From Aquabacterium sp. (GTDB taxonomy: Bacteria; Pseudomonadota; Gammaproteobacteria; Burkholderiales; Burkholderiaceae_C), in contig SCTQ01000021.1 in assembly GCA_004322345.1 (NCBI GenBank), forward strand, positions 1 through 42,219: 42,219 nucleotides of DNA, read 5' to 3'. The position numbers were made by a program, and so were the translations under genes. The notes under the pieces were generated by a model. The model was given only the letters and a program-made list of their open reading frames with translations. It ran no database searches and had not been told where the DNA came from. Below, piece after piece: positions 1-42,219 of this stretch; within the stretch, counting starts at the first letter, position 1, and each line of letters opens with the position of its first letter.

Positions 1-273
1 GCCGCATCCGTCGTTGCGTCCACAGGCTCGTACCGCCCGGTACGGGCCTGCGCACGCGCCTAGCCTGCGGCCCGATACGGCTCAGCAAAAGTACAGATCT
101 GAGTGGCGCACCACACTAGGCAGCCTCCCGCCGCCTGGCTTGATTCAGCTTGAACGCGGCCGGCCGCCCTCCTCAAATCGCGCCCGCAGTTCCTCCGCAG
201 TTCGCAGTCCCGTCGCGCCGGCGCGCTTTCCCCGTGCCGGGCGCTCCGCTCACTGGATAGACAAGGAGAAATC
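1..273. other. Left-edge non-coding stretch
   Basis: No supportable gene lies here. Frame 1 is open from the window edge to a TAG at 61-63 and could be the last 20 codons of an upstream gene, but nothing in it is recognisable. A short perfect inverted repeat, CGTACCG-CC-CGGTACG, spans 29-44 and could be a terminator hairpin for such a gene, although no T-run follows. The ribosome binding site AAGGAGA at about 263-269 belongs to the gene that starts at 274. Confidence 0.4.
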
Positions 274-1314
274 ATGCGCAAGCTCGCTCGCACGGCCCTC
301 GCGGCCCTCGCGCTGGCGCTGGGCCAGGCCGCCATGGCCGACAGCGTCCGCATCCCCATCACCGGCACCCTGGGAGGCGACAAGGGCGTCCCGCTGGTCG
401 ACATCAAGATCAAGGACAAGGACGGCAAGGAGATCACCGTCAAGGGCATCGTCGATACCGGCTCCAACAGCAACCTGAACATGAACCAGAAGCTGGCCGA
501 CCAGCTCGGCCTGGCCGCAGGCACCGCCGCACAGTCGAAAGGAGTCGGGGGCACCGCCAACATCAAGAACACCGACGTGCCCGCCGGCAACGGCGGCAGC
601 TTCAGCGGCGCCACGGCATCGGACGCCACGAAGTTCGACCTGCCGGTCAAGGGCCCGGCGCGCGTCAGCCCGGGCATCCCGGACGGCCACGTGCTGGTCG
701 GATCTGCCCTCATCAACTCCGACCCGGCCGGCCCCGGCTCCGTCAGCGTCAACTGGGCCAAGAAGACGGTGACCATCCACAACAACACGCAGGCCAAGGC
801 GTTGGCGGTGCTGCAGCTGGACGCGCCGCTGCAGCTGGCGGAACTGGGCACCTTCTACGCCGTCGGCGGGCCGTCCTCCGCCTGGGCGGTGAACGTGGGC
901 GCCACCAACGCCGGCACCACGGTGGATGCCAGCTTCGTCCTCTCCACCGGCGTGGACCACAGCTTCATCTCCGCGGGCCTGGCCGCGGCGCTGGGCCTGA
1001 GCCCGCAGGGCAGCGTGTCGGTCACCACCGGCGGCGGCACCTTCACGGGCACGGCGGCGGACGTGGAACTGCAGGTCTTCTCCGAGGAAGGGCCGGTGTC
1101 GTTCTCGGTCGGCGTGCTGTCGCCCAGCGACAACCCGGATGGCATCAACGTGCTCGGCGCCGACTTCCTGCAGCGCTATGCCGAGGTGCAGATCAACGGC
1201 GGCACGCTGACCTTCTCCGCCACCGCCGTGCCCGAGCCCTCCTTCGGCTGGCTGTGGATGGGGGGGCTGGTGGCGATGCGCGCAGGCATCAACATGGCGC
1301 GGCGACGCAGCTGA
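274..1314 (+). CDS. PEP-CTERM-anchored protein with two retropepsin-like lobes
   Basis: A 346-residue exported protein. It has a signal peptide ending near AMA-DS (about residue 23). A first aspartic-protease-like lobe carries IVDTGSNSN with the catalytic-type DTG. A second lobe carries VLSTGVDHS, where the Asp is replaced by Ser, followed by a typical VLGADFLQR segment. The tail VPEPSFGWLW, a hydrophobic stretch and a final ARRRS form a PEP-CTERM sorting signal, which in exosortase-bearing Gram-negatives is cut and the protein displayed at the surface. AAGGAGA lies 5-11 bases before the ATG. Protease activity is inferred from the motif; with one Asp it would need to dimerise, as retropepsins do, or be inactive. 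No exosortase gene is in the window. The gene converges on its neighbour with a 6-base gap. Confidence 0.75.
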   Translation: MRKLARTALAALALALGQAAMADSVRIPITGTLGGDKGVPLVDIKIKDKDGKEITVKGIVDTGSNSNLNMNQKLADQLGLAAGTAAQSKGVGGTANIKNTDVPAGNGGSFSGATASDATKFDLPVKGPARVSPGIPDGHVLVGSALINSDPAGPGSVSVNWAKKTVTIHNNTQAKALAVLQLDAPLQLAELGTFYAVGGPSSAWAVNVGATNAGTTVDASFVLSTGVDHSFISAGLAAALGLSPQGSVSVTTGGGTFTGTAADVELQVFSEEGPVSFSVGVLSPSDNPDGINVLGADFLQRYAEVQINGGTLTFSATAVPEPSFGWLWMGGLVAMRAGINMARRRS

Positions 1315-1320
1315 GCAGGC

Positions 1321-2556
1321 TCATTCCCCGAGCTGCTCGCGCCGATAGAGCCGCGGCAGGAAGTACGGCAGCATCTGGAACTCGCGCAGCGCATGCGAGC
1401 CCAGGTTCTCGAAGAAGCTGCTGTCGAGGATGCGCGCCAGCGAGGTGTTGACGAAGGTGCTGGTCAGCACCACGCCGTCGCCCGCCGCGTTGGCACGCCA
1501 CTGGTGCACCAGCGAGTTGCTGGGCAGCACGCCGGCCAGGATCGTCAGGTCCGTGCGGGCGTAGAAGTAGTCGGCGTCCTTCAGCGGCACGGGCGGATAG
1601 GGCTTGGCGTTGGGATCGGCGCCGGTGATGTCCAGCCAGTAGGCCGACTTGCCGACGTACTCCTTGACGCGCTGCTTCGCGCCGACGTCGTAGTGCATGT
1701 CGGGCTCGAAGGGCGGCACCGTCCACTCGAAGGACACGTGGTCGATGGGCTGCCACAGGCGGTAGCGCTCGGTGTTGCCGATGTGGTCCCACCACCAGCT
1801 CAGCATCTGCGGCGTGATGCCCTTGATCTCCTGCACGATGGTCAGCGTGACGTTGAGGTTCTTGTCGACGGGGCCGATGGCGTAGGAGCCGCGCTTCTTC
1901 AGCACGGCGTTGAAGTAGCGGTCGTTGAGCGCGGTGGTCAGCGTGGGGCCCAGGCCGCGCAGCGTCTTGGCGGCCTGCTCCACGTAGGCCTGGGCCAGCG
2001 CGGCGTCGGCTGCCTGCGTGGCTTCGATGCTGAAAGCCGTGTCGCCGTAGCCCTTGCCGGTAGGCAGGTACTGGATCAGCAGCGTGAAGGGCGCGCGGCC
2101 GTCGATGGACACGCGCTGCGCGACGAAGCTGTAGGGCTTGGCGCCGAGGAAGTTGTCCGAGGCCACGCGGTCGCGCACGGACTGCGGGTCCAGGTAGGTG
2201 ACCTCCACCGCGTGCGTGCTGCCGCCGAAGATCTCCACCGACTGGTAGCGTGCGCCGGCCGAATAACCCAGGTGCTGCGGCGTGGCCGGTGCCTCCACCC
2301 ACTGGATGCTGCGGTTGCCGGCATTGGCGCCGGTGAACAGGCCCTTGTCGAGGTTGTCCCAGTACCAGCTGTAGGCCTCGGGGCGCACGTCCTTGACGGT
2401 GAAGGTGGTGCGCGCGGTCTGGGCCTGGACGCTGCCCTGCGCGCCAGCGATCAGGTAGGCCGGCTGGAACAGCGCGAACAGGCCGGCGGCAACGGTGCCG
2501 AGCGTGAGCTTCAGCAGGCGCCGGCTGCGCGGCGGGTGGAGCGTGGATGGAGTCAT
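1321..2556 (-). CDS. DAPG hydrolase (PhlG)-like secreted protein
   Basis: A 411-residue protein resembling the 2,4-diacetylphloroglucinol/phloretin hydrolase family, zinc enzymes that cleave a C-C bond on acylated phenolics. The N-terminus has a Tat-like signal (SRRLLK at 11-16, then a hydrophobic stretch), so export in folded form is likely. The catalytic-type half has SWWWDH (253-258), IDHVSF with H273, and HALRE with H388 and E392, consistent with His/Glu zinc ligands. Residues 59-125 look like a degenerate copy of 249-315. The usual family length is about 290, so the extra N-terminal half explains the size. The gene is transcribed divergently from a TetR regulator with two operators between them. 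The substrate is unknown; a plant or aromatic polyketide is an inference from the family. Confidence 0.65.
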   Translation of the reverse strand: MTPSTLHPPRSRRLLKLTLGTVAAGLFALFQPAYLIAGAQGSVQAQTARTTFTVKDVRPEAYSWYWDNLDKGLFTGANAGNRSIQWVEAPATPQHLGYSAGARYQSVEIFGGSTHAVEVTYLDPQSVRDRVASDNFLGAKPYSFVAQRVSIDGRAPFTLLIQYLPTGKGYGDTAFSIEATQAADAALAQAYVEQAAKTLRGLGPTLTTALNDRYFNAVLKKRGSYAIGPVDKNLNVTLTIVQEIKGITPQMLSWWWDHIGNTERYRLWQPIDHVSFEWTVPPFEPDMHYDVGAKQRVKEYVGKSAYWLDITGADPNAKPYPPVPLKDADYFYARTDLTILAGVLPSNSLVHQWRANAAGDGVVLTSTFVNTSLARILDSSFFENLGSHALREFQMLPYFLPRLYRREQLGE

Positions 2557-2588
2557 GATCGCCTCGTCGGTTCGTGATGGATTGGGTT

Positions 2589-2602
2589 TCTACAACTGTA
2601 GA
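2589..2602. promoter_or_regulatory. TetR operator 1, perfect palindrome
   Basis: TCTACAACTGTAGA is a perfect 6+2+6 inverted repeat in the 124-bp divergent intergenic region. It recurs almost unchanged 23 bp downstream, about two helical turns away. The most economical reading is a pair of binding sites for the TetR protein encoded at 2681, controlling both that gene and the hydrolase gene. Confidence 0.7.
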
Positions 2603-2611
2603 TGGCAGAAC

Positions 2612-2625
2612 TCTACAGACGTAGA
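2612..2625. promoter_or_regulatory. TetR operator 2, near-perfect palindrome
   Basis: TCTACAGACGTAGA repeats the TCTACA half-site of the first operator, with one mismatch in the right half (CGTAGA in place of TGTAGA). The centre-to-centre spacing of 23 bp places both sites on the same face of the helix, which would suit cooperative binding of two dimers. Confidence 0.65.
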
Positions 2626-2680
2626 ATTCCCCACCTCGACCGCGTTTTCCCTCGCCGCCTCTCGCCGTCCACCAGCCCGC

Positions 2681-3253
2681 ATGCCCTCCGACCGCAAGAC
2701 CCTGATCGCCGACACCGCCATCGCCCTGCTCGCCTGCGCCGGCTCGCGTGGCCTGACCCATCGCGCCGTGGATGCCGAGGCCGGCCTGCCCGCGGGCTCC
2801 ACCTCCGCCTACTGCCGCACGCGGGCCGAGCTGGTGTCCCTGGCGCTGACCCGCCACGCGGCGCTGGACCTCGCCGACCTGGAGGGCGACGCCAGCGGCT
2901 GGGCGCGCAGCGCGCTGACGCCCGAGCGCTTCGTCGACACGCTGTCGCGGCGCATCGAGGACTGGCTGACGCCGGCCAAGCGCGCACGCCTGGTGGCGCG
3001 CTTCGAACTCTTCCTGATCGCCTCGCGCGAGCCCGAGCTGGCCGCCGTCGTCGCCGAACAGCGCAGCCGCTTCGTGCAGGCCGCCGTGGGCGCGCTGCGT
3101 GCCGCGGGGATCGAGCGCCCGGAGTCCGTCGCCCCCGGGCTGGTGATGACGGTGGACGGCATGCTGCTGGACCAGGTGGCGGAGCTGAACAGGCCGCTGA
3201 GCACGGCGCAGCGCAAGGCGGTGCTGGCCAGGGCGATAGGGCACGGCGGCTGA
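2681..3253 (+). CDS. TetR/AcrR family transcriptional regulator
   Basis: A 190-residue regulator of the usual TetR length. The N-terminal 50 residues form the helix-turn-helix: a first helix LIADTAIALLACAG, then GLTHRAVDAEAGLPAGSTSAY, which matches the recognition-helix pattern of the family. The rest is an all-helical ligand-binding domain. The ATG at 2681 was chosen because the MPSDRKTL start gives the standard distance to the DNA-binding helix; the open frame extends upstream through the operators but has no support there. It is divergent from the PhlG-like hydrolase and probably represses it and itself until a phenolic ligand, perhaps the hydrolase substrate, binds. Confidence 0.85.
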   Translation: MPSDRKTLIADTAIALLACAGSRGLTHRAVDAEAGLPAGSTSAYCRTRAELVSLALTRHAALDLADLEGDASGWARSALTPERFVDTLSRRIEDWLTPAKRARLVARFELFLIASREPELAAVVAEQRSRFVQAAVGALRAAGIERPESVAPGLVMTVDGMLLDQVAELNRPLSTAQRKAVLARAIGHGG

Positions 3254-3255
3254 AC

Positions 3256-3282
3256 TGTCACAGGACGGCGGGCTCGGCCGTC
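3256..3282 (+). promoter_or_regulatory. ECF41-type promoter upstream of the sigma factor gene
   Basis: TGTCACA (3256-3262), a 16-base spacer, then CGTC (3279-3282). This is the promoter signature I associate with ECF41 sigma factors. It lies 34 bases before the sigma factor ATG and recurs with identical elements and spacing before the downstream oxidoreductase gene, implying positive autoregulation. Confidence 0.8.
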
Positions 3283-3316
3283 TGGGCTGGTATCGCTGCA
3301 CTATCCTCGACCCGCC

Positions 3317-4216
3317 ATGAGCCCGACCGACACCGGATCCGACGCCTTCGCCCAGGCGCGCCCGCGCCTGTTCGCCATCGCCTACCGCATGCTCGGCACC
3401 CGTGCCGATGCCGAGGACGTGCTGCAGGACGCCTGGCTGCGCTGGCACCAGGCCGACCAGGGCAGCCTGCAGTCGGCCGAAGCCTGGCTGGTCACCGTGG
3501 TCACCCGCCTGTCCATCGACCGCCTGCGCGCGGCCAAGACGGAACGCGAGGCCTACGTCGGCTGGTGGCTGCCCGAGCCGCTGGTGCGGACGGAACACGC
3601 GGAGCCGGTGGACGAACGCACGCCCGAGTCCGCGGCCGAGCTGGCCGGCGAGCTGTCGCTGGCGCTGATGTGGGTGCTGGAGCGCCTGGCACCCGAGGAG
3701 CGCGCAGCCTTCCTGATGCGGCAGGTCTTCGACCAGGACTACGCCGACATCGCCGCCTTGCTGGACAAGAGCGAGGCCGCCTGCCGCCAACTCGTGCACC
3801 GCGCGTCCGAGCGCGTGCAGCAGGAGCGCCCGCGCTTCGAAGTCAGCCGCGACGCGCACCACCGCCTGCTGGAGCAGTTCGTCGCCGCCGCCCGCGGCAG
3901 CGACCGCGCGGCGATGAAGGCGCTGCTGGCCGACGGCGTGCAGCTGGTCAGCGATGGCGGCGGCAAGGTGCCCTCCTTCGCCAAGGTGCTGGAAGGCGCG
4001 GACCGCATCGTCAACCTCTACTGGGCCACCGCGCTGCGCCTGGGCGAGCAGGTCAGCTACCGCATCACGCTGATCAACGGCGAGCCCGGCCTGCTGCGCT
4101 ACGTCGGCGGGCAGCTGGAATCGGCCCAGACCTTCGTCACCGACGGCGAACGCATCGTGGCGATCTACACCGTGCGCAACCCGGACAAGCTGGCGCGCAT
4201 CCCGCCGCTGCAATGA
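3317..4216 (+). CDS. ECF41-family RNA polymerase sigma factor (SigJ-like)
   Basis: A 299-residue sigma factor with region 2 (YRMLGTRADAEDVLQDAW at 23-40), region 4 (ERLAPEERAAFLMRQVF, about 122-138) and a C-terminal SnoaL-like extension (about 180-299). Three ECF41 hallmarks are present: WLPEPL at 84-89 in the linker, DGGGK at 213-217 and NPDKL at 288-292. In this family the fused C-terminal domain takes the place of a separate anti-sigma factor and tunes activity. The next gene is the expected ECF41 partner, an NAD(P)-binding oxidoreductase/epimerase-like protein, and both genes carry the same promoter motif. The signal sensed is unknown. Confidence 0.92.
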   Translation: MSPTDTGSDAFAQARPRLFAIAYRMLGTRADAEDVLQDAWLRWHQADQGSLQSAEAWLVTVVTRLSIDRLRAAKTEREAYVGWWLPEPLVRTEHAEPVDERTPESAAELAGELSLALMWVLERLAPEERAAFLMRQVFDQDYADIAALLDKSEAACRQLVHRASERVQQERPRFEVSRDAHHRLLEQFVAAARGSDRAAMKALLADGVQLVSDGGGKVPSFAKVLEGADRIVNLYWATALRLGEQVSYRITLINGEPGLLRYVGGQLESAQTFVTDGERIVAIYTVRNPDKLARIPPLQ

Positions 4217-4229
4217 CGGCCACCGGGGC

Positions 4230-4256
4230 TGTCACAGCCCACCGGCACCACGCGTC
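4230..4256 (+). promoter_or_regulatory. ECF41-type promoter upstream of the partner oxidoreductase
   Basis: TGTCACA (4230-4236), a 16-base spacer and CGTC (4253-4256), identical in both elements and in spacing to the motif before the sigma factor. It begins 14 bases after the sigma factor stop codon and ends 56 bases before the next ATG, so the partner gene can be transcribed on its own by the ECF41 sigma factor. Confidence 0.8.
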
Positions 4257-4312
4257 TTGTCCTGCATGGAGCGGCGCCATCCTGGTGCCGCCCGCAGACG
4301 AAAGGGCAAGAC

Positions 4313-5068
4313 ATGAAGATCGTGGTGATCGGCGGCAGCGGCTTGATCGGCAGCCGCGTGGTGGCGCGCCTGCGCGCACAGGGCCATGAGGCGGCGGCGG
4401 CGTCACCCGCCAGTGGTGTCAACGCCGTGACCGGCCAAGGGCTGGATGCCGCGCTGGCCGGCGCTCAGGTGGTGGTGGACGTGGCGAACTCGCCGTCCTT
4501 CGCGCCGGACGACGTGATGGCCTTCTTCCGCGCCTCGACAAGCAAACTGGCAGCGGCCGAGGCGAAGGCCGGCGTCATGCACCACGTGGCGCTGTCCATC
4601 GTCGGCACCGAGCGCCTGCCCGACAGCGGCTACTTCCTGGCCAAGCTGGAGCAGGAGCGCCTGATCAAGGCCTCGCCCGTGCCGTGGACCATCGTGCGGG
4701 CGACGCAGTTCTTCGAGTTCCTCGCCGCGATCGGACAGGGCAGCGCACAGGACGGCGAGGCCCGCCTGCCGACCGCGCTGATGCAGCCGGTGGCCGCGGA
4801 CGACGTGGCCGACGCGGTGGCCGATGCCGCGCTGGCCGCCCCGCGCAACGGCACGGTCGAAGTCGCCGGCCCGCAGGCGCTGCCCATGGACCACCTCGTG
4901 CGGCGCGCGCTGCAGGCCCGGGGCGACGGGTTGCGCGTGGTGGGCGATGCGCAGGCACGCTACTTCGGCGCGGCGATCGACGACCGGTCGCTGACGCCGG
5001 CACCTGGGGGCCATGCGCGCATCGGCGCGCTGCCGTTCGAAGCGTGGCTGGCGCGGCAGGCGGTGTGA
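4313..5068 (+). CDS. NAD(P)-binding NmrA/SDR-like protein, ECF41 partner
   Basis: A 251-residue atypical short-chain dehydrogenase with the N-terminal dinucleotide motif GGSGLIGSRVV. A following SIVGTERLPDSGYFLAKLEQE segment has the YxxxK-like arrangement (Y, then AKLE), and WTIVRATQFFEF is typical of NmrA-like proteins. ECF41 sigma factors are usually linked to one gene of the carboxymuconolactone decarboxylase/oxidoreductase/epimerase class, and this fits. The ATG at 4313 is the only sensible start, 7 residues before the glycine motif. A strong hairpin at 5095-5116 follows the stop. Its substrate is unknown. Confidence 0.85.
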   Translation: MKIVVIGGSGLIGSRVVARLRAQGHEAAAASPASGVNAVTGQGLDAALAGAQVVVDVANSPSFAPDDVMAFFRASTSKLAAAEAKAGVMHHVALSIVGTERLPDSGYFLAKLEQERLIKASPVPWTIVRATQFFEFLAAIGQGSAQDGEARLPTALMQPVAADDVADAVADAALAAPRNGTVEVAGPQALPMDHLVRRALQARGDGLRVVGDAQARYFGAAIDDRSLTPAPGGHARIGALPFEAWLARQAV

Positions 5069-5094
5069 GACGCGGCCGCGACCGAACGACCGGT

Positions 5095-5116
5095 CCGGCG
5101 ACCTCGCGGTCGCCGG
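5095..5116. terminator. Bidirectional terminator-like hairpin
   Basis: CCGGCGACC-TCGC-GGTCGCCGG: a perfect 9-bp GC-rich stem with a 4-base loop between the convergent oxidoreductase and eutC genes. No T-run is present on either side, so it may act as a factor-dependent or mRNA-end-stabilising hairpin. Confidence 0.5.
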
Positions 5117-5117
5117 C

Positions 5118-5882
5118 TCAACGCGGCAGCAGCTCCATCTCGCTGTCGTCCTTCAGCGCCGTCCCCGACAACCCGCGCCGCAGCGCTTCCTTCAGCAGCC
5201 ACGCGATGCGCTGCGCCGCTGCCTCGGGTGCCAGCCCCTGCGGCCGGATGTTGCTGATGCAGTTGCGCTGGCTGTCCGTGCAGCCCACGCGCGGGCCGTG
5301 GGTGAGGTAGGCGCCCAGGCTGTCGGGTGAGCTCAGCCCCGGGCGTTCGCCCAGCAGGATCAGCGCGATCCGCGCCTGCAGCAGCTCGCCCACCTCGTCG
5401 GCCAGCGCGACGCGCGCCTGCGTGGCGATCACCAGCGGCGCGATGCAGAGTGCGCCGGCCAGGGCCTCGCGCAAGGCCCGCAGCAGCCGCACCGCATGCT
5501 GCTGCGTGGCAGTAGCGGACAAGCCGTCGGCGACGACGATGGCCAGGTCCACCGGGCCGGACGCCGCATGACGCAGGCCCGTCGCGCTGGCCTCGTCCAA
5601 CCGCCGCCCCCAGTCGGGCCGGCGCAGGTAGTCCTCGCGCGTCGGCGCGCGGCTGCGGGCCTGCAAGGTCTGCCAGCCGTCCGCTTCCAGCGCCGCGGCC
5701 AGGGCCGGCATGTCCAGCGGGACGTGCACCGCATCGCGCGCCTGCGCATGGGCCGCGGCGAAGCGCAGCACCTCGGCGGTCGGCAGGCTCGTCCCCGCGC
5801 GGCCCAGCCCGATGCGCGCGGGCGTGTGGCGGCGCAGGACGGCCCAGGGGTCGGCGGGACGCAGTTCCCCCTCGTCGCTCAC
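5118..5882 (-). CDS. eutC: Ethanolamine ammonia-lyase small (light) subunit
   Basis: A 254-residue protein with the EutC core TPARIGLGRAGTSLPTAEVL followed by a helical segment (RFAAAHAQARDAVHVPLD) and a C-terminal Rossmann-like half (VDLAIVVADGLSATATQQHA and IGLILLGERPGLSS-like strands). With EutB it forms the adenosylcobalamin-dependent enzyme that turns ethanolamine into acetaldehyde and ammonia in the cytosol. It starts with GTG at 5882, overlapping the eutB stop codon by 4 bases (GTGA), so translation is coupled. No carboxysome-like shell genes, reactivase or permease lie alongside in the window. Confidence 0.93.
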   Translation of the reverse strand: MSDEGELRPADPWAVLRRHTPARIGLGRAGTSLPTAEVLRFAAAHAQARDAVHVPLDMPALAAALEADGWQTLQARSRAPTREDYLRRPDWGRRLDEASATGLRHAASGPVDLAIVVADGLSATATQQHAVRLLRALREALAGALCIAPLVIATQARVALADEVGELLQARIALILLGERPGLSSPDSLGAYLTHGPRVGCTDSQRNCISNIRPQGLAPEAAAQRIAWLLKEALRRGLSGTALKDDSEMELLPR

Positions 5883-7273
5883 GAGCGCCCTCCTTCCAGC
5901 AACTGCTCGAAAGCCAGCGCCGGCCGCATCGGCGCCGGCAGCAGCGCCCCCTGCGCGTCGGTGATGCCCATGCGCTGCAGCCAGGCCTCGAACTCCGGCG
6001 CGCGCTTCAATCCCAGCAGCTTGCGCACGAACAGCGCATCGTGGAAGGACGTGCTCTGGTAGTTGAGCATCACGTCGTCGGCCCCCGGCACGCCCATGAT
6101 GAAGTTCAGGCCCGAGGCGGCCAGCAGCACGAGCAGGTTGTCCATGTCGTCGGAGTCGGCCTGGGCGTGGTTGGTGTAGCAGATGTCGCAGCCCATCGGC
6201 AGGCCCAGCAGCTTGCCGCAGAAGTGGTCCTCCAGGCCCGCGCGCAGGATCTGCTTGCCGTCGTAGAGGTACTCCGGCCCGATGAAGCCGACCACCGTGT
6301 TGACCAGCAGCGGCTGGTAGCGCCGCGCCACCGCGTAGGCCCGCGCCTCAAGCGTCTGCTGGTCCACCCCGTGGTGGGCGTTGGCCGACAGCGCGCTGCC
6401 CTGCCCCGTCTCGAAGTACATCAGGTTGGCATCCGGCCCGCCGCGGGCCAGCGCGCGCACGGCCGCATGTGCCTCGTCCAGCAGGCCCAGGCCGATGCCG
6501 AAGCTGCGGTTGGCGGCCTCGGTGCCGGCGATGGACTGGAAGACCAGGTCCACCGGCGCGCCCTGCTCCATCGCCTGCAGCGTGTTGGTCACGTGGGTCA
6601 GCACGCAGGACTGCGTGGGGATGGCGTGGCGGTCGATGACCGTGTCCAGCAGGTGCAGCAGCCGCACCAGCGCCGGCACGCTGTCGGCCACCGGGTTGAC
6701 GCCGATCACCGCGTCGCCCGCGCCGTACATCAGCCCGTCGAGGATGCTGGCCGCGATGCCGGCCGCGTCGTCGGTGGGGTGGTTGGGCTGCAGGCGCACG
6801 GCCAGGTGGCCGGGCAGGCCGATGGTGGAACGCAGGCGCGTGACGACACGGCAGCGCGCGGCCACCAGCATCAGGTCCTGGTTGCGCATCAGCTTGCTGA
6901 CGGCGGCGGCCATCTCCGGGGTCAGGCCCGGCGCGAGCGCGGCCAGCACCCCCGGCGTCGCCGCATCCGACAGCAGCCAGTCGCGCAGGCCGCCGACGGT
7001 CAGGTGCGACACCGGCGCGAAGGCCGCCGCGTCGTGGCCGTCGACGATCAGCCGCGTGACCTCGTCGGCCTCGTAGGGGACCAGCGCTTCCTGCAGGAAG
7101 ACCTTCAGCGGCAGGTCGGCCAGCGCCTCGCGCGCGGCGACGCGCTGCTGCGCGCTCTGCGCGGCGATGCCGGCGAGCTGGTCGCCGGAGCGCTCGGGCG
7201 AGGCGCAGGCCAGCAGCTCGCGCAAGTCCGCGAAGCGGTAGGTGTTGTCGCCGACGGTGGCCTGGTGTCCCAT
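5879..7273 (-). CDS. eutB: Ethanolamine ammonia-lyase large (heavy) subunit
   Basis: A 464-residue TIM-barrel subunit of the B12-dependent lyase, close to the family's usual 450-465. Recognisable segments include NPVADSVPALVRLL, SFGIGLGLLDEAH, YFETGQGSALSANAHHG, GFIGPEYLYDGKQILRAGLEDHF and LPMGCDICYTNHAQAD, which together form the substrate and cobalamin site. The ATG at 7273 (MGHQATVGDNTYRF) gives the standard N-terminus; the same frame stays open far upstream, antisense to the KAP gene, only because of base composition. It is transcribed with eutC. Supplying ammonia or acetaldehyde from membrane-lipid ethanolamine is the likely role. Confidence 0.95.
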   Translation of the reverse strand: MGHQATVGDNTYRFADLRELLACASPERSGDQLAGIAAQSAQQRVAAREALADLPLKVFLQEALVPYEADEVTRLIVDGHDAAAFAPVSHLTVGGLRDWLLSDAATPGVLAALAPGLTPEMAAAVSKLMRNQDLMLVAARCRVVTRLRSTIGLPGHLAVRLQPNHPTDDAAGIAASILDGLMYGAGDAVIGVNPVADSVPALVRLLHLLDTVIDRHAIPTQSCVLTHVTNTLQAMEQGAPVDLVFQSIAGTEAANRSFGIGLGLLDEAHAAVRALARGGPDANLMYFETGQGSALSANAHHGVDQQTLEARAYAVARRYQPLLVNTVVGFIGPEYLYDGKQILRAGLEDHFCGKLLGLPMGCDICYTNHAQADSDDMDNLLVLLAASGLNFIMGVPGADDVMLNYQSTSFHDALFVRKLLGLKRAPEFEAWLQRMGITDAQGALLPAPMRPALAFEQLLEGGRS

Positions 7274-7316
7274 GCTGGCTGCGTAGTCCGGATACCGCAG
7301 CGTGCAGCAGATTTCA

Positions 7317-7335
7317 GGCCTGCGCCATGCAGGCC
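7317..7335. repeat. Inverted repeat in the eutB/KAP divergent region
   Basis: GGCCTGC-GCCAT-GCAGGCC is a perfect 7-bp stem in the 96-bp region between the divergent eutB and KAP NTPase starts. It may be an operator for one of them or a leader hairpin of the rightward gene. No matching regulator gene is adjacent. Confidence 0.35.
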
Positions 7336-7369
7336 GCAGAATCCCGCCGCCACACCAGGGAGCCCTGCC

Positions 7370-9565
7370 ATGTCCCACCTTGCCCTCGACGGCCCCATCG
7401 CCAAGCCCGGCGAAGACCGCCTGCGCCGCCTGGACCAGGTGCGCGCCATCGTGCGCATGCTGGCCGACACCAGCCCGGCGGGCTTCGTCGTCTCGGTGGA
7501 AGGCGGCTGGGGCAGCGGCAAGACCTCGGTGCTCAACCTGATCCGCCACCTGCTGGACGAGGAGCCCGAGGACAAGCGGCCCATCTTCGTGCCCTTCAGC
7601 CCCTGGCTGGTGGGCGATGCGGGCTCGCTGGCGGCGGAATTTCTCAAGCAGCTGGCGCTGGGCATTTCCGTGCCGCGCAAGCAGGCCATCCTCGGCAGCG
7701 CCATCAAGACCACCGACGTGGCGATGAAGATCGCCAAGTACCTGCGCTACGTGCCCGGCACCGGGGTGGCGCGCGAGGCACTGGAGGACTTGGAGAAGGC
7801 GCTGGGCGCGACGAAGGACATGCTGCAGGCGGCCGAGGACGGAAAGAACCCCGACGTGAACCGACACAAGGACGCGGTCTTCGAGGCCCTCGCCGCGCTG
7901 GACCGCCCGGTGGTCGTCGTGCTGGACGACGTGGACCGCCTGCCACCCAAGGACGTCTACGAGGTGATCCGCCTGGTGCGCGCGGTGGGCGACTTCCCGC
8001 GCGTGCGCTACCTGCTGGCGCTGGACGCGGGCTACGTGGAAGGCGCGCTGGAGAAGGTGGGCGTGGCGCAGGCGGCCAATTTCCTGGACAAGATCTTCCT
8101 GCACCGCTTCGTGCTGCCGGCGGTGTTCCCGGAGGAGCTGTCGCGGGAGCTGGCGGAGCGCCTGGAGCGGCTGGCCGAGGACGCCAAGGCCGGCCAGCCC
8201 TTCCTGCTGCCGTGGCGCGAGCGGCTGCAGGTCTTGCTGGATGCCGGCCTGGGCGACCTCTTGGGCACGCTGCGCGACGTGAAGGTCGTGGCCAACCGCG
8301 TGCAATTGCAGCTGGCCCTGTGCGAGGACATCAACCTGGCCGAGCTGGCGGCACTGGAGACGCTGGCCGTGAAGGCGCCGGCGGTCTACCGGCAGATGTT
8401 GCGGGATCCCGATGCCTACACCGGGGCCGCGCGGCGTGGCGTGGGCGACCTGACCAGCCGCGCGCGCTGGGATGCGGCAATGGCCGACCGCGACCGCGTG
8501 CTGCAGGAAACGCCGGAGAACCTGCGTGGTGCTGCCAGGCGCACCGTGGACCTGCTGTTCCCGCCGCAAGCGGTCGAATTCGGAGGCCGGCTGGAGGTGG
8601 GCTATCCCGACGCAGTGCTCGACGGTCTGCTGTGCAGCCCCTCGCGCCTGCGCATCGCCGTATCCGGCCACGTGCCGCGCAACGACCTGCGGCTGCGCGA
8701 CCTGCTGGCCTTCTGCATGGAAGAAGGTGGTCGCCGCGAAATCGTCGCCGGGGTTGCGCAACACGGCTGGGTGGCGCGCTTCGCCTGGCTGCTGGAGCGC
8801 TGGACCAGCCGGCCCTACGCGCCGGTCCAGCCCGAAGACATGTTGGCCTGGCTGGGCGAGCTGGTGGACGATGTCCGCGTCCAGCGCCAGCTGGCGGTCG
8901 AGCGGCACATGGAGGGCCGGCTGAGGGAGATCGCCCTGCGCCTGCGCCTGCGCGCCGGTCAAGGCGGCGAGCCGCTGCTGCGCGGGGGCTTCGGCGTCAC
9001 GCTCTCCTTCTGGGAAATGGAGCTGCTGGCCAGCAAGGATCCGCTTCGTTACGCAGGGGTCCTGCTGTCGCAGCAATCCCTGCCGCCGGACCAGGGGCTC
9101 GACGACGAGGCGCTCGCGCTGTTCATCGACGGGCTGCCCGAACACGCGCCGGACATCTGGCTGCCCTTCGTCCAGGGCCGCATCGCCAGCGGCGCCTGCG
9201 CCGAGCTGGCCTGCCTGCGCCCGATGTGCCAGCTGCGCGACCGGCTGCTCGCCCACCGGCGCGGCGACGCGCCGCAACCTCTGGAGCTGCCGCCCCACCT
9301 GTGGGCCCACGTGGACCATGACATCGATCGCCGCGGCCGCGTCTTCTACTTCTCGCGCACGAGGCTTCCTTTCGCGCAGCGCGCCGAGGCCGAAACCTAC
9401 CTGGCCCGCGACGACCTGCTGCCGCACCAGCGCGCGGGCCTGATGGCCCAGCTGCAGGCGGACAGCATCCGCGAGGACGACCTGTCGGTCGTCGCCTTCG
9501 CCGACCTGGCGCCCTACTTCGTCCCGCCGACGGGCTCCGCGCCGACCTGGCCGCCGGCCTTCTGA
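7370..9565 (+). CDS. KAP family P-loop NTPase
   Basis: A 731-residue protein with a KAP-type NTPase domain. Walker A is GGWGSGKTS at 45-53, and PFSPWLVGD at about 75-83 is the family's F.PW segment. A strong Walker B, VVVVLDDVDR at 181-190, is followed by FLDKIFLHRFVLP (about 238-250). Residues 340-731 are not recognisable. KAP ATPases usually have membrane segments inserted between Walker A and B; here the insert (about 90-170) is polar and helical, so the protein looks soluble. The ATG at 7370 is preceded by AGGGAG. Roles in the family range from membrane-associated assembly to phage exclusion; none can be assigned here. It converges on the next gene with a 1-base gap. Confidence 0.8.
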   Translation: MSHLALDGPIAKPGEDRLRRLDQVRAIVRMLADTSPAGFVVSVEGGWGSGKTSVLNLIRHLLDEEPEDKRPIFVPFSPWLVGDAGSLAAEFLKQLALGISVPRKQAILGSAIKTTDVAMKIAKYLRYVPGTGVAREALEDLEKALGATKDMLQAAEDGKNPDVNRHKDAVFEALAALDRPVVVVLDDVDRLPPKDVYEVIRLVRAVGDFPRVRYLLALDAGYVEGALEKVGVAQAANFLDKIFLHRFVLPAVFPEELSRELAERLERLAEDAKAGQPFLLPWRERLQVLLDAGLGDLLGTLRDVKVVANRVQLQLALCEDINLAELAALETLAVKAPAVYRQMLRDPDAYTGAARRGVGDLTSRARWDAAMADRDRVLQETPENLRGAARRTVDLLFPPQAVEFGGRLEVGYPDAVLDGLLCSPSRLRIAVSGHVPRNDLRLRDLLAFCMEEGGRREIVAGVAQHGWVARFAWLLERWTSRPYAPVQPEDMLAWLGELVDDVRVQRQLAVERHMEGRLREIALRLRLRAGQGGEPLLRGGFGVTLSFWEMELLASKDPLRYAGVLLSQQSLPPDQGLDDEALALFIDGLPEHAPDIWLPFVQGRIASGACAELACLRPMCQLRDRLLAHRRGDAPQPLELPPHLWAHVDHDIDRRGRVFYFSRTRLPFAQRAEAETYLARDDLLPHQRAGLMAQLQADSIREDDLSVVAFADLAPYFVPPTGSAPTWPPAF

Positions 9566-9566
9566 A

Positions 9567-10121
9567 TCAGCCCGCCGCGCCTACCGTGCGCACGGGCCCG
9601 GCCAGCCGCTCCACCTCGGCCTTCAGCCCGCTGCGCAAGCCGAGCAGGAACAGCGCCTCGGCGACCACGAACAGCGGGCCGACCACCAGCCCGATCAGGT
9701 CGTCCACGAAGGCCGGCTTGCGGCCCTCGAACCAGTGGCCGATGAACTGGATGATCCAGCCGGCCACGAAGCCTCCCAGGCCGATCGCCAGCCACACCGG
9801 CGTGGATTGCGCCGCGCTCCATGCGCCGAACCACAGCGACAGGCCCATCAGCACCGTCATCAACAGCCCCAGGACCCGCTCCAGCGACAGGTAGAACACG
9901 CTGAAGCCGATGGCGAACAGGTCCGCCGGCGCCAGGCTGACGCCGGCGACCTCGAAACCCGGCCGCGACAGCAGGGCCGAGAAAGCGAGCACGATCATCG
10001 GGATGCCGATGAAGTGCGAGGCGATGTTCGCGGGATGGCGGTGGTAGGCGGCGTATTGGGCAAGCTGCCCGCTCAGCGTCTTCAAGATCCGGCCTTTCGG
10101 TGTGTCGTCCGTCGGCATCAT
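9567..10121 (-). CDS. Mpo1-like (DUF962/YGL010w) membrane protein
   Basis: About 184 residues with the family signature AAYHRHPANIASHFIGIPMI near the N-terminus and WIIQFIGHWFEGRKPAFVDD later, separated and followed by four to five hydrophobic segments. Conserved His residues in these motifs match the iron-binding histidines of yeast Mpo1, a dioxygenase in 2-hydroxy-fatty-acid alpha-oxidation. The bacterial role is not established. The start is uncertain: ATG at 10121 or 10118, or GTG at 10160; the ATG pair was chosen because the upstream residues are not conserved in character. Its stop is 1 base from the KAP stop. Confidence 0.8.
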   Translation of the reverse strand: MMPTDDTPKGRILKTLSGQLAQYAAYHRHPANIASHFIGIPMIVLAFSALLSRPGFEVAGVSLAPADLFAIGFSVFYLSLERVLGLLMTVLMGLSLWFGAWSAAQSTPVWLAIGLGGFVAGWIIQFIGHWFEGRKPAFVDDLIGLVVGPLFVVAEALFLLGLRSGLKAEVERLAGPVRTVGAAG

Positions 10122-10182
10122 CCGTCGCCCGGGCGGCGGAATCAGTCGGGAAGCCGACACAAACCGCGGACGCCCGGCAGGC

Positions 10183-11394
10183 TCACTGCACGTCGCCCAC
10201 GCGTACCTTCTCGCCCTTCCTCAGCGTGAACACGGCCACCGGCGCATCGACGTTGTCCCCGCGGGTGTCGAAGCTGACCGGGCCGGCCAGGCCCTGGTAG
10301 CCGCGCGTGCGCGCCAGCTGGGGCAGGTACTGCGCGGGATCGGCACTGCCGGCGGCGACCATGGCCTGGGCCAGCACCTGCACGGCGTCGTAGGCCAGCG
10401 GCGAGTACACGGTGGTGTTCTCCGGATGCGCCTGTTCGATGCGCCGGGCGAAGGCGTCGACGCCGGCCTCGGCCTCCACGCGCGGATGGCCGCCCTCGCC
10501 GCACCACAGGCGGCCGTCGGCGGCGCTGCCCTTTAGCTCCTCGGCCAGGCGGCGGCCGCAGACCGCGTCGGCGACGACGACGTCCAGCGTGGCCCTGGCC
10601 TCGGCCACCTGCCTGAGGAGCGGGCCGACCTGGTCGTCCAGCGCGCCGACGAAGAGCAGGTCCACCTTGTCCTGGCGCAGGCGGGCCAGCAGCTTGCGGA
10701 AGTTGGTCGCGTGCTCGTCGACCTGGCTGCGCTGCTGCACGGCCAGGCCGGCGGCCTTCAGCCCGTCGGCGAAGGAGTCGGCCATCAGCTTGCCATAGGG
10801 GGTGCCGTTGTCCACCACGGCCACGCGCGCCGCCGGCCAGGTGCGGGCGGCGTAGCGCGCGATGGCTGCGGCCTGCCGGCCGTCGTCGGCCACCAGGCGG
10901 AAGGAGGTGCGCCAGCCGGAGGCCGTCCATTGCGGGTCGGTGGCCGAGGGGGTGATCGCGGGCACGCCGGCCGCGGCATAGAGCTCGGCGGCGGCGATGG
11001 TCGCGCGGGCGTTCAGGTGGCCGACGACGCCGGCGACCTGGCGCTGCAGCAGCCGCTGGGCGGCACCGCGGGCGCGCTCGGGATCGGCATGGTCGTCCTC
11101 GGACACCAGCTCGAAGGTGGCCGGGCGGCCGCCGATGCGCAGCGCGCGGGAATTGAGGTCGTCCACCGCGAGCTGGGCGCCGCGCTGCACGTCCAGACCG
11201 AATTCGGCCTGCGGGCCGGACAGCGGCGCCGCCTGGCCGATGCGCACGCGCAGCGGCTGCGCGGCGGGCACGGCCGCAGCGGCGACGGCGGGAGTCTTGG
11301 GCTTGGAGCTGCAGGCCGCCAGCAGGACGGCCGAAGTGATGGCGGCAGCCGTGATGGCACGGCGGCACAGGCGGCGGATGCGCGATTGATCCAT
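10183..11394 (-). CDS. Periplasmic binding lipoprotein, branched-chain amino acid type (LivJ-like)
   Basis: A 403-residue protein with a lipoprotein signal (AVLLAAC-SSK, lipidated Cys near residue 28), then a type I periplasmic binding fold. RIGQAAPLSGPQAEFGLDVQ at the start of lobe 1, GVVGHLNARATIAAAELY, and GVPAITPSATDP as the ligand-proximal loop are typical of ABC substrate-binding proteins of the Leu/Ile/Val family. No permease or ATPase gene is adjacent, so it is an orphan binding protein or serves a transporter elsewhere. The ATG at 11394 was chosen over an upstream in-frame start because it places the signal peptide at the N-terminus. Confidence 0.88.
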   Translation of the reverse strand: MDQSRIRRLCRRAITAAAITSAVLLAACSSKPKTPAVAAAAVPAAQPLRVRIGQAAPLSGPQAEFGLDVQRGAQLAVDDLNSRALRIGGRPATFELVSEDDHADPERARGAAQRLLQRQVAGVVGHLNARATIAAAELYAAAGVPAITPSATDPQWTASGWRTSFRLVADDGRQAAAIARYAARTWPAARVAVVDNGTPYGKLMADSFADGLKAAGLAVQQRSQVDEHATNFRKLLARLRQDKVDLLFVGALDDQVGPLLRQVAEARATLDVVVADAVCGRRLAEELKGSAADGRLWCGEGGHPRVEAEAGVDAFARRIEQAHPENTTVYSPLAYDAVQVLAQAMVAAGSADPAQYLPQLARTRGYQGLAGPVSFDTRGDNVDAPVAVFTLRKGEKVRVGDVQ

Positions 11395-11847
11395 GTGGCG
11401 GCGGCCCGCATAGCGCCGGGCCCGGCTTTGAACGAGCCGCGGATTGTGTGCCAAGCCGCGGGCCGGCCTGCAACGCGCCGCCGGACGGCGCCGATCCAGG
11501 CGCCCGCGGAGGTCAGCGCAAGCCGCCCGTGAAGTTGTCGAACGCCTCCGGGCAATCGTCCTGGGTCACCTGGATCCTCGGCACCGGGACCCGCACCACC
11601 ACCGAGCCATTCCGGGGCTGGACCTGCTCCCATTCGTTTCATCCCGCCCCCTGAAGACAATCCTGCACAGCGCTTGTGGCGTTCGCGCCTGCCTGTCGGG
11701 GATCGCTGCGCAGGTACGGTTCCTGCAGCCCACTCGAATCGGGGGCCGCCGGACACCCGCATGGCACGAGCTTGGGATTGCGCGCCGCACCCGGCCTGCC
11801 CGAAGGTGCCGACCTTTCCCGCAAGGGACCATGCAGGGGACACGACG
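11395..11847. other. 453-bp intergenic region before mtnK
   Basis: No complete gene is seen. The left part holds a short minus-strand coding-like remnant (11513-11638, listed separately). The right 200 bases lead into mtnK, with GGGGA 8 bases before its ATG. I looked for SAM- or SAH-riboswitch-like structure and could not support one. Confidence 0.4.
11513..11638 (-). pseudogene. Possible 3' remnant of an unidentified gene
   Basis: A 41-codon open frame ends in TGA at 11513-11515 and is preceded directly by an in-frame TGA at 11639-11641, with no ATG. Its third codon positions are almost all G or C, and its sequence (starting NEWEQVQPRNGSVVVRV and ending FDNFTGGLR) has the composition of a genuine protein tail. 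It could be the surviving end of a decayed gene, or a short gene using the GTG cluster at codons 13-15. I do not recognise the family. Confidence 0.3.
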
Positions 11848-13110
11848 ATGAGCTACCAGGCATTGAGCGCAGCATCCTTGCCGGCCTACCTGGCCTCGGT
11901 GCCGGCGCTGCGCGAGCGCTTCAGCGACCTCGGCGACCTGGAGGTGGCCGAGGTGGGCGACGGCAACCTGAACCTCGTCTTCCTGGTCACCCAGCGCGGC
12001 CGGCCCGAGCAGACCCTGGTGCTCAAGCAGGCCCTGCCCTACCTGCGCTGCGTGGGCGAGAGCTGGCCGCTGACGCGCCACCGCATGGACATCGAGGTGC
12101 GGGCGCTGCAGGTCTTCGGCGCGCTGTGCCCGCAGCATGTGCCCGAGGTCTTCCACGCCAGCAGCGAGATGTCGCTGGTGGCCATGCGCCGGCTGGGCGA
12201 GCACATCGTGCTGCGCCACGGCCTGATCGCCGGCACCGTCTACCCGAAGCTGGCCGATCACCTGTCCACCTACCTGGCGCGCACGCTCTTCTTCACCTCG
12301 GACCTGCACCTGCCGCCCGAGGCCAAGAAGCAGGCGGTGGCCGCCGCCGCCAACACCGAGCTGTGCAAGATCACCGAGGACCTGGTCTTCACCCACCCCT
12401 ACGACGACAGCCCGTCCAACGCCTATCCGCCCGGCCTGCCGCGCGCGGCCATCGAGCGCATCCAGCGCAACGCCGGCCTGCGCGCCGCGGTGGCCGAGAT
12501 GAAGTACCTCTTCATGACCGCCGCCGAGGCCCGGCTGCACGGCGACCTGCACACCGGCTCGGTGATGGTCAACGGCGACGAGACCTGGGTCATCGACCCC
12601 GAGTTCTCGTTCTACGGCCCGATGGGCTTCGACACCGGCGCCATGCTGGCCAACCTGCTGATGGCCTGGCTCGCCGCCGAGCCGCGCCAGCGCGCCGCGG
12701 GCAACGACCCGGCGACCTACCAGGCGTGGCTGCTGGACACGGTGTGCGCGGTGTGGGAGGGCTTCGAGGCCAAGTTCCTCGCGTTGTGGCGTGCGCAGGA
12801 AGCGCAGGGCCAGGGTTTCATCGGCAAGGACCTGGACGGCGACAGCGCCGAGGCCTTCCGCGCCGCCTTCATGCGCCGCCTCTTCGCCGACACCCTGGGC
12901 TTCGCCGCCTGCAAGATCATGCGGCGCATCGTCGGCCTGGCGAAGGTGGCCGACATCGCCGGCATCGCCGACGAGGCCGCCCGCACCCAGGCCGAGGTGC
13001 GCGCGCTGCGCCTGGCCGAACACCTGCTGCTCAACCGCCGCGACATCGCCTCCATGGACGGCGTGCGCGCGGCGCTGCGCGGCGTCTGCTCCGCATCCCT
13101 GTCCAGCTGA
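11848..13110 (+). CDS. mtnK: S-methyl-5-thioribose kinase
   Basis: A 420-residue kinase of the choline-kinase fold. The glycine loop is GDGNLNLVF at 38-46, the catalytic loop is HGDLHTGS at 232-239, and the metal and substrate segment is DPEFSFYGPMGFD at 251-263, all diagnostic of MtnK. It phosphorylates methylthioribose, from the polyamine and ethylene by-product methylthioadenosine, to the 1-phosphate; family members may also take 5-deoxyribose. The ATG at 11848 follows GGGGA. It starts a tight run with mtnA (3-base gap) and the aldolase/dehydrogenase fusion. The usual downstream salvage genes mtnB, mtnC and mtnD are absent from this cluster. Confidence 0.92.
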   Translation: MSYQALSAASLPAYLASVPALRERFSDLGDLEVAEVGDGNLNLVFLVTQRGRPEQTLVLKQALPYLRCVGESWPLTRHRMDIEVRALQVFGALCPQHVPEVFHASSEMSLVAMRRLGEHIVLRHGLIAGTVYPKLADHLSTYLARTLFFTSDLHLPPEAKKQAVAAAANTELCKITEDLVFTHPYDDSPSNAYPPGLPRAAIERIQRNAGLRAAVAEMKYLFMTAAEARLHGDLHTGSVMVNGDETWVIDPEFSFYGPMGFDTGAMLANLLMAWLAAEPRQRAAGNDPATYQAWLLDTVCAVWEGFEAKFLALWRAQEAQGQGFIGKDLDGDSAEAFRAAFMRRLFADTLGFAACKIMRRIVGLAKVADIAGIADEAARTQAEVRALRLAEHLLLNRRDIASMDGVRAALRGVCSASLSS

Positions 13111-13113
13111 CCC

Positions 13114-14169
13114 ATGCCCCTGCCCACGACCGCCCTGCCCCCCACCCTGGAATGGCGCGACGACGCCCTCCACCTGCTGGACCAGACCCTGCTGCCCAAC
13201 GAGATCGTCGTCGAGCGCCAGCACGACGCGCAGCAGGTCTGGCACGCCATCCACCAGCTGAAGGTGCGCGGCGCGCCCGCCATCGGCGTGGCCGGCGCCT
13301 ACGGCCTGTGCGTGGCGATGCAGCCGCACCGCGCCCTGCCGGCCGCGGCCTTCCGCGACAAGCTGGGCGAGCAGGCGGCCTACCTCGACTCCTCGCGCCC
13401 GACGGCCGTCAACCTGCACTGGGCCCTGCAGCGCATGCAGGCCAGCCTCGGCGGGCGAGATGACGCCGGCGGCGAGGCCCTCTACCAGGCGCTGGTCGAC
13501 GAGGCCCAGGCCATCCACGCCGAGGACGTCGCGCTGTGCGAGGGCATCGGCCGCCATGGCCTGCCGCTGATCCGCCCCGGCTGCGGCGTGCTGACCCACT
13601 GCAACGCCGGCGCGCTGGCCACCACCGGCATCGGCACCGCCACCGCGCCGATGTACCTGGCGCAGCGCGCGGGCATCCCCTTGCGCGTCTACGCCGACGA
13701 GACGCGCCCGCTGCTGCAGGGCGCGCGGCTGACCTCCTTCGAGCTGCAGCGCAGCGGCATCGACGTCACGCTGATCACCGACAACATGGCCGCCGCCACG
13801 ATGCAGCGCGGCCTGGTGGACCTGGTCATCGTCGGCACCGACCGCGTGGCCGCCAACGGCGACGTCGCCAACAAGATCGGCACGCTGGGCGTGGCCATCC
13901 TGGCCAGGCACTTCGGCATTCCCTTCTACGTCGCCTGCCCCTCGTCCACGCTGGACCTGGCCACGCCCGACGGCCAACGCATCGTCATCGAGGAGCGCGG
14001 CGCCGAGGAGGTCACCAGCTTCGGCCTGCGCCGCACCGCACCCGAGGGCATGCAGGTCCGCAACCCGGCCTTCGACGTGACGCCGCACGCGCTGGTCAGC
14101 GGCTTCATCACCGAACGCGGGCTGATCGAGCCGCCCTTCGACCGCCAGTTCGCCGCCCTCTTCTCCTGA
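13114..14169 (+). CDS. mtnA: S-methyl-5-thioribose-1-phosphate isomerase
   Basis: A 351-residue protein of the eIF2B-like isomerase family at normal length. KVRGAPAIGVAGAYG (50-64) binds substrate. The catalytic Cys is C163 in LTHCNAGALATTG, and the catalytic Asp is D243 in VGTDRVAANGDVANKIGT. It isomerises methylthioribose-1-phosphate to methylthioribulose-1-phosphate in the cytosol and may accept 5-deoxyribose-1-phosphate. It sits 3 bases after mtnK and 23 bases before the aldolase fusion, consistent with a single transcript in which its product is passed to that aldolase. Confidence 0.95.
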   Translation: MPLPTTALPPTLEWRDDALHLLDQTLLPNEIVVERQHDAQQVWHAIHQLKVRGAPAIGVAGAYGLCVAMQPHRALPAAAFRDKLGEQAAYLDSSRPTAVNLHWALQRMQASLGGRDDAGGEALYQALVDEAQAIHAEDVALCEGIGRHGLPLIRPGCGVLTHCNAGALATTGIGTATAPMYLAQRAGIPLRVYADETRPLLQGARLTSFELQRSGIDVTLITDNMAAATMQRGLVDLVIVGTDRVAANGDVANKIGTLGVAILARHFGIPFYVACPSSTLDLATPDGQRIVIEERGAEEVTSFGLRRTAPEGMQVRNPAFDVTPHALVSGFITERGLIEPPFDRQFAALFS

Positions 14170-14192
14170 ATCCCTTTCGCGAAATCCAAGCC

Positions 14193-16241
14193 ATGAAGAA
14201 CCTCTGGTCCGGCGCCGAAGCCGATCGCCTCGTCACCCACTACGCGCAGCAGGGGCACCACGCCGACGTGGCGCTGCGCGTCTACACCTCGCGCCTGCTG
14301 GGGATCGAGCCCGCGCTGGTGCTGCACGGCGGCGGCAACACCTCGGTGAAGACGCGGCTGCGCGACGTGGCCGGCGACGAGGTGGAGGTGCTGTGCGTCA
14401 AGGGCTCGGGCTGGGACATGGGCAACATCGAGCCCGCCGGCCTGCCCGCGGTGCGCCTGCAGCCGCTGCGCCGGCTGGCCGCGCTGGAGCGGCTGTCCGA
14501 CGAGGACATGGTCAACGCCCAGCGCTGCAACCTGATGGACGCCTCGGCGCCCAACCCGTCGGTGGAGACGCTGCTGCACGCCTTCCTGCCGCACAAGTTC
14601 ATCGACCACACGCATGCCAACGCGGTGCTGGCGCTGTCCGACCAGCCCGATGGCATCGCCATCTGCCAGGACCTGTACGGCAACGAGATGGCCATCGTCG
14701 ACTACGTGATGCCCGGCTTCCTGCTGGCCAAGGCCGCCGCGGCCGCGCATGAGCAGCAGCCCGGCGTGCAGGGCCTGATCCTGCACAAGCACGGCATCTT
14801 CAGCTTCGGCGAGACGGCTGAGGAAGCCTACGAACGCATGATCCGCATGGTCACGCGCGCGGAGCAGCGCATCGCACGCGTCAGCGTCGCAGTGCCCGCA
14901 GCGGCCCCCGTCGCGGCGGCCCCGGCCGCCGACGTGCTGCCGCTGCTGCGCGGCGCCCTGGCCCAGCAACTGGGCGACGGCCGCCACCAGCGCTGGATCG
15001 CCAGCCTGCGCAACGGCCCTGCGGCCCTGGCCTTCGTCGGCCGCGCCGACCTGCAGCAGGCGGCCTGGAGCGGCGTCATCACGCCCGACCACGGCATCCG
15101 CATCAAGAACAGGCCGCTGGTGCTGTCGCGCCCGCAGCCCGGCGCGCTGGCCGATTGGGAAGCCGACACCGCGCAGCGCCTGGACGCCTATGCCGCCGAC
15201 TACCGCGCCTACTTCGAGCGCCAGAACGCACGCGTGGGCGGCGGCCGCAAGCAACTGGATGCGCTGCCCCGCGTGCTGCTGGTGCCGGGCGTGGGGGTCG
15301 TCGCCTTCGGCAAGTCCAAGGCCGATGCCGAGATCGCCGCCGACCTGGCCGAGACCACCATCACCACGCTGAACTGGGCCGAAGCCGTGGGCCGCTTCGA
15401 GCCGCTGTCCGAGGATCACCTCTTCGACATGGAGTACTGGCCGCTGGAGCAGGCCAAGCTGGGCAAGGCCGCGGAAGCGCCGCTGGCACGCCAGGTGGTG
15501 CTGGTCACCGGCGGCGCGGGCGCGATCGGCGCGGCCACGGCCAAGCTCTTTGCGCGACACGGTGCCGAGGTCGTCGTGCTCGACCTGGATGGCGAAGCCG
15601 CGCAGGCCGTCGCCAAGTCCTGCGGCCGCCACGCGCTGGGCCTGGCCTGCGACGTGACCGACCCGCAAGCCGTGCGCGCCGCCTTCGACGCGGCCTGCCT
15701 GCGCTTCGGCGGCGTGGACATCGTGGTCTCCAATGCCGGCGCGGCCTGGGAAGGTGCCATCGCGACGCTGGACGACGCCGTGCTGCGCAGGAGCTTCGAG
15801 CTGAACTTCTTCTCCCACCAGGGCGTGGCGCAGAACGCCGTGCGCGTGATGAAGGCCCAGGGCAGCGGCGGTGCGCTGCTGTTCAACGTCTCCAAGCAGG
15901 CCGTCAACCCGGGCGCCAACTTCGGCGCCTATGGCACGTCCAAGGCCGCGACCCTGCTGCTGGCGCGCCAGTACGCGCTGGAGCACGGCGCCGACGGCAT
16001 CCGCGTCAACGCGGTCAACGCCGACCGCATACGCAGCGGCCTGCTGACGGAGAAGATGATCGCCTCGCGCGCCAGCTCGCGCGGCCTGAGCGAACACGAC
16101 TACATGCGCGGCAACCTGCTGCAGCAGGAGGTCACCGCCGAGGACGTGGCCCTGGCGTTCGTGCACCAGGCGCTGGAGATGAAGACCACCGGCGGGGTGA
16201 CGACGGTGGACGGCGGCAACATCGCAGCCGCGCTGCGCTAG
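14193..16241 (+). CDS. Class II aldolase / short-chain dehydrogenase fusion (RhaD-RhaE type)
   Basis: A 682-residue two-domain enzyme. Residues 1-230 are a class II (adducin-type) aldolase: HGGGNTS at 45-51 for phosphate, and zinc ligands in HTHAN (H139, H141) and LILHKHG (H198 or H200). A helical linker spans about 240-430. Residues 433-682 are an SDR: VTGGAGAIG at 438-446, NAG at 514-516, S567, and Y580-x3-K584, ending with TVDGGNIAAA. Homologues split sugar-1-phosphates into dihydroxyacetone phosphate and an aldehyde, then oxidise the aldehyde (rhamnulose-1-phosphate giving lactaldehyde). Next to mtnK-mtnA, the likely substrate is methylthioribulose- or 5-deoxyribulose-1-phosphate; this is an inference. 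L-rhamnose use is the main alternative, but no rhamnose genes are nearby. Confidence 0.88.
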   Translation: MKNLWSGAEADRLVTHYAQQGHHADVALRVYTSRLLGIEPALVLHGGGNTSVKTRLRDVAGDEVEVLCVKGSGWDMGNIEPAGLPAVRLQPLRRLAALERLSDEDMVNAQRCNLMDASAPNPSVETLLHAFLPHKFIDHTHANAVLALSDQPDGIAICQDLYGNEMAIVDYVMPGFLLAKAAAAAHEQQPGVQGLILHKHGIFSFGETAEEAYERMIRMVTRAEQRIARVSVAVPAAAPVAAAPAADVLPLLRGALAQQLGDGRHQRWIASLRNGPAALAFVGRADLQQAAWSGVITPDHGIRIKNRPLVLSRPQPGALADWEADTAQRLDAYAADYRAYFERQNARVGGGRKQLDALPRVLLVPGVGVVAFGKSKADAEIAADLAETTITTLNWAEAVGRFEPLSEDHLFDMEYWPLEQAKLGKAAEAPLARQVVLVTGGAGAIGAATAKLFARHGAEVVVLDLDGEAAQAVAKSCGRHALGLACDVTDPQAVRAAFDAACLRFGGVDIVVSNAGAAWEGAIATLDDAVLRRSFELNFFSHQGVAQNAVRVMKAQGSGGALLFNVSKQAVNPGANFGAYGTSKAATLLLARQYALEHGADGIRVNAVNADRIRSGLLTEKMIASRASSRGLSEHDYMRGNLLQQEVTAEDVALAFVHQALEMKTTGGVTTVDGGNIAAALR

Positions 16242-16305
16242 CGTGGTGACTAGGCACCGGGCTTGCCGCGCCTCCTGCAGGACCCACCCCTGCAAGGAGA
16301 CCCGC

Positions 16306-16686
16306 ATGCTCGGCAAACTTCCCGTCAGCGCCAACATCGCCACCCGTGACCTGGAAGCCGCCCGCCGCTTCTACGTCGACATCCTGGGCCTGGAGCAGGT
16401 CGGCTCCGAAGGCGACGAGCTGATCGTGCTGCGCAGCGGCCCGACCGCCGTCAACGTCTACCGCTCCGACTACGCCGGCACCAACCGCGCAACGGCGCTG
16501 ACCTGGGACACCGACGCCGCGCTCGACGGGCTGGTGCAGGCGCTGCGCGATCGCGGGGTGCGCTTCGAGCACTACCCGGACCTGCCCGGCCTGCAGCTGC
16601 AGGGCGACGTGCATGTCGCCGGCCACATGAAGCTGGTGTGGTTCAAGGACCCGGACGGCAACATCCTCAATCTCGTGGGCCGTTGA
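16306..16686 (+). CDS. VOC (glyoxalase/bleomycin-resistance) superfamily protein
   Basis: A 126-residue protein with two beta-alpha-beta-beta-beta modules. The first opens with VSANIATRDLEAARRFYVD and ILGLEQVG; the second ends with KLVWFKDPDGNILNLVG, the usual C-terminal signature. A good ribosome binding site, AAGGAG, precedes the ATG. The His usually found in the first strand of metal-dependent members is missing, so the function (isomerase, dioxygenase or binding protein) cannot be named. It lies 64 bases after the aldolase fusion and could be the last gene of that transcript. A MITE-like element follows 34 bases after its stop. Confidence 0.8.
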   Translation: MLGKLPVSANIATRDLEAARRFYVDILGLEQVGSEGDELIVLRSGPTAVNVYRSDYAGTNRATALTWDTDAALDGLVQALRDRGVRFEHYPDLPGLQLQGDVHVAGHMKLVWFKDPDGNILNLVGR

Positions 16687-17096
16687 CCCGCAAGGTATGC
16701 AGACGTAAGCCAGGCTTCCCTAGGGCCTGTTAACGCTACCGGAGGATGCGCGTGATTCAGGAAACGGGCGCCATCGAGGCGCAAAGCGCAGCCGTAGCGG
16801 TGGCTACGGCGAGCATTTGCAACGCGGAGGGCGCCCGTTTCCTGAAGGCACCGGAAGGGCTGGAGCCTGGCAAGGCGCTGGGCGTCGTTGCAGCCTCGTT
16901 GTGTGCCGAAGGCACACGGCCTTGGCTGCGCCTAGCCCAGCGCCTTGCCAGGCTTCAGCGCGCGTCCTCCGGTAGTGTTAACAGGCCCTAGTTCGATTCA
17001 TGGGGCGTTGCCGCCGCCGGGGCCATCACTCGATAGTCGGCGCGCAGGACCCGCCGGCCGCGGCCGGCACACCCATCATCGAAACCAGGAGCCCCC
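16687..17096. other. 410-bp intergenic region dominated by a MITE-like element
   Basis: It contains the element at 16724-16987 and its flanks. Outside the element, 16687-16719 and 16992-17096 show no gene, RNA or clear promoter; the last bases hold the AGGAG ribosome binding site for the PEP-CTERM gene at 17097. Confidence 0.6.
16724..16987. mobile_element. MITE-like element with structured interior
   Basis: About 264 bp flanked by CTAG on both sides (16720-16723 and 16988-16991), consistent with a 4-bp target duplication of the YTAR type used by IS5-group elements. Including the shared TA/G ends, terminal inverted repeats cover 16721-16752 and 16959-16990: 32 bp with 2 mismatches, outer part GGGCCTGTTAAC. 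Between them lie two more long inverted repeats: 16758-16772 with 16830-16844 (15 bp, perfect), enclosing a GCCGTAGC/GCTACGGC hairpin, and 16860-16883 with 16935-16958 (24 bp, 1 mismatch), enclosing GTGTGCC-GAA-GGCACAC. No transposase is encoded. As single strand it would fold into a three-way junction. Confidence 0.8.
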
Positions 17097-17792
17097 ATGA
17101 AGCCTTTCATCCTCGTGCCCGCCCTCGGCGGCATCGTCGCCCTCGCCTGCAGCCTGCCCGCCCACGCGCTGACGCTCGCGCCCTCCGATCAGGGCAACAT
17201 CAGCGAGGTGGACTCCCGGCTCGGCGTGCCGCCGTCCGTGCTGACGCTGAACCCCGACGACACCAACGTCTCGGTCGCATCGCTGAGCACCGTCGGCGGC
17301 TCGGTCACCCGGCGCGGCTATGTCTGGTTCGACATCCCGGACGCCGTCACCGACGCGAGTGCCGTCACGCTGAAGGTGGACGTCGTGGCGCTGGGCGCCG
17401 GCTCGATCAGCTTCAACCTGGTGTCCGTCGAACACGGCTTCGATGATTTCCAGGTGGCCCTCAGCGGGCCGCCGACGACGGCCGGCACGGACCTGATCTT
17501 CGACCTGTCCAACGGAGACAGCTACCTGGACCCCGTCACGCTGGACGCCAGCACCTCCCTGATCGGCGCCAGCTTCGCGCTCTCGGCCTCCGCAGTCGCC
17601 GCGGTCAATGCAGCCCACGGCGGGCGCTTCGCCATCGGCTTCACCGGCCTCGGGTCCCTGGCCAGCCTGGAGTTCATCCACCCGGTACTGGAGGTGACGA
17701 CCGCCGTGCCCGAGCCTTCCAGCTGGCTGCTCGGCAGCATCGGCCTGCTGGCGGCCGTGGTGCGCTGGCGGCGTGTCGCCGTGCGCGGCTGA
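17097..17792 (+). CDS. PEP-CTERM sorting-signal protein, unknown function
   Basis: A 231-residue exported protein. The signal peptide ends near LPAHA-LTL (residue 24). The body is rich in beta-strand-forming and small residues, with RGYVWFDIPDAV and FDDFQVAL segments, suggesting a beta-sandwich. The tail is VPEPSSWLLG, a hydrophobic run, then RWRRV: a standard PEP-CTERM sorting motif. Such proteins are processed by exosortase and often associate with exopolysaccharide or biofilm matrix. I do not recognise the mature domain. It has no operon partner: 410 bases separate it from the previous gene, and the next gene converges on it with a 12-base gap. Confidence 0.8.
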   Translation: MKPFILVPALGGIVALACSLPAHALTLAPSDQGNISEVDSRLGVPPSVLTLNPDDTNVSVASLSTVGGSVTRRGYVWFDIPDAVTDASAVTLKVDVVALGAGSISFNLVSVEHGFDDFQVALSGPPTTAGTDLIFDLSNGDSYLDPVTLDASTSLIGASFALSASAVAAVNAAHGGRFAIGFTGLGSLASLEFIHPVLEVTTAVPEPSSWLLGSIGLLAAVVRWRRVAVRG

Positions 17793-17804
17793 CCCAGGCA
17801 CCTC

Positions 17805-18230
17805 TCAAGGCGCGCCCAGCACCTCGGCGGCCAGTTCGGTGTCCATGTACTCGGTCAGCTCACGCAGCTTGCCGCTGTCCAGCCGGCACACCAGGCAGTA
17901 GGTGTTGTCGTAGCGCTTGCCGGACTTGGTCATCACATCGCCGCGGGTCTCGACGACCACGTAGTCGTCCTCGGCGATGAAACGGTGGGCGCGGCTGGTG
18001 TAGGTGGTGGCGAAGCGCTCGAACAGCGGCTTGAGCAGCTGCTCGCGCACCACCTGCTTGCCTCGGTATTCGCGCGACCACGTGGCGTGGCCGGGGATGA
18101 TCCAGGCGAAGTCGTCGGCCATGGCGTCGATGAGCGGGCGGCCATTGCCGCGGGACAGCTCGTCGAAGACGGACTGCATCAGGCGCTTGTTGGACAGGGT
18201 GTCGTGCGGGGTCGTGGAAGCGGTGGTCAT
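17805..18230 (-). CDS. SnoaL-like / NTF2-fold protein
   Basis: A 141-residue alpha+beta cone-fold protein. It starts with a helical segment KRLMQSVFDELSRGNGRPLIDAMADDFAW, continues with WSREYRGKQVVREQLLKPLF and ends with YDNTYCLVCRLDSGKLRELTEYMDTELA, the recurrent end of SnoaL-like proteins. Members are small isomerases, hydrolases or binding proteins, and the substrate is unknown. It overlaps the MerR gene by 4 bases (ATGA), so it is co-translated with it and under the same promoter. This makes it the probable effector of the MerR circuit. Confidence 0.82.
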   Translation of the reverse strand: MTTASTTPHDTLSNKRLMQSVFDELSRGNGRPLIDAMADDFAWIIPGHATWSREYRGKQVVREQLLKPLFERFATTYTSRAHRFIAEDDYVVVETRGDVMTKSGKRYDNTYCLVCRLDSGKLRELTEYMDTELAAEVLGAP

Positions 18231-18670
18231 GGCGTGGCCTTTCGGTTGCGGGGCTTGCGGGACGGCATGGCGGGCAACTCCGGCGGCCGGTGTCCCGTCT
18301 CCAGCCACTGCCCGTAGAAATCGATCTTTCCGTCGAGCAGTTCGAGGGCCGCGGTCCATTCGGCGATGCTGCGCCTGACCTTCTCGCGATGGGCGCGCAG
18401 CTGCTCCCGGCGCTGGGACAGCGTCGAGCGCCCTTGCTGCACCAGCCGCGTGTAGCCGCGCATCTCGGCGATGGACATGCCCGTGCGCCGCAGCCGGTCC
18501 ATCAGCACCAGCCAGTTGACGTGCTGCTCGCTGTAGACGCGGTGGCCGCTGGCATTGCGCACGACACCGGGCACCAGGCCTTGGGCCTCGTACCAGCGGA
18601 TGGCGTAGATGCTGCGGCCTGTGCGCTCGGCGAGCTGGCCGATGCGCAGGTGGGATGGCGGTTGGGGCAT
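18227..18670 (-). CDS. MerR family transcriptional regulator
   Basis: A 147-residue regulator. The N-terminal winged helix reads RIGQLAERTGRSIYAIRWYE, then GHRVYSEQHVNWL and RRTGMSIAEMRGYTRL, followed by a long dimerisation helix (about 80-118) and a basic tail. It contains no cysteine, so direct metal or thiol sensing is unlikely. The ATG at 18670 was chosen because the promoter at 18694-18724 lies upstream of it; the frame is open into the promoter but cannot be coding there. It is transcribed with the SnoaL-like gene and presumably activates and autoregulates that pair. Confidence 0.9.
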   Translation of the reverse strand: MPQPPSHLRIGQLAERTGRSIYAIRWYEAQGLVPGVVRNASGHRVYSEQHVNWLVLMDRLRRTGMSIAEMRGYTRLVQQGRSTLSQRREQLRAHREKVRRSIAEWTAALELLDGKIDFYGQWLETGHRPPELPAMPSRKPRNRKATP

Positions 18671-18693
18671 GGGGGTTCTCCTGCTCGGGATGC

Positions 18694-18724
18694 ATTGGAA
18701 AACCTGGAGTGCACTCCAGGTCAA
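18694..18724 (-). promoter_or_regulatory. MerR-type promoter with central palindromic operator
   Basis: On the minus strand, the -35 TTGACC (18724-18719), a 19-base spacer and the -10 TCCAAT (18699-18694). The overlong 19-base spacer is characteristic of MerR-activated promoters. A perfect 20-bp palindrome with half-site ACCTGGAGTG occupies 18702-18721, between and partly over the -35. The ATG of the MerR gene is 24 bases further on. Confidence 0.8.
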
Positions 18725-18754
18725 GCGGGAGGAGCGGCCGCGTCGATGCCCTGG

Positions 18755-19435
18755 CTACTTCCTGCCCTTTTCCGTCACCACGAGCACGGCCTTGGCCACC
18801 GTCAGGTCGGGCTGGGCGATGCATTCGTCTATCACGAGGTCCGTCAATGCCTGCGCACCGGCCATCATGCCCATGCTGAAATTGCCCTTCTGCATCGCGA
18901 CCAGCAGGATCATGCCGTGCAGCATCTTGACGCTGCGGATCTCGTCGCGCTTGAGCTCCGGGTGGAAGCGCTGGAACTCCTTGACCTCGTTGCTCAGGCC
19001 AGCGCAGGGCCGCTCGAGCGGATCGGGCGAGCGCACGAAGCCGTAGGGCACCCTCACGCGCCGGGGCATCGGGCGGCCCTCGCCATCCTGGGCCGGGATG
19101 AAGGTGGCCTGCTTGAGCAGCGCGATGGCAGCTTCGTCCAGCGGCGGGAAGCCTGAGGACTTCAGCAGCCCGACTTTGTCGACATTCCCCGTCTCGGTGA
19201 CGGAGACCGCGAGGTCGGCCTCCGACTCGATGCCGGGCAGCAGGCCCTGGGGATAGGCCGCATCGGGGATGGTGGCAATCCTGGGTGGCTTGAGCCTGGC
19301 ACGAGCGGGGGCGCTCGCGGAGCTGGCGGGCGGGGCCGCAGCGGCCACGGCGGATGCCGCGGCCTCGGGCTCAGCGGCGGCGGCGGCAGCGAGCGCCGGC
19401 AAGATCATCAGGCCTGACAGGACTGGACGGAACAT
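18755..19435 (-). CDS. Secreted TonB C-terminal-domain protein
   Basis: A 226-residue protein with a short signal-like N-terminus and an Ala-rich linker (about 18-45). A TonB C-terminal domain follows at about 55-132: YPQGLLPGIE, LAVSVTETGNVDKVGLLKSSG, PPLDEAAIALLKQATFIPA and RRVRVPYGF. A further unrecognised domain of about 90 residues ends in EKGRK. True TonB proteins are anchored by an N-terminal membrane helix and have a Pro-rich spacer; here both are weak, so it is probably periplasmic and not the energy transducer. No ExbB or ExbD genes are adjacent. Confidence 0.72.
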   Translation of the reverse strand: MFRPVLSGLMILPALAAAAAAEPEAAASAVAAAAPPASSASAPARARLKPPRIATIPDAAYPQGLLPGIESEADLAVSVTETGNVDKVGLLKSSGFPPLDEAAIALLKQATFIPAQDGEGRPMPRRVRVPYGFVRSPDPLERPCAGLSNEVKEFQRFHPELKRDEIRSVKMLHGMILLVAMQKGNFSMGMMAGAQALTDLVIDECIAQPDLTVAKAVLVVTEKGRK

Positions 19436-19475
19436 CGACTCTTCTCCCTCGGATATCGGCGTGCAGACATGGAAG

Positions 19476-19494
19476 CGCCCGGCATGGCCGGGCG
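19476..19494 (-). terminator. Terminator-like hairpin after the GAF gene
   Basis: CGCCCGGC-ATG-GCCGGGCG, a perfect 8-bp stem with a 3-base loop, lies 31 bases past the stop of the leftward GAF gene and before the TonB-domain gene. There is no T-run. Confidence 0.4.
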
Positions 19495-19525
19495 AATCGC
19501 ATTCTGGCGTGGGGAGATGCCGGAC

Positions 19526-20443
19526 TCAGAAATACAGCGCCACCGCCTCCGCCACCGCCCCGCCGCCGGCGATGGGCAGCGCGATCATCCCGCCCGGGCC
19601 GGACTCCGGCGCGTGGCCGTTGGCACGCGGGCGCAGCGACGGCACGCCACTGGACATGGCCTTGCCGATCGCCTGGGCGAAGGCGGCCGCGTCCTCCGCG
19701 TCGCCGGCCGGCAGGCTGCCGTCGGTCTCGCAGAAGCCGAAGGTGCGCTGCAGGGCCGCGCCCTCGGCGTCCGGCGCCCAGCTCTCCACCCGCCGCGCGA
19801 TGGGCGTGGGCGAGGCCGAGAGGAAGGCCAGCACGTAGGTGTCGCGCGTGGGCAGCGGACAGGGAATGGCCAGGCCGCGCTCGATGCCGGCCGAGGCCGC
19901 CTCGGCGGCACGCACGAACTTGGCGGAGTCGGACAGGCCCTCGATGAAGACCGAGCCCTCGCGCTGCCAGGCCAGCCCGGGCAGGCCGCTGCCGCGCGGC
20001 AGGTAGGTCTCGCGGCCGGTGGCCTCGAAAGCGGCGGAGGCCGCGCCGTAGTAGCCATCGACCAGGGTCATGTCGCCGGTGATGCGCGGGTCGTTGCGCC
20101 ACAGCTCGATCGCGCCGGCCTCGTCGGCGTCGCCGCCGCAGAAGAGCACCACCACCGCCTTGAAGGCGTCGTCCACGAAGACGGGGAAGGCGACGGCGCC
20201 GGTCAGCTCGGCGTCCTTGGCCGCCGCAGCGCGGCGGAAGCCGCCGCCTTGCAGGTCCTTCAACAGGATGGGCCGGCCCTCCTCCCACACGCGCCCGGGC
20301 AGGCCCTCGCCGCGGCCGAAGCACATCTGGCGGCTGATGGTGCCGAAGGCCGCGGCGCTGCCGTAGAGGCCGCCGCCGAATTCCAGCAGGTGCCCATCGG
20401 CATCCGGCACCCAGACTTCCGCCACGCGTATGAAGGTCTTCAT
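19526..20443 (-). CDS. Tandem GAF-domain protein
   Basis: A 305-residue soluble protein with two GAF-like modules. The first (about 1-135) contains GEGLPGRVWEEGRPILLKDL and AVAFPVFVDDAFKAVVVLF; the second (about 140-270) repeats the pattern with GSGLPGLAWQREGSVFIEGL and GLAIPCPLP. GAF domains bind cyclic nucleotides, haem, bilins or other small ligands; no output domain is fused. The ATG at 20443 gives MKTFIRVAEVWVP as the first strand. It is divergent from nadC, with 91 bases between. Its role is unknown, perhaps a stand-alone sensor acting through a partner. Confidence 0.75.
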   Translation of the reverse strand: MKTFIRVAEVWVPDADGHLLEFGGGLYGSAAAFGTISRQMCFGRGEGLPGRVWEEGRPILLKDLQGGGFRRAAAAKDAELTGAVAFPVFVDDAFKAVVVLFCGGDADEAGAIELWRNDPRITGDMTLVDGYYGAASAAFEATGRETYLPRGSGLPGLAWQREGSVFIEGLSDSAKFVRAAEAASAGIERGLAIPCPLPTRDTYVLAFLSASPTPIARRVESWAPDAEGAALQRTFGFCETDGSLPAGDAEDAAAFAQAIGKAMSSGVPSLRPRANGHAPESGPGGMIALPIAGGGAVAEAVALYF

Positions 20444-20534
20444 CGGCCGCTTTGCCTGTGGTCGTTGGAGGTGCCCACAGCGACGCAATATGCATTCCAC
20501 GACAATGCGCCCCTTCCCTTTCGATCGACGCACC

Positions 20535-21404
20535 ATGTTCGACCACAACGAAACCCTGGAAGAAGCGCGCCAGCGCAACATCCGCGACGCCCTGCGCGAG
20601 GACATCGGCATCCGCGACTGGACGGCCGAACTCGCCCCCGCCCACCAGCGCGTGCAGGCCCGGGTCATCGTGCGCGAGGCCGCGACGCTGGCCGGCCAGG
20701 CCTGGTTCGACGGCTGCGTGCTGGCGCTGGACCCGCTGGCCCACATCGAATGGCTCTATGCAGAAGGCGCCCAGATGGCCGCCGACACGCCGGTGTGCGA
20801 GATCAAGGCCGATGCCCGCGCCCTGCTGTCGGCCGAACGCCCGGCGCTGAACTTCCTGCAACTGCTGTCGGCCACCGCGACCGTGGCCCATCGCTACGCG
20901 CGCGTGATCGACGGCGTCTCGCCCAACCCCCGTGGCTGCGCGGTGCTGGATACCCGCAAGACCATCCCCGGCCTGCGCCTGGCGCAGAAGTACGCGGTGA
21001 CGGTGGGCGGCGGCGCCAACCAGCGCCTGGCGCTGTACGACGGCATCCTGATCAAGGAGAACCACATCGCCGCAGCCGGCAGCGTCACCCAGGCCCTGCA
21101 CAACGCGCAGGCGCTGAACGCCGGCGTGGGCATCCAGATCGAAGTGGAGACGCTGGATCAGTTGCAGGAGGCGCTGGCCGCCGGCGCCGTCAGCGTGCTG
21201 CTGGACAACTTCACGCTGGAGCAGATGCGCGAGGCCGTGGCCGTCAACGCCGGGCGCGCCTGGCTGGAGGTCTCCGGCGGCGTCACCGAGGACCGCCTGC
21301 GCGAGATCGCCGCCACCGGCGTGGAACGCATCTCGGTGGGCAAGCTGACAAAGGACGTGCAGGCCGTGGACTACTCGATGCGCGTGCTCGGGCTGGCCCG
21401 CTGA
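20535..21404 (+). CDS. nadC: Nicotinate-nucleotide pyrophosphorylase (quinolinate phosphoribosyltransferase)
   Basis: A 289-residue enzyme of the de novo NAD pathway; it converts quinolinate and PRPP to nicotinate mononucleotide. Visible family segments are ALREDIGIRDWTAEL at the N-terminus, ERPALNFLQLLSATAT, LDTRKTIPGLRLAQKYAV, GGGANQRLALYDGILIKENHI, QIEVETLDQ and LEVSGGVTEDRLREIAATGVE. Basic residues in the TRKT and RLAQKYA segments bind the two substrates. The start is uncertain between ATG 20535 and ATG 20505; neither has a strong ribosome binding site. nadB is in the same window at 27.8-29.5 kb but is not linked to it. Confidence 0.95.
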   Translation: MFDHNETLEEARQRNIRDALREDIGIRDWTAELAPAHQRVQARVIVREAATLAGQAWFDGCVLALDPLAHIEWLYAEGAQMAADTPVCEIKADARALLSAERPALNFLQLLSATATVAHRYARVIDGVSPNPRGCAVLDTRKTIPGLRLAQKYAVTVGGGANQRLALYDGILIKENHIAAAGSVTQALHNAQALNAGVGIQIEVETLDQLQEALAAGAVSVLLDNFTLEQMREAVAVNAGRAWLEVSGGVTEDRLREIAATGVERISVGKLTKDVQAVDYSMRVLGLAR

Positions 21405-21476
21405 GCGGCGTCACGCCGCGCTGCTACCCTGTGCCCCATCGCTTGAACCGACATTTCCGATAAGAGGAGCCTTCCC

Positions 21477-22610
21477 ATGCCCGGCCTGCTGCCCGACGTC
21501 GATCCCGACGGCCTGCTGGAGTACTCGGTCGTCTACACCGACCGCGCGCTCAACCACATGTCCCGCAAGTTCCAGGGCGTGATGACGGACATCTCCGGCA
21601 TGCTCAAGCGCACCTACAACGGCCACTCCGCCGTCGTCGTGCCGGGCAGCGGCACCTTCGGCATGGAGGCCGTGGCGCGCCAGTTCGCCACCGGCCGCAA
21701 GGCCCTGGTGCTGCGCAACGGCTGGTTCAGCTACCGCTGGACGCAGATCTTCGACATGGGCTCCATCCCGTCGGAGTCCGTCGTGCTCAAGGCCCGCCCC
21801 ATCCGCGAAGGCCGCCAGGCACCGTATGCGCCGGCCCCGATCGACGAGGTGGTGGCCACGATCCTGCGCGAGAAGCCCGCGGTGGTCTTCGCACCGCACG
21901 TGGAGACCGCCTCCGGGATGATCCTGCCGCCGGACTACCTGAAGGCCGTGGGCCAGGCGGTGCGCGAGGTGGACGGCCTCTTCGTGCTGGACTGCATCGC
22001 CTCCGGCGCGATGTGGGTGGACATGCAGGCCAGCGGCGTGGACGTGCTGATCAGCGCGCCGCAGAAGGGCTGGAGCGGCTCGCCCGGCTGCGCCCTGGTC
22101 GTCCTGAGCCAGCGCGCCCGCGAACGCATCGACCAGACCACCAGCACCAGCTTCGCCTGCGACCTGCGCAAGTGGCTGCAGATCATGGAAGCCTTCGAGC
22201 AGGGCGGCCATGCCTATCACACCACCATGCCCACCGACGGCCTGACCAACACGCGCAACGTGATGCGCGAGACCCTGGAGTACGGCCTGGAGAAGCTGCG
22301 CGGCGAGCAGCAGGCGCTGGGTGACGGCGTGCGCGCGATGGTGGCCCGGCTGGGCTTCACCAGCGTCGCCGCGCCCGGCTTCGAGGCGCCGGGCGTGGTC
22401 GTCTGCTACACCGACGACGTCGGCCTGTCGACCGCCAAGAAAACGCTGGAGCTCGGCCTGCAGACCGCCGCCGGGGTGCCGCTGCAGTGCGACGAGCCGG
22501 CGGACTTCCGCACCTTCCGCGTCGGCCTCTTCGGGCTGGACAAGCTGCACAACACCGAACGCTCGGTGGCCACGCTGGAGAAGGTGCTGCGCCAGATCGC
22601 CCAGGGCTGA
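21477..22610 (+). CDS. Class V aminotransferase (alanine-glyoxylate aminotransferase family)
   Basis: A 377-residue PLP enzyme of fold type I, class V. The cofactor phosphate loop is GSGTFGMEA (57-65), D172 of VLDCIASGA contacts the pyridine nitrogen, and the Schiff-base Lys is K197 in SAPQKGWSGSPG. VGLFGLDKL near the end is the usual small-domain segment. Relatives transfer amino groups between glyoxylate, alanine, serine or similar; the exact substrate cannot be told from sequence. AGAGGAG precedes the ATG. It lies 72 bases downstream of nadC and could be cotranscribed. A strong hairpin separates it from the convergent lipoprotein gene. Confidence 0.9.
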   Translation: MPGLLPDVDPDGLLEYSVVYTDRALNHMSRKFQGVMTDISGMLKRTYNGHSAVVVPGSGTFGMEAVARQFATGRKALVLRNGWFSYRWTQIFDMGSIPSESVVLKARPIREGRQAPYAPAPIDEVVATILREKPAVVFAPHVETASGMILPPDYLKAVGQAVREVDGLFVLDCIASGAMWVDMQASGVDVLISAPQKGWSGSPGCALVVLSQRARERIDQTTSTSFACDLRKWLQIMEAFEQGGHAYHTTMPTDGLTNTRNVMRETLEYGLEKLRGEQQALGDGVRAMVARLGFTSVAAPGFEAPGVVVCYTDDVGLSTAKKTLELGLQTAAGVPLQCDEPADFRTFRVGLFGLDKLHNTERSVATLEKVLRQIAQG

Positions 22611-22614
22611 GCCA

Positions 22615-22634
22615 GGCGGGGCGGCGGCCCCGCC
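22615..22634. terminator. Bidirectional terminator-like hairpin
   Basis: GGCGGGGC-GGCG-GCCCCGCC: a perfect 8-bp stem and 4-base loop filling the 29-base gap between the convergent aminotransferase and lipoprotein genes. It lacks a T-run. Confidence 0.5.
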
Positions 22635-22639
22635 GCAGC

Positions 22640-23233
22640 TCAGGTCGGTGCCGGCAGCGGCACGATCAGCGCGCCGCGCAAAAGGTCGATGCGGGCCGGC
22701 GGCTTCACGTTGACGCGCGACTCCACGTAAGGCTTGAGCGGGGTCAGGATCTTCTCGGGGTCGAGCAGGAACCTGGCCTCGGCAGGATACGGCTCCTTGT
22801 ACATCGTGACGATGGCCTTCGAGGACCAGGTCGTGATCGTGTAGGAGCCGCCGGGCACGTAGTAGTAGCCCCCACCGCCGCCGCCCTTGGCCTTGACGAA
22901 CTGCGGGCCGGACTGGCCCGGCGCGTCCTGCGCGTCCTCGGCATGGGCCTGGTGCTCGGGCTGCAGCAGCAGGCTGGTTTTCTTGTCGACCGGGGTGAGC
23001 GTGAAGGCCGTGTAGCCCTTCTGCCTGGTGAGCTCCGCGCAGCGGTAGATCCAGTAGTACCAGACCGTGTCGCCGCTGGTGTGCCCGTTGCCCTGGAAGG
23101 ACACCAGGTAGGTGTGGTCGTCCATCCACTGGTCCGTGTAGCCCCCGGTCATGCCCTTGGGGCCGTAGCCGGTGGCGCAACCAGCCAGGAACACGCAGGC
23201 CATCGCGATGGCCGCCCATCTTCTTCTCATCAT
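22640..23233 (-). CDS. CC0125/CC1285-type lipoprotein
   Basis: A 197-residue lipoprotein with a signal peptide ending FLAGC-ATG (Cys near residue 20). The mature N-terminus has GGYTDQWMDDHTYLVSFQGNGHTSG, followed by YRCAELTRQKGYTAF, the conserved core of the CC0125/CC1285 family, small outer-membrane lipoproteins of unknown function. A Gly/Tyr-rich segment (KGGGGGGYYYVPGG) lies in the middle. The start is one of two adjacent ATGs at 23233 and 23230. Confidence 0.8.
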   Translation of the reverse strand: MMRRRWAAIAMACVFLAGCATGYGPKGMTGGYTDQWMDDHTYLVSFQGNGHTSGDTVWYYWIYRCAELTRQKGYTAFTLTPVDKKTSLLLQPEHQAHAEDAQDAPGQSGPQFVKAKGGGGGGYYYVPGGSYTITTWSSKAIVTMYKEPYPAEARFLLDPEKILTPLKPYVESRVNVKPPARIDLLRGALIVPLPAPT

Positions 23234-23452
23234 CCGACCTCCCAGTCGACTGCGATACAACTTGTGCGGGCAGCATATCGTCGGCACCTGCCGACGCGCA
23301 TCCACCGTGTTGCGCGGTCGCCTACGCCGACCACCCGATCCCGGGGCCGTGCGCGAGGCCTGCGCGAACTTCCGCACGCGCCCCTCCAGCCGTCCTCCCG
23401 GCGGCTGACAGGGTGGCGCCGGTCGTTCTATAACAGGCGCCTTCCGCACAAC

Positions 23453-23749
23453 ATGCTGCGCACCATGGCCGCCGACTTCACCTCCATCCGCAACTACCAC
23501 GAGCGTGTCGTCGTCGAATGCGTGCTGGCCAACGCCGCCCGCTATCCCGGCGTGAACGAGGACCTGCTGCCCGACGTGGCCTGCGTCGCGCTGAACCGCC
23601 TGATGCCGCGCTACGTGCGCCACGAGGTGGACCTGGCCTTCTACCTGACCGAGAAGGAACGCGCGGACAACGAGCGCGAGGTCGCCGACGCGGTGGACTT
23701 CGCCTTCCACTTCGTCCAGGCCCGCTACGCGATGCGCGCGCGGCGCTGA
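23453..23749 (+). CDS. ComFB family protein
   Basis: A 98-residue protein (94 if translation starts at the ATG at 23465). IRNYHERVVVECVLANAARYPG and LLPDVACVALNRLMPRYVRHEVDLAFYL match the late-competence ComFB domain: an N-terminal helix with N.hE..V, a cysteine and D-V-ALN-L-P-RYV. Some ComFB-type proteins in other phyla have been reported to bind cyclic di-GMP; whether this one does is not shown. It stands alone, 219 bases after the divergent lipoprotein start and 248 bases before the next gene. Confidence 0.85.
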   Translation: MLRTMAADFTSIRNYHERVVVECVLANAARYPGVNEDLLPDVACVALNRLMPRYVRHEVDLAFYLTEKERADNEREVADAVDFAFHFVQARYAMRARR

Positions 23750-23997
23750 ACGAGCGGCCGCGGGGCAAACGGGACGCCCACCCCCGGTGCGGCCGCCTGC
23801 CCTGGGAAGGGCGCCGTGAGATTCGTCACGGGTCCGCCGCGGGTATTCCACGAGCCCGCCCTCAAGCCCGTCACCGGGCCAGTCGTAAACCGCTGATCCG
23901 TCCGCGCGTTTGTCATTGGCGCGCGCGGCCGGACACCCGTGCGCCCCCTATCGGCAGTCTGGATAGGCCCCTCGACTTCCCCAGACCGAGTGCTTCA

Positions 23998-24801
23998 ATG
24001 AAGAAGAACACCCTCGCCCACGCCGCCGCCGTCTGCCTCCTGGCCGCCTTCGCCGGCCACGCCGCCGCCGACGAACCCATCGCCACCGACCGCCCGGACT
24101 TCGTCGAGTCCAGCGACACCGTCGGCAAGGGCCGGCTGCAGATCGAGACCTCCGTGGCCTTCGAACGCAACGACGCCGAGGGCATCAAGGTGCGCAGCCG
24201 CAGCACCCCCACCCTGGTGCGCTGGGGCGTCGGCGAGGACTGGGAACTGCGCCTGGAGACCGACGGGTCCATGCGCGAGCAGACCAGGGACCGCAACACC
24301 GGCCTGAGCGACAAGGCCACCGGCTTTTCCGACACCGCCATCGGCATCAAATGGCACACGATGGACGCCGACGAGAAGACCGGCCGTCCCTCGATGGCCT
24401 GGCTCTTCCACGCCGACCTCAACACCGGCACGCGCGAGTTCCGCGGCGCCGGCCTGCGACCGTCCGTGCGCGCGACGGCCGAATGGGAGCTCGCCGGCGA
24501 GTGGTCCGTGGGCGTGATGCCGGGCCTGATGTTCGACAAGCGCGACGACGGCAAGCGCTTCACCGCCGGCATCTTCGCCGTCACCGTCGGCAAGGGCTGG
24601 ACGGACCGCTTCCGCACCTTCGTCGAGCTGTCCGGCCAGTCGCTGGCAGCCAAGAAGAACGGCGGCTCCTTCGTCACCTTCGACGCCGGCGCCGTCTACC
24701 TGCTGACCAACGACACGCAGGTCGATTTCGCCATCTCCAAGGGCCTGAACGACGAAACGACGGACTTCTCCTGGACGGTCGGCTTCTCCGTCCGCTTCTG
24801 A
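23998..24801 (+). CDS. Outer-membrane beta-barrel protein, phenol-pathway transporter type
   Basis: A 267-residue exported protein with a signal peptide ending HAAA-DEP (about residue 24), then [22 protein letters not shown], the typical start of the transporter/MetA-pathway-of-phenol-degradation beta-barrel family. Alternating strands follow, with [19 protein letters not shown] and [11 protein letters not shown], and the protein ends in aromatic VRF, as outer-membrane barrels do. What it transports is unknown. It ends 22 bases before the chemotaxis receptor gene and may share its transcript. Confidence 0.75.
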
Positions 24802-24823
24802 GCGCCATCAGAAAGAGCAGCAC

Positions 24824-26365
24824 ATGAACTTCAACCTGTCGATCCGCCGCAAGCTGATGGGCTTCAGCCTGCTGGGCTTCGTCTTCGTGGTCGTCGTCGG
24901 CGTGGCCGGCTTCGTGGCCGTCAACCGCCTCACCTTCGCGACCGGCCACATCACCAACATCGGCTCCGCGCTGAAGGAGCAGATGTACGCGGACATGATG
25001 CACGACGCCCTGCGCGGGGACGTGCTGCGCGCGTTGCTGGCCGCCTCCAAGAACGACAAGGCCGACGAGAAGGCCATCAAGGAAGACCTGGTCGAACACT
25101 CCAAGGGCTTCCGCGAATCCATGCGCAAGCTGGACACGCTGGTGATCGATGCCTCCACCACGGCCGCGGTGGCCAAGGTGCGCCCCGCGCTGGACGCCTA
25201 CCTGGCCAGCGCGGAGGCCGTCATCGGCCTGGCCTTCACGGACACGGCCGCGGCCGACGCCCGCCTGCCCGCCTTCCAGGCCGCCTTCGACAAGCTGGAG
25301 AAGGAGATGGGCGACCTCGACGACCTGCTGGAAGACCGCGCCAGGACGACGCAGGCCGAGAGCGCGGGCACCTCCACCGGCGCCCGCGTGGCCATCTTCG
25401 CCTCGGCCGCCGTGGCCGGCGCCATCTTCCTGGCCCTGGGACTGATGATCGGCCGCAGCGTCGTGCGCCCGATCGGCGAGGCGGTGAAGATCGCCGAGGC
25501 CGTGGCCTCGGGCGACCTGACCTCGCACGTGCAGGTGACCACCAGCGACGAGACCGGCCAGCTGATGCGCTCGCTGCAGACCATGAACGCGAGCTTGGCG
25601 CGCATCGTCTCAACCGTGCGCCAGGGCGGCGAGAACATCGCCACCGGCTCCTCCCAGATCGCGATCGGCAATGCCGACCTGAGCCAGCGCACCGAGACCC
25701 AGGCAAGCAACCTGCAGGCTGCCGCCGCGTCGATGGAGCAGCTCAGCAGCACCGTGCGCAACAACGCGGACACCGCGCGCCAGGCCACCGAGCTGGCGCA
25801 CTCGGCCAGCGAAGTCGCCTCCAAGGGCGGCGAGGTGGTGGGACGCGTGGTCAGCACCATGGCCGAGATCTCCCAGTCCAGCAAGAAGATCAACGACATC
25901 ATCGGCGTGATCGACGGCATCGCCTTCCAGACCAACATCCTGGCGCTGAACGCCGCGGTGGAAGCCGCACGGGCCGGCGAGCAGGGCCGCGGCTTCGCCG
26001 TCGTGGCCTCCGAGGTGCGCAGCCTGGCGCAACGCAGCGCCAATGCGGCCAAGGAGATCAAGAGCCTGATCGCCGACAGCGTCGAGAAGGTCGAGGCCGG
26101 CACCACGCTGGTCGACGACGCGGGCCGCACGATGGATGACATCGTCGGCCAGGTGAAGCGCGTGGCCGCGCTGATCGAGGAGATCGGCACCGCCACCAGC
26201 GAGCAGACCGGCGGCATCAGCCAGGTCAGCTCCTCGGTGGCCCAACTCGACCAGGTGACGCAGCAGAACGCGGCCCTGGTGGAGGAATCCGCCGCCGCCG
26301 CGGAGAGCCTGCGCCTGCAGGCCGACCGGCTGGTCGAGTCAGTCCGTGTCTTCCGCTTAGCCTGA
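24824..26365 (+). CDS. Methyl-accepting chemotaxis protein
   Basis: A 513-residue transducer: transmembrane helix 1 at about 12-34, a helical periplasmic ligand domain of about 150 residues, transmembrane helix 2 at about 185-207, HAMP at about 208-262, then the cytoplasmic signalling coiled coil. The hairpin tip is [19 protein letters not shown] followed by [18 protein letters not shown], the near-invariant CheA/CheW contact. It ends VRVFRLA, so it has no C-terminal pentapeptide for CheR or CheB docking. The periplasmic domain resembles the four-helix bundle class; its ligand cannot be named. No other chemotaxis genes are nearby. Confidence 0.95.
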
Positions 26366-26391
26366 ACGGGTTGGGAGACGCGAGGGGCCGA

Positions 26392-26542
26392 GCGCCGGGC
26401 CGCCCCAAGCCGGCCCCGTCCTCACGGGGGACCGGGCCACGTACTCGTGGACCGAGGGGCCACATGACTCGGGCGCCGGGCCGCCCCAAGCCGGCCCCGT
26501 CCCCACGGGGGACCGGGCCACGTACTCGTGGACCGAGGGGCC
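26392..26542. repeat. Tandem 70-bp intergenic repeat, two copies
   Basis: Copy 1 at 26392-26461 and copy 2 at 26473-26542, an 81-base period, differ at one position (a T in copy 1, C in copy 2, inside the CCGTCC-CACGG segment). Each copy contains two small stem-loops, CCCCGT/ACGGGG and CACG-TACT-CGTG, plus the GC-rich leader GCGCCGGGCCGCCCC. Copy 2 abuts the stop codon of the leftward HD-GYP gene at 26542-26544. The array sits between convergent genes and could serve as a terminator or REP-like element. Confidence 0.85.
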
Positions 26543-27681
26543 TACGTCCGTATGCCGTACAGCCCCGGCCGGTTCAGGCGCACCAGCACGTTGTTGCGTG
26601 CCACGGCCTGGGTCACCTTGAACTCGGCCTTCGCGGTATCGCGCGGGATCGGGTCCACGTAGACGCGGCCGTCGGCGCTGACCAGGCTGCACACGCGGGG
26701 CGAATTGGCGGCCTCGCCCGAGCGCACCACCACCGCCGTCTCGCCGTTGACCAGCTTGACGAAGCAGCCCGGCGGATAGATGCCCATCTCCTTGACGATG
26801 GCCGCGGCGTAGATGTTCTGCGCCCCGCCGGCGCCGACGAACATCTCGCGCGCCGCCGCGTTGGGCGGCAGCGCCGAGCGCGAAGCGCGTGAGCTCAGCT
26901 TGGCCAGGTAGACGTCCACGTAGTGGATCAGGCAGGCCAGTTCGCCGGCCTGGCCCAGGTCCTTGGGCAGGGGCTTGCCGCCCTCCGTGACGTGGTGGAA
27001 CTCGACGGCACGCAGCCAGTCCTGGTCCGTGACTCCGGCGCGCTCGAGCAGTTCGCGGCCGCGCCGCGGATGCTCGGCGATCTGCTGGCGCTGCTGCGCG
27101 CTCAGCGGCGTGGTCTGCTGCGCCAGCTCGTTCTGCAGCTCGATCATCGCCACGTTCATGGTCAGGGCGGCGTTGATCACGGTGGCCCGGTCTGCCGCAC
27201 TCCAGCCCAGGCGCTCGGCCACGAGCGCGGCGACGCAGGCCGCCTGCAGCGAATGCGTGACAGCGTAGTTGGGCGATTCGTTGTGGACCATCTCGAACTT
27301 TCCGACGTCCACGCTGTGCCCGATCGCACCGACGATGTCGCGGCCGATGTGCTGCACGTGGCCGGCGAAACCGGCATCGGTGCAGTTGCGCAGCAGCGCC
27401 CCCACGCGGCGCTGGATGCCGGCCCACAGGCTGAAAGGATCGAAGACCGAGGCCTGGTCCTCCATCTGGCGCCGGTTCTCGCGTTCGTACTCGTCGGCAT
27501 CGACATAGACGCCGCGCTCCAGCAGGGCTTCGACCTGGCTGGTCTCGGTGGGGACGAAGCCCTTGTTCAGCAACAGCTGTCCCGGCTCGTTGCGCACACC
27601 CCAGGGCAGAGGGTGGTGCAGCCGGATCTCGTGCGCGTACAGACGCAGCAGCTTCATGGCTTGCCCTTGGGCCGACGACAT
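26542..27681 (-). CDS. Degenerate HD-GYP domain protein
   Basis: A 379-residue protein whose middle part (about 105-300) aligns by pattern with HD-GYP cyclic-di-GMP phosphodiesterases but lacks key metal ligands. H143 (VTHSLQAA) is kept, the HD dyad is replaced by LTMNVAM (173-179), EHP (203-205) and HH (229-230) remain, and the GYP motif reads TEGGKPLP (232-239). It is therefore unlikely to hydrolyse cyclic di-GMP and may be a binding or scaffolding relative. The N-terminal 90 residues (HEIRLHHPLPWGVRNEPGQLLL and FVPTETSQVEALLERGVYV) and the C-terminal beta-rich tail are typical of this group in betaproteobacteria. The start is ATG 27681, or possibly 27657. Confidence 0.8.
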   Translation of the reverse strand: MSSAQGQAMKLLRLYAHEIRLHHPLPWGVRNEPGQLLLNKGFVPTETSQVEALLERGVYVDADEYERENRRQMEDQASVFDPFSLWAGIQRRVGALLRNCTDAGFAGHVQHIGRDIVGAIGHSVDVGKFEMVHNESPNYAVTHSLQAACVAALVAERLGWSAADRATVINAALTMNVAMIELQNELAQQTTPLSAQQRQQIAEHPRRGRELLERAGVTDQDWLRAVEFHHVTEGGKPLPKDLGQAGELACLIHYVDVYLAKLSSRASRSALPPNAAAREMFVGAGGAQNIYAAAIVKEMGIYPPGCFVKLVNGETAVVVRSGEAANSPRVCSLVSADGRVYVDPIPRDTAKAEFKVTQAVARNNVLVRLNRPGLYGIRT

Positions 27682-27750
27682 GAAGCGGTTACGACATAAG
27701 CCGACACAAACCGGATAAGGGATGTCCCGCGCGACGTTTAAAACGAATCA

Positions 27751-27766
27751 CATGTCAAAAGACATG
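27751..27766. repeat. AT-rich hairpin between nadB and the HD-GYP gene
   Basis: CATGTC-AAAA-GACATG, a perfect 6-bp stem in the 137-bp gap downstream of nadB and upstream of the HD-GYP gene. The surrounding 27717-27818 stretch is clearly richer in A/T than the rest of the window, and on the minus strand a TTTT run lies about 10 bases past the stem. It may be a weak nadB terminator or part of the HD-GYP promoter region. Confidence 0.4.
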
Positions 27767-27818
27767 GCAAGCGCCTGTCCCATAACGGACAAATCCTCGT
27801 TTCAAACAAATGAGGCAC

Positions 27819-29453
27819 TCAGGGCAGCCAGGCGTCACGCCGCTTGGGCTTGCGCGAGAGCACCGTCGGGAAGCTCACCGGCAGGGTCTGGGGATAGTCG
27901 CGGCTGTAGTGCAGGCCGCGGCTCTCGCGCCGCGCCAGGGCGGAGCGCACGATCAGCTCGGCGCAGTCCACCAGGTTGCGCAGTTCCAGCAGGTCGCGCG
28001 TGACGCGGAAGTTCGCGTAGTAGTCGTCGATCTCGCCGCGCAGCAGCTTGATGCGGTGGAGCGCACGCTCCAGCCGCCGCGTGGTACGCACGATGCCCAC
28101 GTAGTTCCACATCAGCAGGCGCAGCTCGTCCCAGTTGTGCGAGATGACGACCTCCTCGTCGGCGTCCTCCACCTGGCTTTCGTCCCAGTCCGGCACCCTG
28201 GGAATCGGCGGCAGGTCCCCGCGCTCCAGGATGTGGCCCGCGCAGGTGCGGCCCAGCACCACGCACTCGAGCAGCGAGTTGGACGCCAGCCGGTTGGCGC
28301 CGTGCAGCCCGGTGTAGGTGGTCTCGCCCACCGCGTACAGGCCCGGCAGGTCGGTGCGGCCGTCCAGGTCGGTGACCACGCCGCCGCAGGTGTAGTGGGC
28401 CGCGGGCACGACCGGGATGGGCTGGCGCGCGATGTCGATGCCCAGCGACAGGCATCGGGCATGGATGGTCGGGAAATGCTCCTTCAGGAAGGCCTCGTCC
28501 AGGTGCGTGGCGTCCAGCCAGACGTGATCCAGGCCATGCTTCTTCATCTCGAAGTCGATCGCGCGGGCCACGATGTCGCGCGGCGCGAGTTCGCCGCGCT
28601 CGTCGTGCTGCGGCATGAAGCGCGTGCCGTCGGCCAGGCGCAGCACGGCGCCTTCGCCGCGCAGGGCCTCGGTGATCAGGAAGCTGCGGTCCTGCGGGTG
28701 GTAGAGGCACGTCGGGTGGAACTGGATGAACTCCATGTTCGCCACCCGGCTGCCGGCGCGCCAGGCCATCGCGATGCCGTCGCCGGTCGAGGTGTCGGGG
28801 TTGCTGGTGTACCGATACACCTTGCCGACGCCTCCGCTGGCCAGCACCACGGCAGATGCGGGGAAGGTCTCGACCTGCTGGCTGTCGATGTTCAGCGCGT
28901 ATACGCCGTGGCAGCGGTCGATGGGCAAGGTCTCCTTCACATGGCGCGAGGTGATCAGGTCCACCGCCATGTAGCGCTCGAGCAGCCGGATGTTCGGGTG
29001 CACGCGGGCTTCGGCCAGCAAGACGTCGTGGATGGCCTTGCCGGTGGCGTCGGCCGCATGCGCGATGCGGCGCACCGCGTGGCCGCCCTCGCGCGTCAGG
29101 TGCAGGCCCAGCGGGCCGGACGGGTCGGGCGAGAACGGCACGCCGCGCTCGACCAGCCATTCGATGGCCTGGGCGCTGTGCTCCGCGATGAAGGAGGCGG
29201 CGCGCTCGTCCACCAGGCCGGCGCCGGCCTCCTGAGTGTCGCGCACGTGGGTCTCGATGCTGTCGTCCGAGCCCAGCACGCCGACGATGCCGCCCTGGGC
29301 CCAGGCCGTCGCGGCCTCGTCCAGCCCCCGCTTGGCCAGCACCACCACGGGCATGCTGCGGGCCAGGTGCAGCGCCACGGTGAGCCCGGCCAGGCCGGCG
29401 CCGACGATGACCACGGGCGCGGCCGCTGCGGCGGCGGAGGGAGTCTTGGGCAT
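27819..29453 (-). CDS. nadB: L-aspartate oxidase
   Basis: A 544-residue FAD flavoprotein that oxidises aspartate to iminoaspartate, the first step of NAD synthesis. The FAD-binding loop is [18 protein letters not shown] (14-31). Substrate and fumarate-reductase-like segments follow: [63 protein letters not shown] and [15 protein letters not shown]. The C-terminal helical domain is complete. The start at ATG 29453 is 13 residues before the FAD motif. nadC is elsewhere in the window and nadA is absent. It is divergent from the YpfJ-type peptidase gene, with 196 bases between. Confidence 0.96.
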
Positions 29454-29649
29454 GGTGTTCTTCTTGCAGGCCGCTGCACGGCGAAGGCGCGCAACCGGTG
29501 GGCGATTCTAGAAGCCGCCTTGCGGGCGGCCCGCCCGGCAGGGAGACGGCGGTGCGCTGCTACGATCGCGGCTCTCCCGCAGCGGGGATCCGATGTGCCG
29601 GCAAGCGGTGCGCGACCGCTGCAACGCAGCAAGCACACACGGAGTCGAG

Positions 29650-30534
29650 ATGCGCTGGCAGGGCAATCGCGAGAGCGACAACGTCGAGGACAGGCGCGAC
29701 GAGGGCGGCGGCGGCGGCGGCCTGTCCTTCGGCGGGCGCAGCCTCGGCCTGGGCACGATCGCGGTGGTGGTCGTCGCCAGCATGGCCTTCGGCGTCAATC
29801 CGCTGACGGTGCTCAGCCTGCTGTCCGGCGGCGGCGCGCCGACGAGCCAGCAAGCCCCGGGCAACACCCCGGCCAAGGCGCCGCCGGCCAACGACCCGTC
29901 CGCGCGTTTCGTCAGCACCGTGCTGGCCATGACGGAGGACGTCTGGCGCGAGCAGTTCCGCGCCGCCGGCTCCGAGTACCGCGAGCCGCGCCTGGTGCTC
30001 TTCCGCGGTGCCGTGGCCACCGCCTGCGGCCAGGGCCAGTCGGCGATGGGCCCGTTCTACTGTCCGGGCGACCAGAAGGTCTACATCGACCTCGACTTCT
30101 ACGACGTGCTGCGCGACAAGCTCGGCGCACCCGGCGACTTCGCCCAGGCCTACGTGATCGCGCACGAGGTCGGCCACCACGTGCAGAACCTGGTGGGCAC
30201 GAGCCGCAAGATGGACGAGGCCCGGCGGCGCCTGTCCGAGACCGAGTACAACGCCCTGAGCGTGCGCCTGGAGCTGCAAGCCGACTGCTACGCCGGCATC
30301 TGGGCCCACCACGCCGAGCAGGCAAAACAGATCCTGGAGCAAGGCGACATCGAGGAAGCCCTCAACGCCGCCACCCAGATCGGCGACGACACCCTGCAGC
30401 GCAAGAGCCGCGGCACCGTCGTCCCCGAGAGCTTCACCCACGGCACAGGCGAGCAACGCGTGCGCTGGTTCAAGCGGGGCCTGGAGACGGGCGACGTGCA
30501 GGCCTGCGACACCTTCAAGACCCGCCAGCTGTAA
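29650..30534 (+). CDS. YpfJ-family neutral zinc metallopeptidase
   Basis: A 294-residue protein with a polar, Gly-rich cytosolic N-terminus (RDEGGGGGGLSFGGR), one membrane helix at about 34-58, a Pro/Ala-rich linker and a periplasmic peptidase domain. The zinc motif is HEVGH at 172-176, with family segments YCPGDQKVYIDLDFYDVL before it and LELQADCYAGIWAHHA after it, which supplies the third ligand. Family members are predicted neutral zinc proteases with little direct functional study. GGAG precedes the ATG at 29650; the in-frame ATG at 29593 was rejected because the residues between look non-coding. Confidence 0.9.
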   Translation: MRWQGNRESDNVEDRRDEGGGGGGLSFGGRSLGLGTIAVVVVASMAFGVNPLTVLSLLSGGGAPTSQQAPGNTPAKAPPANDPSARFVSTVLAMTEDVWREQFRAAGSEYREPRLVLFRGAVATACGQGQSAMGPFYCPGDQKVYIDLDFYDVLRDKLGAPGDFAQAYVIAHEVGHHVQNLVGTSRKMDEARRRLSETEYNALSVRLELQADCYAGIWAHHAEQAKQILEQGDIEEALNAATQIGDDTLQRKSRGTVVPESFTHGTGEQRVRWFKRGLETGDVQACDTFKTRQL

Positions 30535-30606
30535 GCGCCGCGCTGGCCTGCGCGCGTTCCTCCTCCTGACGCATCCCACTCCGTACGAGACATCCCAAGG
30601 AATCCC

Positions 30607-31584
30607 ATGCAAGCCTGGATCTGCGACAACCCCGTCGGCCCGCAAGCCCTGACCTGGAAGGACGTGCCCACGCCCGAACTGAAGAAGGGCGAGGTGCTGG
30701 TGGCCATCAAGGCCGCGAGCCTGAACTTCCCCGACCTGCTGATCGTGCAGAACAAGTACCAGATGAAGCCGCCCCTGCCCTTCGTGCCGGGCGCGGAGTT
30801 CTCCGGCGTGGTCGAGGCCGTGGGCGAAGGCGTCAGGCACCTCAAGCCCGGCGACGCGGTGGCCAGCTTCGCCGGCACCGGCGGCTTCGCCACGCACGCC
30901 GTGGCCCCGGCCGCGGTGATGATGCCCCTGCCCCCCGGCTTCAGCTTCCCCGATGCGGCCGCCTTCCTGTGCACCTACGGCACCACCCACCACGCGCTGA
31001 TGGACCGCGCCCAGCTCAAGGCCGGCGAGACCGTGCTGGTGCTGGGCGCCGCCGGCGGCGTGGGCACCGCGGCGATCCAGATCGCCAAGGCCGCCGGCGC
31101 CAAGGTGATCGCCGCCACCTCCAGCGACGAGAAGGGCGAGTTCTGCCGCAAGCTGGGCGCCGACATCGCCATCAACTACGCACAGGGCGACCTGCGCGAG
31201 CAGATCAAGGCCGCCACCGACGGCAAGGGCCCGGACGTCATCTACGACCCCGTGGGCGGCGACCTGGCCGAGCCGGCCTTCCGCTCCATCGGCTGGCGCG
31301 GCCGCTACCTGGTGATCGGCTTCGCCCAGGGCGGCATCCCGGCGCTGCCGCTGAACCTGGCCCTGCTCAAGGGCGCATCCATCGTCGGCGTGTTCTGGGG
31401 CGAGTTCGCCAAGCGCGAGCCGATGAACAACGCCGCCGGCCTGATGCAGCTGGCCGGCTGGTACGCCGAGGGCAAGATCAAGCCGGTGATCGAGACCTCG
31501 CTGCCGATGAGCGATCTCGGCCGCGCCTTCGAGCTGATGGGCTCACGCCAGGTGCGGGGCAAGCTGGTGCTGGTCAACGGCTAG
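30607..31584 (+). CDS. NADPH:quinone oxidoreductase family protein (zinc-free MDR)
   Basis: A 325-residue medium-chain dehydrogenase/reductase. The GroES-like half contains PFVPGAEFSGVVEAVGEGV; the Rossmann half has VLVLGAAGGVGTAAIQIAKAAGAKVIAATSS and later VIYDPVGGDLAEP. The structural-zinc cysteines of alcohol dehydrogenases are absent, as in quinone oxidoreductases and enoyl reductases. Reduction of quinones or acryloyl-type substrates with NADPH is the family role; the actual substrate is unknown. It is 72 bases after the peptidase gene. Confidence 0.9.
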   Translation: MQAWICDNPVGPQALTWKDVPTPELKKGEVLVAIKAASLNFPDLLIVQNKYQMKPPLPFVPGAEFSGVVEAVGEGVRHLKPGDAVASFAGTGGFATHAVAPAAVMMPLPPGFSFPDAAAFLCTYGTTHHALMDRAQLKAGETVLVLGAAGGVGTAAIQIAKAAGAKVIAATSSDEKGEFCRKLGADIAINYAQGDLREQIKAATDGKGPDVIYDPVGGDLAEPAFRSIGWRGRYLVIGFAQGGIPALPLNLALLKGASIVGVFWGEFAKREPMNNAAGLMQLAGWYAEGKIKPVIETSLPMSDLGRAFELMGSRQVRGKLVLVNG

Positions 31585-31922
31585 TCCACTGAAACGGAGG
31601 AACCGGATGTGCGCAGGGGTCAGGCAGGGCAGGCGACAAGGCGCGGGTAGAGGCGCATGGAACAGCGGCACCGGGTCGATCCAGTCGTCTTCAGGCGCTT
31701 CAGGCAATTCGGCCACGCATCGACCGAGGTCCGCCACGCTTCCGGTTTACAGGCCCTGGGGCGCGAGCCCAGGCGCGTGCCGCTGCGCCTGTCCGTCGTC
31801 CGCAACCGGCTCGAGGGGCTGGACCGCCAGGCGGGCGTGGCCAACCGCCCCGAGGCCCCGCGCATCGCGGCCGGCGCCGGCTTGACCGTGCGGGCGCCGG
31901 CCAGCAGCGCCAAGGGCTGAGC
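31585..31922. other. 338-bp stretch before the LuxR-type regulator
   Basis: No well-supported gene is present. A possible 87-codon frame at 31657-31920 is listed separately. No promoter or terminator stands out. Confidence 0.4.
31657..31920 (+). pseudogene. Possible truncated paralogue of the LuxR-type N-terminus
   Basis: An 87-codon frame ends 2 bases before the start of the regulator gene. Its residues VDPVVFRRFRQFGHASTEVR align with IDSDTFVRFAQASAEVR of the next protein (shared F.RF.Q and AS.EVR, with a 2-residue insertion); the remainder does not align. It may be the remnant of a tandem duplication of that gene, or chance similarity in an Arg-rich reading frame. The ribosome binding site is weak. 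Confidence 0.3.
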
Positions 31923-32702
31923 ATGGCTGCCGGCAACATCGACTCGGACACCTTCGTCCGCTTCGCCCAGGCTTCTGCCGAGGTGCGCAGCGCGGCGGAG
32001 TTCCGCCGGCTGATGGCCGGGGATGTGCGCCAGCTGCTGCCCTACGGCGCAGTGGTCGTGGTGATCGGGCGCCTGCATTTCCAGCATTTCGAGATCCTCA
32101 AGCTGCTGGAGATCGACACGCCGCCGGGCTTCGTCGAACAGCTGCCCAAGGTCGCCCGCATGCGCGACCGCAAGGGCGTGCTGCAGGTGCTGCAGACCAA
32201 GCAGCCGGTGATCATCGAGCCGGAGGAAGCGCACCTGAAGCTCTCCGAGTTCGGCCAGAAGGAAGCCTCCATGTTCGGCCTGGGACGCATGGCCATCCAC
32301 GGCCTGCTGGACCTGTCCTCCAACATGGGCAGCTACTTCAGCTTCTGGCGCGTCGACCCCGGCCTGAGCGCCGGATACTGCAGCGACACGCTGAAACTGA
32401 TCTGCCCGCTGCTGCACGGCGCACTCATCCGCATCCCTGACCTGCAGTCCTGCCTCGACAACCCGCTGGAGCGCCTGACGGAAATCGAGAAGCAGCTCCT
32501 GACCTGGGTGGCTGCCGGCCGCAGCAACATGCAGATGGCCCAGCTGCGCGGCCGCAGCCCGGCCACGGTGCGCAACCAGCTGGAGACGCTGTACCGCAAG
32601 CTCGGCGTGGGCAACCGTGCCGAAGCCATCAGCCTGGCGCAAAGCTACGGCCTGACACCCGCGATGTCCGTCGAGCAATCGGCCGCCCCGTCTGATACCT
32701 GA
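31923..32702 (+). CDS. LuxR-type HTH transcriptional regulator
   Basis: A 259-residue protein with an unrecognised sensory N-terminal domain (about 1-185, with LLPYGAVVVVIGRLHFQHF and QVLQTKQPVIIEPEEAH). The C-terminal LuxR helix-turn-helix is LERLTEIEKQLLTWVAAGRSN through QLRGRSPATVRNQLETLYRKL (about 182-225). The N-terminal pattern recalls EpsA-type regulators found with PEP-CTERM/exopolysaccharide loci, a link that would fit the two PEP-CTERM proteins in this window but is only an inference. It stands alone, followed by a hairpin at 32813-32834. Confidence 0.82.
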   Translation: MAAGNIDSDTFVRFAQASAEVRSAAEFRRLMAGDVRQLLPYGAVVVVIGRLHFQHFEILKLLEIDTPPGFVEQLPKVARMRDRKGVLQVLQTKQPVIIEPEEAHLKLSEFGQKEASMFGLGRMAIHGLLDLSSNMGSYFSFWRVDPGLSAGYCSDTLKLICPLLHGALIRIPDLQSCLDNPLERLTEIEKQLLTWVAAGRSNMQMAQLRGRSPATVRNQLETLYRKLGVGNRAEAISLAQSYGLTPAMSVEQSAAPSDT

Positions 32703-32812
32703 TGTCCCCTGCCCCCCGCCGCCGCACACGAGCGAGGTCGCCGACGCTGCCGGCTTCGAGCGGCTGATCCGCGAGCACATCCGCCGCCGATGCCGCACCG
32801 ATCCTCAGGGGC

Positions 32813-32834
32813 GGATAGGAAGGTCGTCCTATCC
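32813..32834 (+). terminator. Terminator-like hairpin after the LuxR-type gene
   Basis: GGATAGGA-AGGTCG-TCCTATCC: a perfect 8-bp stem that can be extended by flanking G/C pairs with a bulge, 110 bases after the regulator stop. It is probably the 3' end of that transcript; the T-run is missing. Confidence 0.4.
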
Positions 32835-32916
32835 CCGCCCATCCCGACTGCTGGCAACCTTCGGCCCGAAGTCATCAGCGGTAGCCATAAACAGGGAGGC
32901 GGCGCTAGAACGACGG

Positions 32917-32946
32917 AAGGCCCCAAGGGATAACCCTTGGGGCCTT
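32917..32946 (-). terminator. clpB terminator, strong bidirectional hairpin
   Basis: AAGGCCCCAAGGG-ATAA-CCCTTGGGGCCTT: a perfect 13-bp stem and 4-base loop, ending 29 bases beyond the clpB stop codon. The stem's terminal AA/TT pairs provide short T-runs in both directions, so it can end clpB leftward and block read-through from the right-going regulator. Confidence 0.8.
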
Positions 32947-32975
32947 CTCATTTGGCGAGCCTGGTATGCGCGGAC

Positions 32976-35579
<2,604 letters not shown>

Positions 35580-35605
35580 GGGTGGATCTCCTTGACTGCT
35601 GGCGC

Positions 35606-35633
35606 AGATGGGGCAGTGCCCCTGGATTTCAAG
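35606..35633 (-). promoter_or_regulatory. Sigma-32 heat-shock promoter of clpB
   Basis: On the minus strand, the -35 CTTGAAA (35633-35627), 13 bases, then the -10 CCCCATCT (35613-35606). Both elements match the heat-shock consensus (CTTGAAA; CCCCATnT) completely and the spacing is within its normal range. The -10 lies 26 bases before the ATG, leaving a short leader with AAGGAG. Confidence 0.92.
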
Positions 35634-35683
35634 CAGGCATTCTGGAAGCGCGGCCCGCTGCGGCCTTGCGCCGGATCAATGGA

Positions 35684-36841
35684 TCACACCCCGCCGGCGA
35701 CCACCCGGTTGCGCCCGGCCTGTTTGGCCAGGTAGAGGCGCTCGTCGGCCCGGCCCAGGGCCTCGTCCAGCGTGCCGTCCGGACGATGGTAGGCCACGCC
35801 CACGCTGATCGTGATCGGCACCTGCCCCACGCGCGACTCGCAGGGCGAGCTTTCCACCGCGTGCCGCAGGCGCTCGGCCACCACCAGGGCCTCGTCGACG
35901 CTGCGCAGTGGCAGCAGCACAGTGAACTCCTCGCCGCCGTAGCGGGCGAAAAGCGCGTCGGTGCGCAGGTGCTCGCGCACGATGGCGGTGAGGTGGCGCA
36001 GCACGTCGTCGCCCACCAGGTGGCCGTAGCGGTCGTTGATGGACTTGAAATGGTCCACGTCCAGCATCAGCACGGCCACCAGGTTGGGATGGGCTGCCTG
36101 CATGGCCAGCATCTGCTCGCCCAGCTCGCGCAGGCCGCGGCGCGACAGGGCGCCCGTCAGGTCGTCGGACAGCGCGCGGTTGCGCAGGGTCTGCATCAGG
36201 CGGTCGTTGATGATCATCAGCGCCGCGGTGGCCACGGTGATGGGCAGCACGGCATAGGCCAGGGCGGACCAGGGCAGCAGCCATTGCGGGGCATAGACCC
36301 AGTGCGGCGGTATGGGCGCGTCCACCGTCATCAGGCGGTGCAGGATCAGCAGCCAGTCCAGCGTGAAGGCGGCGGCCAGCAGCATCAGGATCAGTTCGCT
36401 GATCTGCAGCTTGGGGTTGCGCAGCACGATCACGCCCTGGTCCACGGTGATGATGGCGCCGACCGCGGCGAAGGTCGTCGTCAGCGTCCAGAGGAAGGTG
36501 GCCGGCGAGCCGGCGGCGGCGGCCAGCGTGATCGCCAGCACGATGGCCACGCTGACCAGGAAGACCGCGTCCGACGTCTGCCGGCCGTTGAGCGAATGAA
36601 AGCCCCAGCCCAGGCAGGTCACCCCGCCGGCCGCCAGCGCGATCGCGATGCGCAGGGCCGGCTCGGGCGGGAACAGCGCCTGCAATCCCATGCCGACCAG
36701 CAGCACCAGGCCCAGCTTGTAGCGGAACAGCGCCTCGCGGATGCGCGGCTCGTCGGTGCGGGTCAGTTGCATCAGGCAGCCGCCCAGTGCCGCACCGAAG
36801 CCGGTGAGCACGAAGCAGGTCTGGACGTCGATCGTCACCAT
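35684..36841 (-). CDS. Membrane-bound diguanylate cyclase (GGDEF)
   Basis: A 385-residue protein with six to seven hydrophobic helices in the first 215 residues and a C-terminal GGDEF domain. LMLDVDHFKSINDRYGHLVGD holds the metal-binding Asp and the active-site loop is RYGGEEF, so it should make cyclic di-GMP. The inhibitory RxxD site upstream of the loop is missing (the residues are LRTD), so product inhibition through it is unlikely. The N-terminal membrane region is an unrecognised sensor. ATG 36841 is the first Met in the frame. It is monocistronic, in the clpB direction. Confidence 0.92.
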   Translation of the reverse strand: MVTIDVQTCFVLTGFGAALGGCLMQLTRTDEPRIREALFRYKLGLVLLVGMGLQALFPPEPALRIAIALAAGGVTCLGWGFHSLNGRQTSDAVFLVSVAIVLAITLAAAAGSPATFLWTLTTTFAAVGAIITVDQGVIVLRNPKLQISELILMLLAAAFTLDWLLILHRLMTVDAPIPPHWVYAPQWLLPWSALAYAVLPITVATAALMIINDRLMQTLRNRALSDDLTGALSRRGLRELGEQMLAMQAAHPNLVAVLMLDVDHFKSINDRYGHLVGDDVLRHLTAIVREHLRTDALFARYGGEEFTVLLPLRSVDEALVVAERLRHAVESSPCESRVGQVPITISVGVAYHRPDGTLDEALGRADERLYLAKQAGRNRVVAGGV

Positions 36842-37019
36842 CGGACGACGGACGCCTTCTCGGCGGCGGCAGTGACAGGGGGCGGGGAAAGGGGCACTGC
36901 CGTCTTTCGGAAGGAATCCCGACTAGCGTAGCTGACAGCCGTAATGGTTTGATACAGGCTGCAGCAGCCTCGTGAAATTTGCCGTGCCGCCGACGTGGCG
37001 TCCTCCACGCGGGGCGCGT

Positions 37020-37034
37020 CGGCCCGACGGGCCG
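37020..37034 (-). terminator. Hairpin at the end of the mo-cofactor/crcB operon
   Basis: CGGCCC-GAC-GGGCCG lies 8 bases past the crcB stop codon on the minus strand. The stem is 6 bp and no T-run follows, so it is a weak terminator or an RNA-end-protecting hairpin. Confidence 0.35.
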
Positions 37035-37042
37035 TCAGCAGT

Positions 37043-37429
37043 TCATGCCAGGGCCAGGCGCACCAGCCGCGCACCGATGGCCGCGCAGGCCAGCGCGCCG
37101 AAGACATGGGCCAGGCTGTGCAATCCGGCCTCCATCCACTTGCCCTGCTCCAACAGGCCCAGCGACTCGGCGGTGAAGGAGGAGAAGGTCGTCAGCCCAC
37201 CCATGAAGCCGGTCACCAGCAGCAGGCGCAGCAGGTCGTTCGGATGGCGGGACAGGGCCTCCAGGACCGCGCCGATCAGCAGGCCGCCGACGCAGTTCAC
37301 CACCAGCGTGCCCAGCGGCAGCGAAGGCGTGGACGGGTTGAGCCACACGCTGAGCCGCCAGCGTGCCAGGCCGCCCACCATGGAGCCCAGCGCCACGGCC
37401 AGGGCCTGCATCCAGACCGTCGCATTCAC
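37043..37429 (-). CDS. crcB: Fluoride exporter CrcB/Fluc
   Basis: A 128-residue four-helix membrane protein. GSMVGGLARWRLS, LPLGTLVVNCVGGLLIG and GFMGGLTTFSSFTAES are the family signatures; the Asn in VNCVGG and the Thr/Phe residues of TTFSSF line the fluoride pore. It works as a dual-topology dimer to expel fluoride. It starts with GTG at 37429, overlapping the moaE stop by 4 bases (GTGA), so it is coupled to moaE. No fluoride riboswitch precedes it. Placing it last in a molybdopterin operon is unusual in functional terms. Confidence 0.93.
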   Translation of the reverse strand: MNATVWMQALAVALGSMVGGLARWRLSVWLNPSTPSLPLGTLVVNCVGGLLIGAVLEALSRHPNDLLRLLLVTGFMGGLTTFSSFTAESLGLLEQGKWMEAGLHSLAHVFGALACAAIGARLVRLALA

Positions 37430-37929
37430 GCCGGGCCTCCTCTGGAGTTGCCGCCGTCGACGCCCCAGCGCTGCACTGCGGCGTCGTCGCTCGCCTTCGC
37501 CTCGACCCAATGGCTGCCGCTGGCCGTGACGGCCTTCTTCCAGAACGGGGCGCCCGTCTTCAGCCAGTCCATCAGGAAAGCGCAGGCGGACAGCGCCTGC
37601 TCGCGGTGGGCCGAGACCGTGGCCACGAGCACGATCTGCTCGCAGGCCGCCAGCCGGCCGACGCGGTGCACGATGCACGCGCCGCGCAGCTCGAAGCGCC
37701 CGCGGGCCTCGGCCAGCATGGCCTCGATGGCCTGCTGGGTCATGCCGGGGTAGTGCTCGATCTCCAGCGCCTGCAGCGCCTCGCCGGATTGCTGGTCGCG
37801 CACGGTGCCGACGAAGCTGGCGACGGCGCCGATGCCAGGGTCGCCGGCGCGCAGTGCAGCGACCTCGGTGGAGAGGTCGAAGTCTTCCGCCTGCACCCGC
37901 ACCTGCCAGCGTCCGCCGTCCACCTTCAA
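37426..37929 (-). CDS. moaE: Molybdopterin synthase catalytic subunit
   Basis: A 167-residue protein, slightly longer than usual (about 150) because of a C-terminal tail. AEDFDLSTEVAALR at the N-terminus, GAVASFVGTVR-like ASFVGTVRDQQ, then CIVHRVGRLAACEQIVLVA and LMDWLKTGAPFWKK with the catalytic Lys pair identify MoaE. With MoaD it inserts the two dithiolene sulfurs into precursor Z. The frame begins with TTG at 37929, overlapping the moaD stop (TTGA); GTG at 37923 is an alternative. It is transcribed after moaD and before crcB. Confidence 0.95.
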   Translation of the reverse strand: MKVDGGRWQVRVQAEDFDLSTEVAALRAGDPGIGAVASFVGTVRDQQSGEALQALEIEHYPGMTQQAIEAMLAEARGRFELRGACIVHRVGRLAACEQIVLVATVSAHREQALSACAFLMDWLKTGAPFWKKAVTASGSHWVEAKASDDAAVQRWGVDGGNSRGGPA

Positions 37930-38177
37930 CCTCCGGTCACCGGCGGGAAGAAAGCGACTTCCGCGTCCGGCGACAACGCGGCCGACTCGTCACACATGGT
38001 CTGGTTGAGCGCCGCACGCACGGCGCGGCCGCGGGCCAGCACCTCGGCATGGCGCGGGCTGCTGGCAATCAGCAGGTCGCGCAGGCCGCCCACCGTCAGC
38101 CCCTCGGCCACGTCCAGCGCCTGGGATGCGCCCAGGGCCTCGCGCACGGAGGCGAAGTAGCGCACGGTGACCTGCAT
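37926..38177 (-). CDS. moaD: Molybdopterin synthase sulfur-carrier subunit
   Basis: An 83-residue ubiquitin-like protein. It begins MQVTVRYFASVREALG and ends with ALSPDAEVAFFPPVTGG, whose terminal GG becomes the thiocarboxylate that donates sulfur in the MoaE complex. The ATG at 38177 gives the standard N-terminus. It follows moeA after a 4-base gap and overlaps moaE by 4 bases. Confidence 0.95.
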   Translation of the reverse strand: MQVTVRYFASVREALGASQALDVAEGLTVGGLRDLLIASSPRHAEVLARGRAVRAALNQTMCDESAALSPDAEVAFFPPVTGG

Positions 38178-38181
38178 GCGC

Positions 38182-39396
38182 TCAGCCCCAGATTTCGGCG
38201 TAAGGGAGGAAAGGCACCGGGTCGCCGCGTTGCACGACCTGCCCGGGTGCCAGGTCCACCAGCCCCTCTGCCCAGGCAACCGAGGTCAGCACGCCCGAGT
38301 TCTGGTTGGGATGGATCTCGACACCACCGGAGGCCGCACGGCGCGCGCGCAGGAACTCGCGGCGCTTGGGGTCGGGGCGGGGCCAGTCGAACTCGGCCCG
38401 CAGGCGCGCGGCATGCGGCGTGGGCGGCAACGGCGCGCCGGACAGCCGGGCCAGCAGCGGGCGCACGGCCAGCAGGAAGGTCACGAACGCAGCGACGGGG
38501 TTGCCGGGCAGGCCGACGAACAGCGTCTCGCCACCCTCTCCCCGGATGCGCCCGAAGGCCAGCGGCTTGCCGGGCTTGATCGCGACCTGCCAGAGGTCCA
38601 GCGCACCTTCGGCGCGCACGGCGGCCTTGAGGTGGTCCTCTTCCCCGACGGAGACGCCACCCGTGGTAAGGACCAGGTCCTGCCCGTCGGCCGCGCGGCG
38701 CAGCGCCTCGCGCGTGGCATCCAGCCTGTCGGCCACGATGCCGAAGTCCGCGCAGACGGCGCCGCTGGCCTCGATCAGGCCGCGCAGCATGTAGCGGTTG
38801 GAGTTGTAGATGGCCCCCGGGGGCAGCGGCTGGCCGGGCGCGACGAGTTCGTCGCCGCTGGACAGCAGGGCCACGTGCAGGCGGCGGCGCACCTGCACCT
38901 GCGGCAGGCCGGCCGAGGCGATCAGGCCCATCGCGGCCGGCGTGATCGCCGTGCCCAAAGGCAGCACCAGCGCGCCGCGCTTCACGTCCTCTCCCTGCAG
39001 GCGGATGTTCTGGCCCGGCTTGACCGGCTGGCGCACGGCGACACCGGCGTCGCCGGCCTCGCAATGCTCCTGCATCACCACGGCATCGGCGCCCGGGGGC
39101 ACCGGCGCGCCGGTGAAGATGCGCGCGGCCGTGCCCGGCTGCAGCGGCTGGCCGACGTGGCCGGCGGGAATGCGCTGGCTGACGGGCAGCACGGCGACGG
39201 GATCAGCAGTGAGGTCGGCCGAGCGCAGGGCATAGCCGTCCATGGCGGAGTTGTCCAGCGGCGGCACGTCGACCGTGGAGACCACGTCGGCGGCCAGCAC
39301 GCGGCCCAGGGACTCGAAGAGCGGAATCGTCTCGACCCCGGCCACCGGCCGCACGCCGTCGAGCATCTGCGCCTGGGCCTGTTCGAGCGTCAGCAT
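38182..39396 (-). CDS. moeA: Molybdopterin molybdenumtransferase
   Basis: A 404-residue protein that inserts molybdate into adenylylated molybdopterin. LADTVSTVDVPP-like AADVVSTVDVPPLDNSAMDGYA near the N-terminus is the MoeA signature. GAPVPPGADAVVMQE, VALLSSGDELVAPGQP and LVLTTGGVSVGEEDHLK (MoCF-binding domain) follow, then the C-terminal beta domain. It lies 9 bases downstream of thrC and 4 bases upstream of moaD, in one leftward transcript. Confidence 0.96.
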   Translation of the reverse strand: MLTLEQAQAQMLDGVRPVAGVETIPLFESLGRVLAADVVSTVDVPPLDNSAMDGYALRSADLTADPVAVLPVSQRIPAGHVGQPLQPGTAARIFTGAPVPPGADAVVMQEHCEAGDAGVAVRQPVKPGQNIRLQGEDVKRGALVLPLGTAITPAAMGLIASAGLPQVQVRRRLHVALLSSGDELVAPGQPLPPGAIYNSNRYMLRGLIEASGAVCADFGIVADRLDATREALRRAADGQDLVLTTGGVSVGEEDHLKAAVRAEGALDLWQVAIKPGKPLAFGRIRGEGGETLFVGLPGNPVAAFVTFLLAVRPLLARLSGAPLPPTPHAARLRAEFDWPRPDPKRREFLRARRAASGGVEIHPNQNSGVLTSVAWAEGLVDLAPGQVVQRGDPVPFLPYAEIWG

Positions 39397-39405
39397 CGCC
39401 TGGGT

Positions 39406-40821
39406 TCAGAGCTCGCCGCAGTGGCTGGCGATGTAGTCCTTGACGCGCTGGGCGTCGACCGGCAGCACGGTGTAGCGCTTGGGCAGCGACTCGATGCCTT
39501 CCAGGCCGGCCGGGCGCACCGGGTCGCGGCCCAGGGCCTCGCGGATGGTCTCGGCGAACTTGGCGGGCAGCGCCGTCTCCAGCACGATCATCGGGACGCC
39601 CGCGTCGGTGTGCTCGCGCGCGACCTTCAGGCCGTCGGCCGTATGCGTGTCGATCATCGTGCCGAAGCGCTCCCAGGTATCGCGGATGGTCGCCAGCCGG
39701 TCGGCATGCGTGCTCTTGCCAGAGACGAAGCCGAAGCCGGCGATGCGCTTGAACTCCTCGCCCGACAGCGTGAACGAGCCGGTCTGCTCCACGTCGTCCT
39801 TGAACAGCTTCTGCACGCGCGCGCCGTCGCGGCCGAGCAGGTCGTAGACGAAGCGCTCGAAGTTGGACGCCTTGGAAATGTCCATCGACGGACTGGAGGT
39901 CTCGTAGGTCTCGGCACCCTTGCGCACGCGATAGGTGCCGGTGCGGAAGAACTCGTCGAGCACGTCGTTCTCGTTGGTGGCGGCCACCAGCTTGTGGATG
40001 GGCAGGCCCATCATGCGCGCGACGTGGCCGGCGCAGATGTTGCCGAAGTTGCCGGACGGCACCGTGAAGCTGACGCGCTCGGCGTTCGACTTCGTCGCCT
40101 GGAAGTACCCGGCGAAGTAGTAGACGACCTGGGCCAGCAGCCGCGCCCAGTTGATCGAGTTGACGGTGCCGATGCGGTACTTGCGCTTGAAGGCCAGGTC
40201 GTTGGACGTGGCCTTGACGATGTCCTGGCAGTCGTCGAAGACGCCCTCGATCGCCAGGTTGTGGATGTTGGGGTCCTGCAGGCTGAACATCTGCGCCTGC
40301 TGGAAGGGGCTCATGCGGCCGTTGGGCGACAGCATGAAGACGCGCACGCCCTGCTTGCCCCGCATGGCGTACTCGGCCGCGCTGCCGGTGTCGCCGCTGG
40401 TGGCGCCCAGGATGTTGAGCGTCTGGCCGCGGCGCTTCAGTTCGTACTCGAAGAGGTTGCCCAGCAGCTGCATCGCCATGTCCTTGAAGGCCAGGGTCGG
40501 GCCGTTGGACAGGGCTTCCAGGTTCAGGCCGGCTTCCAGCGGCTTGAGCGGGACGATCTGCGTCGTGCCGAAGACCTGCGGCGTGTAGGTGCGCTGCACC
40601 AGCGCGCGCAGGTCGGCGGCGGGGATGTCGGTGATGTAGAGGCCGAGGATCTCGAAGGCCAGGTCCGCGTAGGACAGGCCGCGCCAGCGCGCCAGCGTGG
40701 CGTCGTCGATCTTCGGGTAGTGCGTGGGCAGATAAAGCCCGCCGTCCGGTGCCAGGCCTTCGAGCAGGATCTCCGAGAAGCCGCGCTCGCTGCGGTCGCC
40801 GCGGGTGCTGATGTAGTTCAT
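39406..40821 (-). CDS. thrC: Threonine synthase
   Basis: A 471-residue PLP enzyme of the longer, yeast-like type. An N-terminal YISTRGDRSERGFSEILLEGLAPDGGLYLP segment is diagnostic of this class. The Schiff-base Lys is K113 in LAFKDMAMQLLGN; TSGDTGSAAEYA binds the cofactor phosphate and SGNFGNICAGHVARMMG the substrate phosphate. It converts O-phosphohomoserine to threonine. It starts 2 bases after the hom stop codon, so the two are coupled; homoserine kinase is not in the window. Confidence 0.97.
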   Translation of the reverse strand: MNYISTRGDRSERGFSEILLEGLAPDGGLYLPTHYPKIDDATLARWRGLSYADLAFEILGLYITDIPAADLRALVQRTYTPQVFGTTQIVPLKPLEAGLNLEALSNGPTLAFKDMAMQLLGNLFEYELKRRGQTLNILGATSGDTGSAAEYAMRGKQGVRVFMLSPNGRMSPFQQAQMFSLQDPNIHNLAIEGVFDDCQDIVKATSNDLAFKRKYRIGTVNSINWARLLAQVVYYFAGYFQATKSNAERVSFTVPSGNFGNICAGHVARMMGLPIHKLVAATNENDVLDEFFRTGTYRVRKGAETYETSSPSMDISKASNFERFVYDLLGRDGARVQKLFKDDVEQTGSFTLSGEEFKRIAGFGFVSGKSTHADRLATIRDTWERFGTMIDTHTADGLKVAREHTDAGVPMIVLETALPAKFAETIREALGRDPVRPAGLEGIESLPKRYTVLPVDAQRVKDYIASHCGEL

Positions 40822-40823
40822 CG

Positions 40824-42149
40824 TCAGGCCAGTTCTTCTTTCCGCAGGCGCACGATGGGGGCGAGCACGGTGGGCAGCGCCTGCATCTTGGCCAGGGCCT
40901 CGTTCATGCGGCCCTCGAAGGTCTCGTGGGTCAGGATGATGAGGTCGGTCTGCTTCTCGTTGTCCTGGGCCTCGCGCTGGATCACGGCGTCGATCGAGAT
41001 GTCCGCGTCGGCCAGGATGCGGGTCAGGTTGGCGAGCACGCCGGTCTGGTCAGCCACGCGCAGGCGCAGGTAGAAGGATGTGACGACTTCGGCGATCGGC
41101 AGGATGGGCGTGCTGGCCAGCGCGTCCGGCTGGAAGGCCAGGTGCGGCACGCGGTTGTGCGGGTCGGCGGTGTGCAGGCGGGTGATGTCCACCAGGTCGC
41201 TGATGACCGCCGAAGCCGTGGGCTCGGCGCCGGCGCCCTTGCCGTAGTACAGCGTGGTGCCGACGGCGTCGCCCTGCACCACCACGGCGTTCATCGCGCC
41301 CTCGACGTTGGCGATCAGGCGCTTGGCCGGCACCAGGGTCGGGTGCACGCGCAGCTCGATGCCGTGCTCCCGGCGGCGGGTGATGCCCAGCAGCTTGATG
41401 CGGTAGCCCAGCTGCTCGGCATAGCCGATGTCGGCGGCCTGGAGCTTGGTGATGCCCTCCACGTGGGCGCGGTCGAACTGCACCGGCACGCCGAAGGCGA
41501 TGGCGCTCATGATGGTGACCTTGTGGGCGGCGTCCACGCCTTCGATATCGAAGGTCGGGTCGGCCTCGGCGTAGCCCAGGCGCTGGGCTTCCTTCAGCAC
41601 CACGTCGAAATCCAGGCCCTTGTCACGCATCTCGGACAGGATGAAGTTCGTCGTGCCGTTGATGATCCCGGCGATCCACTGGATCTGGTTGGCCGTCAGG
41701 CCTTCGCGCAGCGCCTTGATGATGGGGATGCCACCAGCCACCGCGGCCTCGAAGGCGACCATCACGCCCTTCTCGCGGGCGGCGGCGAAGATCTCGGTGC
41801 CGTGCACGGCCAGCAGCGCCTTGTTGGCAGTGACCACGTGCTTGCCGTTGGCGATGGCTTCCAGCACCAGCGTGCGGGCGATGCCGTAGCCGCCGATCAG
41901 TTCGATGACGATGTCCACGTCGGGACGTGAGACGACGGCGCGCGCGTCGGCCACCACCTCGGCCTTGTCGCCGACGATGCCGCGCGCGCGTTCGACGTCG
42001 AGGTCGGCGACGACGGTGATCTCGATGCCGCGGCCGGCGCGGCGCAGGATCTCATCCTGGTTGCGGGCCAGGACGTCGAAAGTGCCTCGGCCGACGGTGC
42101 CAATGCCGAGCAGACCGACCCGCAGCGGGCCGAGCGTGGAAGTCTTCAT
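40824..42149 (-). CDS. hom: Homoserine dehydrogenase
   Basis: A 441-residue monofunctional enzyme. The NAD(P) motif GLLGIGTVGRGTFDVL is near the N-terminus and the catalytic region has YAEADPTFDIEGVDAAHK, with the conserved Glu, Asp and Lys. A C-terminal ACT domain (about 350-430; VADQTGVLANLTRILAD) should confer threonine feedback control. It reduces aspartate semialdehyde to homoserine. ATG 42149 was chosen over 42188 because it precedes the MKTSTLGPLRVGLLG start usual for the family. It is the first gene of the leftward run to crcB. Confidence 0.97.
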   Translation of the reverse strand: MKTSTLGPLRVGLLGIGTVGRGTFDVLARNQDEILRRAGRGIEITVVADLDVERARGIVGDKAEVVADARAVVSRPDVDIVIELIGGYGIARTLVLEAIANGKHVVTANKALLAVHGTEIFAAAREKGVMVAFEAAVAGGIPIIKALREGLTANQIQWIAGIINGTTNFILSEMRDKGLDFDVVLKEAQRLGYAEADPTFDIEGVDAAHKVTIMSAIAFGVPVQFDRAHVEGITKLQAADIGYAEQLGYRIKLLGITRRREHGIELRVHPTLVPAKRLIANVEGAMNAVVVQGDAVGTTLYYGKGAGAEPTASAVISDLVDITRLHTADPHNRVPHLAFQPDALASTPILPIAEVVTSFYLRLRVADQTGVLANLTRILADADISIDAVIQREAQDNEKQTDLIILTHETFEGRMNEALAKMQALPTVLAPIVRLRKEELA

Positions 42150-42219
42150 GGGTGCGAACCTTTGTGGGCCGGCGCTGGAGCCGGCCACGCTTCAAGTGCT
42201 GTGACGGCGGCGGTAGCCG
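42150..42219 (-). other. hom leader region with hairpin
   Basis: The 70 bases upstream of hom contain GGCCGGC-GCTGGA-GCCGGCC (42167-42186 on the plus strand, a 7-bp perfect stem). It may terminate a gene lying outside the window, or form a leader structure before hom. No promoter can be assigned from so little sequence. Confidence 0.35.

Follow-up and report, generated by a model that had tools for sequence, protein, structure and literature searches.

A candidate DHAP-shunt operon in Aquabacterium sp. joining mtnK and mtnA to a class II aldolase/short-chain dehydrogenase fusion

What becomes of the product of MtnA at a locus where mtnK and mtnA are followed by the gene of an aldolase fused to a dehydrogenase? 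We addressed this question for a stretch of 42,219 nt from Aquabacterium sp. (GCA_004322345.1, contig SCTQ01000021.1, forward strand), referred to below as the window. The locus consists of three genes on the plus strand: mtnK, encoding an S-methyl-5-thioribose / 5-deoxyribose kinase of 420 aa (11848..13110; TIGR01767, 498.6 bits, cut-off 275), mtnA (13114..14169; TIGR00512, 427.4 bits, cut-off 279) and a gene encoding a class II aldolase / short-chain dehydrogenase (SDR) fusion of 682 aa (14193..16241; NF006192, 1063.6 bits, cut-off 639). An earlier note on this DNA had described the three as co-directional, and their coordinates, strand and spacing were reproduced, with gaps of 3 bases between mtnK and mtnA and 23 bases between mtnA and the fusion gene. 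The kinase and 1-phosphate isomerase genes, both above the cut-offs of their families, are therefore clustered with a class II aldolase gene, recognised by PF00596 in the N-terminal part of the fusion.

The locus resembles the DHAP shunts of E. coli ATCC 25922 (mtnK-mtnA-ald2) and Bacillus thuringiensis (drdK-drdI-drdA) in that genes for a kinase, an isomerase and a class II aldolase succeed one another within one operon, the nucleosidase is encoded elsewhere, the operon is devoid of the MtnBCD branch, and the predicted products are DHAP and (methylthio)acetaldehyde. It differs from them in its aldolase: Ald2 and DrdA are short and FucA-like, whereas the window aldolase is a 682-aa relative of RhaEW with an SDR domain of its own. 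In the accessible parts of the publications, DHAP shunts are recognised by their FucA-like aldolase and the aldehyde is removed by a separate or unassigned alcohol dehydrogenase; in the window, the SDR is on the aldolase chain. We propose that the fusion is a 5-(methylthio)- or 5-deoxyribulose-1-phosphate aldolase with a built-in aldehyde dehydrogenase or reductase. It is likely, in our judgement, that the operon encodes a DHAP shunt in which the RhaEW-related fusion takes the place of Ald2/DrdA and handles the aldehyde on-chain, in one direction or the other. The earlier note had read the locus as a candidate DHAP-shunt operon, a reading supported by the failure to find an mtnBCD set in the genome and by the fusion and mtnA being neighbours in many relatives. 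We found no description of an aldolase-dehydrogenase version of the DHAP shunt in the literature; it is probably new, although an earlier mention is possible.

We infer every catalytic step, substrate and redox direction of the route as follows. The source compounds would be 5'-deoxynucleoside by-products of S-adenosylmethionine. Chromosomal MtnN would cleave MTA or 5'-deoxyadenosine, the methylthioribose or 5-deoxyribose thus released would be phosphorylated at C1 by MtnK, and MtnA would isomerise the product of MtnK to the ribulose-1-phosphate. This would then be split by the aldolase domain of the fusion into DHAP and 2-methylthioacetaldehyde or acetaldehyde, and the SDR domain of the same chain would remove the aldehyde.

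The gene content of the genome (4.9 Mb, 453 contigs, 99% complete) was compared with this route. MtnN is encoded on another contig, C248 (296.3 bits, cut-off 169), and none of the three PNP_UDP_1 proteins in the genome matched an MtnP model. The earlier note had found mtnB, mtnC and mtnD missing from the cluster, and none of the three was found in the genome either: no match at E ≤ 0.001 was found for MtnD (PF03079) or MtnC (TIGR01691), no protein exceeded the MtnB cut-off (TIGR03328), and the complete mtnBCD set that the note had considered might lie elsewhere was thus looked for and not found. Two class II aldolases were detected with PF00596, the fusion and an NF005451 protein that scored 41.6 bits on the MtnB model (cut-off 137); a FucA-like Ald2/DrdA aldolase was not among these matches. 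The locus shares its first two enzymes with canonical methionine salvage (MtnK-MtnA-MtnB-MtnC-MtnD), but the product of MtnA thus has no visible canonical onward route, and we propose that the fusion takes it. Little weight was given to the absence of MtnD, weak evidence when taken alone because MtnD is rare in the order (the PF03079 cut-off was passed by only 10 of 300 genomes), and MtnD loss was set aside as a pathway marker for the same reason. Among 39 genomes with close relatives of the fusion, PF03079 gave no match in 36, a match of 85 bits in one and matches near 28 bits (cut-off 27) in two.

The fusion was best matched by the family NF006192, 'bifunctional aldolase/short-chain dehydrogenase'. 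Its aldolase domain comprises residues 1-227 (14193..14873, plus strand), supported by Foldseek and conserved columns, and its SDR domain residues 433-680 (15489..16232, plus strand), supported by PF00106, Foldseek matches to SDRs and conserved columns. Pfam placed Aldolase_II at residues 31-226 and adh_short at residues 435-618, positions that are one too high; the query used for Pfam and the family models carried one extra N-terminal residue. The SDR domain possesses a Gly-rich loop (440-446), Asp464 and Ser567-Tyr580-Lys584, which presumably play the motif roles of an SDR, and Asp464 suggests a fit to NAD(H). For the aldolase domain, the top Foldseek match was 3m4r, the class II aldolase domain of Thermoplasma acidophilum (TMt 0.94, 39% identity). 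In the window domain, the conserved residues GGN 47-49, Glu125, His139, His141 and His200 are present, and we assigned their putative roles by analogy with the enzyme described in PMC3870299. The AlphaFold2 model of the fusion had a mean pLDDT of 88.8 and a pTM of 0.90.

SDRs can run in both directions, and an Asp at position 464 is compatible with either NADH or NAD+. We regard NAD+-dependent oxidation to (methylthio)acetate as somewhat likelier than reduction, although the case for oxidation specifically is about evenly balanced. Oxidation would pull the unfavourable aldol cleavage forward; according to the available part of PMC6079011, the equilibrium of aldol cleavages of such sugar phosphates lies strongly towards the uncleaved form. 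In the accessible text of PMC3870299, Chloroflexus RhaEW, the one fusion of this architecture with a tested direction in the texts consulted, was active with NAD+ and not with NADH, and without NAD+ it yielded no DHAP or lactate. The alternative is that the same aldolase step is followed by reduction: the SDR domain would use NADH to turn the aldehyde into 2-methylthioethanol or ethanol, and would so correspond to the unnamed alcohol dehydrogenase of the published shunts. Excerpts of the publications on these shunts (PMC10986504, PMC5893883) are in line with reduction, as the aldehyde mostly ends up as an alcohol: in E. coli, R. rubrum and R. palustris it is reported to be converted mostly to 2-methylthioethanol or ethanol, in the latter two via a putative alcohol dehydrogenase. 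The direction seen in Chloroflexus speaks against reduction, but it cannot be transferred with certainty because the close relatives of the window fusion and the rhamnose group have different SDR loops. At residues 609-614, close relatives mostly have NADRIR, distant relatives HPNAVD and rhamnose-type fusions NPDAVG, so they do not necessarily all share one aldehyde step. A search for activity data on any mtn-linked fusion returned none. Taken together, we consider the reductive version unlikely, while giving it more weight than any of the other alternatives discussed below.

If the DHAP shunt with the fusion is indeed oxidative, it might be widespread, converting MTA or 5'-deoxyadenosine to DHAP, methylthioacetate or acetate, and NADH in many Alphaproteobacteria, some Betaproteobacteria and others; this extension is tentative, and we place it a little short of an even balance. 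The fused dehydrogenase would then drive the cleavage and prevent a reactive aldehyde from entering the cytosol, and the sulfur of MTA would end up in methylthioacetate, unlike the methylthioethanol of the known shunts. One purified protein would suffice to test directly both where the MTA sulfur goes and what drives the cleavage.

We assessed the neighbourhood of the fusion in 86 close sequences (≥58% identity), comprising the window itself, the 80 best among 461 loci retained by a capped scan, and five plasmid loci chosen from 25 records at 60-80% identity. Neighbours were counted by group using tblastn (E ≤ 1e-12) with a limit of 6 kb. At least one of mtnK, mtnA and mtnP was present in 49 of the 86; mtnA was present in 42, in 30 of which it lay upstream on the same strand. 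Conservation of gene order, on which the earlier note had made its reading depend, was partial: the fusion and mtnA are neighbours in many relatives, but the exact mtnK-mtnA-fusion order was found in only four of the 86 close sequences, including the window. The closest relative, L041 (79% identity), has mtnA but lacks mtnK over 7 kb upstream. Another layout, with a SorC-type regulator, a sugar ABC transporter and mtnK-mtnA, was seen in 11 loci, all from Rhizobiales. Ten close sequences had mtnP and mtnA, four of these together with apt, and seven had mtnP as the only one of the three mtn genes. None of mtnK, mtnA and mtnP lay within 6 kb in 37 close sequences (19 of 53 when at least 4 kb was available on both sides). 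The genomes of 20 of these 37 loci were searched, and mtnA was found elsewhere in 18 and was not found in two. A clade without mtn genes around Reyranella comprised 16 sequences, 14 of which had a xanthine phosphoribosyltransferase gene nearby; these fusions possibly act on another substrate.

These layouts bear on the substrate of the operon, as MtnK and MtnA could process a different 5-substituted ribose derivative rather than mainly MTA or 5'-deoxyadenosine. The 11 Rhizobiales loci with a regulator and a sugar transporter look as expected for an external carbon source, but the transporter also fits uptake of 5-deoxyribose or MTR. Moreover, mtnP, encoding MTA phosphorylase, replaces mtnK in another layout, with apt, to recover adenine, in four of those loci, which points to MTA or 5'-deoxyadenosine. 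DrdK of B. thuringiensis is also inactive on ribose and 2-deoxyribose, according to the part of PMC6079011 at hand. A different sugar thus appears improbable, and MTA or 5'-deoxyadenosine remains our preferred source for the proposed DHAP shunt.

The association with mtnA was also surveyed in 300 genomes of the order, in which the fusion was called at E ≤ 1e-100. It was carried by 29 genomes, and mtnA was present in 27 of these compared to 124 of the 271 others (nominal Fisher p = 5.4e-7, not to be read strictly because the genomes are related). Both fusion genomes without mtnA carry the fusion in rhamnose loci; when these two were excluded, mtnA was present in 27/27 compared to 124/273 genomes (p = 4.2e-9, with the same restriction). 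The survey yielded 26 distant relatives of the window fusion (37-42% identical, L140 being counted in this group). Here, mtnA was located within 6 kb in 24 and within 300 bp in 21, and it lay downstream of the fusion in 23 of the 24, as opposed to upstream in the window. A second aldolase subfamily, fused to a dehydrogenase and tied to mtnA, would extend the DHAP shunt to many genomes missed by searches for Ald2/DrdA, and would help to interpret some of the numerous proteins annotated as 'bifunctional aldolase/short-chain dehydrogenase'.

The fusion could instead be a rhamnose-type RhaEW that acts on L-rhamnulose-1-phosphate, its mtnK-mtnA neighbourhood being incidental. It resembles RhaEW (YuxG, rhamnulose-1-phosphate aldolase / lactaldehyde dehydrogenase) in its two-domain architecture and domain order, length class, histidines, SDR residues and Asp464, and NCBI rhamnulose models match it with a lower score. 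On the rhamnulose model TIGR02632, however, it reached 481.8 bits, under the cut-off of 567.75. For comparison, we used six rhamnose-locus fusions: L150 and L151 from the order survey, and L154, L155, L156 and L160 from plasmid hits, three of which were chosen by annotated name. The window fusion is 33-36% identical to these, and all six formed one separate group (SH-aLRT 100) in a quick, midpoint-rooted tree. The neighbourhood of the window fusion is of the mtn and not the rha kind: rhaI was near 6/6 rhamnose-locus fusions but within 6 kb of 0/86 close sequences, the window included. The genome had no match to the rhizobial-type rhamnose isomerase model TIGR02629. In addition, mtnA is associated with the fusion in two divergent groups with unlike gene orders. 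Residue 125 is Glu in the window fusion, as in 86/86 close and 26/26 distant relatives, and Asp in five of the six rhamnose-type sequences; since L160 has Glu, this residue is not strictly diagnostic of RhaEW. The rhamnose reading is very improbable, and we rejected it based on tree grouping, score, gene context and residue 125. D-ribulose-1-phosphate sugars share the (3R,4R) configuration of L-fuculose, and L-rhamnulose-1-phosphate is (3R,4S). In the proposed shunt, the aldolase must therefore differ in stereochemistry from characterised RhaEW, a point that counts against the shunt.

We also compared the MtnK and MtnA proteins themselves. The nearest pair outside the window's own layout was that of G119, a genome of the same order (MtnK 55%, MtnA 66% identical). 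There, mtnK-mtnA is followed by a FucA-like aldolase gene and a ribose-binding-protein-like gene, so the FucA-like gene occupies the slot of the fusion, which is the published DHAP-shunt layout. Identity to the pairs from the ABC-transporter layout was 41% for MtnK and 44-48% for MtnA (partial), and identity to the pair of G099, where an MtnD-like gene lies close by, was 40% and 43%, respectively. Because the pairs from the ABC-transporter layout were no closer to the window than those of G099, similarity of MtnK and MtnA alone is no pathway marker, and closeness to G119 over G099 was dropped as support. Finally, that mtnK and mtnA are leftovers of a broken methionine salvage pathway, unrelated to the fusion, fits their being its first two steps in a genome where the other three enzymes were not found, but is highly improbable given that the genes are intact and closely spaced, that the fusion family recurs beside mtnA, mtnK or mtnP in many relatives, and that the related pair of G119 precedes a FucA-like aldolase.

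The VOC gene that the earlier note had placed after the fusion is present at 16306-16686, but it is not conserved with the mtnK-mtnA-fusion cluster; its protein matched no other fusion locus, and it was dropped as a component of the system. Nine other flanking window proteins likewise had no match at any other fusion locus; an additional flanking frame, interrupted by a stop in translation, was left out of this comparison. No Rfam match at gathering score was found in 9400-17100 and no sigma-70-like promoter match in 11440-17100; the latter region had two terminator-like matches, with shuffles giving 2.0. Six sequences at 45-51% identity to the window fusion (L040, L157, L158, L159, L161 and L162) were kept outside both group counts; in one of them, L157 from Ruegeria, mtnA adjoins the fusion.

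The mtnK (11848–13110), mtnA (13114–14169) and fusion (14193–16241) genes all lay on the + strand with intergenic gaps of 3 and 23 bases, as the earlier note had described. The products matched NCBI models for S-methyl-5-thioribose kinase (498.6 bits, cut-off 275) and S-methyl-5-thioribose 1-phosphate isomerase (427.4 bits, cut-off 279), and the 682-residue fusion matched NF006192, "bifunctional aldolase/short-chain dehydrogenase" (1063.6 bits, cut-off 639). The fusion remained below the cut-off of the rhamnulose-1-phosphate model TIGR02632 (481.8 vs 567.75 bits). We class the operon as a probable new form of DHAP shunt that would work in a manner similar to RhaEW, the fused rhamnulose-1-phosphate aldolase/lactaldehyde dehydrogenase, although the window's fusion is not a RhaEW member. 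No description of an aldolase–short-chain dehydrogenase (SDR) fusion in the DHAP shunt, 5-deoxyribose or methylthioribose pathway was found in the portions of the open-access literature covered. The term "short-chain" did not occur in PMC6302742, PMC10986504, PMC5893883, PMC12632272 or PMC8102628; in excerpts, "fusion" and "fused" referred to an Arabidopsis enzyme (PMC6079011), and Ald2, MtnK and MtnA were placed in one kind of gene cluster with no fusion mentioned (PMC10418091).

The organism's own genome (4.9 Mb assembled into 453 contigs, 99% completeness) was searched for enzymes that could feed or follow MtnA. The mtnBCD set, absent from the cluster according to the earlier note, was not found elsewhere with the MtnB, MtnC and MtnD models either: MtnC and MtnD had no match at E ≤ 0.001, and the only class II aldolase besides the fusion reached just 41.6 bits against an MtnB cut-off of 137. 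Three PNP_UDP_1 proteins were present (a clear MtnN, an MTA-nucleosidase-like protein and an AMP nucleosidase), none of which matched the MtnP models. Among the proteins seen, only the fusion is thus a plausible candidate to act on the ribulose-1-phosphate to which MtnN, MtnK and MtnA would lead. A search for rhamnose isomerase of the rhizobial type (TIGR02629) gave no match. The MTA-nucleosidase-like protein (contig C126, locus L004, 1474–2493) has a signal-peptide-like N-terminus by eye and is encoded next to a BMP-family-like ABC substrate-binding protein; extracytoplasmic release of adenine or MTR is a possible role for it.

Close relatives of the fusion (≥58% identity, n = 86) comprised the best 80 of 461 loci from named genomes, five plasmid loci and the window. 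In this set, mtnA lay within 6 kb in 42 of 86 cases and at least one of mtnK, mtnA and mtnP was present in 49 (34 of the 53 with at least 4 kb on both sides), while rhaI was found near none of the 86. Three layouts recurred. The window's own order, mtnK-mtnA-fusion, was shared by four sequences: the window, a Gemmatirosa plasmid (76%), a Comamonadaceae bacterium (66%) and a betaproteobacterial MAG (65%). In 11 Rhizobiales loci (Rhizobiaceae, Devosiaceae and one unassigned), a SorC-type regulator and the fusion were accompanied by a sugar ABC transporter in opposite orientation and then mtnK-mtnA. In 10 loci mtnP and mtnA stood upstream of the fusion, with apt in four (mtnP and apt assigned by family models). 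The remaining mtn-linked loci had mtnA alone (15), mtnP alone (7) or mtnA with apt (2). The closest of the best 80 (L041, 79%) had mtnA, with mtnK absent from the 7 kb upstream. None of mtnK, mtnA and mtnP lay within 6 kb of the other 37 fusions; mtnA was encoded elsewhere in 18 of the 20 of their genomes that were searched. Sixteen of these 37 formed a Reyranella-type clade (e.g., L099, L100 and L115), where a xanthine phosphoribosyltransferase gene was near 14 fusions and mtnA was found elsewhere in 5/5 genomes searched.

Across 300 genomes of the window's order, the fusion was detected in 29 (E ≤ 1e-100), with only the own genome's fusion passing the NF006192 cut-off. mtnA was present in 27 of these 29 genomes vs 124 of the 271 others (Fisher p = 5.4e-7). 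The two exceptions (L150 and L151) both had the fusion in a rhamnose locus, and leaving them out gave 27/27 vs 124/273 (p = 4.2e-9); both p-values are nominal, as the genomes are related. In 24 of the 26 distant relatives (37–42% identical), mtnA lay no more than 6 kb from the fusion, and in 21 the distance was at most 300 bp. Of these 24 loci, 23 had mtnA on the downstream side, and in L131 it was on the opposite strand; it was farther away or elsewhere in the remaining two genomes (L142 in G295, L147 in G002). mtnP was also present in three. The operon seems to have been acquired, since mtnK was rare in the order (4/300) and the eight same-family genomes in the survey all lacked mtnA, mtnK and the fusion at the thresholds applied; no sign of this was seen in G+C content.

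In a quick maximum-likelihood tree (124 rows, midpoint root, three long branches flagged), all six fusions from rhamnose loci clustered together (SH-aLRT 100), and the 74 rows that have mtn neighbours all fell outside this cluster. D-ribulose-1-phosphate sugars resemble L-fuculose-1-phosphate and not L-rhamnulose-1-phosphate in stereochemistry, which favours the view that the fusion's specificity has genuinely diverged from that of RhaEW. His139, His141, His200 and GGN at 47–49 were identical across all close, distant and rhamnose-type rows, as were Asp464, Tyr580 and Lys584 of the SDR domain. Residue 567 was Ser in 82 and Thr in four of the 86 close rows. Residue 125 was Glu in all 86 close rows (best 80 of 461 plus six) and all 26 distant rows, and Asp in five of the six rhamnose-type rows (the exception being L160); RhaE has Asp where RhaD has its catalytic Glu (PMC3870299, in excerpt).

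According to the same excerpt, Chloroflexus RhaEW oxidises lactaldehyde with NAD+, is inactive with NADH, and forms neither DHAP nor lactate without NAD+ (PMC3870299). The equilibrium of such aldol cleavages lies strongly toward uncleaved 5-deoxyribulose-1-phosphate (PMC6079011, in excerpt). In known DHAP shunts, as excerpted, the aldehyde mostly becomes an alcohol, via a putative alcohol dehydrogenase in R. palustris; the E. coli shunt yields only ethanol in air, and ethanol and acetate without air (PMC10986504, PMC5893883). Together, these points suggest that the fused SDR domain would remove the aldehyde and pull the cleavage forward, with oxidation appearing somewhat more likely than reduction. 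SDR residues 609–614 differed between groups of fusions, which may therefore not all handle the aldehyde in the same way.

In another genome of the order (G119), mtnK-mtnA was followed by a 220-residue aldolase, the same layout as in the published DHAP shunt, and then by a ribose-binding-protein-like gene. The best models for this aldolase were L-fuculose-phosphate aldolases (257.7 bits, just under the cut-off of 264). ABC genes further along were recognised by eye alone. The window's MtnK and MtnA were 55% and 66% identical to those of G119; the corresponding values for G099, where an MtnD-like gene lies close by, were 40% and 43%. Such similarity was ruled out as a pathway marker because the pairs from the Rhizobiales layout with the ABC transporter (MtnK 41%, MtnA 44–48%, partial) were no closer to the window's than those of G099. 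What counts is the shared slot after mtnK-mtnA, occupied by an aldolase in G119 and by the fusion here.

The AlphaFold2 model of the fusion (52-sequence alignment) was confident, with a mean pLDDT of 88.8 and a pTM of 0.90. Foldseek ranked the 3m4r aldolase domain first among PDB matches to the model, with SDRs following in the matches listed. Residues of about 240–425 (window 14910–15467), between the two domains, were predicted to be folded; the PDB sequence matches listed covered just the flanking domains, and the Foldseek matches listed were to the aldolase domain and SDRs. Unfused relatives of 413–416 residues, consisting of aldolase and middle region with no SDR, were encoded on Sinorhizobium meliloti pSymB (L159, 6001–7251) and an Alloyangia pacifica plasmid (L162, 6001–7242). 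Both follow lsrA, permeases and lsrB in autoinducer-2 uptake loci and may cleave a phospho-AI-2 product. Three further fusions (L040, L158 and L161), about 51% identical, formed their own group in the tree; the first two adjoin glycerol-3-phosphate dehydrogenase and sugar ABC genes, and the third is near an iron-containing alcohol dehydrogenase gene.

The VOC-family gene 3' of the fusion (16306–16686) had no counterpart near any other fusion locus searched and is therefore probably unrelated. At 16720–16991 lies a 272-base nested palindrome with 33-nt outer arms and two inner hairpins. The organism's own genome holds 113 pieces that match it, and several of them lie at the ends of contigs; it is a dispersed MITE-like repeat and may partly account for the 453-contig assembly.
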